NCBI GenBank assembly: GCA_947458455.1
Contig: CANGYJ010000001.1
Location: 1 to 64,000 of the forward strand
Reading direction: 5' to 3'
Length of the DNA: 64,000 nucleotides
Origin: Verrucomicrobiaceae bacterium
Lineage (GTDB): Bacteria > Verrucomicrobiota > Verrucomicrobiia > Verrucomicrobiales > Verrucomicrobiaceae
How positions within the stretch are numbered: the stretch's first letter is position 1; each line of letters begins with the position of its first letter. Position numbers and translations under genes: made by a program. The notes below the pieces were generated by a model that was not told the DNA's origin, ran no database searches, and saw only the letters and a program-made list of their open reading frames with translations. This document shows, one piece after another, positions 1 to 64,000 of the stretch.

Positions 1-108
1 GACATCGAACACTACAACATCCAACGCATCCACTCCGCCCTCCAATACAACACCCCACGCCAAACCTACCTCACCCTATGCAACCTACCCCATCAACAAG
101 CCGCCTGA
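1..108 (+). CDS. IS3-family transposase, C-terminal fragment (runs off window start)
   Basis: This is an open frame from the first base to a TGA at 106-108, 35 residues in view. The segment IEHYNIQRIHSALQYNTPR matches the end of the IS3/IS150 integrase core (rve), where the Y-N-x-x-R-[IP]-H-x-[AS]-L-x-Y-x-[TS]-P signature precedes the C-terminus. The enzyme would cut and join the ends of its own element. The start and the DDE residues lie outside the window, so intactness cannot be judged. It is followed at once by what looks like the element's right end. Confidence 0.75.
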   Translation, partial: DIEHYNIQRIHSALQYNTPRQTYLTLCNLPHQQAA

Positions 109-148
109 ACATCACTGGCACTTGTCCAACTTTGAGGGGAGCATTACA
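1..148 (+). mobile_element. Right end of an IS3-like insertion sequence
   Basis: After the transposase stop codon there are 40 bases ending in GGGAGCATTACA at 137-148. IS3-family elements end in CA (reverse complement TG), usually with a short non-coding tail after the transposase. I place the element boundary at 148, twelve bases before the stop codon of the next gene on the other strand. The left inverted repeat and the target duplication are outside the window, so the boundary is inferred. Confidence 0.5.
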
Positions 149-159
149 GGCAGGCTGAC

Positions 160-2163
160 TCACAGCTGCTCGAACTCGCTGAAGTGCTTTTTGGGCGGCG
201 GTGGGGTGGTTTCGGACTTGGTTTTCCAAGCTTCGGCTTCGGTGGGGTTGCGCTCGCAGCCGTCGCCGTATTCGTAGCAGGCGCTAAGGTTCTTCATGGC
301 TTCGGTGACGCCTTCTTCGGCGGCTTTTTGGATGAGGGTGAAGCCGGCCTGGCGTTCTTTGGTGGTCTGGCCGTGTTTGAGGAGGACGAGGCCGGCGAGG
401 TTTTTGGCGGGCGGATGCTGGGTGGCGGCACGGGCGGCGGTTTCATAGACCTGCTGCCAGAGAGAGGGATCCAGCTCGGCCTTTTTCCAAAGCAGATGCG
501 CGGCGAGGTAAGCCTCCAGCGGATGCTTCGAGCTGACCATCGTGGCGAGGGCGATGGCGGAGGCGCGTGGATGCTCGCCGCCGATGAAGAGAGACTCCGC
601 ATAGTAAAAGCGGGCTTCGCGGCTCTTGGTGGTCTCGTAGGCTTTGCGGTAGAGCACCTCGCCCTCGGCGGTGTTTCGTGGGAGGAGATAACCGCCGCGC
701 AGCAGATGGCCGTGGAGCAGCATGGCGGTGGGCACGCCTAGCTCGGAGAGTTTTTGCACCTCGACAAGGCAGGTGGGATCAGGCCATTCGCCATGGGCAA
801 AGAGGGCGCGGGAGAGGGCATCGCAGGTTTTGTCCGTGGCGAAGCGCCAGAAGGTTTCGTTCGGATGTTTGGCGGCGTTTTCGAGGATGGCGGTGAGCGT
901 GGCTTTTGCATTGCCGGCCTTCACCAGGGCGGCGAGATCGTCCTTGGCCTTGAGCTTGAGTTCTTCCTCGCTGAGCACGGGTTGGAGATCGCGAAGAGAG
1001 ACGGCGGGGGAGATGGCATCGCGGAATGGCTCGGTGGTGGTGAGTTCGATCTTGTCGGTGGCCCGCGTGACGAGCCAGGTCTTCGGCGCGACGCTTTCGA
1101 GGGTGACGAAGAGCGTGCCGGAGCCGGTGACGTGGCGGTGGTTGAGACCGCGGAGGTCAAAGAGGTAGCGCTGGGTGATCTCGAAGCGGCTTTCACCGGC
1201 TCGCGAGGCGGTGGGCGTGCCCTCGGCGCGGAGGGTGCGCTGCGGCCAGTGATCGCGGAAGGCCTCTTCGAGCTTCAAAACCTGCTCGGAGGCCGGATTT
1301 GGCATCTCGAAGTAATTCGCGGGCGCGGGACTCACGAAGCGAAGCACGCCGGAGGCATCGTTTTCATTCCACGAGTCCAAAAAGGCCTTCGCGGCGGCGA
1401 GGGCGTCTTCGCGATAGGTATCGGTGGGAGGCGCTGGCGCAGGCGCGGGGGCGGCTTTGACAATGGGCTTCGGAGCGGGGGCCTCGATGACTTTGGGCTT
1501 GGGCGCTTCGACGATGACCGCCGCAGGATCGGGAAAGACAAACGGGTAGCCGAAGTAGATCAGCGCCGGTGCCAGCAGGCCGACGATGACGGCGGCGACC
1601 CACCAGCCATCGCCGGATTCCGGTGGCGAGATGGGGGCTTCCTTCCAGGGATCAGATACCGGGCGCAGCACCTGCACATGGTTCACCGGTGGCGGAGGCG
1701 GTGAAGGAAAGGGTGGAGGCACGACCAATGGTGCCACCAGCGGAGATGGCTCCGGTTCCGGCGCTGGTTCTGGCGCCGGCGTGGACGGGCGCTGACGCAC
1801 GCGGGCACTGCCGAGCATGTAATCGCGACGGCGATTGCCACTGGAGGCGGGTGAGGGCTTTGGCTGTTCAGCGACAAGGGCGAAATCTAGCAAGTCACCG
1901 CCGAGCCGAAGCCGGAAGGGCGTCTCGACTTCCAGCTCGCTGGCGGTGACGCCGTTCACATTCAGCCGGTGGGCCGTGGAAAGGCTGCGAAGCTGGAAAC
2001 GTGAGTCTTCAAGACGGCGAATCTCCATGTGACGAGGCGCGATGTCATCGCCATCGAAGGCGAGATCACAGGCCTCGCTGCTGCCGAGCACGAGCACGGC
2101 CTGCGGCGGGCAGGGAAACGAGTGGGCGGCCTCCTCGGTGTGCAGCGTCAGGAAATCGGGCAT
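160..2163 (-). CDS. FHA domain / transmembrane / Sel1-repeat protein
   Basis: The protein has 667 residues. Residues 1-98 form a forkhead-associated (FHA) fold, with LGSSEACDLAF, the IAPRHMEI strand and the NVNG loop giving the usual G, R-x-H and N-G positions; FHA domains bind phosphothreonine peptides. Residues 125-185 are very rich in proline. One membrane helix lies at about 187-210. Residues 250-385 look like an NTF2-like fold (inference). The C-terminal third carries Sel1/TPR-type repeats, for example the segments around GHLLRGGYLLPRNTAEGE and NLSACYEYGDGCERNPTEAE. The FHA part would be cytoplasmic and the repeats outside. The gene lies 25 bases after the DUF4175-like gene on the same strand, so they are probably one operon. 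An IS3 element has landed just behind its stop. The role is not known; signalling or scaffolding of the neighbouring coiled-coil protein is an inference. Confidence 0.8.
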   Translation of the reverse strand: MPDFLTLHTEEAAHSFPCPPQAVLVLGSSEACDLAFDGDDIAPRHMEIRRLEDSRFQLRSLSTAHRLNVNGVTASELEVETPFRLRLGGDLLDFALVAEQPKPSPASSGNRRRDYMLGSARVRQRPSTPAPEPAPEPEPSPLVAPLVVPPPFPSPPPPPVNHVQVLRPVSDPWKEAPISPPESGDGWWVAAVIVGLLAPALIYFGYPFVFPDPAAVIVEAPKPKVIEAPAPKPIVKAAPAPAPAPPTDTYREDALAAAKAFLDSWNENDASGVLRFVSPAPANYFEMPNPASEQVLKLEEAFRDHWPQRTLRAEGTPTASRAGESRFEITQRYLFDLRGLNHRHVTGSGTLFVTLESVAPKTWLVTRATDKIELTTTEPFRDAISPAVSLRDLQPVLSEEELKLKAKDDLAALVKAGNAKATLTAILENAAKHPNETFWRFATDKTCDALSRALFAHGEWPDPTCLVEVQKLSELGVPTAMLLHGHLLRGGYLLPRNTAEGEVLYRKAYETTKSREARFYYAESLFIGGEHPRASAIALATMVSSKHPLEAYLAAHLLWKKAELDPSLWQQVYETAARAATQHPPAKNLAGLVLLKHGQTTKERQAGFTLIQKAAEEGVTEAMKNLSACYEYGDGCERNPTEAEAWKTKSETTPPPPKKHFSEFEQL

Positions 2164-2188
2164 TCGGCAACGAAACGCGAGAACGGGC

Positions 2189-5100
2189 TCACTTTCCAGC
2201 GCCGAGTTCCTTGTAGTAGCGCTTCACGAGGTCGCGGAACTCGGCGGGCACGGGATCGCGGTCCACGGGAGCCAGGTTTTTGCCACTGTCCTTCTTGGAG
2301 AGTTCCTCCGCCACGCGGTCACGTAGCTCGATGAGCGGGGCGGTGATACGCTGGTTCAAAAAGGACACCTGCGGGGCTTCGTTGCTGCGTTTGAGGTTCA
2401 CGCGCAGCTCGCGAGCGCGGTCGAGGATCTTCGCGGCGTCGTTTCGCAGCTCGGGATTGTTGAGAAGCTCTTCGACATTGCGGAGGCGGTCGCTCCAGCG
2501 CTCGTAGCCATCGCCGGTGAAGACGTTTGGATCGGGCTGCTCTTTGGAGTCGTCGAAGAAGAGGGAATCCGGCAGGGCACCGCCGGTGATTTGAGGGCGG
2601 CTGCGGTCGTTGTCGGAGTCGCGGTCGGTGGTGGGGCCGTTGGGGGTGTTGTTTGGAGTGGAGCGCGGACGCCCTCGTCCGCTTTGGCTGGGATCGGACG
2701 GATCGGACCGATCTGACGGATCGGTTGTGTTGGTGGCGGTTTGGGTCTGCCCCTCACCCCGGCCCTCTCCCCGTTGAGTGCCGGGCTGTTTTCCATCTCC
2801 TTCGCGGGGAGAGGGAGAGTCTTTGGCTTCGCCTTGGGGCTGACCTTGGCCCTCGGTGGGTTTGGGGGTGTTTTCGGCGGTTTGAGGCTGCCCCTCACCA
2901 CGGCCCTCTCCCCGTTGCTGACTGGGCTGCTGTCCTTCTCCAGGGCGGGGAGAGGGAGAGTCTTTGGCTTCGACCTGGGGCTGGCCTTGGCCATCTCCGG
3001 GTTCTTGGCCGTTTTGGGCCATTTGAGGTTTCGGGCCTTCGCCTTTGGGCAGGCCTTGTTCGCTGGGTTTTTGGCCTTCGCCGGGTTTGGGGGAGGCTTT
3101 GGCTTCGCCGGGCTTTTCGGATGGTTTGGGGGATTCTTGACCCTCTTGACCGGATTGACTGGCTGCCTGCTCCTCCGCTTCCTTGATGAGCTTATCGAGT
3201 TCGTTCTTCGCCACGCGGAGGGCTTCGCTTTCGCTGCCGAGGATGCTTTCGGCGGCTTTTTCGACGCCTTTTTGGAGTTCGTCGATGGCGTTGGCGGCTT
3301 TGCGTTCGGCGTCCTTGGCTTCGGCGGCGCTGCCGTAGCGGAGTTGATCGCGGGCTTCTTGGAGATTTTCTTCGAGGCCGCTGGTCTGGGCTTTGCGGAC
3401 GGCGTCGTAGAGGTTCTTGTGGAGGAGTGGCTCGCTCTGCTCGGCCTGCTCGCTGAGCTGGCGCATGTTGTTGAGGAGCTTTTCGACGTTTTCCTGCTGC
3501 TCGGTCATCTGGCGGGCCTGGCTTTGATTTTGAAGGCTTTGAGCGAGATCGCTTTCGGCGGGCTTTTGGTTTTCGAGGTTCTCGCTGATCTTCTTTTGAG
3601 CCTCGGCGGCTTGCTGCGCCTGCTGGCGGAGCTGCTTCATCTCCTCGGCGAATTTCTTGCTGGTCTTCTGGCGGAAGTCTTCCTGCATCTTTTCCAGCTC
3701 GCGTTGGGCGCGGGTGGCAGAGTTCGTGGCATCGGTGAGCTGCTCGTTCTTGAGTTGATCGACGGCATCGCTGACCTGCTCGCGGGTCTTTTCGAGCTGC
3801 TCCTTGGCTTCGGCCATCTGCTGGGCGTTCTCGGGTTTCTCCATGCGGTCGTTGAGATCATCGAGATCACGCAGGAACTGCTCCTGCTCGGCCTGGAGGC
3901 GTTTAAGCTGATTTTCGAGTTCCTGCTTCTCGGATTCGCTCTTGGCCTGGGCGAGCTGGTTTTGTAGTTCCTTCATCTTCTCCGCCAGCGCCTCCTGTCG
4001 GCGGGCGAGCTCTTTGAGGCGGTTCAAGACTTGCAGGTTTTCCTGCTGCTCGGCGGTCTGCTCTTCGGTGGCAGCTTTTTCCTCCTCGTAACGCTGCTCC
4101 TTCTGCTTCAGCTCAAGGTCCATGATCTGGTTCTTGTTCGCTTCCTGCGGCGCTCCGGCCATGGGCGGGCTGTTTTGACGCATGACCTGATGCTCGCGAC
4201 TCTGCGCCCGGTGCAGCCATTCGAGGGCGCTCTGCTCAAAGGTGAGCGCTTGATTCAAAGGCGAGCGCTTCTTTTCTTCCGCCGCTTGATTCAGCGGGTC
4301 GAGCGCGTCCTTCATGCTCTTCCAAGCCTCGGTGAGATACTTCTTCACCTCGGCGTCCTCGACTTCTTCCATGGCCTCCTTCGTCTGCTCCATGGCGATG
4401 CCCTGGCTCTGATGCACGACACCGGCATCAGGCGCGAGGCTTTCCATGGGGCGACCGCCGTTGGCATCGCGGATGAGCTTCCAAGTGGCGTTCACGACCT
4501 GCTTTTGCAGTTCGATGAGCTTCTGGGCTTTGGGTTTGGGCTGGCCTGGTTCGGGAGGTGGAGCCTCGGCCTCGCGGAAGATGTCCTCAAAGTGGCGCAC
4601 CTCGGCGAAGAACATGTCGCTCATGTTGCGGCGCACCTCGCCCTTGGGTCCGCTGTCCTCCGCCCAGACGTAGTAGCTGACGAGTTGGCGTGGTTGGGCA
4701 CCTTCTTTTTCGAGCAGCAACTCGGCACGAACATCCTGCTTCTTCCGCGGTTCCGTGGGTACATGGGTGAAAGCGACCTCCTTCTTGTTGCCGTTGAGGC
4801 TGAAGACCGCGCCGGATTTCACGACGCTGAGATCATCGGAGATTTTAGCTTCGACGGGAAGCTCTTGCAGGCTCGACACCTGGATGTCGCGCTTCGGAAA
4901 CACGACTTCGATCTTCGCGAGCTGATTGCTCTGCACGGTGACAGTGAACCAAGGCGGATTTTTGTTCCCGCGATCGGCCTCATCGACGAGGTGCAGGCGA
5001 TACTTTTGCGAGGTGGTGGCGGTGAGGACGGCCTCAAGCAGCGTGGGATCCTTGGCGGAAGGCGTGAGCGGGATGACGGACTGGTCCTCGCCGAAGAGCT

Positions 5101-6142
5101 CGGCGGCGGTGAGGTGCGGCTCGAACGGGGAGGTGCGGGCAGGAGTGCCCGCATCACTGCCGGAGAGGAGCGGTTTGTTCACTTGGATCTTCCAGGCGAT
5201 CTTCGAGCCTTCGAGGGCGGTGACCTTCTGGGTGTTCTTGGTCTCCTTCGCGGGCAGCTTGGTGTAGTCCGGCGGAGTGACGATGACATCGCTGCGAACG
5301 AGGGCGGGAAAGTCGAAGACGGTCAGCGTGTGCGGCACGGACTTTTCTCCGGCGAACTCGACGAGGTAGCGTGTGTCGCGGTCCGCCTCCGCGATCATGC
5401 CGCCGAAGACCTGGCCATCGACGGTGAGACGCATGGGCTGGCGTTCACGCTCCGTGCCATCGAGATCGGCGGTGACGAAAGTGGCATCGGCTGGGACGGG
5501 GCCTGCGAAACGGGCTTCGATGATGACGCGGGAGTTTCGTTCGACTTCGGCATCGCCGGGGGTGAGGGTGACGGTGAAGCTCGTTGAGGTCGGGGAGGGA
5601 ACCGCAGATTGCTGATTGGTGATTTTTGATTTTTGAAGGGATGAATGGATGCGCAGGGCGATGTCGGTGGCGAGGAAGGCGAGCACGGCGATCCAGGCTG
5701 CGGCGAGGGCGCGGCGGTAAGGTTTGTCGGCGACGGTGACGGGCCAGTTTTGCGTGGCGGAGCGCGCGAGGGCGTGATCGATGAGGCGCTCGTGGAGGTA
5801 ACCGGCGGGTTCTTCGGCCTGCGGCTCGTGCTCGAGGGCGGTGAGGAGCAGCGAATCGAGTGAGGGATGCTTTTGCTCGATGAGCCGGGCGATCTCGCGA
5901 TCACTCCAGATATTCCGGCGGCCTTTGAGGTAAGCGATGAGTGCCAGGAGGATGAGGCCGAGCATGGACCAGCGGTCGAGCTGCTTCGGTAGTTTAAAAC
6001 CCTGCCAGGTGGCGAGTAGGAAGCTGCCGCGAACGACGAGGCCGAGGAGAAAAACCACGGCCATGTGCCGGAGAAGCCGCGCCTTACGAAAGGCCTCACG
6101 GACTTCAGCGATGCGGGCGTCGAGGATGGTGCGTGCGATCAT
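2189..6142 (-). CDS. Giant DUF4175-like membrane-anchored coiled-coil protein
   Basis: The protein has 1317 residues. Three hydrophobic helices lie near the N-terminus (about 27-45, 58-75 and 147-165), followed by Ig-like beta regions to about residue 520. Then comes a long Gln/Glu/Lys-rich coiled coil (about 550-1010), a Gly/Pro/Gln/Glu low-complexity linker (about 1020-1180) and a conserved-looking C-terminal helical domain. The architecture matches DUF4175 proteins, which often occur near MoxR-DUF58-BatA genes; such a set lies at 50-54 kb here. The low-complexity linker is largely made of palindromic repeats inserted in frame, and another such insert lies at residues 328-338. The long coiled coil suggests an elongated periplasmic structure. 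Function unknown; family assignment is by architecture. Confidence 0.75.
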   Translation of the reverse strand: MIARTILDARIAEVREAFRKARLLRHMAVVFLLGLVVRGSFLLATWQGFKLPKQLDRWSMLGLILLALIAYLKGRRNIWSDREIARLIEQKHPSLDSLLLTALEHEPQAEEPAGYLHERLIDHALARSATQNWPVTVADKPYRRALAAAWIAVLAFLATDIALRIHSSLQKSKITNQQSAVPSPTSTSFTVTLTPGDAEVERNSRVIIEARFAGPVPADATFVTADLDGTERERQPMRLTVDGQVFGGMIAEADRDTRYLVEFAGEKSVPHTLTVFDFPALVRSDVIVTPPDYTKLPAKETKNTQKVTALEGSKIAWKIQVNKPLLSGSDAGTPARTSPFEPHLTAAELFGEDQSVIPLTPSAKDPTLLEAVLTATTSQKYRLHLVDEADRGNKNPPWFTVTVQSNQLAKIEVVFPKRDIQVSSLQELPVEAKISDDLSVVKSGAVFSLNGNKKEVAFTHVPTEPRKKQDVRAELLLEKEGAQPRQLVSYYVWAEDSGPKGEVRRNMSDMFFAEVRHFEDIFREAEAPPPEPGQPKPKAQKLIELQKQVVNATWKLIRDANGGRPMESLAPDAGVVHQSQGIAMEQTKEAMEEVEDAEVKKYLTEAWKSMKDALDPLNQAAEEKKRSPLNQALTFEQSALEWLHRAQSREHQVMRQNSPPMAGAPQEANKNQIMDLELKQKEQRYEEEKAATEEQTAEQQENLQVLNRLKELARRQEALAEKMKELQNQLAQAKSESEKQELENQLKRLQAEQEQFLRDLDDLNDRMEKPENAQQMAEAKEQLEKTREQVSDAVDQLKNEQLTDATNSATRAQRELEKMQEDFRQKTSKKFAEEMKQLRQQAQQAAEAQKKISENLENQKPAESDLAQSLQNQSQARQMTEQQENVEKLLNNMRQLSEQAEQSEPLLHKNLYDAVRKAQTSGLEENLQEARDQLRYGSAAEAKDAERKAANAIDELQKGVEKAAESILGSESEALRVAKNELDKLIKEAEEQAASQSGQEGQESPKPSEKPGEAKASPKPGEGQKPSEQGLPKGEGPKPQMAQNGQEPGDGQGQPQVEAKDSPSPRPGEGQQPSQQRGEGRGEGQPQTAENTPKPTEGQGQPQGEAKDSPSPREGDGKQPGTQRGEGRGEGQTQTATNTTDPSDRSDPSDPSQSGRGRPRSTPNNTPNGPTTDRDSDNDRSRPQITGGALPDSLFFDDSKEQPDPNVFTGDGYERWSDRLRNVEELLNNPELRNDAAKILDRARELRVNLKRSNEAPQVSFLNQRITAPLIELRDRVAEELSKKDSGKNLAPVDRDPVPAEFRDLVKRYYKELGAGK
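2661..2686. repeat. REP-like palindrome GCGGAC-N6-GTCCGC inside a CDS
   Basis: Six-base arms GCGGAC (2665-2670) and GTCCGC (2677-2682) flank a six-base loop. The element lies in frame in the DUF4175-like gene (residues about 1152-1161). A second copy, with the same GGAGC lead-in and a different loop, is in the BatA gene at 53116-53140. Confidence 0.6.
2701..2713. repeat. GATCGG palindrome with tandem GATCGGA copies
   Basis: GATCGGACCGATC is a perfect 13-base palindrome. Together with partial copies on both sides (about 2690-2725) it encodes the Asp-Pro-Ser-rich part of the DUF4175-like linker. It looks like a short repetitive element tolerated in a disordered region. Confidence 0.5.
2749..2825. 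repeat. REP-like palindromic element, copy A, in frame inside the DUF4175-like CDS
   Basis: Ten-base arms CCCTCTCCCC (2763-2772) and GGGGAGAGGG (2806-2815) flank a 33-base spacer, preceded by GCCCCTCACC and followed by AGAGTCTTTGG. The element is about 77 bases long and is read through by the gene as residues about 1105-1131. Copy B lies 141 bases further along with the same borders. Confidence 0.75.
2889..2966. repeat. REP-like palindromic element, copy B, in frame inside the DUF4175-like CDS
   Basis: The same arms as copy A occur at 2904-2913 and 2947-2956, again bounded by GCCCCTCACC and AGAGTCTTTGG. Copies A and B differ mainly in the loop, which is typical for spreading palindromic repeats. 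It encodes residues about 1059-1085 of the DUF4175-like protein. Confidence 0.75.
5129..5159 (-). repeat. 31-bp palindrome-bearing insert, copy 1
   Basis: The core is TGCGGGCA-N4-TGCCCGCA (5134-5153). On the coding strand it encodes SDAGTPARTS (residues about 328-338 of the DUF4175-like protein). An identical 31-base stretch in the same reading frame lies in the BatA gene at 53759-53789. Confidence 0.75.
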
Positions 6143-6153
6143 GGGAAGCTCGT

Positions 6154-6172
6154 GGGTGCCGCTGTGGCACCC
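6154..6172. repeat. Small inverted repeat GGGTGCC-N5-GGCACCC
   Basis: This seven-base perfect stem lies 12 bases upstream of the DUF4175-like start codon, in the 94-base gap behind the SRPBCC gene. There is no T-run, so it is more likely part of a repeat element, or an mRNA hairpin, than a terminator. The rest of the gap shows nothing recognisable. Confidence 0.4.
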
Positions 6173-6236
6173 TGTAAACGCAAGATGCAGGCCGATTGTA
6201 ATCGGAGAATGGCGATTTGATCGCGTGAAATCTCGT

Positions 6237-6692
6237 TCAGCGGCTCGCCCACTGCCGTGTGCGGTGGTGGCGGTAGGCGAAGAGGAGCATCAGGTAGAGT
6301 CGCACGGCGGTCTCGGAGATCAGTTTCCCCCACCATGAGCGACCGAAGGCGTAGGTGATGGTGTCGTGCATGAGGCAGCCGCCTTCGGAGAGCGGCTCGA
6401 AGCGGTGTTCGTGAACGAATTGAGCAAAGGGGCCTTCGAGCATCTCGTCTACAAGCACGCGGGGAGGTTGCACGGTGTGCCAGCGGCATTTCCAGCGCAT
6501 GGGAATGACGCCCCAATCGCGGCAATGAAGTTCGAGCAAGCGGCCTTCCTGCGCCGGACCGTCGGTTTGCAGGCTCACGAGCTTCAGCGTGGGCGGCATG
6601 ACGTGGACGATGTTTCGCGGATCGCTGTGAAAGGCGAACATGACTTCCGCGCTGGCGGCGAGCGGTGTGCTGACGTGGAAGGTGGAGGGCAT
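6237..6692 (-). CDS. SRPBCC (START-like) family protein
   Basis: The protein has 151 residues, the normal size for a single SRPBCC fold. It starts with the typical strand FHVSTPLAASAEVMFAFHSDPRN. Further features are the paired WGVIPMRWKCRW strands, the GPFAQFVHEHRFEPL strand and a long C-terminal helix, as in the cell-division-inhibitor/cyclase-like COG4276 branch. Such domains bind hydrophobic ligands; the ligand here is unknown. Its ATG begins two bases after the stop codon of rarD, so the two are translationally coupled. Confidence 0.75.
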   Translation of the reverse strand: MPSTFHVSTPLAASAEVMFAFHSDPRNIVHVMPPTLKLVSLQTDGPAQEGRLLELHCRDWGVIPMRWKCRWHTVQPPRVLVDEMLEGPFAQFVHEHRFEPLSEGGCLMHDTITYAFGRSWWGKLISETAVRLYLMLLFAYRHHRTRQWASR

Positions 6693-6694
6693 GA

Positions 6695-7594
6695 TCAGGG
6701 GCTGGCCTGATTACGCCGGGCGTGGAGAAACAGATTGCCACAGAACAAGGCCACGCCGGTCCAGATGAGTCCGAAAGACATGAGCGAGGCGGCATTGACC
6801 GGCTCGCTATACATGAAAGCACCAACGAGGAACTGGCCGGTGGGCGCGAGGAATTGCAGCAGGCCGAGAAGAGCAAAGGGGAGTTCGCGAGCACCACGAG
6901 CAAAGCCGAGTAAGGGAATGGTGGTGATGATGCCGAGGCCGAAAATGAGCAGCAGATCCCGCGTTGAGGCCGTGCCCCAGATCGCCACGCCGCTTTGCTG
7001 ACTCCAAAGGAGATAGACGATGGCGATGGGGATGCCGACGATGGTTTCCATGGCGAGGCCCGGCAGCGATCCGAGCGGCGAGCGGCGTCTCGCGAGGCCG
7101 TAAAGCGCAAAACTGCCCGCCAGCAGCAATCCGATCCACGGAAAGCGGCCCACGAGCACGAGCTGCGTGATCACACCGCAAGCGGCGAAGGTGATGCTGA
7201 CCTTTTGCAGGCGGGAAAGGCTCTCGCCGAGCCAAAAGCTGCCGATGAGCACATTGAGCAGCGGATTGATGAAGTAGCCGAGGCTGCAATCGAGGATGCG
7301 CCCGTGCTGCGCTGCCCAAACGAAGACACCCCAGTTGATCGCGAGAAGGAAAGCGGACCACGCGTGGGTCTTGATCAGCGTGAGGCTGCGGAGTGATTGG
7401 AGGAAGCCAGGCCACTCGCCGCGCAGCATGAGTAACGGCAGCACCGTGGCCATCGTCCACACTACCCGCTGTGCCAGCGCCACATCACTGCCGAGATGAC
7501 CGATCTGCTTCCAATACACCGGCAGCACACCCCACAGGCCAAACGCCATCACCGCGCCGAGCACGGCGCTGGTGGAGGGGCGGGGAGGGGACAT
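6695..7594 (-). CDS. rarD: RarD-type EamA/DMT family transporter
   Basis: The protein has 299 residues with about ten membrane helices in two EamA repeats. The opening GAVMAFGLWGVLPVYWKQ followed by E/R-rich helix ends and the FINPLLNVLIGSFWLGE segment is characteristic of RarD (TIGR00688), a subgroup of drug/metabolite transporters with no firm substrate. It is the first gene of a two-gene unit with the SRPBCC protein. A REP-like element occupies the gap upstream. Confidence 0.85.
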   Translation of the reverse strand: MSPPRPSTSAVLGAVMAFGLWGVLPVYWKQIGHLGSDVALAQRVVWTMATVLPLLMLRGEWPGFLQSLRSLTLIKTHAWSAFLLAINWGVFVWAAQHGRILDCSLGYFINPLLNVLIGSFWLGESLSRLQKVSITFAACGVITQLVLVGRFPWIGLLLAGSFALYGLARRRSPLGSLPGLAMETIVGIPIAIVYLLWSQQSGVAIWGTASTRDLLLIFGLGIITTIPLLGFARGARELPFALLGLLQFLAPTGQFLVGAFMYSEPVNAASLMSFGLIWTGVALFCGNLFLHARRNQASP

Positions 7595-7614
7595 CGCTGG
7601 TTTGGCGGGATCGT

Positions 7615-7685
7615 GTAGCGGCGGGCGTTTGCACGCCGAAGGCTTTTGAGACGTTCGGATTCGGAAAACTGACGCTTTCCGCTAC
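7615..7685. repeat. REP-like palindromic element between cstA and rarD
   Basis: Outer arms GTAGCGG (7615-7621) and CCGCTAC (7679-7685) enclose two smaller hairpins, GGCGT-N4-ACGCC and CGGAAA-N8-TTTCCG. The compound structure fills most of the 104-base gap between the cstA stop and the rarD start. It could fold in the mRNA of either gene. Confidence 0.6.
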
Positions 7686-7698
7686 GAGAAGGCTTTGA

Positions 7699-9741
7699 TC
7701 ACGCGCCTTCCGGCATCGCCACATAGGCTTCCTCGTTGAGCACGATCTTCTTCGAGCCGTTGAGGAGCTTCATCCACTCACGCAGGCAGCCGAGGAAGAT
7801 GATGGCGACGGCGAGGAGGAAGAAAGCGGTCACAAAGGTGTCCACGGTGAAATTGAACTGCTGGGCGGCCCAGACCTTCATTTCCTGCGGGGTGCCTCCG
7901 GCGGCCATTTTGTCGCCGTAGAATTTGGCACCGGAGAGGAAGCCCATGCGCGGGTCTTTGTCGAAGAGCTTGATGTAACCGGCGGTGAAGGTGGCGCTCA
8001 TGAGGAAGAGCAGCGGGATGACGGTGACGAGCAGGTAACGAGCCTTGCCCATCTTGATGAGGATCGTGGTGCCGAGACAGAAGGCGATCACGGCGAGCAA
8101 TTGGTTCGCTATGCCAAAGAGCGGCCACAGGGTGTTGATGCCGCCGAGGGGATCGACGACGCCTTGATAGAGGAAGTAACCCCACGCGGCGACGAGCACG
8201 GCGCTGGCGAAGACGTTCGCGGGTAGGCTGCGTGTGTTGCCCAGCGGCTTCCAGATGCCGCCGAGGAAGTCCTGGAGAATGAAGCGGCCGACTCGCGTGC
8301 CAGCGTCGATGGTCGTGAGGATGAAGAGCGCCTCAAACATGATGGCGAAGTGATACCAGAACGACATCCAGGCCGGGCCAAACGCACGTGCAAACATCTG
8401 CGCCATGCCGACGGCAAAGGTTGGTGCACCGCCCACGCGGCCAAACATGGTTTTCTCGCCGATGTCGGCAGCCAGTTTGTCCATGCCCGCGACGGTGACG
8501 GGGAAGCCCGCATTGGAAATGACCTCCACGACCTGGGCAGGGGCCATGGTCTTGTTGATGCCGGCATTGATGGCGAAGTATTCACCAGGAAGCAGGGCGG
8601 AGGCAGCCACGAGCGCCATCAGAGCCACGAGCATCTCGGTGACCATTGCGCCGTAGGCGACGCTGCGGATGTCGGCCTCGTTATCGAGCAGCTTCGGCGT
8701 GGTGCCGGAGGAAATCAGCGCGTGGAAGCCCGAAATGGCACCGCAGGCGATGGTGATGAACACAAACGGGAAAACGGAGCCGAGGAAGACGAGGCCGGTG
8801 CCATCGACGAACTTGGTGAGCTTCGGCATTTGCAGCTCAGGAGCCACCCAAATGACCACCACGGCCAAAACCGCCACGGTGCCGATCTTCATGAAGGTGC
8901 TGAGGTAGTCACGCGGCGCGAGAAGCATCCACACCGGCAGCACAGAGGCCGCGAAGCCGTAGATCATGATCGACCACGCGATGGTCTCGCCCTTGTAGTC
9001 GAAGAAGTGCTCGATGCCCCATTCCTTGAGATTGCTGCCGGCCCATACGCTGACGATGAGGCCCACGATACCGAAGATGGTGATGTTTCGCACGCTCACG
9101 CCGAAGAGCGTGTGACCGAAGCCCATGATGAAGGCCAGCGGGATCGTCATCGCGATGGTGAAGAGGCCCCAGGGGCTTTCGGCGAGCGCTTTGACCACCA
9201 CGAGGCCAAGCACGGCGAGGAGAATCGTCATGATCGCCAGCACAGAAATCATCGCCACGAAGCCGACGAGGGGATTCACCTCTTCCTTGAGCATCTGGCC
9301 CACCGATTTGCCGCCGCGTCGGATGGAGGCAAACATCACGATGGCGTCATGCACACCGCCGCCGAGCGTGGCGCCGATCAAAATCCAAAGCATGCCCGGC
9401 AGATAGCCAAATTGTGCCGCGAGCACCGGCCCGACGAGTGGTCCAGGCCCCGCGATGGCGGCGAAGTGATGACCAAAGACGACCCATTTGTTCGTCGGCA
9501 CGAAGTCCTTGCCGTCCTTGTGCGTCACCGAGGGTGGGGCGCGGTGTTTGTCGAGCACCAGCACCTTCGTCATGAGCCACTTGCTGTAAAAGCGGTATGC
9601 CACGGCAAACGAACACATCCCGGCCACCACGATCCAGAGGGCGTTGATGGTTTCTCCTTTGTGAAGAGCCGAAAAAGCGACCGATCCGGCTCCGAGGGCT
9701 GAGATGGCGATCCAGGTGAGAATTTGCAGAGGTTTGGACAT
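7699..9741 (-). CDS. cstA: Carbon starvation protein A (CstA), pyruvate/peptide transporter family
   Basis: The protein has 680 residues and about 16-18 membrane helices. The N-terminal CstA domain is clear: APPSVTHKDGKDFVPTNK, FGHHFAAIAGPGPLVGP and GGGVHDAIVMFASIRRGGKS are family signatures. The C-terminal half holds the 5TM domain. E. coli CstA and BtsT take up peptides or pyruvate; the substrate here is not determined. I chose the ATG at 9741 (MSKPLQILTW) because it directly precedes the first helix. An in-frame ATG 28 codons earlier would add a polar leader that runs towards the pseudopilin terminator. Confidence 0.9.
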   Translation of the reverse strand: MSKPLQILTWIAISALGAGSVAFSALHKGETINALWIVVAGMCSFAVAYRFYSKWLMTKVLVLDKHRAPPSVTHKDGKDFVPTNKWVVFGHHFAAIAGPGPLVGPVLAAQFGYLPGMLWILIGATLGGGVHDAIVMFASIRRGGKSVGQMLKEEVNPLVGFVAMISVLAIMTILLAVLGLVVVKALAESPWGLFTIAMTIPLAFIMGFGHTLFGVSVRNITIFGIVGLIVSVWAGSNLKEWGIEHFFDYKGETIAWSIMIYGFAASVLPVWMLLAPRDYLSTFMKIGTVAVLAVVVIWVAPELQMPKLTKFVDGTGLVFLGSVFPFVFITIACGAISGFHALISSGTTPKLLDNEADIRSVAYGAMVTEMLVALMALVAASALLPGEYFAINAGINKTMAPAQVVEVISNAGFPVTVAGMDKLAADIGEKTMFGRVGGAPTFAVGMAQMFARAFGPAWMSFWYHFAIMFEALFILTTIDAGTRVGRFILQDFLGGIWKPLGNTRSLPANVFASAVLVAAWGYFLYQGVVDPLGGINTLWPLFGIANQLLAVIAFCLGTTILIKMGKARYLLVTVIPLLFLMSATFTAGYIKLFDKDPRMGFLSGAKFYGDKMAAGGTPQEMKVWAAQQFNFTVDTFVTAFFLLAVAIIFLGCLREWMKLLNGSKKIVLNEEAYVAMPEGA

Positions 9742-9823
9742 AACGGGCGCGATGCTAGCGGGAGGGTGCGGCGGCATCAACCGCGAATCCTTCAGGGATT
9801 CCTCTGGCTTGAGGGGTGAAAGC

Positions 9824-9854
9824 AAAAACGCCCGGATCTCATGATCCGGGCGTT
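9824..9854 (-). terminator. Rho-independent terminator of the pseudopilin gene
   Basis: A perfect 12-bp stem (9827-9838 with 9843-9854, arm AACGCCCGGATC) has a four-base loop. On the minus strand it is followed by a T-run (complement of 9824-9828). It lies 79 bases downstream of the pseudopilin stop codon and separates that gene from cstA. Confidence 0.85.
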
Positions 9855-9932
9855 ATTGGAAGAGAAGAATTCGCCAATCCCCGCCCTGGAGCCAACAGCC
9901 AGAAGAACTACAGAGCGGGGCGGCGAAAGGAT

Positions 9933-10379
9933 TTAGAGGCTACCACCTCCACGGGTGACGGGCTTCCGCTCAAAGGAGTAGCTCAGTTCACCGTTTTCGA
10001 TGGTGATGTAGTTGGCGGCACCGGCGATGTCTTCATTGCTGAGGCCGGGAACGGAATAATGGCGGCCTTTGAGAGCGCCATGCTTCACGGAGTCGCCTTG
10101 GCTGATGTCATGGAGGATTTCGAGGAGGTTTTCACGAGCCTCGCCTTTCTCATCCAGGGCAAAGTTCAAGCCTGCGGCCGAGGCCATGGTGTTGATCGAG
10201 ACGAGTTCCTGAGCGTTGCGGCGGTCACGAGCCGCATAAAAGGCATCATTGTTACCCCACATAGGAACCAAGATGGCGATGATGATTCCGATGATAGCTA
10301 CAAAAATCATCACTTCAAAGAAGCTGAAGCCCTGCTTGGAGCGGTGGAGGTAAGGGGTGTCGGGAGGGAAGTTTTTCAT
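9933..10379 (-). CDS. Type IV pilin-like (pseudopilin) protein, orphan
   Basis: The protein has 148 residues. After a 17-residue basic leader comes the prepilin peptidase site G|FSFFE followed by a hydrophobic helix (VMIFVAIIGIIIAILVPM), with the invariant Glu at +5. The rest is a short globular domain ending in a Gly-rich tail. It has no neighbouring prepilin peptidase, ATPase or secretin, so it must use machinery encoded elsewhere. A second orphan of the same kind is at 31434-31832. Whether it is a pilin, a type II secretion pseudopilin or an adhesin cannot be told. Confidence 0.8.
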   Translation of the reverse strand: MKNFPPDTPYLHRSKQGFSFFEVMIFVAIIGIIIAILVPMWGNNDAFYAARDRRNAQELVSINTMASAAGLNFALDEKGEARENLLEILHDISQGDSVKHGALKGRHYSVPGLSNEDIAGAANYITIENGELSYSFERKPVTRGGGSL

Positions 10380-10412
10380 GGCTGTTTCGAATTATGATTC
10401 AAAAATATGGGA

Positions 10413-10418
10413 ATTATA
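10413..10418 (-). promoter_or_regulatory. Candidate -10 box of the pseudopilin promoter
   Basis: TATAAT on the minus strand lies 34 bases before the start codon, inside an AT-rich block that contrasts with the GC-rich surroundings. A good -35 hexamer is not evident at 17 bases. The rest of the 292-base gap to glgB holds small inverted repeats (GAGCTC twice at 10489-10504; TTCTGAC/GTCAGAA around 10505-10528) that could be operators. No gene is seen in it. Confidence 0.4.
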
Positions 10419-10671
10419 TCGCACTTGCAAGGTATTTGTTATCATAATTTCATATTTTCTCACTAATGATGTTAAAAATCGTGAATTTGAGCTCAATGGA
10501 GCTCTTTCTGACATTTGTCGTTCGTCAGAATCTCGTCGCGAGACGTGCTCCCGCAGACTGCCAACGCTGAAAATCACATCGCAGAGAGAAGGCGGCCTCG
10601 ATTGGCGGCTAGAGCTTGATTCACGGATCGCTCATTGATTTCCGACGCCTGGGCTTCATGGGTGAAGTTCA

Positions 10672-12546
10672 ATGACGTCTCCCATTAGCGACCAGGACAT
10701 CTACTTTTTCCGTGAAGGCACTCATCAGCGGCTTTGGGAGGTGCTCGGAGCGCATCTCACTCCGGAAGGCTGCCATTTCTCCGTCTGGGCACCGAATGCA
10801 CGGGATGTGAGCGTCATTGGCGACTGGAATGATTGGGACGGGCGTGTGCATCCGATGCAGATGCGGGGTGAAAGTGGCGTCTGGGAGCTTTTCGTGCCGG
10901 GCGTGAAGGAGAATGCGCACTACAAATTCGAGCTGCACGACCAGCACGGGCATTTACGCGTGAAAAGTGATCCGATGGCTGTTTATGGCCAGCATGGCGC
11001 GGCCACCGCGAGCCTTACCTTTGACCTCAAACGCTACCGTTGGTCCGATGGCGAATGGATGCAGCGCCGCTCTCAAGCGGACTTGTATCATTCACCCATG
11101 AGCATCTACGAGGTGCATCCGGGCTCGTGGAAGCGGAACATGAACGATGGCGGGCGGTGGCTAAGCTACCGCGAACTGGCGGACGATTTGATTCCTTATG
11201 TGAAGGGGCTTGGCTTCACCCACATCGAGCTGATGGGCATCGCCGAGCATCCCTTTGATGGCTCGTGGGGCTATCAGGTGACGGGTTATTATGCGCCGAC
11301 GAGTCGTTTCGGGAACCCGGACGAGTTTCGTGAGTTCGTGGACCGCTGCCATCAAAATGGCATTGGCGTCATCCTCGACTGGGTGCCCGGCCATTTCCCG
11401 AAGGACGATCACGGCTTAGCCAAATTCGATGGCAGTGCCCTCTATGAGCATGCGGACCCCCGCCAAGGCGAGCACATGGACTGGGGCACGCTCATCTTTA
11501 ACTATGGGCGAACCGAGGTGAAGAACTTCCTCGTCGCCAATGCCCTCTATTGGCTGGACCAGTTTCACATCGACGGTCTCCGTGTGGATGCCGTGGCCTC
11601 GATGCTCTACCTCGATTACTCACGCAACGCCGGTGAATGGGTGCCAAACTACCTCGGCGGCCGCGAAAACCTAGACGCCATCGCCTTCATGCGAGAGCTG
11701 AACAGTATGTGCTACGCGAATCATCCCGGCACCACCATCATCGCGGAGGAAAGCACCGCCTGGGGCGGCGTCTCACGGCCGGTGAGCACCGGCGGGCTCG
11801 GTTTCGGCTTCAAATGGAACATGGGCTGGATGAATGACAGCCTGCGCTACATGCAGAAGGAACCCGTGCATCGCAAATACCACCACGGCGAGGCGTCTTT
11901 CTCGATGATCTACGCCTACGACGAGAATTTCATCCTCGTCCTCAGCCACGACGAGGTCGTGCATGGCAAAGGCAGCCTCGTCAATAAGATGCCCGGCGAT
12001 CGCTGGCAGAAGTTTGCCAATTTGCGCATGTTCTTGGCGTGGATGTGGATGCATCCGGGCAAGAAGCTCCTCTTCATGGGGGGCGAGTTCGGCCAATGGA
12101 ATGAGTGGAAGCATGATGCGAGCCTCGACTGGCATCTCTTCCTCGGTGAAGAGCACAGTGGACTGCAGCGCCTCGTGAAAGACCTCAACCATCTCTATAC
12201 CAGCCGCAAAGCTCTCCATGCCTGGGATCATGAGGCGGGCGGTTTCTTCTGGCTCGATGCGAACGATGCGGAGGGCAGCGTCTTTGCCTTCGCTCGCACG
12301 TCACCGGATGGCGACAAGGTCTATGTGCTCGTGAATGCCACCCCCGTGCCTCGAAAGGGGTATCGTGCCGGTGTCGCGGATGCAGGCAGCTACCGTGAGC
12401 TGCTCAATACCGACGCTCCAATCTACGCTGGTAGTGGCGTGAGCGCCGGGGCAGGCTTCCAGGCTCAGGATGTGCCATGGCAAGGCCAGCCCTGGAGCAT
12501 CGTCGTCGATCTGCCGCCGCTGGGCGTGTTGGTGCTTGGCAGGTGA
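10672..12546 (+). CDS. glgB: 1,4-alpha-glucan branching enzyme, GH13
   Basis: GlgB transfers alpha-1,4-glucan segments to alpha-1,6 positions to branch glycogen. The protein has 624 residues: CBM48 (about 25-115), a GH13 barrel (about 140-500) and an alpha-amylase C-domain. The catalytic positions fit: nucleophile Asp306 in GLRVDAVASM, acid Glu359 in TIIAEESTAW, and Asp427 in LSHDEVVHGKGS. It lacks the extra N1 domain of E. coli GlgB, as many shorter bacterial forms do. No other glycogen genes are adjacent. The ATG at 10672 starts just before the domain. Confidence 0.93.
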   Translation: MTSPISDQDIYFFREGTHQRLWEVLGAHLTPEGCHFSVWAPNARDVSVIGDWNDWDGRVHPMQMRGESGVWELFVPGVKENAHYKFELHDQHGHLRVKSDPMAVYGQHGAATASLTFDLKRYRWSDGEWMQRRSQADLYHSPMSIYEVHPGSWKRNMNDGGRWLSYRELADDLIPYVKGLGFTHIELMGIAEHPFDGSWGYQVTGYYAPTSRFGNPDEFREFVDRCHQNGIGVILDWVPGHFPKDDHGLAKFDGSALYEHADPRQGEHMDWGTLIFNYGRTEVKNFLVANALYWLDQFHIDGLRVDAVASMLYLDYSRNAGEWVPNYLGGRENLDAIAFMRELNSMCYANHPGTTIIAEESTAWGGVSRPVSTGGLGFGFKWNMGWMNDSLRYMQKEPVHRKYHHGEASFSMIYAYDENFILVLSHDEVVHGKGSLVNKMPGDRWQKFANLRMFLAWMWMHPGKKLLFMGGEFGQWNEWKHDASLDWHLFLGEEHSGLQRLVKDLNHLYTSRKALHAWDHEAGGFFWLDANDAEGSVFAFARTSPDGDKVYVLVNATPVPRKGYRAGVADAGSYRELLNTDAPIYAGSGVSAGAGFQAQDVPWQGQPWSIVVDLPPLGVLVLGR

Positions 12547-12570
12547 GGTGGCTCATGTCATGATCCGACC

Positions 12571-12846
12571 ATGAAAACGACAGAATCTCCCGCCGAAGGC
12601 CTTCTTTTGAGCCGGTGTGTTCTACCTGACACCGAAAGAATGCCGGTCGAGGTTGCCTCATGGCTGGCGCAGCACGCTCATTTGCCTGAAGAGCATCGAA
12701 TTCGCGTCCGCGAACTCTACGACAAGCAAATGGACCAAGTCATCAGCGAAAGCGAGAAAGAGGAGTTGGATCGTTATTCGGAGGTCATCGCCACCATCGA
12801 CATCCTGAGGGCGCGAGCGAAGTCCATCGTCCGTAAAGCAGCCTAA
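12571..12846 (+). CDS. Small helical protein paired with an HNH nuclease
   Basis: The protein has 91 residues with no recognised domain. It is mostly charged helix in the second half (DKQMDQVISESEKEELDRYS), with a preceding segment that looks beta/loop. It ends four bases before the HNH nuclease gene, so the two are co-transcribed. The pairing suggests a partner or regulator of the nuclease, but this is inference from position only. Confidence 0.6.
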   Translation: MKTTESPAEGLLLSRCVLPDTERMPVEVASWLAQHAHLPEEHRIRVRELYDKQMDQVISESEKEELDRYSEVIATIDILRARAKSIVRKAA

Positions 12847-12850
12847 ACGA

Positions 12851-13258
12851 ATGGCTCGAGTTCCTTCATCGCTAGTGGGTGCTATCCGGCGAAGAGCATC
12901 TGCTCGATGTGAATACTGCGGCCTGCCGGAACTGGAAACGGACGAGCCTTTTGAGATCGAACACATTATTGCCATCAAGCATCATGGCGAAACGGCAGAG
13001 CACAATCTGGCTTTCGCCTGCATGAACTGCAATCGCTGCAAAGGCAGCAATGTGGGCGGCATCATTCAGCAAACCAAAGAGTATGTCCGCCTCTTCCATC
13101 CTCGCGTGGATGACTGGGAGGAGCACTTTCGTCTCTCAGAAGATGGACGAATCACGGGGCGAACCAAAGAAGGCACGGTGACGGTGGATGTGCTGGCAAT
13201 GAACCTTCCCCACCTGATGAACCGTCGGCGTATTCTCATCGAGATGGGGCTTTGGTAA
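12851..13258 (+). CDS. Stand-alone HNH endonuclease
   Basis: The protein has 135 residues. The HNH core is clear: CEYCG (first Cys pair), then FEIEHIIAIKHHG (the catalytic-site His), the NLAFACMNCNRCKG segment with the central Asn and second Cys pair, and a downstream helix. This is the ββα-metal zinc-supported type. Such stand-alone HNH proteins are common in cyanobacterial and planctomycete-type genomes and their substrate is generally unknown. It follows a 91-residue protein by four bases. Confidence 0.8.
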   Translation: MARVPSSLVGAIRRRASARCEYCGLPELETDEPFEIEHIIAIKHHGETAEHNLAFACMNCNRCKGSNVGGIIQQTKEYVRLFHPRVDDWEEHFRLSEDGRITGRTKEGTVTVDVLAMNLPHLMNRRRILIEMGLW

Positions 13259-13301
13259 ATGGCTCGAAGGAAAAGAGGGTTAGCCACGTTCCTTCCGCCC
13301 C

Positions 13302-13853
13302 ATGAAATTACTTACTCTCGCCACCACCCTCCTTGCTGCGTTCGCCCTGAGCGCCGCAGACGCGCCCAAGTCGGTCTATGATGTCCCATTGAAGGATATT
13401 GACGGCAAAGAAACCTCCCTCAAAGCCTTCCAGGGCAAGGTCATGCTCATCGTCAACGTCGCCTCGAAGTGCGGGAAGACGCCGCAGTATGCGCAACTCG
13501 AGCAACTCAATCAGGATTTCAAGAAAGACGGTCTCGCCGTCCTCGGCTTTCCCTGCAATGACTTCGGTAAGCAGGAGCCGGGCTCGAACGAGGAGATCAA
13601 GGAGTTCTGCTCCACGAAATACAAAGTAACCTTCCCGATGTTCGACAAGGTCGTCGTCAAAGGCCCCGAGCAGCATCCGCTCTACCAGGTGCTCAGCGGC
13701 CCCGCCTCACCCTTCCCAGGCGATGTGAAATGGAACTTCGGTAAGTTCCTCGTTGGTAAGGACGGCAAGATTTTGAAGCGCTTCGAGCCGGGTGACAAGC
13801 CGGACGCTCCGCAGGTCGTCGCTGCCATCAAAGAGGCACTCGCCGCGAAATAA
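13302..13853 (+). CDS. Exported glutathione peroxidase-like thiol peroxidase
   Basis: The protein has 183 residues with a signal peptide (about 1-19, MKLLTLATTLLAAFALSAAD). Catalytic Cys57 sits in VNVASKCGKT, and the FPCNDFGKQEPG loop and the WNFGKFLV motif supply the usual Gln, Trp and Asn. It uses Cys, not selenocysteine, and probably relies on thioredoxin rather than glutathione. It reduces peroxides in the periplasm (inference from the signal). A strong terminator follows. Confidence 0.9.
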   Translation: MKLLTLATTLLAAFALSAADAPKSVYDVPLKDIDGKETSLKAFQGKVMLIVNVASKCGKTPQYAQLEQLNQDFKKDGLAVLGFPCNDFGKQEPGSNEEIKEFCSTKYKVTFPMFDKVVVKGPEQHPLYQVLSGPASPFPGDVKWNFGKFLVGKDGKILKRFEPGDKPDAPQVVAAIKEALAAK

Positions 13854-13873
13854 CTCAGACGAATGCATTTGTT

Positions 13874-13909
13874 GCCGCGCCCGCCGAAAGGCTGGCGCGG
13901 CCTTTTTTT
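13874..13909 (+). terminator. Rho-independent terminator after the peroxidase gene
   Basis: Stem GCCGCGCC (13874-13881) pairs with GGCGCGGC (13894-13901), followed by seven T residues at 13903-13909. It overlaps the stop codon of the convergent glycosyltransferase gene. Confidence 0.85.
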
Positions 13910-15035
13910 ATGCGGGCAGGTAACGGCGGTAAAGCGCCTCCAGCTTGTTGAGCATCACCTCGATGCTGTGATGCTCCTCCACCATGCGGCGGCCAACCTG
14001 GCGAAGGCGGCCGGTTTCAGCTTTTTGCTCGAGGGTCTCCAAAATGCGGGCGGCGAGGGCTTCGTGGTCCTCAGCGGGGAAAATGCGCCCCGTTTCGCCC
14101 TCTCGGATGATTTCCGGGATACCGCCGCAATCACTCCCGACGACCGCCGTTTGGCAGGCGAGGGCCTGGAGTCCGATTTGGGGGACGCCTTCGTGCGCTT
14201 TGGAGGGGATGCACAGCACATCCAGAGCACGTAGGACTTCGGGGATGTCCTCGCGATGTCCCAGAAAGGTCACGGCGGGCCCGGCGCCATCTCGGATGGC
14301 GATTTGTTGATAGACGGGCAGATCCCCACCTCCCACGACCACGAATTGAATCGCCTCCCGCTTCTGGCGGAGGAGGTGAATGGCGCGGAAGAAGGTATCG
14401 TGACCCTTCCAGTAGCGCAGGACGCTCACCATGCCTACGACGGGCGTGCCGGGCTGCACAGGCAGGGCCGCGCGAGGACCTGCCAAGGTGAACCGATCTG
14501 TATCGATACCCGTCGGCAGGGTGGTGATGTCCTCCGCCGCGATGGGGAAAATCCGCCGGAAATGGGAGGTGATGCGGTCACTGGTGGTCAGGACGTGATC
14601 GGCAAAAGTCGTGAAGGCATGCTTGCTGATGCTCGGATGGGGGTAATCCACATCAATGTGACGGCTGCGGATCAGCAACGGCGTGCGGGCGAAGCGGGCG
14701 GCGATCCCGAGCAGCCATCCATCCCGTGAGCTGTGGGTATTGACGATGTCGATCCGGTTCCGGCGAAGCCAAAAGGCCAGTTGGAGGGCGTCCAGAGGGA
14801 GTCGTTTCCGGTCGAATAGGCAGGGGACGACGCCCATGCCAAAATCCTGCGCCCGGCGGAGCACCGGGGACTCCGGGTGGGCCACTAGAAAGACCTTGTG
14901 GCCCCGCTGCTGGAATCCGCGTAATTCTGCCATCACCCGGTGCTCCTGGCCGCCCCAACCGCGGGAACTTTCAGAGTGCAAAATACGCCACGGGTGGCGG
15001 GTGGGATGGGAGGGCAGGAGGGCGGGGGCAGGCAT
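13908..15035 (-). CDS. Glycosyltransferase family 4 (GT-B fold)
   Basis: The protein has 375 residues. The N-terminal Rossmann domain opens with the SRGWGGQEHRV loop, and the C-terminal GT1-type domain has GMVSVLRYWKGHD, the VVVGGGDLP strand and the nucleotide-sugar region around SKAHEGVPQIGLQALA. In the EX7E motif the second Glu is replaced by Gln, seen in other GT4 members of lipopolysaccharide or capsule pathways. It probably transfers a sugar in cell-envelope polysaccharide synthesis; donor and acceptor are unknown. There is no surface-polysaccharide cluster nearby. Confidence 0.85.
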   Translation of the reverse strand: MPAPALLPSHPTRHPWRILHSESSRGWGGQEHRVMAELRGFQQRGHKVFLVAHPESPVLRRAQDFGMGVVPCLFDRKRLPLDALQLAFWLRRNRIDIVNTHSSRDGWLLGIAARFARTPLLIRSRHIDVDYPHPSISKHAFTTFADHVLTTSDRITSHFRRIFPIAAEDITTLPTGIDTDRFTLAGPRAALPVQPGTPVVGMVSVLRYWKGHDTFFRAIHLLRQKREAIQFVVVGGGDLPVYQQIAIRDGAGPAVTFLGHREDIPEVLRALDVLCIPSKAHEGVPQIGLQALACQTAVVGSDCGGIPEIIREGETGRIFPAEDHEALAARILETLEQKAETGRLRQVGRRMVEEHHSIEVMLNKLEALYRRYLPA

Positions 15036-15164
15036 CTGTTTCCTTGTCTCAGGGAAGGCGAAATTGCATCGAAAAAATCGCCCTGAGTTGAGGCGGGCCT
15101 CGGTGAGTGAGCGTCAGCCAAATGGCTAATGACACGAATAGAGCGTTACAAATGCTTTGGCCGA

Positions 15165-15845
15165 TTAAAACAGCATCGGCTGCTCGTCGTCGAGAGTGGT
15201 GGACTTTATGCGACGCTTTTTAGGTTTCTCTTCCGCAGCTTCGACCACTTCGAGAGCTTCTACTACGGCCTGTGGTGCCGTCACGGGCTTATAAAGCTCG
15301 ACTAACGGCGTATCCGTCAAGCTTTCGGAGACCGTTGGGAAAGCAGACTCGATGGTTTCTCCTACTGTGGCCACAATTTCTTCATCATTTATCACGGAAG
15401 CTGCGTCATTCAGGTTTTCGTCATTTGGAGCTTCTGAGCTAGGCACTGGCTGCTTCCTTTTCGTCTTTTTTGTAACGCTTGGAATGTTAACCTTGGCTTT
15501 CCTGACCCGGTGTTGTTCCACTCGGCGGGCTGTGAGGCCTCTAACCTTCGAAGCGTTGCCATTGTGTCGATCAAAGTTTGGGAAAGCCAGCTTGTCTCCG
15601 GACTCAAGAAGCCAGCCTGCTTGAATGACGGCTTCGGCAAAACCTTTGCGACCGCAGAGCTTATCGAGGAATTCTTTTGTAACGTTTAAATCGTTTGGTT
15701 TTGCCCCGTTGAGCTCAGCCCATGACCATAGGCGGACGAGCTTTCCGACTACCGCATCCGAGTCGATTCGGAGCTTGGTGGCGATGGCGCAGATTTCCGG
15801 TTTGTCCGGGGTAGAGACTTCAATTTTAATCCAGGGGCGGCGCAT
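15165..15845 (-). CDS. Phage-replication-like hypothetical protein, low GC
   Basis: The protein has 226 residues. The first 110 residues look like a winged-helix/DnaT-like domain found in phage replication genes, with [34 protein letters not shown], the GWLLE turn and [12 protein letters not shown]. The remainder is a charged, basic tail with low complexity ending in [11 protein letters not shown] and DEQPMLF. Base composition is clearly more AT-rich than both neighbours, which suggests transfer. It stands alone between the glycosyltransferase and the sulfatase, flanked by direct copies of GCGTTACA. No integrase is visible. Function is inferred weakly. Confidence 0.6.
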
Positions 15846-15962
15846 GAGGAGCGCGACAGGAGCACGGCCTTTTCAAAGGTAAAGAAACATTTAGGGCGTT
15901 ACATTGTGAACAACTTTAAATCTCATGAAAGCCAAGCCTTTCCCACTCGTTTGCCTTGGCTC

Positions 15963-17303
15963 ATGCTGCGTTTTCTCAGTCTTCTTTTTCTCGCTGTCAC
16001 GGCCTCTTCGAAGCCTCTTAATGTCGTTGTGCTGTTTGCAGATGACTGGCGGCATGACACGCTTGGTTGTGCTGGAAACCCGGTGGTGAAAACGCCTCAT
16101 CTGGATGCTTTGGCCAAGGAAGGCGTTCGTTTCACCCACAACTGCGTCACCACTTCCATCTGCGGCGTGAGCCGGGCCACGCTCTTCACTGGCCAGTGGA
16201 TGTCCCGGCATGGGAATCGGGATTTCAAACCTTTCAACACCCCATGGAGCCAAACCTACCCCGGCATGCTGCGTGAAGCGGGTTACTTCACCGGACACAT
16301 CGGCAAATGGCACAATGGCAAATTCCCGGCTGAGAACTTTGATTTTGGTCGTGAATACTCCGGCTCGCACTGGATCAAGCAGCCGGACGGCTCTCAGATT
16401 CACGTCACGAAGAAAAACGAGGTCGATGCCTTGGAATTCCTCCGCTCCCGCCCGGCGGATAAGCCGTTTCTCCTCACTTTGGCCTTCTTTGCCACCCACG
16501 CCGAGGATCGGAATCCGAAGCAATACCTTCCGCAACCTGAGAGCATGAGTCTTTACACGGACGTGACCGTTCCTGTGCCGAAATCCTCCACGGAGGACCA
16601 CTTCCGCCGCCTGCCGCCCTTTGTGGCGCATGAGAAAAACGAGAGCCGGGTGCGCTGGCACTGGCGCTTCGATACGCCGGAGCGTTATCAGGAATACATG
16701 AAGAACTACTACCGCCTCGCCACGGAGGTGGACGCTGCCTGCGGGAAGGTGCTGGCCGAACTCAAGGCTCAGGGGCAGCTCGAAAACACCCTCGTCATCT
16801 TCACCACGGACAACGGCTACTTCCACGCTGAGCACGGGCTGGCGGACAAATGGTATCCGCACCAAGAAAGCATCCGCGTCCCGCTGATCGTTCGCGATCC
16901 CCGGATGCTGGCTGCCAAGCAAGGCCGCACGGATGCAAGCCTCACGCTGAATGCCGACCTCGCTCCCACCATCCTCGCCGCCGCCGGATTGAAGGTCCCG
17001 GAGACCATGCAGGGCCGGGATTTTGCCCCGCTCTACCTCGCTGAGGCCGCCCCACCCGCCTGGCGCACCGAGTATTTCTACGAGCACGGCGTGGTGAAAG
17101 CAAAGGACGTCATCCCAGCCTCTGAGGCGCTGGTGCGGAAGGATTGGAAGTACATGCTCTGGCCGGATTACGGCACCGAGCAGCTCTTTGACCTCACGGC
17201 CGACCCGCTGGAAGAGAGTGATTTGGCCGCCAGCCCGGCCCACGCGGCCCGATTGGCCGAAATGCGGGCGCAGTTCGCCTTGCTGAAAGCGGCTGCGAAG
17301 TAA
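15963..17303 (+). CDS. Exported sulfatase with variant active-site motif
   Basis: The protein has 446 residues from the ATG at 15963, which gives a proper signal peptide ([16 protein letters not shown]); an upstream GTG at 15906 would bury it. The alkaline-phosphatase fold is shown by [15 protein letters not shown] (metal-binding Asp pair), [24 protein letters not shown] and [19 protein letters not shown]. The catalytic site reads C-G-V-S-R where the canonical motif is C/S-X-P-S-R. The Cys (residue 67) would be converted to formylglycine by a maturase not found in this window. It probably removes sulfate esters from polysaccharides in the periplasm or outside the cell. Confidence 0.88.
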
Positions 17304-17365
17304 GGCCCGGCTTGCACGCTCCCGGCACCTTGCTACGGACCACATCCACCATCCCCCCGAGTCTC

Positions 17366-17815
17366 GTGACCAAAATCTTCGAAATCCAAGGCAAATTCGA
17401 CACTGAAAACGACTGCCACAAGCTGCTCTACGCCCCGCATCCGCTGCCTCTGAAGTATCGTGAAGGGCGGGTGTATAAAATCGAGTTCAGCGGCGAGGAA
17501 GCCGCGCTGGATGCCTTTGTGAACAAGGTGCTCGTCGATTCGATCAGCCAAGAGGCCCGCATCGGCGGCCAGCCAGTCCATCAAAAGGCGGCTTTCGTCC
17601 TCGAATACGGCATGAAGGGCGCAGCGCTCGATTTGGAGAAGGAAATGATCCTCAATTACTTCCGCAGCATGGCTTCCCCTGGCTTTGAGATCACTCGTCT
17701 CACGCTGCGTACTCGCATCTACGTCTTCGGTGAAGGTGCGGAGCCTGCCCAGTTTGTGCGTGACATCGTGAACCCCGCCATTCACACTCACGAGGTTTTG
17801 AAAGCGGCGGCGTGA
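17366..17815 (+). CDS. Conserved-looking hypothetical protein
   Basis: The protein has 149 residues from a GTG at 17366 (a TTG at 17312 would extend it by 18 residues of poor quality). It looks like an alternating alpha/beta fold built from two similar halves, each with a beta strand, helix and Val/Ile-rich strand (KIEFSGEEAALDAFVNKVL, RIYVFGEGAEPAQFVRDIV). No signal peptide. The next gene begins with a GTG overlapping its TGA. Not recognised. Confidence 0.6.
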   Translation: MTKIFEIQGKFDTENDCHKLLYAPHPLPLKYREGRVYKIEFSGEEAALDAFVNKVLVDSISQEARIGGQPVHQKAAFVLEYGMKGAALDLEKEMILNYFRSMASPGFEITRLTLRTRIYVFGEGAEPAQFVRDIVNPAIHTHEVLKAAA

Positions 17816-19023
17816 GGCAGGCTGCACAACGCATTCGCGGTTCGATGATTCGAATTTTTCCCATGATTCGATGCTCTGTGCCTGCGGCGTGCCGGGTTGG
17901 GAACCTCCGCAGGGCATTTTTAGTGCTGGCTGGGTTTTCTCTGGCTGCCTGCCAGCAGGCCCCGGTGAAGCTGCCCGAGGATGATCTGGTGCGGCAGGCA
18001 CGCGAGTGGCGGAAGAAGGATGGGATGAAGACGGCACGCGACCGCCTGCTGGTGAGCCTGGAGAAGATGGACGCGGGAGGCGGGGCCTTTGAAAAGAGGC
18101 TGCTGCGGACCAATGCGGACAAGCAGTTTGCCTTTGCGGATTCCATGTCGGGGCTAACGCCCGCGCAACGGCAGCGGACCGGGATCTACTTTTTGTGCGG
18201 CTTTCACACAGCGACGGATCTTTCCAAGCGGGTGGCTGTGAACGTCGTTGAATCCCTCCGTGCTCAGGGCTGGCACGCACGGCTGATCGACCTCAAGCCG
18301 CATGAAACCGTGCAGCAGGACGCTCAGCGGGTGCAGGTGGCGATGGAAAAAGAGCTGCCACAGGTGGACCGGGCGGTGCTCGCCGGTTTCTCAAAGGGCG
18401 GGCTGGACTGGATGCAGTGGTTCTCCCACGAGGCGGCGAAACTGCCGGCTCGTGAACGGGCCAAAGTGCGGCTGATGATGAGTTTTGCCGGCGTGCTGCG
18501 TGGGTCGATGGTGGCCGATTGGCTCTACCGCGGCTGGCCGCCGTTTGCCCACACGACGAGGCAGTATGTGCGGCTGTTTGATCAGCATGGACGGAAGGTG
18601 ATCGAGGACGTGCGGTCGGTGAGCCAGGACCCGTGGATGCAGGATCCCGCTCCGAGTCTGCGGGAAATCGCTCCCGATTTACGCGTCATTAGCCTGGTGG
18701 CGGTGCCGGATGGTCCCAATGGGTATCCGCAGGCACATTTTGGATTTAAGGTGCTCAGCCGACTGGTGGCGGCGCAGTGGCGCTGGGTAGGGCCGCTGGA
18801 TGGCATGACCGAAAGCGCCTCCCAAGTGCTGCCACCGGGTTCAGGAGTGGAGCAGCATCTCGTGCGGGTGCTGGGATCGCATGCGCTGCTGGATGGGCGC
18901 TACCTGAACGGTGCCGCCGTCTCCTCCGCCTTCACGAAAAAGCACGCCGAGCAAAACCAAGGCGGAAAAGAGCTGCTCGATGACCTTTTGCGCAGTCTTC
19001 CGCGTGCCTGGGTGATGCGGTAG
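17812..19023 (+). CDS. Putative lipoprotein with alpha/beta-hydrolase-like fold
   Basis: The protein has up to 403 residues. A lipobox (GFSLAAC) follows a hydrophobic stretch, so the mature protein would be lipid-anchored; ATGs at 17845 or 17863 give a more normal signal length than the GTG at 17812. The mid region has a strand-turn-helix G-F-S-K-G (LAGFSKGGLDWMQW), resembling the nucleophile elbow G-x-S-x-G of alpha/beta hydrolases. A later His (GYPQAHFGF or GSHALLDG) might complete a triad. Substrate unknown. It overlaps the preceding gene by four bases. Confidence 0.65.
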   Translation: MRQAAQRIRGSMIRIFPMIRCSVPAACRVGNLRRAFLVLAGFSLAACQQAPVKLPEDDLVRQAREWRKKDGMKTARDRLLVSLEKMDAGGGAFEKRLLRTNADKQFAFADSMSGLTPAQRQRTGIYFLCGFHTATDLSKRVAVNVVESLRAQGWHARLIDLKPHETVQQDAQRVQVAMEKELPQVDRAVLAGFSKGGLDWMQWFSHEAAKLPARERAKVRLMMSFAGVLRGSMVADWLYRGWPPFAHTTRQYVRLFDQHGRKVIEDVRSVSQDPWMQDPAPSLREIAPDLRVISLVAVPDGPNGYPQAHFGFKVLSRLVAAQWRWVGPLDGMTESASQVLPPGSGVEQHLVRVLGSHALLDGRYLNGAAVSSAFTKKHAEQNQGGKELLDDLLRSLPRAWVMR

Positions 19024-19032
19024 GCTAGGCAC

Positions 19033-19611
19033 TCAGCTCTTTGGCTCTCTTTGCCACCAGCCCAGCGCAAAACCGATACCCGCTCCGAAGCCGAGGCCGT
19101 GAAACAAGCCCCAGCCGAGCTTGGCCACGATGGCCACCTGCGGTTTGGCCCAGCCTTCGATGCCGTGAGCGAGGAAGCCATACATCCATTTTCCGCCAAG
19201 GAAATAGCCAGCGGTGTGCAGCACAAAAAGCACCGCCGCTCCGCTCCAGAAGCCACGAGCCTTGCCGAGCTTTATCCACGCTACCCAGCCAAAAAACAGC
19301 GTCCCAGCCAGCGCCGCGATCCATTCCCGCTGCTCATGTTTGATCAAGAACCACGCCAAACTCCAAAGCACGGCGTAACCTCCAAACGCGGGCAAAAAGA
19401 GCGTGTAGAACCTTCGAAGCCGGTTTTCACCTTTCATGAGCCCGCTCATCGCCAAACCTGATCCGAGCAGGTAAACCAAGGCGATGAGCGCATACATGCC
19501 TACCTCGCTCCCGGCGATTCGCGGCACAAAAGCCCACACGGAGTAGGCCAGTAGGCTCACGAAGCCTAGGCCGAGGCTGCCGTGGAGAGTGGATCGAAGA
19601 AGGACATTCAT
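19033..19611 (-). CDS. Multi-pass membrane protein of unknown function
   Basis: The protein has 192 residues from the ATG at 19611 (an upstream start would add a hydrophilic leader). Six to seven hydrophobic helices cover almost the whole length, with Gly-rich helices and a KGENRLRRFY loop. No catalytic motif is evident. It is convergent with the lipoprotein gene, with nine bases between the stops. Confidence 0.65.
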   Translation of the reverse strand: MNVLLRSTLHGSLGLGFVSLLAYSVWAFVPRIAGSEVGMYALIALVYLLGSGLAMSGLMKGENRLRRFYTLFLPAFGGYAVLWSLAWFLIKHEQREWIAALAGTLFFGWVAWIKLGKARGFWSGAAVLFVLHTAGYFLGGKWMYGFLAHGIEGWAKPQVAIVAKLGWGLFHGLGFGAGIGFALGWWQREPKS

Positions 19612-19743
19612 GCGGCATGCAAAACGCTCTCCAAGGAAGCTTCTTCGGCTTCTTTCATGTGCCGGCACTCTCGGGATATTCCCCCTTTCCAAACCAAAAT
19701 TGAACCACTAGCATCGCCTCCGACTCCAACAGCGGTCTCTCCT

Positions 19744-20721
19744 ATGAAAACACCACGCGCTGCCGCCTTTCTCGCTCTCGCTGCCAGCCTCGCGAGTCTT
19801 TGTTACCTCCGTGCCGATGACGGTGAAGAAAGCGTGGCGAAGGCCGAAAAACCCAAAATGGCCATCTTTGCCGAGGATGTGACCGTCGATGGCACCCGCC
19901 GCCCGGAACTCGGACGTGCCTTGGCTGATAGCCTCAGCACCGCGTTGCTGCGTCGCGGTCAGGTGCGTGTGTTTAATCTCATGACCGAGGAAACCGAGAG
20001 CGGCACTCAAGTGCTCCGTTCGCCGCGTGACTCCGGCGTGAACCGCTCACACGCCACCGCTCTCGATAAGGGCCTCGATTACCTCCTTTCCTTCAATCTG
20101 CTCTCCAACGGCCCCGAGCATCGCATGACCGTCAAAAAGACCCGCGTGCCGAATTCCGAGCTCGTGGATTCCTGGCAGTTCAGCCACTACGGTCGCGCCA
20201 GCGAGCTCTTCAGCCTCGTGCCAAAATTCGTCGAGCGGGTGGACCCCAAGCCCATCATCCGTGGTTACCCAGCGATGCAATCCCCTTCGGAACTGCGCCC
20301 CCAACTGCGTCCCGAAAACAATCCCCAGTTTGCCGGGGATTACGCCAATCCCTCCAGCCCACGCTACGATCCTTGGCGGATGAACCAAATGGCGAACTAT
20401 CCCGATCTCGCCAACGTCCCCAAAGCGCTCACTTATCAAGAGGTCGGCTCCATCGCCCACATCAATGACTTCTGGAAGTTTGCCATCGTGCGTCCGAAAA
20501 ATGGCGTGCTCCTCAAGGAAAATGACCCGCTCCATGTGCTCTACGATGAAGGCGATGTGTATGCGAACCTGCGTGTCGGCAATGTGGAGCGTACCGGTGC
20601 CGTGGCGGACTACGGTGGCCTCACACCAGCCTACAAGCCGCTGTATCGTGGCGACAAAGTCTATGGCTGGGCCACGCCACAGGGCTTTCCTTCGGACCAG
20701 CGTGTTGAAGGGTCGAAGTAA
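19744..20721 (+). CDS. Exported protein with CsgG/LpoB-like N-terminal region
   Basis: The protein has 325 residues from the ATG at 19744, giving a signal peptide (MKTPRAAAFLALAASLASL). The region MAIFAEDVTVDG...ELGRALADSLSTALLRRG...RVFNL resembles the fold used by CsgG/LpoB/TolB-N-like proteins, where a helix of L-x-x-x-L spacing follows the first strand. The C-terminal half holds Pro- and Tyr-rich loops and a beta-rich end (FWKFAIVRPKNGVLLKEND) that may form an SH3-like barrel. Family placement is tentative; function unknown. Confidence 0.6.
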   Translation: MKTPRAAAFLALAASLASLCYLRADDGEESVAKAEKPKMAIFAEDVTVDGTRRPELGRALADSLSTALLRRGQVRVFNLMTEETESGTQVLRSPRDSGVNRSHATALDKGLDYLLSFNLLSNGPEHRMTVKKTRVPNSELVDSWQFSHYGRASELFSLVPKFVERVDPKPIIRGYPAMQSPSELRPQLRPENNPQFAGDYANPSSPRYDPWRMNQMANYPDLANVPKALTYQEVGSIAHINDFWKFAIVRPKNGVLLKENDPLHVLYDEGDVYANLRVGNVERTGAVADYGGLTPAYKPLYRGDKVYGWATPQGFPSDQRVEGSK

Positions 20722-20728
20722 AACGCGC

Positions 20729-21841
20729 TCAGGTCAGATCGCGAAGCTTTCGAGCCGCTTTCAGCACCTTGGCTACAGCCTCGGTCGCTTCCGCCATCGT
20801 ATTCATTCGGCTGAATGAAAATCGCAGCGTGCTCGCCGCATGCCGCGCCTCATATCCCATCGCCTCCAGCACATGCGAGGGATGCAGTGATGCCGTGTGA
20901 CAGGCTGAACCCACCGAGCAAGCCACGCCCACCTGATCGAGCAGAATGAGCATCCCCGCCGCGTCGATGCCAGGAAAGCATAGGCTGGAGGTATTCGGGA
21001 GTCGCGGCGCCTTCACCCCATGAATCACCGCATCCGGCCACTCGCTCACGATTTGCGCTTCAAAAGCATCGCGAAGCTCGCTGGAGCACGCTGACATGGC
21101 CAACTCCGCCGCTTTGCCTAGCCCGACGATGCCGGGAACATTCTCCGTGCCGCTGCGCCGCCCGCCTTCCTGCCCGCCGCCGATGATCAACGGCTCAAAG
21201 CGCACTCGCTGGCTTACGAACATGGCTCCGATGCCCTTCGGCGCATGAAACTTGTGCCCGCTCAGGCTCATGAAATCGACCTTCGCATCCAGCGGCACCT
21301 TGCCGATCATCTGCACCGCATCCGCATGCACCAAAGCGCCATGCTCATGCGCCAGCGCCGCGATTTCCCGCATCGTTTGAATGACACCGGTTTCATTATT
21401 CGCCCACAAGACGGAGACGAGGGCGGCGTCGTTCGACTTGAGGGCTTCATCCAGCTCCGCGAGGTCGATAAGGCCATTGGCATCCACTTTGATGTGGCAA
21501 ACCGTGCCGCCGCTCTCCTCCCATCGCATCGCACATTCGAGTCCTGCCGCATGCTCGGCCTTCGTCGTGATCAAAGTCGGCCTCTCCGGCCACAAACGCC
21601 TGACGGAGGCATGCACTGCATTGATCGACTCCGTGGCGCCGCTCGTGAAAACGACCTCCCGCGCCTCCGCACCGATCATCGCCCCCACCTGCGCCCTCGC
21701 TGTTTCCACCGCCTTGCGAGCTTTTCGCCCCGCCGCATAGCTCGCCGAAGCATTCGCCGGATTCTCCCGCCAAAACGGCATCATCACCTCCAGCACCGCT
21801 GGATCGATAGGTGTCGTGGCATTGGCATCGAGGTAGATCAT
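20729..21841 (-). CDS. Cysteine desulfurase (NifS/IscS family)
   Basis: This PLP enzyme takes sulfur from cysteine for Fe-S clusters and thiolated cofactors. The protein has 370 residues. The PLP lysine is Lys197 in SGHKFHAPKG; the cofactor-binding EHAAGLE, NNETGVIQ and HADAVQ segments are present. The persulfide-carrying Cys is in the VACSVGSACHTASLHPS loop. The start codon overlaps the stop of the upstream DUF3368 gene (ATGA), so translation is probably coupled to a toxin-antitoxin module. No IscU-type scaffold gene is adjacent. Confidence 0.92.
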   Translation of the reverse strand: MIYLDANATTPIDPAVLEVMMPFWRENPANASASYAAGRKARKAVETARAQVGAMIGAEAREVVFTSGATESINAVHASVRRLWPERPTLITTKAEHAAGLECAMRWEESGGTVCHIKVDANGLIDLAELDEALKSNDAALVSVLWANNETGVIQTMREIAALAHEHGALVHADAVQMIGKVPLDAKVDFMSLSGHKFHAPKGIGAMFVSQRVRFEPLIIGGGQEGGRRSGTENVPGIVGLGKAAELAMSACSSELRDAFEAQIVSEWPDAVIHGVKAPRLPNTSSLCFPGIDAAGMLILLDQVGVACSVGSACHTASLHPSHVLEAMGYEARHAASTLRFSFSRMNTMAEATEAVAKVLKAARKLRDLT

Positions 21842-22317
21842 TCGCCGACGAGTTGGAGAGCTGATCGGACGAGCGAATCGCTCAAATGAGCGCCTGCATC
21901 ACGTAAATCGCGAATGAATGGCGCGGCGGCTTGAATGAGATGCTTCTTTTTCGCGATGAGCAGCACGCCTAAACTGCCCGTGACTGGCATACGCATCACT
22001 TCCGCGCAGCGTCGCCCGGCTAGATCATCAATCACGACCTCGGATTGACCCGCATCCACCGCCCAGGCGATCACCGCCGTCTCACCCTTGCCGAGATCCC
22101 AGCTCGCAATCTCCGAAGGGATGGCCTTATCGTCCCGCACGATGCCCTCAGGCAGGGAAGTGATCCACTGGTGTCCGGGATCAGCGCCTCCAGCCGAGCA
22201 TACCTCTTCAAAGACGCTGCGGGGAATGATCGTTTCGGAAGGAATACGCAGCAGCAAATCTGCTTGGCCGATTTTTGCCAAGAGAATGACTGGAGAGGCA
22301 TTGACAATCCAGCGCAT
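21838..22317 (-). CDS. DUF3368 PIN-like toxin
   Basis: The protein has 159 residues. WIVNASPVILLAKIGQADLL is the DUF3368 opening strand and helix, and LGKGETAVIAWA, VVIDDLAGRRCAEVM and VTGSLGVLLIAKKK are its later signature segments. These proteins are relatives of PIN ribonucleases and usually pair with UPF0175 antitoxins, as here. The first acidic position is Asn (IVNAS), as in part of the family. Its start lies one base after the antitoxin stop, and its stop overlaps the cysteine desulfurase start. Confidence 0.8.
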   Translation of the reverse strand: MRWIVNASPVILLAKIGQADLLLRIPSETIIPRSVFEEVCSAGGADPGHQWITSLPEGIVRDDKAIPSEIASWDLGKGETAVIAWAVDAGQSEVVIDDLAGRRCAEVMRMPVTGSLGVLLIAKKKHLIQAAAPFIRDLRDAGAHLSDSLVRSALQLVGE

Positions 22318-22318
22318 G

Positions 22319-22573
22319 CTAGTGACGGGCCAGGCTGGCCTTGAGGTCTGGGAGCGTTTCCTGCATCGGTGTGACTCCAAAACGACCCAGCGAGTCGATG
22401 AAGGCAGCACGAGTGACTCCAGCCACTTCCGCAGCTTTACCCTGGCTGAGCATCCCTGCTTCAAACCACTTCACCGCCGCCGCGAGGCGCATCGCATGTA
22501 CAAACTCCTTGGGCGACACTCGCAGCGCGGAGAAGGCAGTGTCAGGCAAATCGAGTTCCACAGTCGTAGTCAT
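22319..22573 (-). CDS. UPF0175 antitoxin
   Basis: The protein has 84 residues from the ATG at 22573. The UPF0175 helix-turn-helix core is clear: AAAVKWFEAGMLSQGKAAEV, AGVTRAAFIDSLGRFGVTP. It should bind both its own promoter and the toxin. The operon order (antitoxin, toxin, then cysteine desulfurase) reads away from the divergent serS gene, with an 88-base shared promoter region. Confidence 0.8.
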   Translation of the reverse strand: MTTTVELDLPDTAFSALRVSPKEFVHAMRLAAAVKWFEAGMLSQGKAAEVAGVTRAAFIDSLGRFGVTPMQETLPDLKASLARH

Positions 22574-22661
22574 GGGTCGAGTGTCGCGGTCTCGATTCAC
22601 ACTGTCAACGCCTCCTTCCCGCACTCGACAAGCTACGCCGCCCCGCTAGCATCGCGGTCCT

Positions 22662-23933
22662 ATGCTCGATATCCGGCTCCTTCGCGAAAATCCTGACTCC
22701 ATCAAACAACGCCTCGCCAACCGTGGCGGCGAACATGCGTCCCTCGTGGATCAGGTGCTTGAAATCGATACCCAGCGCCGCAGTGCCGAGACCGAGCGCC
22801 AGAAGCTTCAGGGCGACCGCAACCGCATCAGCAAAGAGATCGGTATCGCCAAAAAGAACGGCCAGGATACCAGCGCCATCGAGGCTGAGGTTCGCGGCAT
22901 TGGCACCCGCATTGACGAAATCGGTCGTGACGCTGACGCGAGTGATGTGAAGCAGCGCGACCTGCTTCTCAGCATCCCGAATCTTCCTCACGAGGCCTGT
23001 CCCGTCGGCCACAGCGCCGAAGAGAATCCCGAAGTGCGTGTCTGGGGCACAAAGCCCGCTTTCGCCTTTGAACCCAAGGATCACACCGCCATCGCTGGAG
23101 CACTCGGCATGATTGATTTCGAGGCCGGCGTGAAAATCACTGGCAGCGCCTTCGTCGTTTACAAAGGCGCAGGCGCTCGTCTGGAACGTGCGCTGATCAA
23201 TTTCCTGCTCGACCTGCACACCATGCAGCATGGCTATCAGGAAATCAGCCCGCCGCTGCTGGTGAAACCCGAGTGCCTCGTCGGCACTGGCCAGCTTCCA
23301 AAGTTTGGCGATCAGGTCTATCACAGCCCCGAGGATGATCTCTACCTCATCCCCACCGCCGAGGTGCCCGTGACGAATCTGCACCGCGAGGAAATCGTAT
23401 CGCATGATAAGCTGCCGATCAATTACGCTGCCTACACGCCTTGTTTCCGTCGCGAAGCTGGCAGCGCCGGTCTCGGCACGCGTGGCCTCATTCGAATGCA
23501 TCAGTTTGATAAAGTCGAACTCGTGAAGATCACCACGCCGGAGACCAGCGTGGCGGAATTGGAAACGCTGACCGGCCACGCTGAAAATGTGCTCCAACTT
23601 CTCGGCCTGCATTACCGCGTCATCGAGCTCTGCACGGGTGACATCGGCTTTGGCTCCACCAAGACCTACGACATCGAAGTCTGGGCTCCCGGACAAGGTG
23701 CCTTCCTTGAAGTCAGCAGTTGCTCCAGCTTTGGCGACTACCAGGCCCGCCGCATGAACCTCCGCTTCAAAGACGAGAACGGCAAAAACCGCATCCCGCA
23801 CACGCTGAACGGCTCAGGCACCGCTTTGGCCCGTCTCTTTGTGGCTCTCGTGGAAACCTATCAGCAGGCGGATGGCTCGATTTTGATCCCCGAAGCCCTT
23901 CGCGGTCATTTCAGGGCCGAAAAGATCGGCTGA
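22662..23933 (+). CDS. serS: Seryl-tRNA synthetase
   Basis: SerS charges tRNA-Ser. The protein has 423 residues, the usual length. It has an N-terminal coiled-coil arm (about 25-105, rich in Glu/Arg) and a class II catalytic domain: motif 2 in YTPCFRREAGSAG with GLIRMHQFDKVELVK, and motif 3 in NGSGTALARLFVALVE. GAFLEVSSCSSFGDYQARR is the SerS-specific serine-site segment. It stands alone, divergent from the toxin-antitoxin operon. Confidence 0.97.
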   Translation: MLDIRLLRENPDSIKQRLANRGGEHASLVDQVLEIDTQRRSAETERQKLQGDRNRISKEIGIAKKNGQDTSAIEAEVRGIGTRIDEIGRDADASDVKQRDLLLSIPNLPHEACPVGHSAEENPEVRVWGTKPAFAFEPKDHTAIAGALGMIDFEAGVKITGSAFVVYKGAGARLERALINFLLDLHTMQHGYQEISPPLLVKPECLVGTGQLPKFGDQVYHSPEDDLYLIPTAEVPVTNLHREEIVSHDKLPINYAAYTPCFRREAGSAGLGTRGLIRMHQFDKVELVKITTPETSVAELETLTGHAENVLQLLGLHYRVIELCTGDIGFGSTKTYDIEVWAPGQGAFLEVSSCSSFGDYQARRMNLRFKDENGKNRIPHTLNGSGTALARLFVALVETYQQADGSILIPEALRGHFRAEKIG

Positions 23934-23951
23934 TCGGGCCACTCCAAAGAC

Positions 23952-23979
23952 TTGTTCACAGCGAACACGATTATTCACA
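23952..23979 (+). promoter_or_regulatory. Possible DnaA boxes upstream of smc
   Basis: TTATTCACA at 23971-23979 fits the DnaA consensus TTATNCACA exactly, and TTGTTCACA at 23952-23960 differs by one base. Both lie in the 205-base gap between serS and smc. Two boxes are too few for an origin. The rest of the gap has one hairpin (ATAGGCC 24049-24055 with GGCCTAT 24067-24073) and nothing else recognisable. Confidence 0.3.
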
Positions 23980-24138
23980 GGTTTCGGACCGGTGAAAATC
24001 ACCACATCTTGTTTCGGAGTCCTTAAAGAACCCCAAGATACGGGAAAAATAGGCCTTGTTCCTTGCGGCCTATCCACCGCGCATGGTTTGCTCCGGGGTA
24101 ACACTGTCTTTGCTTAACACTCACGTCCCGACCGCGCC

Positions 24139-27100
24139 ATGTACCTCAAGAGCCTCACCCTTCACGGCTTCAAGTCCTTCGCCGACAAGACCCACTTTGA
24201 ATTCCACAAAGGCGTCACCGGCATCGTCGGCCCCAATGGCTGCGGCAAATCGAACGTCGTCGATGCCATCCGCTGGGTGCTCGGGGAAACCTCCGCCAAA
24301 GCTCTTCGTGGCGATGAAATGGCCGATGTCATTTTCAACGGCACCGACAAGCGCAAACCCGTCGGCCTTGCCGAGGTCACGCTCACGATGGCAGATTGCG
24401 AGCAGTCGCTGAAAGTCGATTTCAATGAGGTCGCCATCACACGTCGCGTGTATCGCGATGGAAAGAGCGAGTATCGCCTCAACAACACCGTCTGCCGCCT
24501 CAAGGACATTCACGATCTCATCGCGGGCACCGGCATTGGCCGCGCCGCTTACTCGATCATGGCGCAGGGCCAGATCGACATGCTTCTCAGCTCGAAGCCG
24601 GAAGACCGACGCACCGTTTTCGAAGAAGCGGCGGGCATCACGAAGTTCAAATCGCAGAAGCGTGAAGCCCTGCGCAAACTCGAATACACCGAAGCAAACC
24701 TTCTCCGTGTCGCCGACATCATCGCGGAAGTAAAACGCCAGATGGGCACGCTCCAGCGCCAGGCCGCCAAGGCTCGCCGCTACCAGACGCTACTCGAAGA
24801 CACCCGACTGCTCGACACACACCTTGCTCACAAGCAATACACCGAGTTCTCCGGCGAAAAATCCGAGAGCGAAACGCAGGTGCGCATGCTGGCCAACCAG
24901 CTCGAAGAAACGAAGCTCAAGCTCCAAGGTGCCGAGGCCGATGCCGCGCAGACCCGCGAGGCCTACCACGCCCTCGAAAGCCAGATCAGCCAGGCTCGTC
25001 AGCAGGCGCAGGAGCTTCGCTCGCAGATGCAGAGCGCCGAAGGTCGCATCGGCTTCAATCGTGAGCGCAGTGAGGATTTGCAGGCCCGCATTCGTCAAAA
25101 CGAGGAGCAGATGGCCAACAACGAGGAACTCCTTGATCAGGCCCGTCGCGACCTCACCACGGCGGATGAGCAACTCGCCGCCATTCGTGAAAACATCGCT
25201 TCACGCCAGCTCGCGGTGAATGAACACGGCTCGCAGCATCAGAACCTCGTCCCCGAGCGCAATCGCCTCGACACTGAGCGCCGCAGCATCCGCGAATCGA
25301 TTCGCCAGTTCGAAGGCCAGATGGCCGCCAGTGAGGCCCGTGCGCAGTCGTTGACGAATCAAATCGCCGCTGACCGCCAGCGTCACGAGGCGCTCGCTCA
25401 TGATCGTCAAACCGCCGCGCATGCCCGCGAGGCCAGCCAGGTCGAATACGACGCCCTCCAGCGCCAGATTTCCGAACTCGAGCAGACCCGTGACGAACTC
25501 GACGAGAAGGCCAAAAACTGTGCTCGCGACATCATTGAGCGCCGCCGCCAGCGCGATGCGATGAACAACGAGCTCAACGAGCTTCAGCGCAGCCTCACTC
25601 AGCGCAAATCACGCCTCGAAGTCATCGAGCAGCTCCTCGCCAAAGGCGAAGGCCTCTCCTCCGGCACGCAGCGTGTCCTCGCCGGCCTCGATAACCCGGA
25701 AATCTACTCCACCGGCGTTCGTGGCTTGCTCGCATCCAGCATCGAGGTCGCTGACACGGCTTTCATCCCTGCCATCGAGGCGGCGCTCAAAGATCATCTC
25801 CAAGCCGTTTTGCTCACCGAAAGCGAATTGGCCGCTCAAATCGTCCAAAGGCTCTCCGATCACAAAATGGGCCGCGCCGCCCTTTTCCCGCAGGATTTCA
25901 TCAATCTGCGTTCGCAGGCCGATCGCGAGCTTTTGCCCGGCGGAGCCATCGCCTGGGCCACGGACAAGGTTCGCGTCAAAAACGGCGTGCAGAGCCTTAT
26001 CGACCACCTGTTGCATAATGTCGTCATCACAGAGGACATGCACACCGCGCTGCAGTTGAAGCGCCAGCTTCCGCACCTCGCCATCGCCACCATGAAGGGC
26101 GAATTTGTCAGCAGCGACGGCATCATCTATGGCGGCGCTTCGAAGGAAGAAGAAAGCTCCACTCTGCGCCGCGAGGCCGAGGTGAAGCAACTCCGCACCG
26201 AGGTCGAGGCGCTGGAGTTCCAGTTCCTCGAAAAAGACGAGGCCGTGCAAAACATCAGCTCGGAGCTTGAAGACATGCAGCGTGAGGAAGTCTCCCTCCG
26301 CGAGCAGTCTCAGCGTGCTCGCGAAGGCTTCTCCTCGCTTCAAGGAAAGATGTCCGTCGTCCAGCGTGCGCTTCAGCAGGCCACCGCGAAGTATGAAAGC
26401 ATCGAGTGGGATCAAAACCAGATCTCCGAGCGCATCGGCGGCAGCGAAGGCGTCATCAATCAGATGCGTGAAGCCGCGATGATCGCCCTCGAGCAGCTCG
26501 AAGGCAGCCGCGTGCGTGAAAACGAACTCGAACTCGAAATGGAGACCTTCCTCCGTCGCGAACTCGAATCCAGCGAGCAACTCAATGAACTCCGCACCGC
26601 ATTGGCACTCGAACAAAGCGCCCTCGGCAGCATCGAGCGTCAGAAGACACCGCTCGGTGCCCGCATGCAGGAACTCGCCGCCGCCATTCGCCGCTTTGAT
26701 GAGGAGATCGCCACTTGGCGCATGCGCATTCAGCAGAGCGAGGCCGAAAACGCCCGCTTCGCCGAGCAGATTGAATCCCAACAAGGAACCATCGCCGCCA
26801 TCGAAGAGCACCTGCACTCCAAGACCGAAGAACGCGCCGGACTCTTCGAGCAAGTCAGCCGCCTCGAAGCCGAACTCACGCAACTGCGCCAAAGCTTCAA
26901 CGGCCTCAACGAAAGCCGCAACCGCGCCGAAGTCGCCCTGACCCGTGTCGATCTTCGCCTCGAAAACCTCATCAGTCAGGTGCAGGAGCGTTACAGCTTC
27001 CACATCAGCGCCTTTGAGCCGGACTACCACGTCCTCATGTTGACCATCGAGGAGCAGAAGAAGAACCGCAGCCGTGGCAAGAAGGCCGCCAGTGCTGCCG

Positions 27101-28065
27101 AAGAGGAAAAAGATCCGTCCGATCAGGCAGAAGTTTCCGATCTAATCGAGGAAGAGGCCGCTCCCGTTGAAATCCCCGCCATCTCCAACCGCGATGACGA
27201 CGAAGTCTCCATCGAAGACGTCGTCATCCCTGGCGAGCAGGCCGAGCCGGATTGGGCTTTCGTCATGGAAGTCGTCTATGAACTGCGTCAGAAGCTCGAA
27301 GGCATCGGCCCCGTCAATCTCGACGCCATCCAGGAATTCGAAGAACTCGAAGAACGTCACAACTTCCTTGAAACGCAGCATGGCGACCTCGTGAAGGGCA
27401 AGGAAGAGCTGCTCAACGTCATCGCCAAGATCAACGAAACCACCAAGCTGATGTTCAGCGAGACCTTCAACCTGGTCCGCGGCTTCTTCCAAAACAACTT
27501 CCGCGAACTCTTCGGTCCGCAGGCCAAGGCCGATCTCATGCTCGTCGATGAAAACGATCCCCTGGAGTCAGGCATCGAAATCATCGCCAAGCCGCCCGGC
27601 AAAAAGCTGCAAACCATCAGCCTCCTCTCCGGTGGTGAGCGCAGCATGACCGCTGTAGCGCTGCTCTTCTCCATCTATCAGGTCAAACCTTCGCCCTTCT
27701 GCGTTCTCGATGAGCTGGATGCGCCGCTCGATGAAACGAACATCGCCCGCTTCCTCAAGATGCTGGACAAGTTCATCGACAACTCGCAGTTCATCATCGT
27801 CACGCACAACAAGCGCACGATGAGCCGCGCGGATGTCATCTACGGTGTCACCATGCAGGAATTCGGCGTCTCCAAACCTGTCGGCGTCCGCATGACCACG
27901 GAGGACACGCGCATCATGAAGAAATCCCAGCAGGAACTCGCCCTCGAAGCCAAACATCGTGATGAGGATGAGCATGAAGATTCTGTTAACGACCTCGATA
28001 CCGAGCAGGAGCGCCTGACGGAGATCGAGGAGCTTGAAGAACAATCCCCGGCCGTCCTCGTCTGA
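24139..28065 (+). CDS. smc: Chromosome segregation ATPase SMC
   Basis: SMC dimers with ScpA/ScpB compact and segregate chromosomes. The protein has 1308 residues, longer than the usual 1150-1200. The Walker A is GPNGCGKSNV (Lys37); the hinge lies near residues 515-690 (YSTGVRGLLASSIEVAD; SSDGIIYGGA); the ABC signature LLSGGERSMTA has Ser1164; the Walker B is FCVLDELDAPLDE. Long coiled coils join these. The extra length is partly an acidic, Ala/Glu/Asp-rich insertion at about residues 970-1035 in the returning coiled coil (KKAASAAEEEKDPSDQAE), and partly a charged C-terminal tail. No scpA or scpB is nearby. Confidence 0.95.
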   Translation: MYLKSLTLHGFKSFADKTHFEFHKGVTGIVGPNGCGKSNVVDAIRWVLGETSAKALRGDEMADVIFNGTDKRKPVGLAEVTLTMADCEQSLKVDFNEVAITRRVYRDGKSEYRLNNTVCRLKDIHDLIAGTGIGRAAYSIMAQGQIDMLLSSKPEDRRTVFEEAAGITKFKSQKREALRKLEYTEANLLRVADIIAEVKRQMGTLQRQAAKARRYQTLLEDTRLLDTHLAHKQYTEFSGEKSESETQVRMLANQLEETKLKLQGAEADAAQTREAYHALESQISQARQQAQELRSQMQSAEGRIGFNRERSEDLQARIRQNEEQMANNEELLDQARRDLTTADEQLAAIRENIASRQLAVNEHGSQHQNLVPERNRLDTERRSIRESIRQFEGQMAASEARAQSLTNQIAADRQRHEALAHDRQTAAHAREASQVEYDALQRQISELEQTRDELDEKAKNCARDIIERRRQRDAMNNELNELQRSLTQRKSRLEVIEQLLAKGEGLSSGTQRVLAGLDNPEIYSTGVRGLLASSIEVADTAFIPAIEAALKDHLQAVLLTESELAAQIVQRLSDHKMGRAALFPQDFINLRSQADRELLPGGAIAWATDKVRVKNGVQSLIDHLLHNVVITEDMHTALQLKRQLPHLAIATMKGEFVSSDGIIYGGASKEEESSTLRREAEVKQLRTEVEALEFQFLEKDEAVQNISSELEDMQREEVSLREQSQRAREGFSSLQGKMSVVQRALQQATAKYESIEWDQNQISERIGGSEGVINQMREAAMIALEQLEGSRVRENELELEMETFLRRELESSEQLNELRTALALEQSALGSIERQKTPLGARMQELAAAIRRFDEEIATWRMRIQQSEAENARFAEQIESQQGTIAAIEEHLHSKTEERAGLFEQVSRLEAELTQLRQSFNGLNESRNRAEVALTRVDLRLENLISQVQERYSFHISAFEPDYHVLMLTIEEQKKNRSRGKKAASAAEEEKDPSDQAEVSDLIEEEAAPVEIPAISNRDDDEVSIEDVVIPGEQAEPDWAFVMEVVYELRQKLEGIGPVNLDAIQEFEELEERHNFLETQHGDLVKGKEELLNVIAKINETTKLMFSETFNLVRGFFQNNFRELFGPQAKADLMLVDENDPLESGIEIIAKPPGKKLQTISLLSGGERSMTAVALLFSIYQVKPSPFCVLDELDAPLDETNIARFLKMLDKFIDNSQFIIVTHNKRTMSRADVIYGVTMQEFGVSKPVGVRMTTEDTRIMKKSQQELALEAKHRDEDEHEDSVNDLDTEQERLTEIEELEEQSPAVLV

Positions 28066-28082
28066 ACGGCCAGGTTGGTTTC

Positions 28083-28114
28083 GGGCAGGTCGGCTCTCAC
28101 GAGTCGGCCTGTCC
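28083..28114 (+). terminator. Hairpin after smc, weak terminator candidate
   Basis: An 11-bp stem with G-U pairs (CAGGTCGGCTC 28086-28096 with GAGTCGGCCTG 28101-28111) has a four-base loop, 20 bases after the smc stop. No T-run follows, so it may act only as a 3' stabiliser. Confidence 0.35.
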
Positions 28115-28123
28115 GATGACCGA

Positions 28124-28457
28124 TCACTTTTCCACCACCTCGCTCGACTGGCTCATATCGAGATAGAGCGAGGTCATCGGCGGCACGTCACCAATGGGCA
28201 GCGCATTCGAGATACTCGTCTCTTGAGTTTTTGAGCCTGAGAGGCGGTTCGTGACCTTCGCCTTGCCGTTCTTCAATCCCTGCCAGCTCAAAGACTCGGT
28301 ACTCAGATTCACTCGAATGTCCTTCATCATATTCGCACCGTGCAAATTTGTTACGATGAGGAAGATCTGGCTGCTGTCTGGATCTCGCCGGGCATAATGG
28401 GAAAGCCTCTGGTCGCTGTTGTCGCGATTCAGCGGGCGCACGTTGCCTTTTTGGCTA
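28124..28457 (-). pseudogene. C-terminal remnant of an alpha-amylase-like (GH13) enzyme
   Basis: An open frame of about 110 codons on the minus strand has no start signal or signal peptide. Its content (RPLNRDNSDQRLSHYARRD, IFLIVTNLHG, GKAKVTNRLSG, LPIGDVPPMTSLYLDM) resembles the end of GH13 alpha-amylase-like enzymes: the last barrel helix and the C-terminal beta domain. The catalytic barrel is missing; upstream the frame fades before the response-regulator stop at 28499. I read it as a decayed gene end. The 433 bases between smc and the regulator gene contain nothing else apart from the hairpin. Confidence 0.45.
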
Positions 28458-28498
28458 GCGCAGGTTCATTGTAGATTGTTCACTTAGCCAGCCAAGAC

Positions 28499-29761
28499 TC
28501 AGTCTTCTTTGAGCTTCCGCCGAAGAGTGGCGCGGTTCATTTTCAAGGCGGCGGCAAGTCGTGTGGGCTTGTGGTCAAAGCGTTGGAGGAGCGTTTCGAG
28601 CATGCTGGTCTCGACGGTTTCAAGCAAGTCGTCGTAGGCGGGCATGCGGTCGTCTTCGCCGGTGGTTTTTTGATCGAGCCAAGCGGCCAAGGACCGCTTC
28701 ATGGCGTCTTTGAGATGATTGGAGGGCTCGCTGGAAATGAGATGCGCGGGCAGATGATGCGGGAGGATGGTGTTTCCACCGCAGACGGCTGCAGCATGCG
28801 CGATGGCGGTTTGCAGTTCGCGGACGTTTCCTGGCCATGCATGAGATTTGAGTGCTGCCAGCGCTTCGGCGGACAGGGCGAGTTCGCCTGTCTTGGAGGC
28901 GGCGAGGGCAGGGATGTCGTTCGTGCGCTCGCGCAGTGGCGGGAGTGCCACTCGCAGCACGGCGAGAGCGTAGAACAAATCTTCTCGAAAGGCCCCTTCG
29001 GCCACTTTGGCGGCGAGATCGTGGCTGGAGGCGCTGAAAAGACGGGCACTGAGCTTTCCAGCGGCGAGACGATGCATGAGCGCGGCTTGGAGCGGCTTTG
29101 CCCAGGTGCTGATCTCGTCAAGGAAGAGCACGCCATCAGCTGCTTTCGTGATGGCTTCCTCGAGAGCGGCCTGCGCACGGTCTTCAGGCCATTCATCGGC
29201 GCGGAATAAGATGAGAGGTTTTTCGGCGCGGGCGCTGTGACGATGGATGAACTCGGCGGCGAGACTTTTGCCACTGCCGGGCGGACCTTGCAGGAGCACA
29301 GGTGTGTCGCAGCTGCTGGCCTGGGCGATGGAGGCAAAGGCTCGCTGCATCGGCTCGCTGGTGCCGATCATGGTTGTCTCGATGCGTGCGACGGTTTTCA
29401 CAGGCGCGAAGACCTCACGAAGGGTGCGCTGGATGGCGGCGAGATCGAGGGGCTTGAGGAAATACTCGCGAGCGCCGAGTCGGCGAGCTTCGAGTGCGGT
29501 ATCGAGCGTGCCGTGGGCAGTGATGATGATGACGGGCGGCGGCTTGGGGAGCTTTTGGATCTTCTCGAGAACTGTCAGGCCGCTGATGTCTGGCAGGCCC
29601 ACATCGAGCAGGACGAGGGAAAACGGCTGCGAGGTGAGCTTGTCGATGCCGCTTTGACCGGAAGCGGCGACGACCGGCGTGGCATCTAGGCGGCGCACGA
29701 CTGTCGAGAGGGCGGCGGCGAGGGCGTATTCGTCTTCGATGATGAGAATGGAATGGCTCAT
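28499..29761 (-). CDS. NtrC-like response regulator without the GAFTGA loop
   Basis: The protein has 420 residues: receiver domain (1-120, phospho-acceptor Asp53 in LLDVGLPD, Lys103 in YFLKPLD), AAA+ domain (about 130-345) with Walker A GPPGSGKS (159-166) and Walker B VLFLDEIS (211-218), and a Fis-type helix-turn-helix at the end (RLAAALKMNRATLRRKLKED). Between Walker A and B the family's ESELFGHEKGAFTGA segment is absent: LILFRADEWPEDRAQAA leads straight to Walker B. It should therefore not engage sigma-54 normally and may act on sigma-70 promoters or as a repressor. Its ATG overlaps the kinase stop. Confidence 0.88.
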   Translation of the reverse strand: MSHSILIIEDEYALAAALSTVVRRLDATPVVAASGQSGIDKLTSQPFSLVLLDVGLPDISGLTVLEKIQKLPKPPPVIIITAHGTLDTALEARRLGAREYFLKPLDLAAIQRTLREVFAPVKTVARIETTMIGTSEPMQRAFASIAQASSCDTPVLLQGPPGSGKSLAAEFIHRHSARAEKPLILFRADEWPEDRAQAALEEAITKAADGVLFLDEISTWAKPLQAALMHRLAAGKLSARLFSASSHDLAAKVAEGAFREDLFYALAVLRVALPPLRERTNDIPALAASKTGELALSAEALAALKSHAWPGNVRELQTAIAHAAAVCGGNTILPHHLPAHLISSEPSNHLKDAMKRSLAAWLDQKTTGEDDRMPAYDDLLETVETSMLETLLQRFDHKPTRLAAALKMNRATLRRKLKED

Positions 29762-30846
29762 GCGGGGGAGGGGAGTGAGACGGAGACGAAGGCACCACCC
29801 TTGGGATCATTTTGTAGCGAGAGGCTGCCTCCATGTGCCTCGATGATGCTGGCGACGATGTTGAGGCCCACGCCCATGCCGCCTTCTTTTTCCGTGTAAA
29901 AAAGCTCGGTGCCTCGGGCGAGTGCGGCTTCGCTAAATCCGGAGCCAGTATCGGCGAAGCGAAGGGTAAGGTCGTTTTCGTGTTTCTTGGCGCTAATGCG
30001 GAGCTTTCCACCGCGTGGCATGGCCTGGATGGCGTTGATGATGAGATTGCGAAAGGCCTGGGTGAGCCGCTGGGCATCGCCATCGGCTGGAAACGGGCTT
30101 TGGAGGTCGAATTCGAGTTTTACACCGCCGTGGCGAGCCTGCGGTTCGAGGCTGGTGGCGACGCTTTGGATCGCTTCGGCTAGGTCGAGCCGCGAAAGCC
30201 GCGGCGGGACGGGATTGGCGAGGTGGAGCCATTGGTTCACGAGGCCGGCAATGACTTCCGATTCGCTTTGAATGAGCTGCACGGCTTGGGAGTCCTCGTC
30301 ATTGGCTGGCGTCATGAGCTGGGCGTGAAGCTGGATGGAGGCGAGCGGGTTTTTGATGTCGTGTGCGAGGCTGGTGGCGACGCGACCGAGCATGGCGAGT
30401 CGTTCGGTTTGTGCTCGTTTGGAGCGTTCACGGGCCAGGAACCAGCCGATGAGGCCAGCCACGAGCCAGAAGGCGAGGAATGCATTTCGAGTGGCGGGAT
30501 CTCGCAGCGAGAGTTGAGACGCCACGGGCTCGCGGGTGAAGATCATATCGTTTTTCTCATCCATACGGATGACGAGCGTATCTTCGCTGGTGGCGATGCC
30601 TTGGCCTGCCTCGCGAAATTCTATCTGCACGCCGAGGAGTTGGGCAAGGTCACTGGCGAGTTTTTCGCTGCGCGGGAGGTTCATGCGGCGGACAAACTCC
30701 GCATCGGCCTGAGCGAGGGCCTGGAAGAGGCGGCTGGATTCCTCGCGCTCGCGTTGTCTCAGCCAGGCGAGCAGCAGCAGCGAGCCCGCGATGACAAACG
30801 CGAGGTAGCCGAGGCCGAAGCGCCAGGATTTAAGCAGGGCAAACAC
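29758..30846 (-). CDS. Membrane sensor histidine kinase
   Basis: The protein has 362 residues. Two membrane helices (about 11-29 and 122-138) flank a periplasmic sensor region of roughly 90 residues. The HisKA box is TSLAHDIKNPLASIQLH with phospho-acceptor His162; the ATPase has the N box NLIINAIQAMP, G1 FADTGSGFS and G2 GGMGVGLNIV. It resembles NtrB/ZraS-type kinases. It overlaps the response regulator by four bases, so they form a pair. The stimulus is unknown. Confidence 0.92.
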   Translation of the reverse strand: MFALLKSWRFGLGYLAFVIAGSLLLLAWLRQREREESSRLFQALAQADAEFVRRMNLPRSEKLASDLAQLLGVQIEFREAGQGIATSEDTLVIRMDEKNDMIFTREPVASQLSLRDPATRNAFLAFWLVAGLIGWFLARERSKRAQTERLAMLGRVATSLAHDIKNPLASIQLHAQLMTPANDEDSQAVQLIQSESEVIAGLVNQWLHLANPVPPRLSRLDLAEAIQSVATSLEPQARHGGVKLEFDLQSPFPADGDAQRLTQAFRNLIINAIQAMPRGGKLRISAKKHENDLTLRFADTGSGFSEAALARGTELFYTEKEGGMGVGLNIVASIIEAHGGSLSLQNDPKGGAFVSVSLPSPA

Positions 30847-30946
30847 GCCACGAGCATGGAGTCGGGGTGTTAGTTCGCAAAAACTTTCGTTGATTCAGCG
30901 GCATGAGGTGCCAGCGTGAACTCGTAACCCCACTCCAACACACATC

Positions 30947-31276
30947 ATGGCCAGCGAAGCAGTCATCACCCTTACCGAAGCCAATTTTGAATCCGAAATC
31001 GCCGCTTCCAGCGTGCCCGTCATCGTAGATTTCTGGGCAGAATGGTGCGGCCCATGCCGCATGCTCGGCCCGATCCTCGACGAGCTCGCCACGGAGCAGA
31101 CCGGCAAGGTCAAGATCGGCAAGGTGAATGTGGACGAAGCTCCAAATCTCTCCACTAAGTTCGCGGTGCGTTCTATCCCGATGCTGATCTTCTTCAAAGA
31201 CGGTGTCGTGAAGGACTCCGTGATCGGCGTGCAATCCAAAGATGCTCTGGCTAAGCGTCTGGCGGCTCTGGCCTAA
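30947..31276 (+). CDS. trxA: Thioredoxin
   Basis: The protein has 109 residues, a complete single thioredoxin fold without a signal peptide. The active site is WCGPC (Cys34, Cys37) within VDFWAEWCGPCRMLGP. The cis-proline lies in FAVRSIPMLIFFKDG. It is a cytoplasmic disulfide reductant and could serve the peroxidase and methionine sulfoxide reductase families seen in the window. It has its own terminator. Confidence 0.96.
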   Translation: MASEAVITLTEANFESEIAASSVPVIVDFWAEWCGPCRMLGPILDELATEQTGKVKIGKVNVDEAPNLSTKFAVRSIPMLIFFKDGVVKDSVIGVQSKDALAKRLAALA

Positions 31277-31296
31277 TTTCATCATTTCCCATGAAA

Positions 31297-31326
31297 AGCC
31301 GTGGGCTGATGCTCACGGCTTTTTTT
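31297..31326 (+). terminator. Rho-independent terminator of trxA
   Basis: AGCCGTG (31297-31303) pairs with CACGGCT (31314-31320), followed by a T-run at 31320-31326. It is 20 bases after the trxA stop. Confidence 0.85.
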
Positions 31327-31410
31327 CTCTCAAAGCAGGACCGCTGGGGAGTTTCCTCCCCGGCAGTCTGGTTTGAACGTGTTTTTAGCGAACAAGGGCT
31401 GGATGCGTTC

Positions 31411-31425
31411 CGGGCTTCAAGCCCG
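31411..31425. repeat. Perfect palindrome CGGGCTT-C-AAGCCCG
   Basis: A 15-base palindrome lies between the trxA terminator and the pseudopilin stop, without a T-run on either strand. It probably belongs to another REP-like family. It could double as a weak terminator for the pseudopilin gene. Confidence 0.4.
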
Positions 31426-31433
31426 TGTGGATA

Positions 31434-31832
31434 CTACGAGCCGTTGTATTCGACATAGCCGTTGTCGTTGACCCAGCTGAGGTAGCTGGAGGTCTTGGCC
31501 CCTTCATCGTCGTCGATTGGGCCTGAGGTGAAGGCCTTGCCCTTGAAGGCACCGTCGGTGGGGCTGATGCCAGCTTCTGCGGCATCGATGACGGCGGCAG
31601 CAGTGGTGGAACTGCTGAAGGTGTGGGAAGCGCCAGCAGCGATGGCGGCGTTGAGGACGGAAGCGACGGTTTGAGCGTTGCGCTTGGCAGCGGTGTCACG
31701 AGCGCTGTCGTTGAGGTTACCGATGTTTGGGATCGCGATGGCGGTGATGATGCCGATGATGGCAATGACGACGAGCATTTCTACGAGGGAGAAGCCGGCC
31801 TTGAGGGAGGTATTGCTTTTCGTGAATTGCAT
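31434..31832 (-). CDS. Type IV pilin-like (pseudopilin) protein, orphan
   Basis: The protein has 132 residues. A 13-residue leader ends at G|FSLVE, followed by MLVVIAIIGIITAIAIP, the class III signal helix with Glu at +5. The helix continues as NIGNLNDSARDTAAKRNAQT into a small globular domain with a Ser/Thr-Ala-rich loop. It is the second unlinked pseudopilin of the window. Upstream is a strongly AT-rich region with a palindrome, and a 6-bp hairpin (GGATAT 31850-31855 with ATATCC 31863-31868) in the leader. Confidence 0.82.
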   Translation of the reverse strand: MQFTKSNTSLKAGFSLVEMLVVIAIIGIITAIAIPNIGNLNDSARDTAAKRNAQTVASVLNAAIAAGASHTFSSSTTAAAVIDAAEAGISPTDGAFKGKAFTSGPIDDDEGAKTSSYLSWVNDNGYVEYNGS

Positions 31833-31897
31833 GGTGTGGTTTGGCTATTGGATATCTTCGACATATCCGATTTTCATTCGAGCGTTCCTAAATTATG

Positions 31898-31920
31898 AAA
31901 ATAATATTTAATATTATTTT
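31898..31920. promoter_or_regulatory. AT-only perfect palindrome upstream of the pseudopilin gene
   Basis: Eleven-base arms AAAATAATATT and AATATTATTTT surround a single T, all A/T, in a genome that is otherwise about 60% GC. It lies 66 bases upstream of the pseudopilin start inside a ~110-base AT-rich block (31880-31985). It is a plausible operator or upstream promoter element. Between 31921 and 32265 I see no gene apart from a weak GGGGAGC/GCTCCCC hairpin near 32093-32114. Confidence 0.4.
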
Positions 31921-32265
31921 AAAATCAGTGTAATAATTTCATTATATAATAAAAATTATAAAAAATAGTTGAGCACACCTCCGTGAAAACTTGCTTTATA
32001 AACCGCTGTTTCCCAATGAATTTCTTCTGGAATGAACCTTTCAGGAGGCCTGTTTCTGACTTTCGGTAATTTTAAGAATGTGAATAATCATAGGGGAGCA
32101 ACCTTGGCTCCCCCCGCAAGAAACCGTGCCTTCCGAGGCCATTCCTGTGAGGCTGCTCTTCGTTGTGAGGGAAGAAAAAACGGAACTGGATGCCTTAGGC
32201 TAAAGAGGGTGGCTTAAAGGACAGTTCGTTTTTCGTGCTCGACTCAGGGGGGGCTGCCAGGAGGC

Positions 32266-33895
32266 TCATGATGCTGGAGCGGGGCGCATTTGGATGAAGG
32301 TGGCGCGTCCGGAGAACATGAGAGAGGTATGATTTTGGGAAAGAAGGCTGGTGGTGCCGCTGAGGGTCCAGAAGGGTGATTTGGCGGTGAGTTGGACGAA
32401 CCAGAAGCCGGTATAGCCGCTGCCTCCAGCTGCAGAATCGCCTTTCCAAAGCTGGAAATGATCGGATTGGCTTCAGGATCGCTGGCGGTATTGGGCAGCT
32501 AGACGCTGCATTGAGCTGCGAGTTTTGCGTGCCGGGATTGGTCACGAGCGGCGATTTATTGCCACCGAAAGTATGGCGGAGGCCGCGGAGTGTGATGAGG
32601 TCCTCTGGTGAAAGCGGCGCATGACGCAGCGCCACCTCGTCGATGGCTCCGGTAAAGGCTGAAGCTCCGGCAGCATCCGCTGCGCCGATGCCATTTAAAA
32701 CGAAGAGACTGTTCGACGCGTCCTGCACCTCGCCGGTGGTGCCGTTCCAGCCGCTTTCGTCAAAGCTCCACGCGATGCCGGGACTCTGCACCGGCAGTTA
32801 GGGCGAAAGATAAGTCCCGTGGATGATCGCTGGCGTGCTGTCGCCTGGTTTCAGCCACGCGACGGAAAGGTGGTCGCCTCTATTGCCATCCTTCATGAGG
32901 GCCTCGATGTACCTCATCCCGGCATTGAGCGTGATAAGCGCGGCCATTTGCTGCGGATACTAGGTGTAGGCGCGGGGTTCCGTCCAATTTGGCTGGGAGG
33001 CGATCTCCTTGGCGGCGGCGGGATTGGCGCTGGTGCTCAGACGCAGCGAACTCTGGTCATCGGTAGCAAGGTTAAAGCCATACCGGCCGGTGACCGGCAC
33101 ATGGATGAAGCCTCGCACTGGCTAGCCCATGTTGTCATCCCAGTTGGAAGGTGTCTCGAAGCTGCCGATGAGATCACGCTCCTTCGGATTGGCTGGATAA
33201 GCCGCGTTGGAGGTCAGACTCGCCACGCTGACACCCGCGAGCTCCGTCCACCATTCGCGGGCGATTTGGCCAGTGCCGAGATTCGGAAGTAAAATGATCC
33301 TTTTGAAGGCCACGCTGCTCGTCTGGCCGTTCGCGGTGGCAAACACCGTACTCTGATAAGTGCCTGGTGCGGCGGTGACGTTGCCGCTGATGAGGCCGGA
33401 AGTGGCGTTGATGCTCAAACCGGCAGGCAGACCATTCGCTGTGTAGTTCAGCGTGCCCGTGCCAGTGCTTGCATTGATTTAAAGCGAGACGGCGCTGTTT
33501 AGCAGAACGATCTGCCGACCTGGATTGGTGTCGATGCGGTGCGTCTGGTTGGTGACTTGAATCACTCGCGATACGGACCACGCGCCGCTGGCATTCACCG
33601 CGCAGAGTATTCAGTAGCCGGGCGTGAGCAGCCGACCATCCGGCAGCACCGCCGCCGACGTCGGGATGTGCGGCGTCCATGGAATCGGCAACGTCCACTC
33701 GCCTTTGATCGCCTTGTCTGCCGGCGCGGCGTGAGCCAGCACCTGTGCGGCGGCTTCGGCAGCGGATGGCATGAGCTTCGCAGCCTCAGCGGCAAGCTGA
33801 TCCGCGAACGCATGGTCATCGGCTGCGGCTTGGACTTGTTCAATAAGCAACCCAAGCAAGAATAAAGAACGAAGAATTGGTGGAAGGTGTGAGGT
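32266..33895 (-). pseudogene. Decayed exported galactose-oxidase-like / PA14 / LamG protein
   Basis: Reading the minus strand in a single frame from about 33895 gives, in order: a hydrophobic leader without a start codon (LRSLFLLGLLIEQVQAAADD); a galactose-oxidase-like beginning (EWTLPIPWTPHIP, LPDGRLLTPGY); a putative-Ig segment (LSINATSGLISGNVTAAPGT); a PA14-like domain (REWWTELAGVSVASLT, NPKERDLIGSFETPSNW, HVPVTGRYGFNLATDD); and a LamG end (GAIDEVALRHAPLSPEDL). The frame is broken by in-frame stops at 33611 (TGA), 33479 (TAA), 33122 (TAG), 32960 (TAG) and 32798 (TAA), then by frameshifts near 32510 and 32430. A third frame ends naturally at 32266. The original was probably a secreted carbohydrate-active or copper-radical-type protein. 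Confidence 0.7.
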
Positions 33896-34068
33896 GAGAG
33901 GCGTGAGTGGTAAAAATATAAATCATACGATCATCCGGGCGGGCCGCCTCGGCTCAATTCAGGTGTTTGTAAACAAACCTCCGCTTTGGTGATGGTTGGC
34001 GGATCTTGAGTATTCTTTGCGCTGGTCGTCAGGCGGCCCGCTGTGCTAGCTTTGAAAAAACATCTCGA

Positions 34069-34566
34069 ATGCGAACCCTCCTCGTCCTGTTGCTCACCGC
34101 TGCCGCCGCCGCAGCGCAGCCCAAAAGCAAGGTCAAAGCCCTGTGCGCGGTGAGCTGTGCGGATGTGTGTAGCTCACTGGCCAAAGCTATTCAGGATGAT
34201 CCGAGATCGCTTACCACGCGGCTAGAGGATGCGCTCGTCATCAGCGAGAGCTGCACTGCTGAGATCGTGGCTACCGCCATCGCCACGGTTAACGGTGATC
34301 CTTTGCTCACGCGAAAAATCATCGAGACCGCTCAAGGCGTGCTGCCTTGGCGGCGCCGAGAGATCGAGCAGGCGGCGTCGCTGGTTTCTGTGCCGGCCGC
34401 TGTCGCCGTGGTGGAGCCTCAGTTCGAGGTGCGCCGGGCGCTCGTGGCCCAGACAAAGGTCGAAACGCCCGTCGAAGAGGTCCGCCGTGCCGAAGTGCCG
34501 GAGGTCGAAATCCGCCGCGCCGTCGTTTCAGTCGTCAAAACGAGCAAAAAGAGCCGTCGGCGTTGA
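34069..34566 (+). CDS. Small exported protein of unknown function
   Basis: The protein has 165 residues from the ATG at 34069. A signal peptide MRTLLVLLLTAAAAAAQ is followed by a Cys-containing helical region (ALCAVSCADVCSSLAKAI, VISESCTAEIVATAI) and a Val/Glu/Arg-rich tail with repeated E-V-R-R-A units ending in KKSRRR. The three close cysteines suggest disulfides. It precedes the DUF1549/DUF1553 gene by 94 bases on the same strand; a functional link is not shown. The 170 bases upstream hold nothing recognisable. Confidence 0.6.
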   Translation: MRTLLVLLLTAAAAAAQPKSKVKALCAVSCADVCSSLAKAIQDDPRSLTTRLEDALVISESCTAEIVATAIATVNGDPLLTRKIIETAQGVLPWRRREIEQAASLVSVPAAVAVVEPQFEVRRALVAQTKVETPVEEVRRAEVPEVEIRRAVVSVVKTSKKSRRR

Positions 34567-34660
34567 AAATGGGGCCAAAGTGCCCTTTATCGAATTCACC
34601 TCGTGTTTTGAAAAAAAAGGCGTGGAACCTCGTAGTTTCTACAACCTATTCCCAAAACCC

Positions 34661-37465
34661 ATGAAAAGCCCCCTGCGAGCTTCTCTCCCCGCTCTATTTA
34701 CTTTTGCCCTCACCTCCTCCGTCTTCGCGGTGGATTTCGTGAAGGACGTGCAGCCCATCTTCGAAGCCCAATGCCTCGAATGCCACAACCCCAACAAGGT
34801 CAAAGGCAAGCTGCTCATGGACACCGCCGCGAACCTCCTCAAGGGCGGTGAAACCGGTGCAGGCCTCGTGGCTGGCCAGCCTGACAAGAGCCTCGTCGTC
34901 GAGCGCCTCGTGCTTCCGAAGGATCACGACGACATCATGCCTCCCAAAGGTGGCCCGCTAGCCGCGAACGAGATCGCCACGATCAAACAATGGATCGCCG
35001 AAGGCGCTAAATGGCCTGATGGCATCGCCCTGCGCTACAAATCCCCCGAGGAACTCAAAGCCCTCGCCGATCTCCAGGCCAAGCTGCCGACTCTGAAGCG
35101 TCTTGAAATCCTACCCGAGAAGTTTTCCCTCGAAACCAAGCGTGATAGCCATCGCGTGATCGTTTTCGCCACCTTCCAGGATGCCACCACGAAGGATGTC
35201 TCCGGCCTGTGCGACCTGAAAGTGGTCAATCCAAAAATCGCCTCTCTCAGCGGCCTCGATTTGAAGCCTGTGGCGGATGCTGGAGCCACCGAACTCACCG
35301 CCACGCTCGGCGGACAGACCGTGAAGGCTCAGATCCAAGTCAAAGGTGGTCAGCAAGACCGCGCCATCTCCTTCCGCCTCGATTGCATGCCTGTGTTCAT
35401 GCGTGGTGGTTGCAATCAAGGTGGCTGCCACGGTGCCGCTCGCGGCAAAGATGGCTTCCGCACCTCTCTCTTCGGCATGGACCCCGCCGGTGACTTCATC
35501 CGTATCACCCGCGAGATGCCCGGCCGCCGACTGAACCTTGCCATTCCCGAGGAAAGCGCCCTCATCGAAAAAGCCGTCGGTGCCGTGCCGCACTCTGGTA
35601 ACCAGTGCTTTGAGCCCGATTCCAGCTACAACAAGACGCTCATCGAATGGATTTCCAGCGGCGCACCAGACGACAAACCTGATGTGGCCAAATGCACCGG
35701 CATCGAAGTGTATCCGAAGCAGATCGTCATCGAAGGCAAAAACGCCACCCAGCAGATCACTGTCCGCGCCACCTACTCCGACGGCTCCGACCGCGATGTG
35801 ACGAACCTGGCGTTGTTCATGTCCAACAACGATCCGACCGCTGCCATCAGCAAAGATGGCCTCGTGACTTCCGGGGATCGCGGCGCGGCCTTCATGCTCG
35901 CCCGTTTCGATGTTTATAGCACCGTCTCCCAAGTGCTCGTCATTCCTGACAAGCTGCAATACACCCGCCCGGTGCTCGCTGAGGCCAATTACATCGACTC
36001 GCACGTCAACGAGAAGCTCCACAAGCTCCGCATCATCCCCTCCGATGTCTGCACCGATCAGGAATTCATCCGCCGCCTCTACATTGATGTGGCCGGTATC
36101 TACCCGAGCGCCGATGAGACACGCAAATTCCTCGCCGACACCAGCCCCACGAAGCGTGATGCTCTCGTGGACGCCTTGCTGGAGCGCAAAGAATTCACCG
36201 AAATGTGGGTGATGAAGTTCGCCGAGCTCCTCCAGATCCGCTCCGCCATCAACAACAACGTGCCTCCGTTCTACAAGAACGCGCTGCTTTACTACAACTG
36301 GCTCAGCGACCGCATCGGACGCAATGTCCCGCTCAACGAGATCGTCATCGAACTCCTCGCCTCCACGGGCGGCACGGTGAGCAATCCTCCGGTGAATTTC
36401 TACCAGACGGAGCTCGATCAGCTCAAGCTCACCGAAAACGTCGCTCAGGTCTTCATGGGCATGCGCATTCAGTGCGCCCAATGCCACAACCATCCCTTCG
36501 ATCGCTGGACGATGAGCGATTACTACGGCTTCAAGGCCTTCTTCAGCCAGATCGGTCGCAAGCAGACCGATGACCCGCAGGAAGTCATCATCTACAACAG
36601 CAAGGGCGGCGAATCCCGTCACTTCCTCACCCAGGCTGTCATGAAGCCCAAATTCCTCGGTGGTGAGGAGCCTGAGATCAAACCCGGCGAGGACCGGCGC
36701 AAGGTGCTGGCCGAATGGCTGGCTTCGCCACGCAATCCCTACTTCGCCAGCAACATCTCGAACATTATCTGGGCGCACTTCACTGGCGTTGGCGTAGTGG
36801 AGCCCGTGGATGACGTTCGTGTATCGAATCCTCCCTCGAATCCTGAGTTGATTGATTCGATGGCTCAGAAGCTCACCGAATATAAATACGACTTCCGCAA
36901 GCTCGTGCGCGACATCTGCGTCTCCAAGACCTACCAGCGCAGCACGAAGGTCAACGAGACCAACGCGGGCGATAAGCGCAATTTCTCCCATGCCCAGGTC
37001 CGCCGTGTGCGTGCTGAGGTGCTGCTCGATGCCATTTCGCAGATCACCGATACGCCAAACAAATTCCAAGGCCTTCCTCTCGGTGCTCGCGCCGTGCAGA
37101 TCGCCGATGGAGCCACCTCCACCTACTTCCTCACCACCTTCGGCCGTGCGAAACGCGAGTCCGTTTGCTCCTGTGAAGTCAAAATGGAGCCCACGCTGTC
37201 CCAGGCCCTCCACCTCATGAACGGCGATGCCGTGAATGACCGCATCAAGCAGGGCCGTGTCGTCGCCAAGATGATCCAGGAGAAAAAATCCGATCGCGAG
37301 ATCACCGAGGATCTTTTCCTCCGCGTCTTTGGCCGAATGCCCGTCGAGAAAGAATGGACCGCCGTTCAACAGGCCGTCGCCAATGCCCCGGATGCACGCC
37401 AAGCCGCCTTTGAAGACCTCTTCTGGGCGCTGCTGAACTCGAAGGAGTTCTTCTTCAATCATTGA
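34661..37465 (+). CDS. PSCyt1 / Ig-like / DUF1549 / DUF1553 exported protein
   Basis: The protein has 934 residues from the ATG at 34661, with a signal peptide (MKSPLRASLPALFTFALTSSVFA). It carries a planctomycete-type cytochrome domain (PSCyt1) with heme site CLECH (Cys38, Cys41, His42), and a second segment with an unusual CNQGGCH spacing (Cys251, Cys256, His257). A BIG2-like Ig segment (PKQIVIEGKNATQQITV) precedes DUF1549 (about 450-660, with a third site CAQCH at 605-609) and DUF1553 (about 690-930). The family is typical of Planctomycetes and Verrucomicrobia and thought to act in periplasmic electron transfer or polysaccharide use. The usual DUF1501 partner gene is missing downstream. 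A bidirectional-looking terminator follows. Confidence 0.9.
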   Translation: MKSPLRASLPALFTFALTSSVFAVDFVKDVQPIFEAQCLECHNPNKVKGKLLMDTAANLLKGGETGAGLVAGQPDKSLVVERLVLPKDHDDIMPPKGGPLAANEIATIKQWIAEGAKWPDGIALRYKSPEELKALADLQAKLPTLKRLEILPEKFSLETKRDSHRVIVFATFQDATTKDVSGLCDLKVVNPKIASLSGLDLKPVADAGATELTATLGGQTVKAQIQVKGGQQDRAISFRLDCMPVFMRGGCNQGGCHGAARGKDGFRTSLFGMDPAGDFIRITREMPGRRLNLAIPEESALIEKAVGAVPHSGNQCFEPDSSYNKTLIEWISSGAPDDKPDVAKCTGIEVYPKQIVIEGKNATQQITVRATYSDGSDRDVTNLALFMSNNDPTAAISKDGLVTSGDRGAAFMLARFDVYSTVSQVLVIPDKLQYTRPVLAEANYIDSHVNEKLHKLRIIPSDVCTDQEFIRRLYIDVAGIYPSADETRKFLADTSPTKRDALVDALLERKEFTEMWVMKFAELLQIRSAINNNVPPFYKNALLYYNWLSDRIGRNVPLNEIVIELLASTGGTVSNPPVNFYQTELDQLKLTENVAQVFMGMRIQCAQCHNHPFDRWTMSDYYGFKAFFSQIGRKQTDDPQEVIIYNSKGGESRHFLTQAVMKPKFLGGEEPEIKPGEDRRKVLAEWLASPRNPYFASNISNIIWAHFTGVGVVEPVDDVRVSNPPSNPELIDSMAQKLTEYKYDFRKLVRDICVSKTYQRSTKVNETNAGDKRNFSHAQVRRVRAEVLLDAISQITDTPNKFQGLPLGARAVQIADGATSTYFLTTFGRAKRESVCSCEVKMEPTLSQALHLMNGDAVNDRIKQGRVVAKMIQEKKSDREITEDLFLRVFGRMPVEKEWTAVQQAVANAPDARQAAFEDLFWALLNSKEFFFNH

Positions 37466-37501
37466 TGCGTCGCTGAAATCATCTTCGATGCTCGAAACAA
37501 G

Positions 37502-37529
37502 AAGCGGCGGGATCTCCCGCCGCTTTTTT
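37502..37529 (+). terminator. Rho-independent terminator between convergent genes
   Basis: AAGCGGCGGG (37502-37511) pairs with CCCGCCGCTT (37516-37525), followed by a T-run to 37529. It serves the DUF1549/DUF1553 gene and may also stop transcription of the convergent DUF5069 gene. Confidence 0.85.
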
Positions 37530-37541
37530 GTTGGTCAATGA

Positions 37542-38069
37542 TCAGGCAGCTTTCAACTTCACCCACTCGATGATCTTGCGGTCGTCATCGCCAGCGGCCC
37601 AGGTGACGCGGAGAAAGTCAGCCGCGTGGAGCTGATGCTCGCGGAAGAAGGCGCGGTCTCCGCCGCAGCCGAACATGGTATCCGGGTCCATCTCACCGCG
37701 CAGCTTGGCACGAGCTTTGACGATAAGCCGAGGAAGCCAGGGGATGCCGTCGACGGCGGTTGGCTTCGGCGGCAGCTCGGAGGGCGCGACGATTTTACCG
37801 CTGAACTTTTCGGCCATCATGACTTTGAAGTAGTCCCGTCTCACCGAGGCGACGAGCAGGGCGGTTTCGAGTGTCGGCCCTTCATGGCCGTAGCGGCAAT
37901 GGTCATCGACGAAGTCGAAGAATTCCTGCGTCGTATGGCCAATAGAGGTCAGGAAGGCCTTGTCGGCATCCGTGAACCATTTTTCGCCACGAGTATCCCC
38001 CGCGTGATGGAGTTTGGCGCAGCGTTCAAAGAGTGCGCGGAAGGTGCTGTCCCAGTTTTGTTCGTTCAT
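37542..38069 (-). CDS. DUF5069 family protein
   Basis: The protein has 175 residues without a signal peptide. The C-terminal region matches DUF5069 in pattern: LPRLIVKARAKLRGEMDPD, FGCGGDRAFFREHQLHAADF and WVK near the end. The N-terminal part is helical with a His/Cys-containing DDHCRYGHEG turn. These are small cytoplasmic proteins of unknown role. It ends the minus-strand run after the permease pair, ten bases beyond the histidine-rich gene. Confidence 0.7.
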   Translation of the reverse strand: MNEQNWDSTFRALFERCAKLHHAGDTRGEKWFTDADKAFLTSIGHTTQEFFDFVDDHCRYGHEGPTLETALLVASVRRDYFKVMMAEKFSGKIVAPSELPPKPTAVDGIPWLPRLIVKARAKLRGEMDPDTMFGCGGDRAFFREHQLHAADFLRVTWAAGDDDRKIIEWVKLKAA

Positions 38070-38079
38070 GCGGAGTGGA

Positions 38080-39336
38080 TCAGTAAATCATCGCGTTATC
38101 AGGCGCGGTGGTTTCTTCGACTTTGGTGACTTCGAGAAGGGGCACGGTTTGATCACCTTCCTTTTTGTAGCTGATCTTGCCGGTGACCTTCACCCAGGTC
38201 ATGTCTTTGAACTCGGGGGCTTTCTTGCCGAAGTCGATGGGCACCGAGAAGGGGCGGGCATCGGCGGCGCAGCACTGAACCAGCATGCGGAAGATGCGCA
38301 TGCGGTGGCCATCGGTGTTGTTGACCTTTTCAGGGAGCACCTGGGCGGTCGTTTCGACCATCTGGCCGGTGAGCACCTTCTGCACTTCGAGATCGCCGCC
38401 GGTGTAGTAGATCTCAGGCACTTCGAGGAGGAAGTGGCCTTCCTTGTTTTGCGGCACCTGTTTTTTTAGGTCTTCGAGGGAGAAGGTGCCGTAGCTCTTG
38501 GCTTCGACGGGTGGTTTGGGGGCGTTTGCGGCATTCGGTGGCTCGCCGGGTTTGGTGGGAGGCGGCGGGGTGCCGGGAATGGGCGGGGCTTTGCTATCGG
38601 TGGAGGGCGCGGCAGCGATGGTGGCGGGCGGCAGGGACGTGGGAGTGACGGCGGGTTCGCCACGCTTGGCGGTGGGAGCTGTGGGCGTTTTGTTTTTGAG
38701 CGAGAACTGCTCAGCGCGGGAGGTATCGGCGTAGTTCGGATTGTAGAGGCCCTTGTTCATCACCGCGCTCGGGCTGTAACGATCCGGCGTGAGCACGGCG
38801 GCGAGGGAAAGCGGCACGATGAGGATGAAAAGCGCCACCAAGCGGCCCGTCCATCCGCTTTCTTCGAGAATGCCGTGGGTGTGACCGTGATCCTCGTGGC
38901 TGTGATCGTGATCGCAGCAGCCGTGGGCATGCTCATGATCATGGGAATGATCGTGGCCGCATTTGGAATGATCGTGATCGTGAGAGTGATCGTGGCCACA
39001 GCCGCCTTCCTTGTGGCTATGCTCGTGCTTAGGCTCGTGGCTGTGATCATGTCCGCAGCAGCCCTCTTTGTGAGCCTGGCCGTGGTCGTGATCGTGGTCA
39101 TCATGCGAGTGATCGTGACCTTCGCAGCCGATGTCCTCGGCATTCATGGTGAGGAGATTGAAGAGAGCCAGCACGCCGAGGCCGATGCCAGCGGCCAGCA
39201 CCATCGGACGAAAGATGCCATCCGGTGGCAGGTAGGCCATGATGCGGCCGGTGACGTGGAAAAAGAGCATCACTCCGCCCCAAAGCAGGAGGGTGGCGAC
39301 GCTGAGCAGGTGAAGGAGAGTGCGAGTGCCGGACAT
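38080..39336 (-). CDS. TIGR03943-type permease partner with histidine-rich metal-binding loop
   Basis: The protein has 418 residues. Three membrane helices lie at about 7-26, 43-62 and 163-182. The loop from 73 to 155 has 30 His among about 80 residues, including four GHDHSH units and several Cys (CCGHDHSH, GGCGHDHSH). After a Pro-rich linker (about 215-285) the C-terminal domain holds the conserved VQCCAADARPFSVPIDFG segment of the TIGR03943 family. That family accompanies PF03773 permeases, and such a gene lies 28 bases upstream. The loop would bind zinc, nickel or cobalt. A metal-transport role is inferred. Confidence 0.85.
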   Translation of the reverse strand: MSGTRTLLHLLSVATLLLWGGVMLFFHVTGRIMAYLPPDGIFRPMVLAAGIGLGVLALFNLLTMNAEDIGCEGHDHSHDDHDHDHGQAHKEGCCGHDHSHEPKHEHSHKEGGCGHDHSHDHDHSKCGHDHSHDHEHAHGCCDHDHSHEDHGHTHGILEESGWTGRLVALFILIVPLSLAAVLTPDRYSPSAVMNKGLYNPNYADTSRAEQFSLKNKTPTAPTAKRGEPAVTPTSLPPATIAAAPSTDSKAPPIPGTPPPPTKPGEPPNAANAPKPPVEAKSYGTFSLEDLKKQVPQNKEGHFLLEVPEIYYTGGDLEVQKVLTGQMVETTAQVLPEKVNNTDGHRMRIFRMLVQCCAADARPFSVPIDFGKKAPEFKDMTWVKVTGKISYKKEGDQTVPLLEVTKVEETTAPDNAMIY

Positions 39337-39364
39337 AGCGAGGAAGAGGTGAGAAGTGGCGGTG

Positions 39365-40345
39365 CTATTTGGTGGCGAGACTTTGAATGAGGTTCATCCA
39401 CGGCACGGCGAGACCGCCGATGAGAACAAAAAGGCCGATGAGGAAGCCGAGGACGACCTTCCGCTTGAAGACGCCAGAGTACATGAAGAGCAGTTTGATG
39501 TCCATCATGGGGCCGAAGACCAGGAAGGCGAGCTTTGCGGCCATGCTGAAGGAGGCCATGGGCGCGGCGATGAAGGCATCCGAGGTGCTGCACAGGCTGA
39601 GCACCATCGCCAGGCCCATGATGCAGGGCAGGGCGAGCACATCACTCTGCGCAATCGTATCGAGGATGGCCTGATCCACGCGGGTGTTGAAGACGGAGGT
39701 GATGACCACGCCGATGGCGAAGTACATGCCCGTATCGAGGAAGTCACGCATGGCGGTGCGCATGGCGTGGACGAGCTTGCCATTGAAGGAGGCTTTGGGC
39801 GCTGCGTGACCCGTTTGGGCGGCGGCGTTGGCGGTGTCGATTTGAGCGGCGATCTTCTCGCGGAGGATTTGCGAGGGTTTAAACCGGATGAAGATCAAAC
39901 CAACGATCACGGCCACCACATAGCCGAGGGAGAGACGGGCAATCGTCATCGTGGCATTGCCGGGCGTGTCCCAGGACCAGTTTTGGAATTCTTTGAAGGC
40001 GGTCAGTGTGCTGATGGCCACGATGGGGTTCACGATCGGGGCGGAAAGCATGTAAGTCACCGCGCAGGAGACGGGCAGGCCCTTTTGAACCAGGCGACGG
40101 ATTACCGGCACGATGGCGCATTCGCACACGGGAAAGACGAGACCGAGAAAACCAGCCAGAAAGGTGGAGATCACGCGACTCTTGGGCAGCACCCGCTCCA
40201 GCAGCCGAGCAGGCAGGAAGGCATCAATCATCCCTGAAAGCAGCGTGCCGAGCAGGATGTAAGGTGCCCCCTCGAAAACGATGCTGAGAAAGGCGACAAA
40301 GATGTCGCCCGTGGCGCTGGGATCGGGAAGGGCTGCGAGAGTCAT
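39365..40345 (-). CDS. PF03773 (DUF318) family permease
   Basis: The protein has 326 residues with eight or so membrane helices in two halves. Signature segments are YILLGTLLSGMIDAFLP, FPVCECAIVPVIRRLVQKG and the matching SLCSTSDAFIAAPM in the second half. The paired Cys-containing turns (VCEC, LCSTSD) are characteristic of this family, whose ArsP branch moves organoarsenicals. Paired with the histidine-rich TIGR03943 protein directly downstream, a two-part transporter is likely; the substrate is unknown. Confidence 0.88.
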   Translation of the reverse strand: MTLAALPDPSATGDIFVAFLSIVFEGAPYILLGTLLSGMIDAFLPARLLERVLPKSRVISTFLAGFLGLVFPVCECAIVPVIRRLVQKGLPVSCAVTYMLSAPIVNPIVAISTLTAFKEFQNWSWDTPGNATMTIARLSLGYVVAVIVGLIFIRFKPSQILREKIAAQIDTANAAAQTGHAAPKASFNGKLVHAMRTAMRDFLDTGMYFAIGVVITSVFNTRVDQAILDTIAQSDVLALPCIMGLAMVLSLCSTSDAFIAAPMASFSMAAKLAFLVFGPMMDIKLLFMYSGVFKRKVVLGFLIGLFVLIGGLAVPWMNLIQSLATK

Positions 40346-40469
40346 GGGGTTGGCCTGCTGTAAACGAAGCGAGAGGGATGCTTCAAGCGGGAAACCTGCT
40401 CAGATGTTGTGGGAAGTGCGAAGATATTTCTCTGTTTGAGCCGTCACCAAAGCTGCGCTCCGATGGCGG

Positions 40470-41537
40470 ATGCTTTCCATCACCTTCCTCGCTCTGCTCG
40501 GCACGGTCGTGGGGCTGGCGCTTCATCTGCGCTGGCACCCGCTGCGGCGCGAGTTTTCGGATGCATGGGACTTTTTGCGGCTGCGGCAGCCGCTGGTGCT
40601 GGTGGTGGCGGGGCTGCTGCTTTTGCGAAATGAGGCACCGGCCTTCACCGGCACGGAATTGGAGGATTGGCAAGGTTTGTGGCCTTCGCTGCTCGGGCGG
40701 GCTTTCACGGAGGTGGCGGAGCTTTTTCATGCGCTGCTGCCGCCCTGGCCGCTGGCCTTGGTTTTACCGCCGGGGCTGCTGCTGCTCACGATTCGAGTGT
40801 GGCGCTGGCCGTATCGCTATGGGGAGCGGGTGCCGGTGCCGGAGCAAAAGCTGGTGCTCGTGGGCCTGAGCGTGGCTGGGCTTGTTTGGATGGCCGTGGA
40901 GATCGCCGCCTGGCGCATCACGCTGCCGGAATGGCTCGAATCGGTGAAACTGGCGGGCCGCGTGGTCTTTGCCGCGCTCACCGCCGCAGGCACGCAGGTG
41001 TGGCTGGCCCGACTGGTGATGGCCTGGGAAAGGCCTTCAGATACCGAGGCGGATCGCGATGCCATCACGGCGCTCGAGAGTACCTTTGCCCGCTGGCAAA
41101 GCGTGGTGCTGCTGGGGGCCTTCAATTTACTCTGGATGCTCGGCTGGAGTTGGAGGGAAGGGGACTCACGCCTCGCCACCTGGCTGCTGCCGGAGCTATG
41201 GCTCCTTTTTGCTGCGCTGCCGTTGTGCGTGGCGCTGGCCGGAGGTCAGACACGTTTCTGGATGGCCGGAGCGATGGCGCTGAAGGTGCTGCTGCGTTCT
41301 CTCCTGGCGATGATCGGCTATCTGCTCACCGCCGTCGTCGCGATGGCGCTCGTGCGCTATGCCACCGACCTCGCGGCGAGTCATTTTTCATCTGGAAACG
41401 CCGTGCTGCGTGAGGTGGCACGCGGGCTGGCCGCATTGGTGCTTGCCATGCTGCGAGGCTGGCTATGTCTAGCGGCCATCTTTGTCATGCTGCGCCACGG
41501 TTTTCCTCGTCCTTCCCCCGCTGCTTCGGCACCCTGA
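40470..41537 (+). CDS. Multi-pass membrane protein of unknown function
   Basis: The protein has 355 residues with about eight hydrophobic helices rich in Leu/Trp/Ala. A short conserved-looking amphipathic part (RPSDTEADRDAITALES) lies mid-way. No catalytic or transport motif is recognised. It precedes the squalene-synthase family gene by 21 bases on the same strand, so the two may share a transcript. It is divergent from the permease gene. Confidence 0.65.
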   Translation: MLSITFLALLGTVVGLALHLRWHPLRREFSDAWDFLRLRQPLVLVVAGLLLLRNEAPAFTGTELEDWQGLWPSLLGRAFTEVAELFHALLPPWPLALVLPPGLLLLTIRVWRWPYRYGERVPVPEQKLVLVGLSVAGLVWMAVEIAAWRITLPEWLESVKLAGRVVFAALTAAGTQVWLARLVMAWERPSDTEADRDAITALESTFARWQSVVLLGAFNLLWMLGWSWREGDSRLATWLLPELWLLFAALPLCVALAGGQTRFWMAGAMALKVLLRSLLAMIGYLLTAVVAMALVRYATDLAASHFSSGNAVLREVARGLAALVLAMLRGWLCLAAIFVMLRHGFPRPSPAASAP

Positions 41538-41558
41538 GTCACGCTCCCACCTTCTTTG

Positions 41559-42410
41559 ATGAACAGCAGCCAGCTTTCCTCCGCCCAGATCGCTCAGAAG
41601 GCGAAATCGAACCTCGCCTTTGCGCTCGGCTGCCTGCCCAAGGAACGCAAACGGGACATGATCACCTTCTACGCCTTCTGCCGCGTCGTCGATGACATCG
41701 CCGACGATCCCGCCGTGAATGAGGAAGATAAAGAGCGAGAGCTTTCTCACTGGAAAAAGTGCGTGCTCGAAGGCACTCCGCCCGGTCATTCCATCCTCGA
41801 TGAAGCGCTCGACCTGCCGAAGAAGTATGGCTTTCCCCGCGCCTGGATGGCGGAGATCATCGAGGGCGTGGCCTCGGACATCACGAAGATCCGCTACCAG
41901 ACCTTCGAGGAACTCCTCGGCTACTGCTACAAGGTCGCCAGCGTCGTGGGCCTCGTCAGCATCGAGATCTTCGGCCACGAGAAAGAGGAGACGCGTGAAT
42001 ACGCCATCCAGCTCGGTTACGCCCTCCAGCTCACCAACATCATTCGCGACGTCGGCCAGGACGCTCGTGATACCGGTCGCATCTATCTCCCTCAGGAAGA
42101 CCTCGAAAAGTTCGGCGTCACCGAGACGGATCTACTCTCCGGCATTCCCAGCGAGCGGCTCAATAAACTGCTCGATTTCGAGTATCGCCGCGCCCGCAGT
42201 TACTACAGCGCCGCCCAGAAAGCCCTCCCGCCAGAGGATCGCAAGCACATGGTCGCCTCCGAGATCATGGCCGAGATCTATTCGACCATCCTGGAGAAGC
42301 TCAAGCATCGCCGCTACCCCATCTTCAGCGAACGCGTGAGCCTGCCGAAAGTGCAAAAAGCCTGGATCCTCGGCAAGCACCTGCTGAGGGCCAAAATGGG
42401 CAAGTATTGA
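41559..42410 (+). CDS. Squalene/phytoene synthase family enzyme (HpnD-like)
   Basis: The protein has 283 residues from the ATG at 41559. The two Asp-rich, magnesium-binding motifs are clear: FYAFCRVVDDIADD and QLTNIIRDVGQDARDTGRIYLPQEDL. It condenses two prenyl diphosphates head to head. The sequence around the second motif favours the presqualene/squalene branch (HpnD) over phytoene synthase, but no hopanoid genes are adjacent. IspH, which feeds the same isoprenoid supply, is at the end of the window. Confidence 0.88.
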   Translation: MNSSQLSSAQIAQKAKSNLAFALGCLPKERKRDMITFYAFCRVVDDIADDPAVNEEDKERELSHWKKCVLEGTPPGHSILDEALDLPKKYGFPRAWMAEIIEGVASDITKIRYQTFEELLGYCYKVASVVGLVSIEIFGHEKEETREYAIQLGYALQLTNIIRDVGQDARDTGRIYLPQEDLEKFGVTETDLLSGIPSERLNKLLDFEYRRARSYYSAAQKALPPEDRKHMVASEIMAEIYSTILEKLKHRRYPIFSERVSLPKVQKAWILGKHLLRAKMGKY

Positions 42411-42465
42411 GAAACCCATCTAGTGGGAGAAAAAGCGCAGCGCGGCCCCGTTGTAGCTCGCGCCT

Positions 42466-43710
42466 ATGATCCCACGTTTTTTCCCCGCCACGCTCCTCCT
42501 TGCCTCCACCGCCCTTTTCGCTGCCGATTGGCCGGAGTTTCGCGGACCCGGTGCGCAGGGCCACTCCGATGCCACGAGCCTGCCGCTCATCTGGAGCGCC
42601 ACCTCGCATGTCGCGTGGAAGGCACCCATCGCAGGCATCGGTTGGTCCTCGCCGGTCGTCATCGGTGACCGCATCTTTTTGACCAGCGCCGTCTCGCTCA
42701 GTGGCAAAGAAGAAGCCACGGCCGGTCGCTCCCTGCGGGCGCTTGCCCTCGACGCGGCCACTGGCAAGACCATCTGGGATGTCGAGCTCTTCCAGGCTGC
42801 CTCACCGCGGGCGCATCGCAAAAACAGCCACGCCAGCCCCACGATCATTCATGAGGATGGAAAGCTCTACGTCCACTTCGGCCATCTCGGCACCGCCTGC
42901 CTCAGCGCTGACAACGGCCAGACCGTCTGGGCCACACAAGCACACGCCTACGTCCCCGTGCATGGCAATGGCAGCAGCCCCGTGTTGTTTGAAGACCTGC
43001 TCATCTTCTCCGCCGATGCCGAGACCGATCCGAAGGTCATCGCCCTCGACAAAACCACCGGCCAGCAGCGCTGGGCCTTTGCCCGACAGTCCGGTGCCAA
43101 AAAGAAGTTCTCCTTTTGCACCCCGCTCCTCATCGACGTGAAGGGCCAGAAGCAACTCATCACCCCCGGCAGCGGTGTGGTGAACGCTTTGAACCCCAAA
43201 GACGGCACCGAGATCTGGCGCTGCGATTATGATCAGGGTTACAGCGTCGTTCCGCGCCCCGTCTATGCCCACGGCATGGTCTTCATCAGCAGCGGCTACG
43301 ACAAGCCCCTCGTCCTCGCCATCAAGGCCGATGGCCAAGGCGATGTCACCGCCACCCACCTCGCCTGGAAGATCGAAAAAGCCGCGCCGCACAATCCCAG
43401 CATGGTCGTCATCGGCGACGAACTCTACTTCATCGCCGACAACGGCCTCCTCAGTTGTGCTGATGCCAAAACCGGCCAGGTCCATTACTCCGAGCGCTGC
43501 ACCGGCCCCGTCTCCGCCTCACTGCTCGCCGCCGATGGCAAGCTCTACATCCAGGATGAAAAAGGCCTCGGCGTCGTCGTGCAGCCCGGCAAGCAGTTCA
43601 AAATCCTCGCTCAGAATGACCTCGGCGAGCGCAGCCTCGCCTCCTACGCCGTCATCGGTTCCGACCTGCTCATCCGCACCGAAGGGAATCTTTACCGCAT
43701 CAAAAAGTGA
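42466..43710 (+). CDS. Exported PQQ-like beta-propeller protein
   Basis: The protein has 414 residues with a signal peptide (MIPRFFPATLLLASTALFAA). It opens with DWPEFRGPGAQG and continues through repeated A-L-D-x-x-T-G-x-x-x-W blades (LDAATGKTIWDVEL, LSADNGQTVWATQA, LDKTTGQQRWAFAR, ALNPKDGTEIWRCD). This is a propeller of the PQQ_2 type, common in secreted Verrucomicrobia/Planctomycete proteins; PQQ itself is probably not bound. It overlaps the next gene by four bases. Confidence 0.88.
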   Translation: MIPRFFPATLLLASTALFAADWPEFRGPGAQGHSDATSLPLIWSATSHVAWKAPIAGIGWSSPVVIGDRIFLTSAVSLSGKEEATAGRSLRALALDAATGKTIWDVELFQAASPRAHRKNSHASPTIIHEDGKLYVHFGHLGTACLSADNGQTVWATQAHAYVPVHGNGSSPVLFEDLLIFSADAETDPKVIALDKTTGQQRWAFARQSGAKKKFSFCTPLLIDVKGQKQLITPGSGVVNALNPKDGTEIWRCDYDQGYSVVPRPVYAHGMVFISSGYDKPLVLAIKADGQGDVTATHLAWKIEKAAPHNPSMVVIGDELYFIADNGLLSCADAKTGQVHYSERCTGPVSASLLAADGKLYIQDEKGLGVVVQPGKQFKILAQNDLGERSLASYAVIGSDLLIRTEGNLYRIKK

Positions 43711-44798
43711 TCGCCCGCCTGCTCTTCAGCCTTCTCGCCACCGCCGCTCTGGCGGGCGATCTCCAGCTCACCCTGCCACCCGTCGTTTATGCCACGCCGG
43801 ACGTGCCGATGAGCATCTACCACGACAACATCGTCCTCACCGAAAAGCCCGAAAGCTACCGCTTCGAGTTCCAATGCCCGCTCGGCATCGCGGAAGCCCG
43901 ACGCTGGACCGTCAAGCCCACCGACAAAGACGTGGGCGATCATCCCATCGAGATCACCATCAAAGATCAGGCCGGTCAGATCATCGAAAGCGGTCGCCTC
44001 ATGCTCCACGTCTCGCCACGCCAGGCAGGTGAAGGCAAACCGCTGCGTCTTCTCATTATCGGAGACAGCCTCACGAACGCCAGCATGTATCCCAACGAGA
44101 TCGCCAAGATGCTCTCCCGTCCCGGCAATCCCAAATGGACGATGATTGGCACCCACAAGCCCGCTTCCACCCTTCCTGACGTGCGTCACGAAGGCTACGG
44201 CGGCTGGAAATGGGCAGATTTCCTCACCAAATTCGATCCCAAGCCCGCTGGTGTCACCGCCGGTCCTCTCGCTCGCAAGAGCACCAGCCCCTTCCTCTTT
44301 GCCGAAGCCGCGCAAAAGCCCGTCTTCGATCTCCCACGCTACTTCCGCGAAAACAGCGACTCACAGCCGCCCCATATCGTCACCTTCCTTCTCGGCATCA
44401 ACGACTGCTTCGCCGCCAACCCCGACGATCCCGACGCCAAAATCACCGACGTGCTCGCCCAAGCCGAAAAGCTCATCGCCGAGTTTCGCCAAGCCGCGCC
44501 GAACGCTCTGCTCGCCATCGGCCTCACCACCCCGCCGAATGCCCGGCAGGTCGGCTTCACTGCCAACTACCAAGACAAGTATCCCCGCTGGGGCTGGAAG
44601 CGCATCCAGCACCGCCTCGTCCAGCGCATGCAAACGCAGCTCAGCGGTCGCGAAGCCGACCACATCCACCTCGTCCCCATCGAGCTGAACCTCGATCCCC
44701 TCGACGGCTATCCCGACAACAACGGCGTCCACCCCAACCCCATCGGCTACGCCCAGATCGGCCACAGTTTCTACTCGTGGATGAAATCGCGGTGGTGA
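43707..44798 (+). CDS. Exported SGNH/GDSL hydrolase
   Basis: The protein has 363 residues. A short signal peptide (MIARLLFSLLATAALA) and a beta-rich N-terminal domain precede the SGNH domain: block I LLIIGDSLTNA (Ser), block III LLGINDCF (Asn), block V GVHPNPIGY (His, with Asp a little before). Such enzymes remove acyl groups from polysaccharides. The GTG start overlaps the stop of the propeller gene, and the ceramidase-like gene begins one base after its stop, so all three are one operon. Confidence 0.88.
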   Translation: MIARLLFSLLATAALAGDLQLTLPPVVYATPDVPMSIYHDNIVLTEKPESYRFEFQCPLGIAEARRWTVKPTDKDVGDHPIEITIKDQAGQIIESGRLMLHVSPRQAGEGKPLRLLIIGDSLTNASMYPNEIAKMLSRPGNPKWTMIGTHKPASTLPDVRHEGYGGWKWADFLTKFDPKPAGVTAGPLARKSTSPFLFAEAAQKPVFDLPRYFRENSDSQPPHIVTFLLGINDCFAANPDDPDAKITDVLAQAEKLIAEFRQAAPNALLAIGLTTPPNARQVGFTANYQDKYPRWGWKRIQHRLVQRMQTQLSGREADHIHLVPIELNLDPLDGYPDNNGVHPNPIGYAQIGHSFYSWMKSRW

Positions 44799-44799
44799 G

Positions 44800-46179
44800 A
44801 TGCGTATCCGTGGCATGACCTTACGCACTCTCGCCAGCCTTCTCATCGTCGTTTCATCCGCCTTCGCCGGTGAATTCCGTGTCGGCGCGGCCCGGGTGGA
44901 TATCACGCCGAAGGATGGCACGCCGCTGGGTGGCTTTTACAAGTTTCGCGGCTCGGCGGGCGTGCTCGATCCGCTGTATGCGAAGACCCTCCTGATGGAA
45001 AGGGATGGCGTGCATGCGGTCATCGTGGTGCTGGATCTTTCCGGCACGGTGCGGCCCATTGTGGCGGAGGCGCGGAGGCTCATCGAGGAGCAGTGTGGCA
45101 TTGAAGGGGATCATGTGATGATCTCTGGCACGCACACGCATTCGGGGCCGCAGCAGCCGCGTGGCTCGATGATGGATGAGATCACGAAGGTGAACTCGCC
45201 CGCAGGCGTGAGCTACACCGGCATGCTACCTGTTTGGATCGCTGAATCGGTGAAGCAGGCGAAGGCCAACCTCATGCCGGTGACGGCTTCCTCGACCCTC
45301 GGTCGGGCGGAAGGCATCAGCTTCAACCGCCGCATCCTCCGCGAAGGGCAGCAGGAAGCCATCTGGCAGCCGCAGAAGCTCACGCCGAAGGATCGCCCCG
45401 CTGGCCCGGTCGATCCCGAGGTGGGAGTGTTGGTCTTTGAAGCGGCGGGTAAGCCGGTGGCCTCGTTGTTAAACTTCGCCATGCATCCCACGTCCGTCGG
45501 CGGTGGGGCGAAGATCTCGGCGGACTACCCCGGTGTGTTCACCAAGCTCGTCAGCGAGCGACACGGCGCGGAGATGATTTCAGTCTTCGCCAACGGCTGC
45601 TGCGGGAACATCAATCACAACGATTACTTCACGGGTAAACGCCGCACCACACTCGAACTCGGCACCGCTTTGGCGGATGCGGTGGATGCGGCTTGGGCGG
45701 ATTTGAAGCCGCTCACGACCTTCACGCCACGCATCCGTTCGGAGCAGGTGGTGCTGAAGCGGCGCCGTTTCACCGAGGAACAGATCGCGAAAGCCAAGGA
45801 GATGGCGGCGAACATGTTCACGAAGAGCTTTGGCACGGTGCCGATGGCGGAGACGGTCTGCATCCTGGAGACCGTGGCGAAGCAAAACGAGCCGCTGCTG
45901 GCCGAGGTGCAGGTCATCGCCTTCAGCGACGAACTCGCCATCGTCGCCCTGCCGGGTGAAATCTTTGTCGAACTCGGTCTCGCCCTGAAAAAGGCCTCGC
46001 CCTTCAAACACACCCTCATCGCGGAGTTGGCGAATGGCAGCATCGGTTACGTTCCGAATTGCGAGGCCTACCCGGAGGGCAATTATGAGATCGTCAGCGC
46101 ACGCGGTGAAGCCGGAAGCGGCGAGAGGTTAGTCGATGCCGCCATGAAGCTGCTGGGCGAGATCAAAGCGGTGCAGTAA
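44800..46179 (+). CDS. Neutral/alkaline non-lysosomal ceramidase-like exported protein
   Basis: The protein has 459 residues with a signal peptide ending near SSAFAG. It matches the N-terminal ceramidase domain: FRVGAARVDITPKDGTPLGG, the zinc-site histidines in ISGTHTHSGPQQPRG, LNFAMHPTSVG and a downstream ANGCCGNINHND segment. The family includes true ceramidases, but many Verrucomicrobia and Planctomycetes carry numerous copies with other or unknown substrates. It is the third gene of the propeller-SGNH-ceramidase operon. The 68 bases after it hold nothing recognisable. Confidence 0.88.
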   Translation: MRIRGMTLRTLASLLIVVSSAFAGEFRVGAARVDITPKDGTPLGGFYKFRGSAGVLDPLYAKTLLMERDGVHAVIVVLDLSGTVRPIVAEARRLIEEQCGIEGDHVMISGTHTHSGPQQPRGSMMDEITKVNSPAGVSYTGMLPVWIAESVKQAKANLMPVTASSTLGRAEGISFNRRILREGQQEAIWQPQKLTPKDRPAGPVDPEVGVLVFEAAGKPVASLLNFAMHPTSVGGGAKISADYPGVFTKLVSERHGAEMISVFANGCCGNINHNDYFTGKRRTTLELGTALADAVDAAWADLKPLTTFTPRIRSEQVVLKRRRFTEEQIAKAKEMAANMFTKSFGTVPMAETVCILETVAKQNEPLLAEVQVIAFSDELAIVALPGEIFVELGLALKKASPFKHTLIAELANGSIGYVPNCEAYPEGNYEIVSARGEAGSGERLVDAAMKLLGEIKAVQ

Positions 46180-46247
46180 TCGCGAGCCGGCATCAAAGCC
46201 ATGCTGAAACAGTATTGGGGATATGAGTCGTTGGAGTAACTTATAAG

Positions 46248-47504
46248 ATGATTACCAACCACGACGTCCTTATTATCGGTGGCGGTCCTTCCGGCACTGG
46301 CACAGCAGCTATCTTGGCGGAGTACGGCCATAAAGTGCTCGTGTTGGAGCGTGAGAAGTTTCCGCGCTATCACATCGGCGAGTCGTTGATTCCATTCACG
46401 TTTGGGCCGCTGGAGCGATTGGGGTTGATCCCAAAGATGCGGAAGTCGCACTTCGTCAAAAAGTACAGCGTCAGCTTTGTGCAGTCGGACGGGAAGCGCT
46501 CGCAGCCGTTCTATTTCTTCAACCGCTATGACCGCGAAACCATCGCGCAAAGCTGGCAGGTGCTGCGCTCGGAGTTTGATCAGATGCTGGCGGAGCATGC
46601 GCGTGAGCGTGGTGCTGAGGTGCGTGAGGAGACGACGGTCACGCAATTGCTGAAGAACGACAGCGGACGCGTCATTGGTGTCGAGGTGAAGAACAAAGAT
46701 GGTAGCATGGAGCATCTCTTTGCGAAGCTGGTCATCGACGCCTCGGGCAAGGAGGCTTTTGCCTCCAATCGGCTCGGCTGGCGCATCGGCGACCCGTATC
46801 TCAACAAGGTGGCGGTGTGGACTTACTACAAAGGATCGAAGCGCGGAGAAGGCATCGACGAAGGCGCAACGACCGTAGCTTTTGTGCCACAGAAGGGCTG
46901 GTTCTGGCACATCCCGCAGCACGACGACATGGTCAGCGTGGGCGTGGTGGCCGAAGGTCAATACTTGAGCCGAGATGGCGTTAAAGATCCTGAAACGATG
47001 TTTCAGCGTGAGATCCGCGAGAACAAATGGATCGAAGATCGGCTCTCCACCGGCACCTGCACGGGCGAATACTGGATCACCAGCGAATACTCACGGCATT
47101 CCAAGTATGGTGCCTCACCTGGCCTGTTGCTGGTGGGAGACGCCTTCGCCTTCCTCGACCCGGTTTTCAGCAGTGGCGTGATGCTGGCCCTGAAAAGTGC
47201 CGTGCTGGCCGGAGAAGCGGTCCATCTGGCGCTTGTCGATGACGACGTGTCACCACAGCGCTTCACCGGATACGCTGCCTTGATTCGCGAAGGCATCGAG
47301 AACATGCGCAAGCTCGTCTATGCTTTCTACGAGCCGAATTTCTCGTTCAAAGACGTCGTCATGAAGTATCCAGAAGCCGGTGACGCCATCACCGACTGCC
47401 TCTCTGGCGATCTGAACAAAGACTACACTCAGCTCTGGGACCGCATCCGCGAGTTTGTCCCGCTCCCGGATGATCTGCCTTATGGCGTGCCTCTGGCGGC
47501 GTGA
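46248..47504 (+). CDS. Flavin-dependent halogenase-like oxidoreductase
   Basis: The protein has 418 residues. The FAD-binding IGGGPSGTGTAAILAEYG dinucleotide fold and the central GLLLVGDAFAFLDP motif place it in the tryptophan-halogenase/geranylgeranyl-reductase superfamily. Two halogenase marks are present: WFWHIP (the W-x-W-x-I-P motif, about residues 224-229) and the lysine-bearing HFVKKYSVSF segment equivalent to the Lys that carries hypohalous acid in phenol/pyrrole halogenases. No flavin reductase or biosynthetic cluster is adjacent, so the substrate is open. Confidence 0.75.
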   Translation: MITNHDVLIIGGGPSGTGTAAILAEYGHKVLVLEREKFPRYHIGESLIPFTFGPLERLGLIPKMRKSHFVKKYSVSFVQSDGKRSQPFYFFNRYDRETIAQSWQVLRSEFDQMLAEHARERGAEVREETTVTQLLKNDSGRVIGVEVKNKDGSMEHLFAKLVIDASGKEAFASNRLGWRIGDPYLNKVAVWTYYKGSKRGEGIDEGATTVAFVPQKGWFWHIPQHDDMVSVGVVAEGQYLSRDGVKDPETMFQREIRENKWIEDRLSTGTCTGEYWITSEYSRHSKYGASPGLLLVGDAFAFLDPVFSSGVMLALKSAVLAGEAVHLALVDDDVSPQRFTGYAALIREGIENMRKLVYAFYEPNFSFKDVVMKYPEAGDAITDCLSGDLNKDYTQLWDRIREFVPLPDDLPYGVPLAA

Positions 47505-47513
47505 ATGGGGTTT

Positions 47514-47891
47514 TCAATCCTTCCATTTGGCGAAGCTGATGCAGATCCAGCCTAGCATGAAACTCACGCCACCGAAGGGCGTGACATGTGCCAGCCATTT
47601 CATCTGCGTGTAAGCCAGTAGGTAGAGCGAACCACTGAAAAGTAACATGCCGCCAATGATGAAGCGCCAGGCCCAGGATGCGGCGCGGCCTTTTCCTGGC
47701 AGCAAGGCCAGCAGCACGGCGAGCACGGCGTGGGGCATGTGATAAAACGACGCCGTCTTCCAGTGCTCCAGCTCATTCGTGGCCACGAGCAGGTCATGAA
47801 CCTTTCCATGGGCACCCATCGAGCCGAGGATGATACCGGTCAGGCCCAGAAAGGCCGAAAGGCGGACGCGGAAGGTGCTGGGAGCGGTCAT
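47514..47891 (-). CDS. DUF423 family small membrane protein
   Basis: The protein has 125 residues with four membrane helices. The family pattern is clear: LSAFLGLTGIILGSMGAHG near the start, a central YHMPHAVLAVLLALL helix, then GGMLLFSGSLYLLAYT and HVTPFGGVSFMLGW. This is the YgdD/YwdK family; function unknown. It is convergent with the halogenase-like gene, nine bases apart. Confidence 0.88.
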   Translation of the reverse strand: MTAPSTFRVRLSAFLGLTGIILGSMGAHGKVHDLLVATNELEHWKTASFYHMPHAVLAVLLALLPGKGRAASWAWRFIIGGMLLFSGSLYLLAYTQMKWLAHVTPFGGVSFMLGWICISFAKWKD

Positions 47892-47993
47892 GACGGCTCC
47901 TTTGGCCTTTCACGAAGGAAAAATCACCCGCAAAATGCCTGCGAGCGCCTAATTTAACCCGCCCCCGCTCGTTTCACCACGCACTCTTTACGC

Positions 47994-48539
47994 ATGCCAG
48001 AACGCCACGACCAAGATGAAGCCTCGATCTTGGTGCGGCGTGCCCTCGACCAACATGAAAGCAATCTTATCGCCTACTCAGCCAGTATCCTCGGGGGAGA
48101 CATCGAGCGTGGCCGTGATGTGGTGCAGGATTCGCTTCTCAAGCTCTACCTCACCGAGCCTGCCCGTGTGCGGGACAATCTCAAATCCTGGCTCTACACC
48201 GTCTGCCGGAATCGTGCCTTCGACATTCTGCGCAAAGACCACCGACTCGACCTCGGCGACGATGAGATTCTCGAAGCGGCCCCCTGTCACGACCCTGATC
48301 CAGGCCATCTCGCCATCAAGCGTGAGCTTTACGAGCACGTCTGGCGCTGCGTGGACCGCCTCCGGCCCAACCAACGCGAGGTCATCCGCCTCAAATTTCT
48401 CCACGATTGCTCCTACCAGGAGATCGCTGGCATCACCGGCCTCACCGTCGGCAACGTGGGCTTCATCATGCACCACGCCATCCGCAAGCTGCGGGACCTC
48501 CTCGCCGAGGAAGCAGCCCAGCCCCACAATCAACACTGA
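47994..48539 (+). CDS. ECF-type RNA polymerase sigma factor
   Basis: The protein has 181 residues. Region 2 (AYSASILGGDIERGRDVVQDSLLKLYL; WLYTVCRNRAFDILRKD) and region 4 (LRPNQREVIRLKFLHDCSYQEIAGITGLTVGNVGFIMHHAIRKLRDLL) are typical. It would direct transcription of an envelope or stress regulon. The anti-sigma-like gene starts 15 bases later. It may control its own operon. Confidence 0.92.
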   Translation: MPERHDQDEASILVRRALDQHESNLIAYSASILGGDIERGRDVVQDSLLKLYLTEPARVRDNLKSWLYTVCRNRAFDILRKDHRLDLGDDEILEAAPCHDPDPGHLAIKRELYEHVWRCVDRLRPNQREVIRLKFLHDCSYQEIAGITGLTVGNVGFIMHHAIRKLRDLLAEEAAQPHNQH

Positions 48540-48554
48540 CCGCCTCTTTCTGCC

Positions 48555-49937
48555 ATGAACCCGCAAGACAACCCGCACGTCACTGCCTACACCCTCGGCG
48601 AGCTCGATGCCGCGCAGGCCCGTGAAATTCACCAGGCACTTCACGAGAATTCCGCTGCCGCGCATGAGCTGGAGCAAATCGAAGCCGTCACCGATGCCCT
48701 CCGTCATGGAGCACCCATCCCCAGCGCCCGCCTCACGCCCGATCAGCGCCATGCCGTGCTTCATCCGACGAATCTCCCGCGATTTGTCCAGCCCATGATG
48801 CCGCGCCCGGCTCCGGTTAAAAAGCCCGCCGTCTTCTGGAACACCTTCAACGTCGTCTTGAAAGCCGCTGCGGTCATTGCCCTCACCGGCGGTGCCTTCC
48901 TGCTTGGCTGGCAGATGCAGCGGCAGGCAGCGCCATCCGTCACTGAGGTCACCCCGCCGTCTACCGAGCCGGTGAAAGCTCAAATCAAGCCCTTCATTGC
49001 CGAGGCACCGCCGAAGCAGCCAGCTCCTGCTGTCATCGCCGAGCCAAAGCCCGTCTCCACGCCTGCAAAACCCGTTCTGGTCGTCGCGGAAGCACCCAAG
49101 CCTGCTCCTATCGTCATCGCCAAGGTCGCCGAAGATCCCAAGCCTGCGCCACAGCCTCCGCTCAATCTCGGCTTCACCTTGCCGCATGGTGCCGCCGCCT
49201 TTGCCAGCACCTCGAAGGAACCCACGGGGAAGTTTACCCTTCTCCCCGCCCTCGTTCGACCCGCTCCGGCCAAAAAAGATGCTCAGGCCTTCGCAGCCCC
49301 CGTTTCCAATGCGAACGCCAAAGCCGCCGTAAAGCCCGCCATGGCCAGCGAACTGCTCATTCACTCCTGGCAGTCCGAAGTCGCCACCTGCCCGTGGAAT
49401 GAGACGCACCGCCTCCTGCGCATCGTGATCCAGCTTCCGGCCAATCAAACCGCCGTCACCAGCGTCAACGCCGCCGCTTTCCCGATGGAGATCGCCTTTG
49501 ATCCGCTCGCCGTGAAGCAGTTCCGCTTCCTTTGCGAGCGCCACATCGCCGCGCCCGAACTCGAAAAGGCCGGCACGCATGTCGTCTGGTATGAATTTGA
49601 GCCCAATGGCAAATCGGACATCAAAGCGCCAGCCGCCCGCCAGATCGCTACCGTCACCGTCGGCAATACTCGCTTCACGCAGAAGACCGTCGGCCCCTTC
49701 GATGACTCGAAGCTCCAGGTGCTTGATCGTGGCTTCACCCTCGAAAACGCCCGCGACGATTTCGTCTTCGAATCCGCCGTCGTCGGTTTCGGCATGCTCA
49801 TGCGCGGAGCCGGCCAGCTCGGCAGCCTCAACAACGAACTCGTCCTCAGCCTCGCCACTCGTGCCAAGGCCGAGTCCCCCGAGCGTGCCCGCTTCATCAA
49901 GCTCGTCCAGGACGCTCAAAGAGCCGCCGGGCTATGA
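48555..49937 (+). CDS. Membrane anti-sigma-like protein with YfbK-type C-terminus but no VWA domain
   Basis: The protein has 460 residues. The N-terminus (VTAYTLGELDAAQAREIHQA) is the LGEL-type anti-sigma segment that faces the cytoplasm. One helix lies at about 99-119, followed by a Pro/Ala/Lys-rich periplasmic linker (120-260). Residues 275-293 (EVATCPWNETHRLLRIVIQ) match the strand that leads into the VWA domain of YfbK-type proteins, and from about 305 on the sequence resembles the C-terminal DUF3520 region (FPMEIAFDPLAVKQFRFLCE). The roughly 170-residue VWA domain normally between them is missing. It probably holds the upstream sigma factor inactive. Confidence 0.7.
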   Translation: MNPQDNPHVTAYTLGELDAAQAREIHQALHENSAAAHELEQIEAVTDALRHGAPIPSARLTPDQRHAVLHPTNLPRFVQPMMPRPAPVKKPAVFWNTFNVVLKAAAVIALTGGAFLLGWQMQRQAAPSVTEVTPPSTEPVKAQIKPFIAEAPPKQPAPAVIAEPKPVSTPAKPVLVVAEAPKPAPIVIAKVAEDPKPAPQPPLNLGFTLPHGAAAFASTSKEPTGKFTLLPALVRPAPAKKDAQAFAAPVSNANAKAAVKPAMASELLIHSWQSEVATCPWNETHRLLRIVIQLPANQTAVTSVNAAAFPMEIAFDPLAVKQFRFLCERHIAAPELEKAGTHVVWYEFEPNGKSDIKAPAARQIATVTVGNTRFTQKTVGPFDDSKLQVLDRGFTLENARDDFVFESAVVGFGMLMRGAGQLGSLNNELVLSLATRAKAESPERARFIKLVQDAQRAAGL

Positions 49938-49969
49938 TCAGCCAAGAAAGCTTTCAGGACGCACCTCTC

Positions 49970-50060
49970 TGCCGCAAAGAGGCAGAGGAGCAGAGGCTGC
50001 GGAGCTTCTGAAGTCATAAAAGAACTCTGCCCTCTCCGCCTCTTTACCCCTCTGCGGCAA
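49970..50060. repeat. Imperfect inverted repeat upstream of moxR
   Basis: TGCCGCAAAGAGGCAGAG (49970-49987) is matched imperfectly on the other strand by the segment around 50025-50060 ending in CTCTGCGGCA. Both arms are built from AGAGG-type units. The element fills much of the 213-base gap between the anti-sigma gene and moxR. The remaining part of the gap shows no gene. Confidence 0.5.
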
Positions 50061-50150
50061 ACCCGAGCGTCGCCAGACCTTCGGCCTCATCTGCACTTTC
50101 GCTAAAAAACCCGAAAGTCCGGCCCTGCTCAGGCACTTGTAGCAGGCACC

Positions 50151-51143
50151 ATGTCTGAATCCACGCTCTCCGAACGTCAGGTCGTCGAACTCCTCTCCAC
50201 CGCACGCCAGCGTCTCTTCGCCGAGGTCGGCAAGGTCATCGTCGGGCAGCAGCATGTCATTGATGAAATGCTCATCGCCCTCTTGGCAGGTGGTCACTGC
50301 CTCATCACCGGCGCACCGGGCCTCGCGAAGACTTTGCTCATCAAAACCGTCGCCGATGTCTGCCACCTCAGCTTTCAGCGCATCCAGTTCACTCCCGATT
50401 TGATGCCCTCCGACATCACTGGCACGGAAATCCTCGAAGACAGCCCCGAAGGCCGCAAACTCGTCTTCAGCCGCGGCCCCGTCTTCGCGAACATGATCCT
50501 CGCCGACGAAATCAACCGCACGCCGCCCAAAACCCAGGCCGCCCTGCTCGAAGCCATGCAGGAGCACCAGGTCACCGTGAATGGCAAAACCATGCACCTA
50601 CCCGAGCCCTTCTTCGTGCTCGCCACGCAGAACCCCATCGAGCAGGAGGGCACCTACCCGCTCCCTGAGGCCCAGCTCGACCGCTTCATGCTCAACATCG
50701 TCATCGACTACCTCAGCGAGGACGATGAAGTCGCCGTCGTCACCCGCACCACCAGCGCCAAAGGCGAGCCCGTGCAGCGCCTCTTCACTGGCGAGCAACT
50801 CCTCGCCTTCCAGCAAGTCGTCCGCAAAGTCCCCATCGCCGAAGACGTCGCCCGCTACGCTGTCCGCATCTCCGCCGCCTCCCGCCCCGGTCGCGAAGGC
50901 GTGCCCGACTTCGTCAACCAGTGGATCAGTTGGGGCGCAGGCACCCGCGCCAGCCAAAACCTCGTCCTTGGTGCCAAAACCCGCGCCCTCCTCCACAACC
51001 GCACCCACGTCACCGCCGACGACATCCGCGCCATGGCCCTCCCCGTCCTACGCCACCGCATCCTTGTGAACTACAAAGCCGAAGCCGAAGGCGTCACGGT
51101 GGAGAAAGTCATCGCGAAGCTGCTGGAGACGGTCAAACAATGA
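50151..51143 (+). CDS. MoxR family AAA+ ATPase
   Basis: The protein has 330 residues. Walker A GAPGLAKT (residues 54-61), Walker B MILADEINR, sensor 1 in FFVLATQNPIEQEGTYPLPEAQLDRF and the C-terminal lid with HILVNYKAEAEG are standard for the MRP subfamily. MoxR ATPases act as chaperones for neighbouring VWA proteins. DUF58 and BatA genes follow in the same direction, separated by repeat-filled gaps. Confidence 0.93.
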   Translation: MSESTLSERQVVELLSTARQRLFAEVGKVIVGQQHVIDEMLIALLAGGHCLITGAPGLAKTLLIKTVADVCHLSFQRIQFTPDLMPSDITGTEILEDSPEGRKLVFSRGPVFANMILADEINRTPPKTQAALLEAMQEHQVTVNGKTMHLPEPFFVLATQNPIEQEGTYPLPEAQLDRFMLNIVIDYLSEDDEVAVVTRTTSAKGEPVQRLFTGEQLLAFQQVVRKVPIAEDVARYAVRISAASRPGREGVPDFVNQWISWGAGTRASQNLVLGAKTRALLHNRTHVTADDIRAMALPVLRHRILVNYKAEAEGVTVEKVIAKLLETVKQ

Positions 51144-51144
51144 C

Positions 51145-51268
51145 GAAACCAGAATGAGGAATGACGAATGAATGACGACGCCTCAATACTCCAAGTATTC
51201 GTCTCCTCACCGCGCTCTTCTCTCATTCGAACATTGGTCATTGATTCGTCATTCGCCATTCTGGTTTC
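51145..51268. repeat. Inverted-repeat element between moxR and the DUF58 gene
   Basis: Arms of 31 bases (51145-51175 and 51238-51268) match at all but a few positions; both begin GAAACCAGAATG when read outward-in and contain GAATGAC units. The element is about 124 bases long, MITE- or REP-like, and fills nearly the whole 140-base gap. It is transcribed as part of the operon and would fold into a strong hairpin. Confidence 0.75.
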
Positions 51269-51283
51269 CTCATTCCGCCGCCC

Positions 51284-52201
51284 ATGAGCACCGCTACCAC
51301 TTTCCTCGATCCAGCGGCACTCATGCGCATCAAATCGCTCGAACTCCGGGCGAAGGTCGTCGTCGAGGGCTTGTGGAAAGGCATGCACCGCAGTCCCCAC
51401 CACGGCTTCTCGGTCGAGTTCAGCGAGTATCGAGCCTATGTGCAGGGCGACGATCCGCGCTACATCGACTGGAAGGTGCTGGCACGCAGTGACCGCACTT
51501 ACATCAAGAAATTCGAGGACGAGACGAACCTGCGGTGCCAACTCGTCATCGATCACAGCAAGTCGATGAAGTATGGCTCGCAGAGCTACACGAAGGCTGA
51601 CTACGCGGCCACGCTGGCGGCAACATTGGCCTCCTTCCTCATGAAGCAGGGCGATGCGGCGGGATTGACCACGTTTGCCGATGGCATCGAAGAACACATG
51701 CCGCCACGCAATCGCCCAGGGCATCTGCGGCGCATCATCACCGAGCTGGAGCGCCCGGCGAAGGCCGCTGGCACCTCGCTCGATCTCTCCGTCGGCCAGC
51801 TCGCTGATCTGCTGCGCAAACGCGGCATGATATGCCTCATCACCGACCTCCTCGCGCCCATCGAGCATTTGGAGAAGCAGCTCGCCCTTCTCGGAGCCAT
51901 GGGCCACGACCTCGTGCTCTTCCATCTCATGGATCGCGCCGAGATCGACTTCACCTTCGAAAAATCCGCCCACTTCCGCGATGCCGAAACCGGTGCCGAG
52001 CGCTTCATCGACCCACAAATCGCCCGCGAATCCTACCTCAAGCGCCTCCAGGCTCATCGCGACACCATCCAAGCCGCCACTGAACGCCACAACGTCGAAT
52101 ACCACTTCTGTCCTACCGATCAGCCCTTGGAAGAAGTGCTCTTCGACTTCCTCAGCGCCCGTCAGCGCAAGAAGGCCTCGAAGCGCGTCGCCGCAGCTTA
52201 A
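51284..52201 (+). CDS. DUF58 domain protein
   Basis: The protein has 305 residues. The DUF58 core is recognised by FSVEFSEYRAYVQGDDPRYIDWKVLARSDRTYIKKFEDE. The VWA-like part follows, with DHSKSM as the metal-site strand and MICLITDLLAPIEHLEKQL near the end. There are no membrane helices. It works with MoxR and BatA-type proteins in envelope maintenance or stress tolerance. Confidence 0.92.
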   Translation: MSTATTFLDPAALMRIKSLELRAKVVVEGLWKGMHRSPHHGFSVEFSEYRAYVQGDDPRYIDWKVLARSDRTYIKKFEDETNLRCQLVIDHSKSMKYGSQSYTKADYAATLAATLASFLMKQGDAAGLTTFADGIEEHMPPRNRPGHLRRIITELERPAKAAGTSLDLSVGQLADLLRKRGMICLITDLLAPIEHLEKQLALLGAMGHDLVLFHLMDRAEIDFTFEKSAHFRDAETGAERFIDPQIARESYLKRLQAHRDTIQAATERHNVEYHFCPTDQPLEEVLFDFLSARQRKKASKRVAAA

Positions 52202-52368
52202 TCCTACTCGTCCTCCTACTCGAACTCGTCCTCGATTCTGCCACGCCGCCTCACCTCAAATCGACCAAACCACCAGATCGCCCCGCCTTACTCTTCTTCA
52301 CTCGCTAACCTCACATCCTATCGTGCCCAAATGATCGAGGACGAGTTCGAGTAGGAGGATGAGGACGA
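52202..52368. repeat. Inverted-repeat element between the DUF58 and BatA genes
   Basis: Arms of 35 bases (52202-52236 and 52334-52368) are reverse complements except for a single position. They consist of alternating CTCGTCC/CTACTCG units unlike the arms of the moxR-DUF58 gap. The element is about 167 bases long and fills the 181-base gap. Confidence 0.78.
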
Positions 52369-52382
52369 ACCCAAGCATCCCC

Positions 52383-54389
52383 ATGAACTGGCTCTTCCCC
52401 CTCTACCTCGCCGGTGCCGCTGCGATCATCGCGCCGATCCTGCTGCACCTGCGTCGTCGTCCGCCGCAGGATCGCGTGGAGTTCAGCTCGCTGCTCTTCC
52501 TTGATGCGCAGACGCCCGTGCCCGTCAGCAAACGTCGCCTCGAAAACTGGCTGCTGCTTCTGCTGCGTTGCCTCGCGCTCATCCTACTCGCGCTCATGTT
52601 CTCGCGGCCCTTCGTTCAAAGCGAGTCCACCGCCCCTGCCTCGCCCAACAGCGCCACGCTCATCCTGCTCGACCGCAGCGCGTCCATGCGCCGCGCTGAT
52701 TTGTGGAAGCAAGCCGTCGCCGAGGCCGAGAAGCAGCTCAAGGCCGCCAAACTCACCGACCGCATCGCTCTGGCCGTTTTCGACCGCGAACTCACACCAC
52801 TGTGGAGCTTTGACGAAGATCGCCACACACCCGCGAACCGCCTCAATGCCATCCAAACACGTCTCGCGTCCCTAACGCCTACTTGGAACGCCACACAGCT
52901 CGACCGCACTCTCATCGCTTCCGTGCCGAGTTTTGACTCCAGCACCACCTCGCTCAAAAAACGCATCCACCTCATCTCCGATCTTCAAGAAGGCACCAAG
53001 CTCGACGCCCTTCGCACCATCGCCTGGCCTGCCGAACTCACCCTCAGCGTCCACCGCCTCGATACCGCCACCAATGACAACCTCTCCATCGCCCTCGCCG
53101 CCCGCGAGCAAGAGGGGAGCGCGGACACTCTTGTCCGCCTCCGCTTGAGCAACACTCGCGACTCCGCCCTTCGCGATTTCACCCTCGCCTGGCAGGGCGC
53201 ACCCAAATCCGACGCCATTACCGCGCAGATCCCACCCGGAGCCTCCCGTATCCTCACCGCGCCGCCGAATTCCACCAACGCCACCACGCTCACCCTCACG
53301 GGCGACACGCACGACTTCGACAACCGCATCTTCATCGCCCCGCCGCAGCCGCGCAGCGTGCGCATCCACTTCCTCGGCAAAGACGCCACGCGAGATGAAG
53401 CTTCATCGCCTCTTTACTACCTCGCCCGTGCTCTCCAGCCCACTGCCACACTCGCGCCCGTTCTCACCGCCGACGAAAAACTTCCCACTCAGCCCACCGA
53501 CATCCTCTTCATCGTCGGCAATGCTCCCGCCGAGGGCCTGCGCGACTACCTCGAACGCGGCGGCTTCCTCGTCACCGTACCCAGCGACGCCACCTTGCTC
53601 AAATCGCTGCTTCAAACCGATCTCGCCGTCACGCCTGACACCAGCGACGACTATCGCATGCTCGGCGAAGTCCAAACCGAGCACCCTTTACTCAAACCCT
53701 TCGCCGACCCCAAACTCCGCGACTTCACCAAACTCCGCTTCTGGAAGCATCGCATCATCAGTGATGCGGGCACTCCTGCCCGCACCTCCGGCCTCGAAAC
53801 GCTCGCCACCTTCGACAACGGCCATCCCGCCATCCTGAGCGCTCGCATCGGCCAAGGCACGCTCATCGTCCTCGCCTCCGGCTGGCATCCAGCGGATAGC
53901 CAACTCGCGCTGAGCACGAAATTCATCCCCCTCCTCTACGGCTGGCTCGCTGCGGCGGGCTTCAGCCACGATCCCGCGGCTACGCTGCTCGTTGGCGATG
54001 CGTTGCCGCTCGATGCCGCCCAAGTACACACCATCACCGATCCCGAAAACAAGACGCACCGCCTCAAACCCGGCGAAACCTTCACCAGCAGCCAAATCGG
54101 TCTCCACAAGGTCCAAAGCGCCGCGCACAGCCAAATCTTCGCCGTCAACCTTTCGCCGGAGGAAGGTCGCATCTTCGCGCTCGAGCCGTCAAAGCTCGCG
54201 GAATATGGATTGAAGCTCTCTTCGGCCTCCGAGCCTCAAAACGAATCGGCCACCACGGATCAGCGCCTCACGGCCTCCGATACCGAGCAGAGCCAGCACC
54301 TCTGGTGGTGGTTTTTGATGGGCCTCCTGGCGGTGCTCCTGCTCGAAACCGCACTCGCCGGGCGCACGAGATCGGCGCTGGCGTCTTGA
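52383..54389 (+). CDS. BatA/VWA domain membrane protein
   Basis: The protein has 668 residues from the ATG at 52383. BatA_N (MNWLFPLYLAGAAAIIAPILLHLRRRPP) is followed by a second helix (about 55-73), a VWA domain with metal site D97-R-S-A-S (LLDRSASMRR), a beta-rich central part and a final helix (WWWFLMGLLAVLLLETAL). The VWA part would sit outside the membrane. Residues about 459-469 (SDAGTPARTS) come from a repeat insert shared with the DUF4175-like gene, and residues 245-253 from another palindrome. Confidence 0.9.
   Translation: MNWLFPLYLAGAAAIIAPILLHLRRRPPQDRVEFSSLLFLDAQTPVPVSKRRLENWLLLLLRCLALILLALMFSRPFVQSESTAPASPNSATLILLDRSASMRRADLWKQAVAEAEKQLKAAKLTDRIALAVFDRELTPLWSFDEDRHTPANRLNAIQTRLASLTPTWNATQLDRTLIASVPSFDSSTTSLKKRIHLISDLQEGTKLDALRTIAWPAELTLSVHRLDTATNDNLSIALAAREQEGSADTLVRLRLSNTRDSALRDFTLAWQGAPKSDAITAQIPPGASRILTAPPNSTNATTLTLTGDTHDFDNRIFIAPPQPRSVRIHFLGKDATRDEASSPLYYLARALQPTATLAPVLTADEKLPTQPTDILFIVGNAPAEGLRDYLERGGFLVTVPSDATLLKSLLQTDLAVTPDTSDDYRMLGEVQTEHPLLKPFADPKLRDFTKLRFWKHRIISDAGTPARTSGLETLATFDNGHPAILSARIGQGTLIVLASGWHPADSQLALSTKFIPLLYGWLAAAGFSHDPAATLLVGDALPLDAAQVHTITDPENKTHRLKPGETFTSSQIGLHKVQSAAHSQIFAVNLSPEEGRIFALEPSKLAEYGLKLSSASEPQNESATTDQRLTASDTEQSQHLWWWFLMGLLAVLLLETALAGRTRSALAS
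53116..53140. repeat. REP-like palindrome GCGGAC-N6-GTCCGC in the BatA gene
   Basis: The arms lie at 53121-53126 and 53133-53138, preceded by GGAGC as in the copy at 2661-2686. It is in frame and reads GSADTLVR in the BatA protein. Relative to the coding strand it is in the opposite orientation to the other copy. Confidence 0.6.
53759..53789 (+). repeat. 31-bp palindrome-bearing insert, copy 2
   Basis: The core TGCGGGCA-N4-TGCCCGCA lies at 53765-53784. All 31 bases are identical to the copy at 5129-5159 in the DUF4175-like gene, in the same orientation and reading frame relative to the coding strand (SDAGTPARTS in both proteins). Confidence 0.75.
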
Positions 54390-54466
54390 GATCGTGAAAA
54401 AACCTTGTCGCTTCCGGTGGTTTGAGGTTTCATCGGTCTCCTTTCCGAAATCAAAGCCACTCCCGC

Positions 54467-54955
54467 ATGACTGAACTCAATCGCCGCATCGCAGCCGCTC
54501 AGGGCTATGTCGAGCTCGGCCTCCACGCGGAGGCCCGCGAGGAGTTGGCGGCGCTGCCGGTAGCGTCGCATGGGCGGGTGGATGTGATCGAGATCACGCT
54601 GCTGTGCCTGATGGGCGAGCGGCGCTGGGAGGAGGCCTTTGCGCTGGCGGCCAAACTCTGCCAGCAGGAGCCTTTGGAGCCTGGTGGCTTCATTCACGCG
54701 GCCTTTTGCCTGCATGAGATGAATCGCACCGCCGAGGCCCTCGATTTTCTCGGTCGTGGCCCCGCCTCTCTCCGCACCAAGCCGGAGTATTTTTATAACA
54801 TGGGCTGCTACCACGCGAAGCTCGCCCAGTTGGACAAAGCGCTGCGGTATCTGCGTCAGGCCTTTGATTTGGATCCTTCCCTCCGCCGCTTTGCCAGGAA
54901 GGATGCAGACCTCGCCGCGCTGCGGGTGCATCTTCACATCGGCACGCTCGCATGA
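54467..54955 (+). CDS. TPR-repeat protein
   Basis: The protein has 162 residues from the ATG at 54467. It has four to five tetratricopeptide-like helix pairs (AAAQGYVELGLHAEAREELA; HAAFCLHEMNRTAEALDFLG; YNMGCYHAKLAQLDKALRYLRQAFDLDP). There is no signal peptide. Its stop overlaps the start of the serine hydrolase gene (ATGA), so they are translated together. Confidence 0.82.
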   Translation: MTELNRRIAAAQGYVELGLHAEAREELAALPVASHGRVDVIEITLLCLMGERRWEEAFALAAKLCQQEPLEPGGFIHAAFCLHEMNRTAEALDFLGRGPASLRTKPEYFYNMGCYHAKLAQLDKALRYLRQAFDLDPSLRRFARKDADLAALRVHLHIGTLA

Positions 54956-56130
54956 TCACCCCTGTCTCACCCCAGCAGCTCGCGGCCGTGACCGCGTGGT
55001 TTGAGGAGGGCTTCCGAACTCGCGGGGAGTTGGGAGCCTCTGTCTCCATCTGGCAAGAGGGGCGTGAAATCCTCAGCCTCGGGCACGGCCACTATGATCG
55101 TGCCCGCACCCGCGTGTGGACGCAGGACACGCTCGTTCCGGTTTGGTCCGCCACGAAGGCACCCGCCGCCGTGTGCTGCCTCATGGCATTGCACGAGGCC
55201 GGGCTGCCGCTCGATTGCCCGGTGGCGGAGATTTGGCCGGAATTCGTCGGCGGTGGAAAATCGGACGTGCGCTTTCTGCATCTCCTCACACACACCGCCG
55301 GGCTGTGTGCTTTGGATGAGCGAGTGCCCATCTTTAACTACGAAGCCGTCGTCGAAGCGCTGGAGCGCCAAATGCCGCTGTGGGTGCCCGGCGAGCATCA
55401 GGGCTACCACGCCCGCACCTTTGGCTTCCTCCTGGATGAGATCGTGCGCCGTCTCACCGGCGCGGAATCGCTCGGCCAGTACTTCCATGAGATTTTCGGT
55501 GGCCCGATGGAGCTTGATTTTTGGATCGGCCTGCCGCCCGAGCAGTTTGAGCGTGTCTCACCCATCTATCCCGGTAAGATCAGCATCGCCGCCGCAGACC
55601 AGCCCTTCCTCAAAGCCTTCAACACGCCGAACTCGCTCACGCTCCGCACCTTCCAATCGCCCTTCGGCCTCAATGCCGTGAGTGATTTCAATCAAAGCGA
55701 GACCTGGGCACGCGGTTACGCCAGCATGGGCGGCGTGGGCAGTGCTCGCGGGCTGGCCAAATTCTACGCCATGCTCGCCGATGGTGGCCGCTGCAAGGGC
55801 TTCGAAGTCGTGCCGCAGGCCGTGCTGAAGCAGCTCGAAGAAACCATCTGCCAGAATGAAGACGCGGTTCTTCTCACGCCCATCGCTTTTGCCGCAGGTG
55901 TGATTCACGATCCTCTTGACCGAAATCCCGACTCCGAAACGCAGGGCCAAAAGCTCCGTCAGCTCTACGGCCCTTCGCCGCATGCCTATGGTCATCCGGG
56001 AGCCGGAGGCAGTCTGGCCTTTGCTGATCCAGAGAACGCCATCTCCTTCACCTATGTGATGAACCAGATGGAAACCGGTGCTTTGCCTGGTGAGAGAGTC
56101 TGTGGCCTCGTCGAGCGGCTTTACGCGTGA
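54952..56130 (+). CDS. Beta-lactamase family serine hydrolase
   Basis: The protein has 392 residues, class C beta-lactamase/EstB-like, without a signal peptide. The nucleophile is Ser66 in WSATKAP (S-x-x-K), followed by LLTHTAGLCALDE and the GYHARTFGFLLDEIVRRLTG segment with the active-site Tyr. The end has HAYGHPGAGGSLAFADPE, where H-x-G replaces the K-T-G box. Esterase or peptidase activity is more likely than beta-lactam hydrolysis. Confidence 0.85.
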   Translation: MITPVSPQQLAAVTAWFEEGFRTRGELGASVSIWQEGREILSLGHGHYDRARTRVWTQDTLVPVWSATKAPAAVCCLMALHEAGLPLDCPVAEIWPEFVGGGKSDVRFLHLLTHTAGLCALDERVPIFNYEAVVEALERQMPLWVPGEHQGYHARTFGFLLDEIVRRLTGAESLGQYFHEIFGGPMELDFWIGLPPEQFERVSPIYPGKISIAAADQPFLKAFNTPNSLTLRTFQSPFGLNAVSDFNQSETWARGYASMGGVGSARGLAKFYAMLADGGRCKGFEVVPQAVLKQLEETICQNEDAVLLTPIAFAAGVIHDPLDRNPDSETQGQKLRQLYGPSPHAYGHPGAGGSLAFADPENAISFTYVMNQMETGALPGERVCGLVERLYA

Positions 56131-56144
56131 GCCGGGTTGCCCGC

Positions 56145-56915
56145 TTAATGAAGCCTCAACGTGACAGCGCTTGAGTCTTTCAGCACCAGCCCGACCTCAC
56201 GACGTGTCATTTGCTCAAACTGCTCTGCCCAGTCACGCATCGAGTGCTCCGCATGGCCGTAGGGAAGGAAATCGCGTGCGTTGAAGAAGGTCAGCTTATC
56301 CGCCTCGTTGTCTGCGAATTGGAAAAACACGTTGCTGCCATCTCCTGCGGTCACTTTACCTTCGATTGCCATGTTTCCTGTGGTGAACCATCTCGCCAGC
56401 CCCGCTGCGGGCGTCACCGCCACTTTCATCAAGGTGAGAGCCGCATTGCCATTCGGGCTGGTGGGATTCAGTTCGGTGATCGCGAGCTTCAGCGTGAGGA
56501 CGCCACGGCCGGGGTGTTTGACGAGCCGGTAGCGTGGCCTTGGAGAGTTCTTCATGGCCGCCGCGAACTCCTCACGCAGCTTCCACGCCATCCACTTCTC
56601 CTGCCGATGAAGGCCCCAGCGTATCTCCTGACGTGCCACTGCCTTCTTGGGCGGTCGCAGATGCGCCAGCGTCACCGGGGCGATGTAGATTTCCTGAGCC
56701 GCATTGCCCACCTGGCGCACATTCGCATCAGAGGAGGTCCATACCTTCTGAAATGGCAGCTGCCCCTTCGTATTGAGAGCCTTGGACCGCTGCTCAAAGA
56801 AGGGGGAAAGCTTCACCGGCCTCGCCTTGAGCAGGTGATTGGTCGTGGAGCACGAACACAGCAGCAGGCCGGGCAGCAAGAGCAAAAGGAAGCGGCAGAG
56901 CAGGGGAGGCGGCAT
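56145..56915 (-). CDS. DUF3313-like lipoprotein
   Basis: The protein has 256 residues. A lipobox (LLLCSC) ends the signal peptide. The mature part has the pattern of DUF3313 outer-membrane lipoproteins (YIAPVTLAHLRPP, RLVKHPGRGVLTLKLAITELNP, GNMAIEGKVTAGDGSNVFFQFADNE). Function unknown. It is divergent from the broken DUF1553 gene. Confidence 0.72.
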   Translation of the reverse strand: MPPPLLCRFLLLLLPGLLLCSCSTTNHLLKARPVKLSPFFEQRSKALNTKGQLPFQKVWTSSDANVRQVGNAAQEIYIAPVTLAHLRPPKKAVARQEIRWGLHRQEKWMAWKLREEFAAAMKNSPRPRYRLVKHPGRGVLTLKLAITELNPTSPNGNAALTLMKVAVTPAAGLARWFTTGNMAIEGKVTAGDGSNVFFQFADNEADKLTFFNARDFLPYGHAEHSMRDWAEQFEQMTRREVGLVLKDSSAVTLRLH

Positions 56916-57001
56916 GTCGCGGAGGTGAATAGCTTGGATGTTATTGAATCCGTCTTAAAAAGACAATCCCAGAGTCCGCTCTCAGCCATGAGTCGGCCAT
57001 T

Positions 57002-58044
57002 TTGTTTCTCTGGAGCTCTTCCCTGGCAAGACGCCGCTTGGCATCCAATGTGCCGCAATTACCTCCCGGCGTGCCTTACTACTTTCAAGGCCCCGTCTTT
57101 CATTGCATGACGGCTGAGCAGGTCTGGGACTCCATGGTCGCCCTCGTCAGTGCCGATCCCAAGCAGCTAAAATGGTCCGCCCGCGAGCGTGAGCGCCGCG
57201 AGCTGAACAACCGCCACAACCTCGCCAAGATGCTCGACAAGACCGAGCCTGATCTCCTCTTTCAGGCATCCAAACTCGTCTCTGCGGCGATGAAGGATCA
57301 GAACAAGGAATTCGACCAGCTTCGCAAGGAACTCGATGTCGCCCGTGCGAAGGACGACAAGGAAAAGGCCAAGGAAATTCAGCGGCGCCTCAATGCAAGC
57401 CAGCGCATCCTACGCCAGACCGTCTCCAGGTGCTTCTACGAAGCCGCGAAGAAATCCAACAACAAGGAAATCCAAGCTCAACTAGCCGCCAGCGCCGGAG
57501 ACGGCCCCATGGGATGAACATGATGGAAACGGCCCGCGTTGATGCCAAAGCGGCTTCGCTTAATGAGAAGCTCATGACCCGCATCAAAGCCGATGAAATC
57601 CTCCTCGGCATCAAAGACCCCAGAAGCGCCAAGAGCTTTGAAAACTACCGAAAGACCCTTCATCAAACCTGGAGCCGCGCTGCCGCGCTGCCTTCACCCG
57701 CGCCACGCGGCCATTTCCTCCGCGAATTCGGCCAAAGTGACCGCGATGTGATCGAAAACGCCTCCGATGAAGCCTCGGTGCCACAGGCCCTCACCATCAT
57801 GAACGGTTCGCTTCTCAGCCAGATCACCAGCGGATGGCCCACCTTCAGCCTGAACCTTCGCAAAGCCGCCACCAACGAGGAGAAGATCGATGTGCTCTTC
57901 CTCAGCCTCTACTCCCGCCCGCCCACAGCCAAGGAGAAGACGCACATGCTTCAGACCATCGAATCCTACGCCTCGAACAAGAACCTCTGGGAAGACATCA
58001 CCCTCGCTGCCCTCAGCACCCGGCGTTTCATCTTCGTCGAATAG
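57002..58044 (+). pseudogene. 5'-truncated, frameshifted DUF1553 (PSCyt1-family) gene
   Basis: Only the last third of a DUF1549/DUF1553 protein is present. The first frame begins without signal peptide or cytochrome domain and covers HCMTAEQVWDSMVALVSAD to a stop at about 57515. A shift of one base then continues in the next frame through ARVDAKAASLNEKLM, GHFLREFGQSDRDVIENASD and EASVPQALTIMNGSLLSQIT to the natural end at 58044. The parts fit one ancestral DUF1553 domain, so I merge them. Confidence 0.75.
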
Positions 58045-58074
58045 CAGAGGGCGGATACACCGCCTACTCGTTCC

Positions 58075-59115
58075 TCACGCCTCCCTTCGCAGTTTGTAGG
58101 GATACACGTTCCCGCTGTTCCATTGGCAGACGTAGAGATCACCTTGCGTGTCCACGCACACATCGTGGCAGTTGTTGAAGACTGGCTGGTCTTGCAGGAG
58201 CACCTTGAGGCTGCCGTTTTCATACTCGGGTGCGCATCCGCCGGGATTCGAGATCACTTTGCCCGTCGCGTCGAGGATGGTCACGAAGCCACGGCTCTGC
58301 CACATGCGGTAGTCGTTCGGTTTCGCGCCAAAGCAGACGCCTGAATAGAGGTGCTCGCCATGGATGACGGGACGGCTCACATACGCGCCGGGCAGATACA
58401 CGCCGCGGACATGCGTGCCGTCGAGCTTGAACCAGTTGAACTCATTGCGGATGCGCTCCGTGACAACCAGCAGCGGCTCGCTGCCTCGCGTATCGAGGGC
58501 GATGCCGTGAGCCTGCATGAACTTGCCCGGATTCGACGGCTGCGTGCTTTTGCCACCGAACTTGGAGATGAATTTCCCCTCCTTGTCGAAGCGCAGCACA
58601 TACTGCGAGCCATAACCGTCCGCGACGTAGATGTCCCCATTCGGGGCGACGGCGCTTTCGGTGGGCGCATAGGCCTCACTGGGCTTGTAGATGCCTTCTT
58701 TGACGGCATGCGGGAGTTCCAGCACGATCTGACCATCGAGCGTGGCTTTCACCACTCGCCCAATCGTGTCGCAAAGGTAGAGATGCCCATCGTGATAGGT
58801 CAAACCGTGGGCGCCGCTCATCCCGAGCGTCCACTGGTCGAGCAGTGCTCCATTCACATCATAGATGAGCACATTGTTCTGCTTGTGATTGGTGAGCAAG
58901 AATAGGCGACCGTCCGGCACCTGCACCATCTCATGACAATCCTTCACAGGCGTTTTCGCACTGTCTGCCTTGCTCCAGAGCTTATCGACCCGATAACGTC
59001 GATCGCCATGACCGATGACGGAGCCATGAAACTCGGGTGCGGTCTTTGCGAGGGATTGAACAAAGGGGGCGGCGAGGACGGCGGTGGTAATGAACTGGCG
59101 GCGTGTGGGCTTCAT
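58075..59115 (-). CDS. Tat-exported NHL-repeat / six-bladed beta-propeller protein
   Basis: The protein has 346 residues. The N-terminus MKPTRRQFITTAVLAAP carries a Tat motif (T-R-R-Q-F). Propeller blades follow (GAHGLTYHDGHLYLCDTIG; AVAPNGDIYVADGYGSQYV; FNNCHDVCVDTQGDLYVCQW). NHL propellers bind ligands or catalyse in secreted enzymes; the role here is unknown. Tat export suggests that it folds, perhaps with metal, before leaving the cell. Confidence 0.85.
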   Translation of the reverse strand: MKPTRRQFITTAVLAAPFVQSLAKTAPEFHGSVIGHGDRRYRVDKLWSKADSAKTPVKDCHEMVQVPDGRLFLLTNHKQNNVLIYDVNGALLDQWTLGMSGAHGLTYHDGHLYLCDTIGRVVKATLDGQIVLELPHAVKEGIYKPSEAYAPTESAVAPNGDIYVADGYGSQYVLRFDKEGKFISKFGGKSTQPSNPGKFMQAHGIALDTRGSEPLLVVTERIRNEFNWFKLDGTHVRGVYLPGAYVSRPVIHGEHLYSGVCFGAKPNDYRMWQSRGFVTILDATGKVISNPGGCAPEYENGSLKVLLQDQPVFNNCHDVCVDTQGDLYVCQWNSGNVYPYKLRREA

Positions 59116-59246
59116 GGGAAGTTGGGTTCAGTCAAAGGTGAGCGGTATAGGGCAAAGTCGAGGAAATGGTCAAGATGAGAGGTGGGAGAAGTCAGGAATA
59201 CGAGCTTGGTTTCGCTCTCTTATGATGGAACACGCCCCATCAACTC

Positions 59247-60287
59247 ATGAGACTCGCGCTACTTCTAATCCTGCTCGCCTGTGTCGCTAGCTATGCCTAT
59301 TTTCAAAAACGCATTCCGTCCTTGATCGCAGACCCTGCATTGAAGGAACGGCTCACGGCGATGCAGTATCAGGTGACGGTGGAAGGTGGAACGGAGCCTC
59401 CTTTCAAGAATGAGTATTGGGATAACCACAAGCCAGGCATTTATGTGAGCGTGGTCTCTGGTGAGCCCCTGTTTAGCTCCAAGGACAAGTTTGATTCGGG
59501 CACTGGATGGCCAAGCTTTACGCGTCCCATTCGTGCCTCGGCAGTCAAAGAATCCGCGGATGATTCTTTCGGCATGAATCGGGGCGAGATTCGCTCGGTG
59601 AAGGCGGATTCGCATCTGGGCCATGTGTTTGACGACGGGCCAGCCCCCACCGGGCAGCGCTACTGCATCAATTCCGCCGCGTTGAGCTTTGTGCCCGAGC
59701 AGGAACTGGCTGCCGCTGGGCTGGGGGATTACATTGGCACCTTTGCGCCTGGAGATTCTGCCTCGGTGGCAGGCGACGCCTCGGGATTGAAAAAGGCGAC
59801 ACTCGCCGCCGGCTGTTTCTGGTGCATGGAGGCCATCTATGAAAGCATCGACGGCGTCGGCGATGTGGTTTCTGGCTTTGCGGGCGGTCAGTCGTTGAAC
59901 CCAACGTATCAGGACCACGGCAACCACACCGAAACGATCGAGTTTAGCTACGATCCGAAGAAGGTGAGCTACGAGACGCTGCTTCGTGTCTTCTGGGAAT
60001 CCCATGACGCGAGTGATGGAAGCGGTATCGCTCCCGATTACGGGCCGAGTTATCGGCCTGTGATCTTCTACCGGACTCCTGAGGAAAAAGCGGAGATCGA
60101 GAGGGTGAAGGCCTTGGTGCAAAAAGAACTCTCCAAGCCCATCGCGACCGAGATTGTCCCCTATGAGCGCTTTTGGAAGGCCGAAGACTTCCATCAGAAC
60201 TTTGTGAAACAGAACCCGAGCGATGGTTATGTGCGAAACGTCAGCCTCCCACGCGTTCGCGACGCATTGGAGGCGTTGAAGAAGTGA
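59247..60287 (+). CDS. msrAB: Membrane-anchored MsrB-MsrA fusion, peptide methionine sulfoxide reductase
   Basis: The enzyme repairs oxidised methionine of both stereo-forms. The protein has 346 residues: a signal anchor ([19 protein letters not shown]), MsrB (about 35-155) with catalytic Cys140 in RYCINSA, and MsrA (about 180-345) with Cys190 in [16 protein letters not shown]. The MsrB zinc cysteines are replaced (SVVSGEPLF), as in the zinc-free class. Order MsrB-MsrA is less common than MsrA-MsrB. It probably acts in the periplasm. Confidence 0.93.
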
Positions 60288-60290
60288 AAT

Positions 60291-62669
60291 TCACTTCGCC
60301 GGAAGCACCTGCACGGCATCGAGATGCACGTTTCCACCAGCACCGGCGGTGCGGAAGATGACAGCGGCTTCTTCGCCAGCGGTGAAGGTAAAGACACCGA
60401 GTGATTCGGCGCCGTTTTTTCCTTTGGCGGGCTTGGTTTGATCGACGGTGACGACTTTTTCGCCTTCGGAGCTGAGGACGGTGACGGGGGCGGTTTTGGC
60501 GCGGTTGGCGTGGGGTTGGAAGAAGATGCGGACTTCGTATTTGCCGGTTTCTTTGACGCTGAAGGCGAAGCGGGCGCTGGCGTCTTTGTCGGCTCCGTAG
60601 CTGTAGTATTCGCCGACGTAGGGCTTCAAACCTTCGCCGTGTGCCCATTTGCCGTTCAGTTCGGCCTCCTTGTCGTCGATGACGAGGCCGTCGAGTTTCT
60701 TGGGGTCGATGCTGTCGGAGGAGAGGGAGGTATCGGGGAGCTTTTTGGCGTTGGCGGGGAGGTAAAGATTGCCTTCGAGGGTGTCGCGACGCATCGCGCC
60801 GGGCTGGTTCATGAGGTCTTTGAGGATGTCGAGATACTGCTCATAGACGCCACGCGGGGTGGTGTGGTGGCGGACGCAGATCCAGGCGGCTTTGCCGACG
60901 ACTTCACCCATCATGCCGCAGGTGCGCATGACGCGGGTGGAGCCGAGAGCGTGACGCTCGACGCTGATGGTGCGGCCGGCCATGAAGAGGTTGCCGATGT
61001 CTTTGCTGTAAAAGCAGCGGTAAGGCACGGGGTAGCCGTTTTTGCGGTCGGTGTGCTTGCCGAACTCGGCGCGGCTGATGAAGGGATTGTCGGGGAAGTT
61101 CTTCATGTATTGCTCTTTCGGGTAGTGCAGGTCCTGGTCCCAGGTGGTGGGCACGCAGCCATCGGGATGGATGATGCCTTTGACCATGTCTTCGCCGTTG
61201 AGGACCATGTCGCCGACGATGCGGCGGCTTTCGCGAGGTCCGCCGATGTAAGCGAGCCAGGTGAGGTCGTGCTGGGCATAAGCTTCGGCTTTGAGGGTCT
61301 TCAAAGCGGAGACGGCTCCATAGACGGCGCGGAAATTGTGATCGCGGATGAGTTCGAGGTCGTTGATGGGGTGCTTGTCGAAGCCGCTCTCCCAGAACCA
61401 CTCGCCGTGTACATAGTCCTCGGGATTCGGCACCGGTGTGTAGCCGAGATCGTAACCGGCTTGGTTGGCAGCATTCTTTTTGCCGACCGGGGCCAGCGGA
61501 CGCGGCTCGGGGAAGTCTTCCAATTTCAAAGGCAGCGCCCAGGGCGTGGCGGGCCAGGCGATGGGCTTTTTGAGGTTTTGCATGACCCACATGTTGCTCA
61601 TGCCCATGCGGCCTTTTTCCTCCATCATGAACTCCGCGCCAGCGAGAGCACCCACGCTGCCGTGGCCGGTGCAATCGACGAAGTATTTACCGACGAAGCG
61701 GGTTTCTTTGCCGCTCTTCGTGTCGAGGCCGGTGACGCTGCGGATTCTTCCAGTGTGGTGCAGGCCTCCGGCCTGTTTTTTGTCTGAAGCAGCCGGGACG
61801 GCTGCACCACTCTCCATCTCCACGCCATAGACGTGGGTATTGAGGAAGAGGTCGAGGAACTTCTCCGCCTTCACGACGTCCTCCTTGAGCTTGTCGTTGT
61901 ATTCGGCTGGATCAGCGGCGGGGCTGTTGCTGGCACGGTCGGCCATTTCTTCGATGATCTCGCCGAGATGTGGATACAGGCCACGACGGGTGCCGCCCAT
62001 GGCCCAGACCTGGATTTCGCTGGAGCCATTGCCACCGAGCACGGGCCGGTTCTGGATGAAGGCGACCTTCAGGCCCTGGCGGGCACCGGAAACCGCGGCA
62101 CCCATGCCGCTGTAGCCACCACCGACGACGACGAGATCGTATTCGCTGCTCTCAGGAGCCTTCTCCGGAAGTCCGAGCATCTTTTTGCGCATGCTGACGT
62201 CCGGCGTGAAGCTGGCGTCATCACTCAAAACGATAGCGTCCACACGACCATCGAAGCCCGTGAGGTCTTTGAGGGTCAACTTGACCATGCCTTGACCAAT
62301 CTTGACGGTTCCACCGCTCTCCCATTGCCAATCTTTGCCCGTGGCACCGAACTCATGCTTCAGCGTCTCGCCATTCACGGAGATCTGAAAACGTCCAGGT
62401 GCCCCGGGAGCATCCCACGGGCCGACCCAGTTCTTCGTGCGAGCCCAAAGCGTGTATTCACCCGCAGGCAGCTCGATTTCCGTTTCGGCGTCTTTGACCA
62501 CCTTGCCCATGCCATGAGCCATGAGGTAGGGCGAGCCCATCACATCAATGAACTGCGTGTCGAGCACCCAACCGCCGGGAGTGGCGAAGGATTCGGCTTC
62601 GATCCATTTCGGGGCGGCTTGGAGCGAAGAGCAAAGGGCAAAGAGGGTGGCTAGGCAGGCGATTTTCAT
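60291..62669 (-). CDS. Exported FAD-dependent oxidoreductase with carbohydrate-binding-like flanks
   Basis: The protein has 792 residues with a signal peptide (MKIACLATLFALCSSLQAA). The N-terminal domain (about 20-150, WIEAESFATPGGWVLDTQF) looks like a xanthan-lyase/CBM-type beta sandwich. The FAD_oxidored domain begins YDLVVVGGGYSGMGAAVSGAR and includes RPVLGGNGSSEIQVW, FVDCTGHGSVGALAGAEF and NLFMAGRTISVERHALGS. The C-terminal domain (about 650-790) is another beta sandwich. A 56-bp palindromic element is inserted in frame at residues 286-305. It is probably a secreted enzyme acting on sugars or sugar acids; the substrate is unknown. Confidence 0.88.
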   Translation of the reverse strand: MKIACLATLFALCSSLQAAPKWIEAESFATPGGWVLDTQFIDVMGSPYLMAHGMGKVVKDAETEIELPAGEYTLWARTKNWVGPWDAPGAPGRFQISVNGETLKHEFGATGKDWQWESGGTVKIGQGMVKLTLKDLTGFDGRVDAIVLSDDASFTPDVSMRKKMLGLPEKAPESSEYDLVVVGGGYSGMGAAVSGARQGLKVAFIQNRPVLGGNGSSEIQVWAMGGTRRGLYPHLGEIIEEMADRASNSPAADPAEYNDKLKEDVVKAEKFLDLFLNTHVYGVEMESGAAVPAASDKKQAGGLHHTGRIRSVTGLDTKSGKETRFVGKYFVDCTGHGSVGALAGAEFMMEEKGRMGMSNMWVMQNLKKPIAWPATPWALPLKLEDFPEPRPLAPVGKKNAANQAGYDLGYTPVPNPEDYVHGEWFWESGFDKHPINDLELIRDHNFRAVYGAVSALKTLKAEAYAQHDLTWLAYIGGPRESRRIVGDMVLNGEDMVKGIIHPDGCVPTTWDQDLHYPKEQYMKNFPDNPFISRAEFGKHTDRKNGYPVPYRCFYSKDIGNLFMAGRTISVERHALGSTRVMRTCGMMGEVVGKAAWICVRHHTTPRGVYEQYLDILKDLMNQPGAMRRDTLEGNLYLPANAKKLPDTSLSSDSIDPKKLDGLVIDDKEAELNGKWAHGEGLKPYVGEYYSYGADKDASARFAFSVKETGKYEVRIFFQPHANRAKTAPVTVLSSEGEKVVTVDQTKPAKGKNGAESLGVFTFTAGEEAAVIFRTAGAGGNVHLDAVQVLPAK
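61755..61810 (-). repeat. 56-bp palindromic element in frame inside the FAD oxidoreductase gene
   Basis: Outer arms GTGGTGCAG (61755-61763) and CTGCACCAC (61802-61810) enclose two smaller palindromes, AGGCC-TCC-GGCCT and AGCCG-GGA-CGGCT. It adds about 19 residues (GAAVPAASDKKQAGGLHH) in a loop of the FAD domain. The inserted residues have no counterpart in the fold logic on either side. Confidence 0.7.
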
Positions 62670-62740
62670 GGCGGAGGGCCGTTTTAAACGACAACCCGCC
62701 TAGAATGCAATCATTGCTTGGCCGTTACGGTAACTCTTCT

Positions 62741-63979
62741 TCAGGTCAGCGCCGCTTGGAGAGCCGCCTCGTCGATGCCGCGAAGCTGAAAAACACGCAG
62801 AACGGTGTCTTCGATGAGGTTGTTCGGGCAGGAGGCTCCGGCGGTGATGCCCACGGTGACGGGGTCGTTGCCAGCAAGCTTGGTGGAGTAGCTTTCCTTC
62901 TCGGCTTTGAGGTGGAGATCGAAATGCACGATCTGCTCCAGCGACTTGAGGCAATCCGCCGTGCGGATGAAGAAGGTGGGGAGTTGCTGCTCGCCGATTT
63001 CGACGAGGTGGGTGGTATTGGAGCTGTTGTAGCCGCCGACGACGAGCAGCACATCGAGCGGGTGCTTGAGCAGGCCGAAGAGCGAGTCCTGACGCTCCTG
63101 TGTGGCGCCGCAGATGGTGTCGAAGACCTGGAAGTTCTGTTTTTCGGCGTCGGGGCCGTCGCGATCCAGGATCGCCTGCTTCAGGCGGCGCTGAATCTCC
63201 TCCGTTTCCGATTTGAGCATGGTGGTCTGATTGGCCACGCCCACGCGGATGAGGTGAAGATCCGGATCAAAGCCGACGGAGTGTGATTCGGCAGGGAAGC
63301 GCTTCAGGAAGGCGTCTTTATCACCGCCCTGGCGGATGTAATCGCAGACGTAATCGACATCCGCGAGAGTGAGGATGACGAGGAAATGACCGCTGCCATC
63401 ATCGCCGACGGCGCGGGAGGAGGTGGCGCGAGTCTCCTCATGCTCGGCCTTGCCATGGATGATGGAGGTGAAGCTCGTCTTGGCATACTGGCGCACGCGT
63501 TTCCACACGCTCATCACATCGCCGCAGGTCGTATCGACGATGATGCAGCCTCGGCTGGAGATGAGCTTCATGAGATTTGTCTCCGCGCCAAAGGCGGGCA
63601 CGATGACGACGTCCTCAGCGGTGAGCTTCGAGACTTCTTCTTCGTGGTGACCGACGGGGATGCTCACGATGCCCATTTCCGTGAGCTGGCGGTTCACCTC
63701 CTGGTTGTGAATGATTTCACCGAGGAGGAAGACACGCTTGTCCGCAAAGACCTTTCGCGCCGCGTAAGCGAGGTCGATAGCCCGCTCGACGCCGTAGCAG
63801 AAGCCAAAATCACGGGCGAGGCGGATGGTGGTGTTTCCCACCGTGACCTCGGAGCCACGGGCACGGATGCGCTCGACAATCTGGCTGCGGTAGTGCGTTT
63901 CCACCTGGGCCTGCACACGCTCCATGACCTCCGGGGTGCGGACGTTGACACGGCGGGTGGGGGCAGCAGGAGCGGACAT
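62741..63979 (-). CDS. ispH: 4-hydroxy-3-methylbut-2-enyl diphosphate reductase
   Basis: IspH makes IPP and DMAPP in the last step of the non-mevalonate isoprenoid pathway. The protein has 412 residues, the long form seen in cyanobacteria and plants. The Fe-S ligands are Cys61 (DFGFCYGVERA), Cys152 (VDTTCGDVMS) and Cys290 (FDTICGATQERQ). GASCPNNLIEDTV near the end supplies the substrate-phosphate contacts. It stands alone, and the last 21 bases of the window upstream hold no further feature. Confidence 0.95.
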   Translation of the reverse strand: MSAPAAPTRRVNVRTPEVMERVQAQVETHYRSQIVERIRARGSEVTVGNTTIRLARDFGFCYGVERAIDLAYAARKVFADKRVFLLGEIIHNQEVNRQLTEMGIVSIPVGHHEEEVSKLTAEDVVIVPAFGAETNLMKLISSRGCIIVDTTCGDVMSVWKRVRQYAKTSFTSIIHGKAEHEETRATSSRAVGDDGSGHFLVILTLADVDYVCDYIRQGGDKDAFLKRFPAESHSVGFDPDLHLIRVGVANQTTMLKSETEEIQRRLKQAILDRDGPDAEKQNFQVFDTICGATQERQDSLFGLLKHPLDVLLVVGGYNSSNTTHLVEIGEQQLPTFFIRTADCLKSLEQIVHFDLHLKAEKESYSTKLAGNDPVTVGITAGASCPNNLIEDTVLRVFQLRGIDEAALQAALT

Positions 63980-64000
63980 ACGAGGGAAGGGGCTAAAAAA

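Follow-up and report, generated by a model that had tools for sequence, protein, structure and literature searches.

The closest described counterparts of the repeats analyzed here are the palindromic elements of Rickettsia. These elements, 105–146 bp long, are reported to be dispersed and to lie in frame within unrelated conserved proteins, where they are tolerated (PMC2229807; PMC3733652), and the first of these reports cites a title on palindromic elements in proteins of Wolbachia (PMC2229807). Nearer in phylum are the intragenic REPs that PMC3733652 describes for several genomes, the GTAG cases being given there as most numerous in the verrucomicrobium Opitutus terrae. The GTAG and CGTC REPs of that report have stems of 6–13 bp, and most of its GTAG loops are very short, the longest one named being 27. 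As for RAYTs, PMC2817692 states that no homologues were found outside gammaproteobacteria.

Here we analyze two palindromic hairpins that lie in frame within one gene of a 64,000-nucleotide stretch of a Verrucomicrobiaceae genome (the window). They belong to a repeat family, family A, which is distinct from the GTAG and CGTC REPs and is of the same kind as known protein-coding palindromes; no earlier description of it was recognized in the open literature among the matches listed, as judged by title and start of abstract. A preliminary description of the window had likened the hairpins to the Rickettsia elements, while stressing that they occur in a different phylum. The likeness is apt, and the host is indeed verrucomicrobial, but the phenomenon is not new to the phylum, given the intragenic REPs of Opitutus terrae (PMC3733652). 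Going by the named records nearest to the protein that carries the hairpins, we judge the host to be Prosthecobacter-like.

Two hairpins in a DUF4175-like gene

The host gene, taken from the ORF list, occupies positions 2189–6142 on the minus strand and encodes a protein of 1317 aa. Its sole Pfam match, DUF4175 (PF13779), reaches 22.7 bits and stays below the cut-off of 27.3, and we therefore call the protein DUF4175-like; a search of NCBIfam gave no match. The C-terminal 403 aa have a match in 41 of the 56 genomes searched, the own genome included, and near the C-terminus there is a linker rich in Gly, Gln, Pro and Glu. At the very start of the window (positions 1–108), the DNA reads like the C-terminus of what we take, from its letters, to be a transposase.

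Both hairpins are half-elements of family A on the minus strand. Copy 1 (positions 2749–2825, arms at 2763–2773 and 2805–2815) is read as SPSPREGDGKQPGTQRGEGRGEG and copy 2 (positions 2890–2966, arms at 2904–2914 and 2946–2956) as SPSPRPGEGQQPSQQRGEGRGEG. The copies are identical at 65 of 77 bases and spaced 141 bases apart, and in each of them perfect 11-bp arms, CCCTCTCCCCG and CGGGGAGAGGG, enclose a loop of 31 nt. The preliminary description, which had spoken of two copies of about 77 bases with matching arms, 141 bases apart and read through, was thus accurate. The hairpin pattern CTCTCCCCN{10,40}GGGGAGAG is found twice in the window and in none of 100 shuffled versions. Moreover, when the window was searched with an nhmmer profile made from 73 half-elements of the own genome and its relatives, with the window and its orthologues excluded, the two copies were the only matches above the inclusion threshold in the 64 kb (E-values of 4.8e-10 for copy 1 and 6.9e-8 for copy 2). 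It follows that both have the conserved ends and arms of family A around a variable core. Each consists of one hairpin, and the complete two-hairpin element is absent from the DUF4175-like gene.

Predicted RNA folding is weak for copy 1 (positions 2749–2826; −34.6 kcal/mol, z-score of −1.67) and no better than that of shuffled sequences for copy 2 (z-score of −0.04). Next to the left end stands CCCCGGCC in copy 1 and CACGGCC in copy 2, and among the matches listed, stretches of the CCCCGGCC type also appear in relatives, for example in G028, G012 and G015. The exact 18-mer CCTCACCCCGGCCCTCTC occurs in the own genome only at copy 1, with 20 further sites at one or two mismatches and none in the control.

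Family A in the genome and its relatives

Across the own genome (5,352,110 bases in 28 contigs), the hairpin pattern is found 46 times versus 0 in the reversed control. Grouped by position, by hand, these hairpins form 31 loci, 15 of which hold two hairpins. The palindromes in the DUF4175-like gene are therefore in-frame members of a genome-wide repeat family, and the possibility, raised beforehand, that no further copies exist elsewhere in the genome does not apply, as copies abound. The end motif CCCTCACCN{3,7}CCTCTCCCC gives a similar picture, with 50 sites in the own genome and 0 in the control. It is present in 27 of the 56 genomes searched (own included) and in none of the other 29; the next-highest count, 47 sites, belongs to the relative G015.

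Twenty fuller elements were examined end to end, nine of them 148–153 bp and seven 203–225 bp long. In its usual form, an element opens with CCCCTCACC-TAA-CCTCTCCCCGC, continues through a loop of variable sequence and about 30 bases to GCGGGGAGAGG, and then has a spacer and the second hairpin before it closes with GGTGAGGGG. By eye, the ends of these 20 elements show no target-site duplication. The cores diverge widely across the own genome. We considered whether the variable core had been captured from the host linker, and dropped the idea on finding a similar core in an unrelated gene of G015. At one locus of a relative (L139, G028:C48:417600-419100), three near-identical half-elements lie within about 1 kb, which suggests recent local multiplication. 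Some elements, at L078, L138 and L015, have a different stretch that resembles a hairpin at one end (GCTAGCGAAGCGCCGCGAAGCGAAAGG or the complementary sequence) and look as though a second repeat had inserted into them.

Family A shares with the Rickettsia and Wolbachia elements that it consists of dispersed palindromes in frame in conserved proteins, a likeness which for the Rickettsia elements is one of description. It differs from the Rickettsia elements in being a hairpin pair with long variable loops in a verrucomicrobial host with a 5.35-Mb genome, and in that one copy was apparently duplicated in tandem together with the host linker. With the intragenic GTAG and CGTC REPs it has in common the occurrence of hairpins, single or in inverted pairs, that are read through, and it shares its phylum with Opitutus terrae, the richest of the GTAG cases. 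In contrast to those REPs, it has no terminal GTAG or CGTC but ends in CCCCTCACC and GGTGAGGGG, and while its 11-bp stem is within their range, its loop of about 30 nt is outside. As an inverted pair, element A is also BIME-like, and another palindrome of the host gene, palindrome C, flanks Y1_Tnp genes in the manner of RAYT-associated REPs. Element A is unlike those REPs, as the loci fetched around 12 Y1_Tnp hits (2.7–3.4 kb) are free of A hairpins; L062 has isolated octamers and L063 a single 9-mer resembling an element end, but these do not make up a hairpin. With 0 of 12 such loci carrying an A hairpin, RAYT as the mobiliser of element A is not supported.

Element A inside other genes

In the own genome, complete A elements lie in frame in a P-type ATPase (PF00122, PF00702) and in an MGH1-like glycoside hydrolase (PF22422). 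The ATPase site could be viewed in 16 of 19 fetched homologues, and all 16 are without the insert; the insert-free ATPase of G016 is 85% and 91% identical to the query in two matched segments. The hydrolase query has matches in 8 of 34 genomes (own included), the match in G011 being to the element alone. In two of the six other genomes, G001 and G021 (about 80–84% identical), the site was viewed, and both lack the insert. In addition, the matches in G013 and G002 are split, their halves lying 12 and 9 bases apart versus more than 50 residues in the query. The site patterns missed the ATPase homologues L117, L119 and L127 and the hydrolase homologues L095–L098.

A third gene carries a complete A element in frame in two relatives, G015 and G011, whose genes are 72% identical over the queried stretch. 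The element is absent at the 19 sites viewed among 23 loci (L157–L179, own genome included), although the more distant of these loci may be paralogues. The first site pattern for this gene was blank at 18 of 26 loci, and the figures given here come from a wider one, with L180 set aside. Thus the mark of the Rickettsia elements, a palindrome in frame where homologues have no insert, is found in the ATPase, the MGH1-like gene and the third gene. Judged by sequence comparison, these three document insertion into proteins better than the DUF4175-like gene does, and they point to family A as a mobile repeat. The linkers of several unrelated proteins of the genus (those at L157, L158 and L162 and the DUF4175-like ones) repeatedly contain runs of Ser-Asp codons, such as SDKSD, SDESDESDWSD and SDQSDWSD, close to sites where elements have landed as well.

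Open frames of at least 150 aa read through 11 of the 31 A loci of the own genome. An intragenic position is supported for three of the 31, namely the DUF4175-like gene (C1), the ATPase and the hydrolase (C4:223837, C17:26358). Pfam gave no match for the frames at C9:80634, C7:239976 and C14:66009, and three more frames, at C4:59216, C6:197793 and C9:78296, are 151–178 aa long. At C13:98174 and C9:165635 the element precedes the matched Pfam domains and may lie upstream of the true start. A twelfth read-through case is C4:69800, where the element stands about 14 codons into an open frame of 470 aa.

Origin of the two copies

The preliminary description took the two hairpins for two inserted copies. 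The similarity, however, extends through the flanks of the elements. Copy 1 and copy 2 each lie within a unit of 141 bp or 47 codons (positions 2718–2858 and 2859–2999, minus strand), and the two units form a direct repeat of 80% identity in which the flanks match at 22 of 31 positions on the left and 26 of 33 on the right, all in a gap-free alignment. When 33-mers of the linker are paired in frame (13119 pairs, with the duplication's own pairs among them), 0.24% of the pairs match as well as the right flanks do. This favors one insertion followed by tandem duplication.

Orthologues of the gene were inspected at 44 loci (L016–L059). By pattern, the A hairpin is confined to the own gene (L016), L020 and L058. 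The near relative L058 has a single copy with the same neighboring residues, GEAKDSPSPRPGEGKQPGDQRGEGRGEGQPQTA, and L020 has a single copy at the matching place; the two window copies have similar cores, and the cores of L058 and L020 are like them. To the eye, L018 and L026 contain apparently worn copies. In a tree of 24 orthologues, these five fall within one supported clade of nine rows (100/99), which also includes L017, L021, L024 and L049, all without the A element. The contig of L049, a MAG, is labelled Akkermansia muciniphila, but its gene is of the Prosthecobacter type and is placed by the tree among members of that genus; the MAG is probably mislabelled. Excluded from the tree were ORFs without two anchor motifs (including L033, L037, L044, L045 and L055) and ten identical rows. 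None of the loci left out has an A or B hairpin by pattern, and L055 has palindrome C.

These observations are best accounted for by one old insertion that was later duplicated together with its flanks and became worn or was lost in other species, a course of events that we regard as quite probable. Since L017 belongs to the own clade and lacks the element, a minimum of one loss, or else multiple gains, must be assumed, and several separate gains of A in the linker are possible. Insertion and loss look alike in this gene because the linker is of low complexity and turns over fast, and none of the orthologues offers a clean empty site.

Had the element entered the linker twice independently, one feature of the copies would be well explained: their arms differ at 1 position in 44, compared with 16 of 64 in the flanks and 11 of 33 in the cores, as if the copies were fresh arrivals from one family. 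Double insertions are also reported for genes of Opitutus terrae and Rickettsia conorii (PMC3733652). Nevertheless, this scenario seems decidedly unlikely in view of the gap-free match through both flanks, of cores that are alike in both copies and in L058 and L020 whereas cores elsewhere in the genome vary widely, and of L058 itself, which is close to a one-copy linker with flanks matching both sides of the 141-bp unit. It could also be argued that nothing was ever inserted and that low-complexity codon repeats drifted into a palindrome. Similar residues (PGEGKQPGE, GRGEGQPQTA) do occur in orthologues without palindromes, and here a counterargument anticipated in the preliminary description, that the same residues might be encoded without palindromic DNA, is partly borne out: L049, L021 and L025 show PGEGKQPGE or GRGEGQ-like residues and no palindrome. 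Such residues may be the remains of an element that has worn down, or they may stem from the repeat of the linker itself. Drift alone is nonetheless highly improbable, as about 44 of the bases beyond the core agree with the dispersed family, its CCCCTCACCCCGGCCC and GGGAGAG borders among them, with a profile E-value of 4.8e-10, and as the hairpin is absent by pattern from the other 21 rows of the tree.

If a single insertion with subsequent duplication is accepted, the following sequence of events may be proposed. A one-hairpin half-copy of a non-autonomous repeat would have entered an already disordered linker in an ancestor shared by some species of the genus. The repeat is open in that frame and encodes hydrophilic Ser, Pro, Arg, Gly, Glu and Gln residues like the linker's own, so that the insert could have been translated, tolerated and inherited. 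Some species would have kept it, whereas in others it would have been worn down or lost. In the lineage of the window, the tandem-repeat dynamics of the linker would then have copied the 141-bp unit, element and flanks together, leaving two copies. Full-length copies of the repeat would also have entered, in frame, at least two other conserved genes of this genome and, in two relatives, a third.

Contribution of the palindromes to the linker

The linker, measured between ELDKLI and the LFF motif, is 200 aa long in the own protein. With 154 nt in the two A copies, about 24 nt in the GCGGAC palindrome and 33 nt in the GATCGG stretch, these repeats amount to about 70 of the 200 aa, or about a third, and do not make up most of the linker, as had been claimed. 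Nor did the further claim hold that mobile palindromes had built a new disordered region. Across the 24 rows of the tree, own and carrier sequences counted, the linker ranges from 152 to 290 aa with a median of 246.5 aa. In 21 of these rows there is no A hairpin by pattern, and the composition is alike throughout, rich in Gln, Gly, Pro, Glu and Lys. As hairpin-free orthologues have the same kind of linker, mostly a longer one, the sequences indicate that the A elements did not build it. The view of the palindromes as the bulk or origin of the linker is ruled out by their share of its length together with these hairpin-free linkers. Within the own clade of four, on the other hand, the linkers without an intact hairpin are shorter (175 aa in L017 and 182 aa in L018, compared with 200 aa in the own protein and 239 aa in L058), and thus the elements may have lengthened the linker locally.

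Other repeats in the host gene

Palindrome B, of the GCGGAC family (GCGGACGAGGGCGTCCGC, positions 2665–2682, minus strand), is read in frame as SGRGRPRS and has a fold z-score of −2.11. It represents a family separate from A, with copies dispersed in the own genome: 5 exact ones and 11 sites at up to two mismatches, against 1 in the control. In L020, L021 and L024 it recurs in frame without a single change, and in L022 and L026 it differs at one base; L020 has an additional, degenerate second copy. The neighboring GATCGG stretch (positions 2692–2724, minus strand) is a direct repeat of 9-nt Ser-Asp-Pro/Arg codon units. Its 15-mer has 15 genome sites at up to one mismatch (control 1), the single exact copy being the one in the DUF4175-like gene, and L017, L018 and L024 have SDKSDPSD-like runs in their linkers. 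We rejected it as a palindromic element, since it is a simple codon repeat.

A further palindrome that the preliminary description did not include, palindrome C (AGTGATGCGGGCACTCCTGCCCGCAC, positions 5133–5158, minus strand), lies outside the linker and is read in frame as SDAGTPAR (fold z-score of −2.49). Its 18-base core has 31 exact copies in the own genome and 73 at up to two mismatches, with 2 in the control. Copies at C7:60508, 60552, 61227 and 61271 surround a Y1_Tnp gene at C7:60637-60864, and copies at C16:77481 and 78143 surround another at C16:77844-78080. Because its copies flank these two Y1_Tnp genes, as those of RAYT-associated REPs are described to do (PMC2817692), palindrome C is a RAYT-associated REP. 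Among 13 orthologues viewed, it is exact in L046, L047 and L055 and missing from the other 10. Some of the latter have similar residues at the site (GEAGAPAR, SDEGAPVR), and hence the palindrome may be older in this gene and worn. The window contains a second copy (positions 53760–53785, plus strand) in frame inside the ORF at 52359–54389, and the REP reads SDAGTPART in both genes; the shared frame may reflect chance or a preference.

Possible maintenance of the hairpins as DNA

The hairpins might be more than tolerated: they could be kept for a function of the DNA or RNA in the gene, such as mRNA stability or translation pausing, or by gene conversion. Between the window copies, 1 of 44 arm positions has changed, compared with 16 of 64 in the flanks (p = 0.001) and 11 of 33 in the core, and at third codon positions the figures are 1 of 15 in the arms versus 8 of 21 in the flanks (p = 0.05). 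At four-fold sites, copy 2 differs from L020 at 1 of 17 within the element, compared with 47 of 145 beyond it (p = 0.024). All these p values are nominal and post hoc, the tests having been picked after the data were seen. The letter-identical palindrome B in four species, the own one included, points in the same direction, yet it is one base off in two others. The comparison of copy 2 with L058 reveals no shortage of four-fold change in the element (4 of 18 versus 32 of 145), protein constraint on RGEGRGEG could explain part of the effect, L018 and L026 keep the gene without a hairpin, and the folding of A is weak in both copies. The slower change of the arms is therefore suggestive only, and maintenance of the hairpin beyond toleration is an unlikely explanation. 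Three unrelated palindrome families (A, B and a RAYT-type REP) share this one gene, and we are equally doubtful about the broader proposition that their DNA, beyond the residues it encodes, is maintained there through gene conversion with copies elsewhere in the genome or as a selected mRNA hairpin, so that arms remain identical after duplication and across species as flanks and cores drift. If true, it would make coding genes maintained homes of palindromic repeats, beyond accidental victims.

Implications

For annotation, the findings serve as a warning that peptides such as SPSPR...RGEGRGEG and SDAGTPAR can be repeat DNA. The 46 hairpins, the insert shared by G015 and G011 and the insert-free ATPase of G016 together provide a system for studying what becomes of a protein after a palindrome has landed in it. 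Protein-coding palindromes were described earlier in reduced intracellular genomes, whereas the host genome of family A measures 5.35 Mb. Family A thus joins the short list of protein-coding repeats, with insertions in conserved genes that can be set against element-free homologues.
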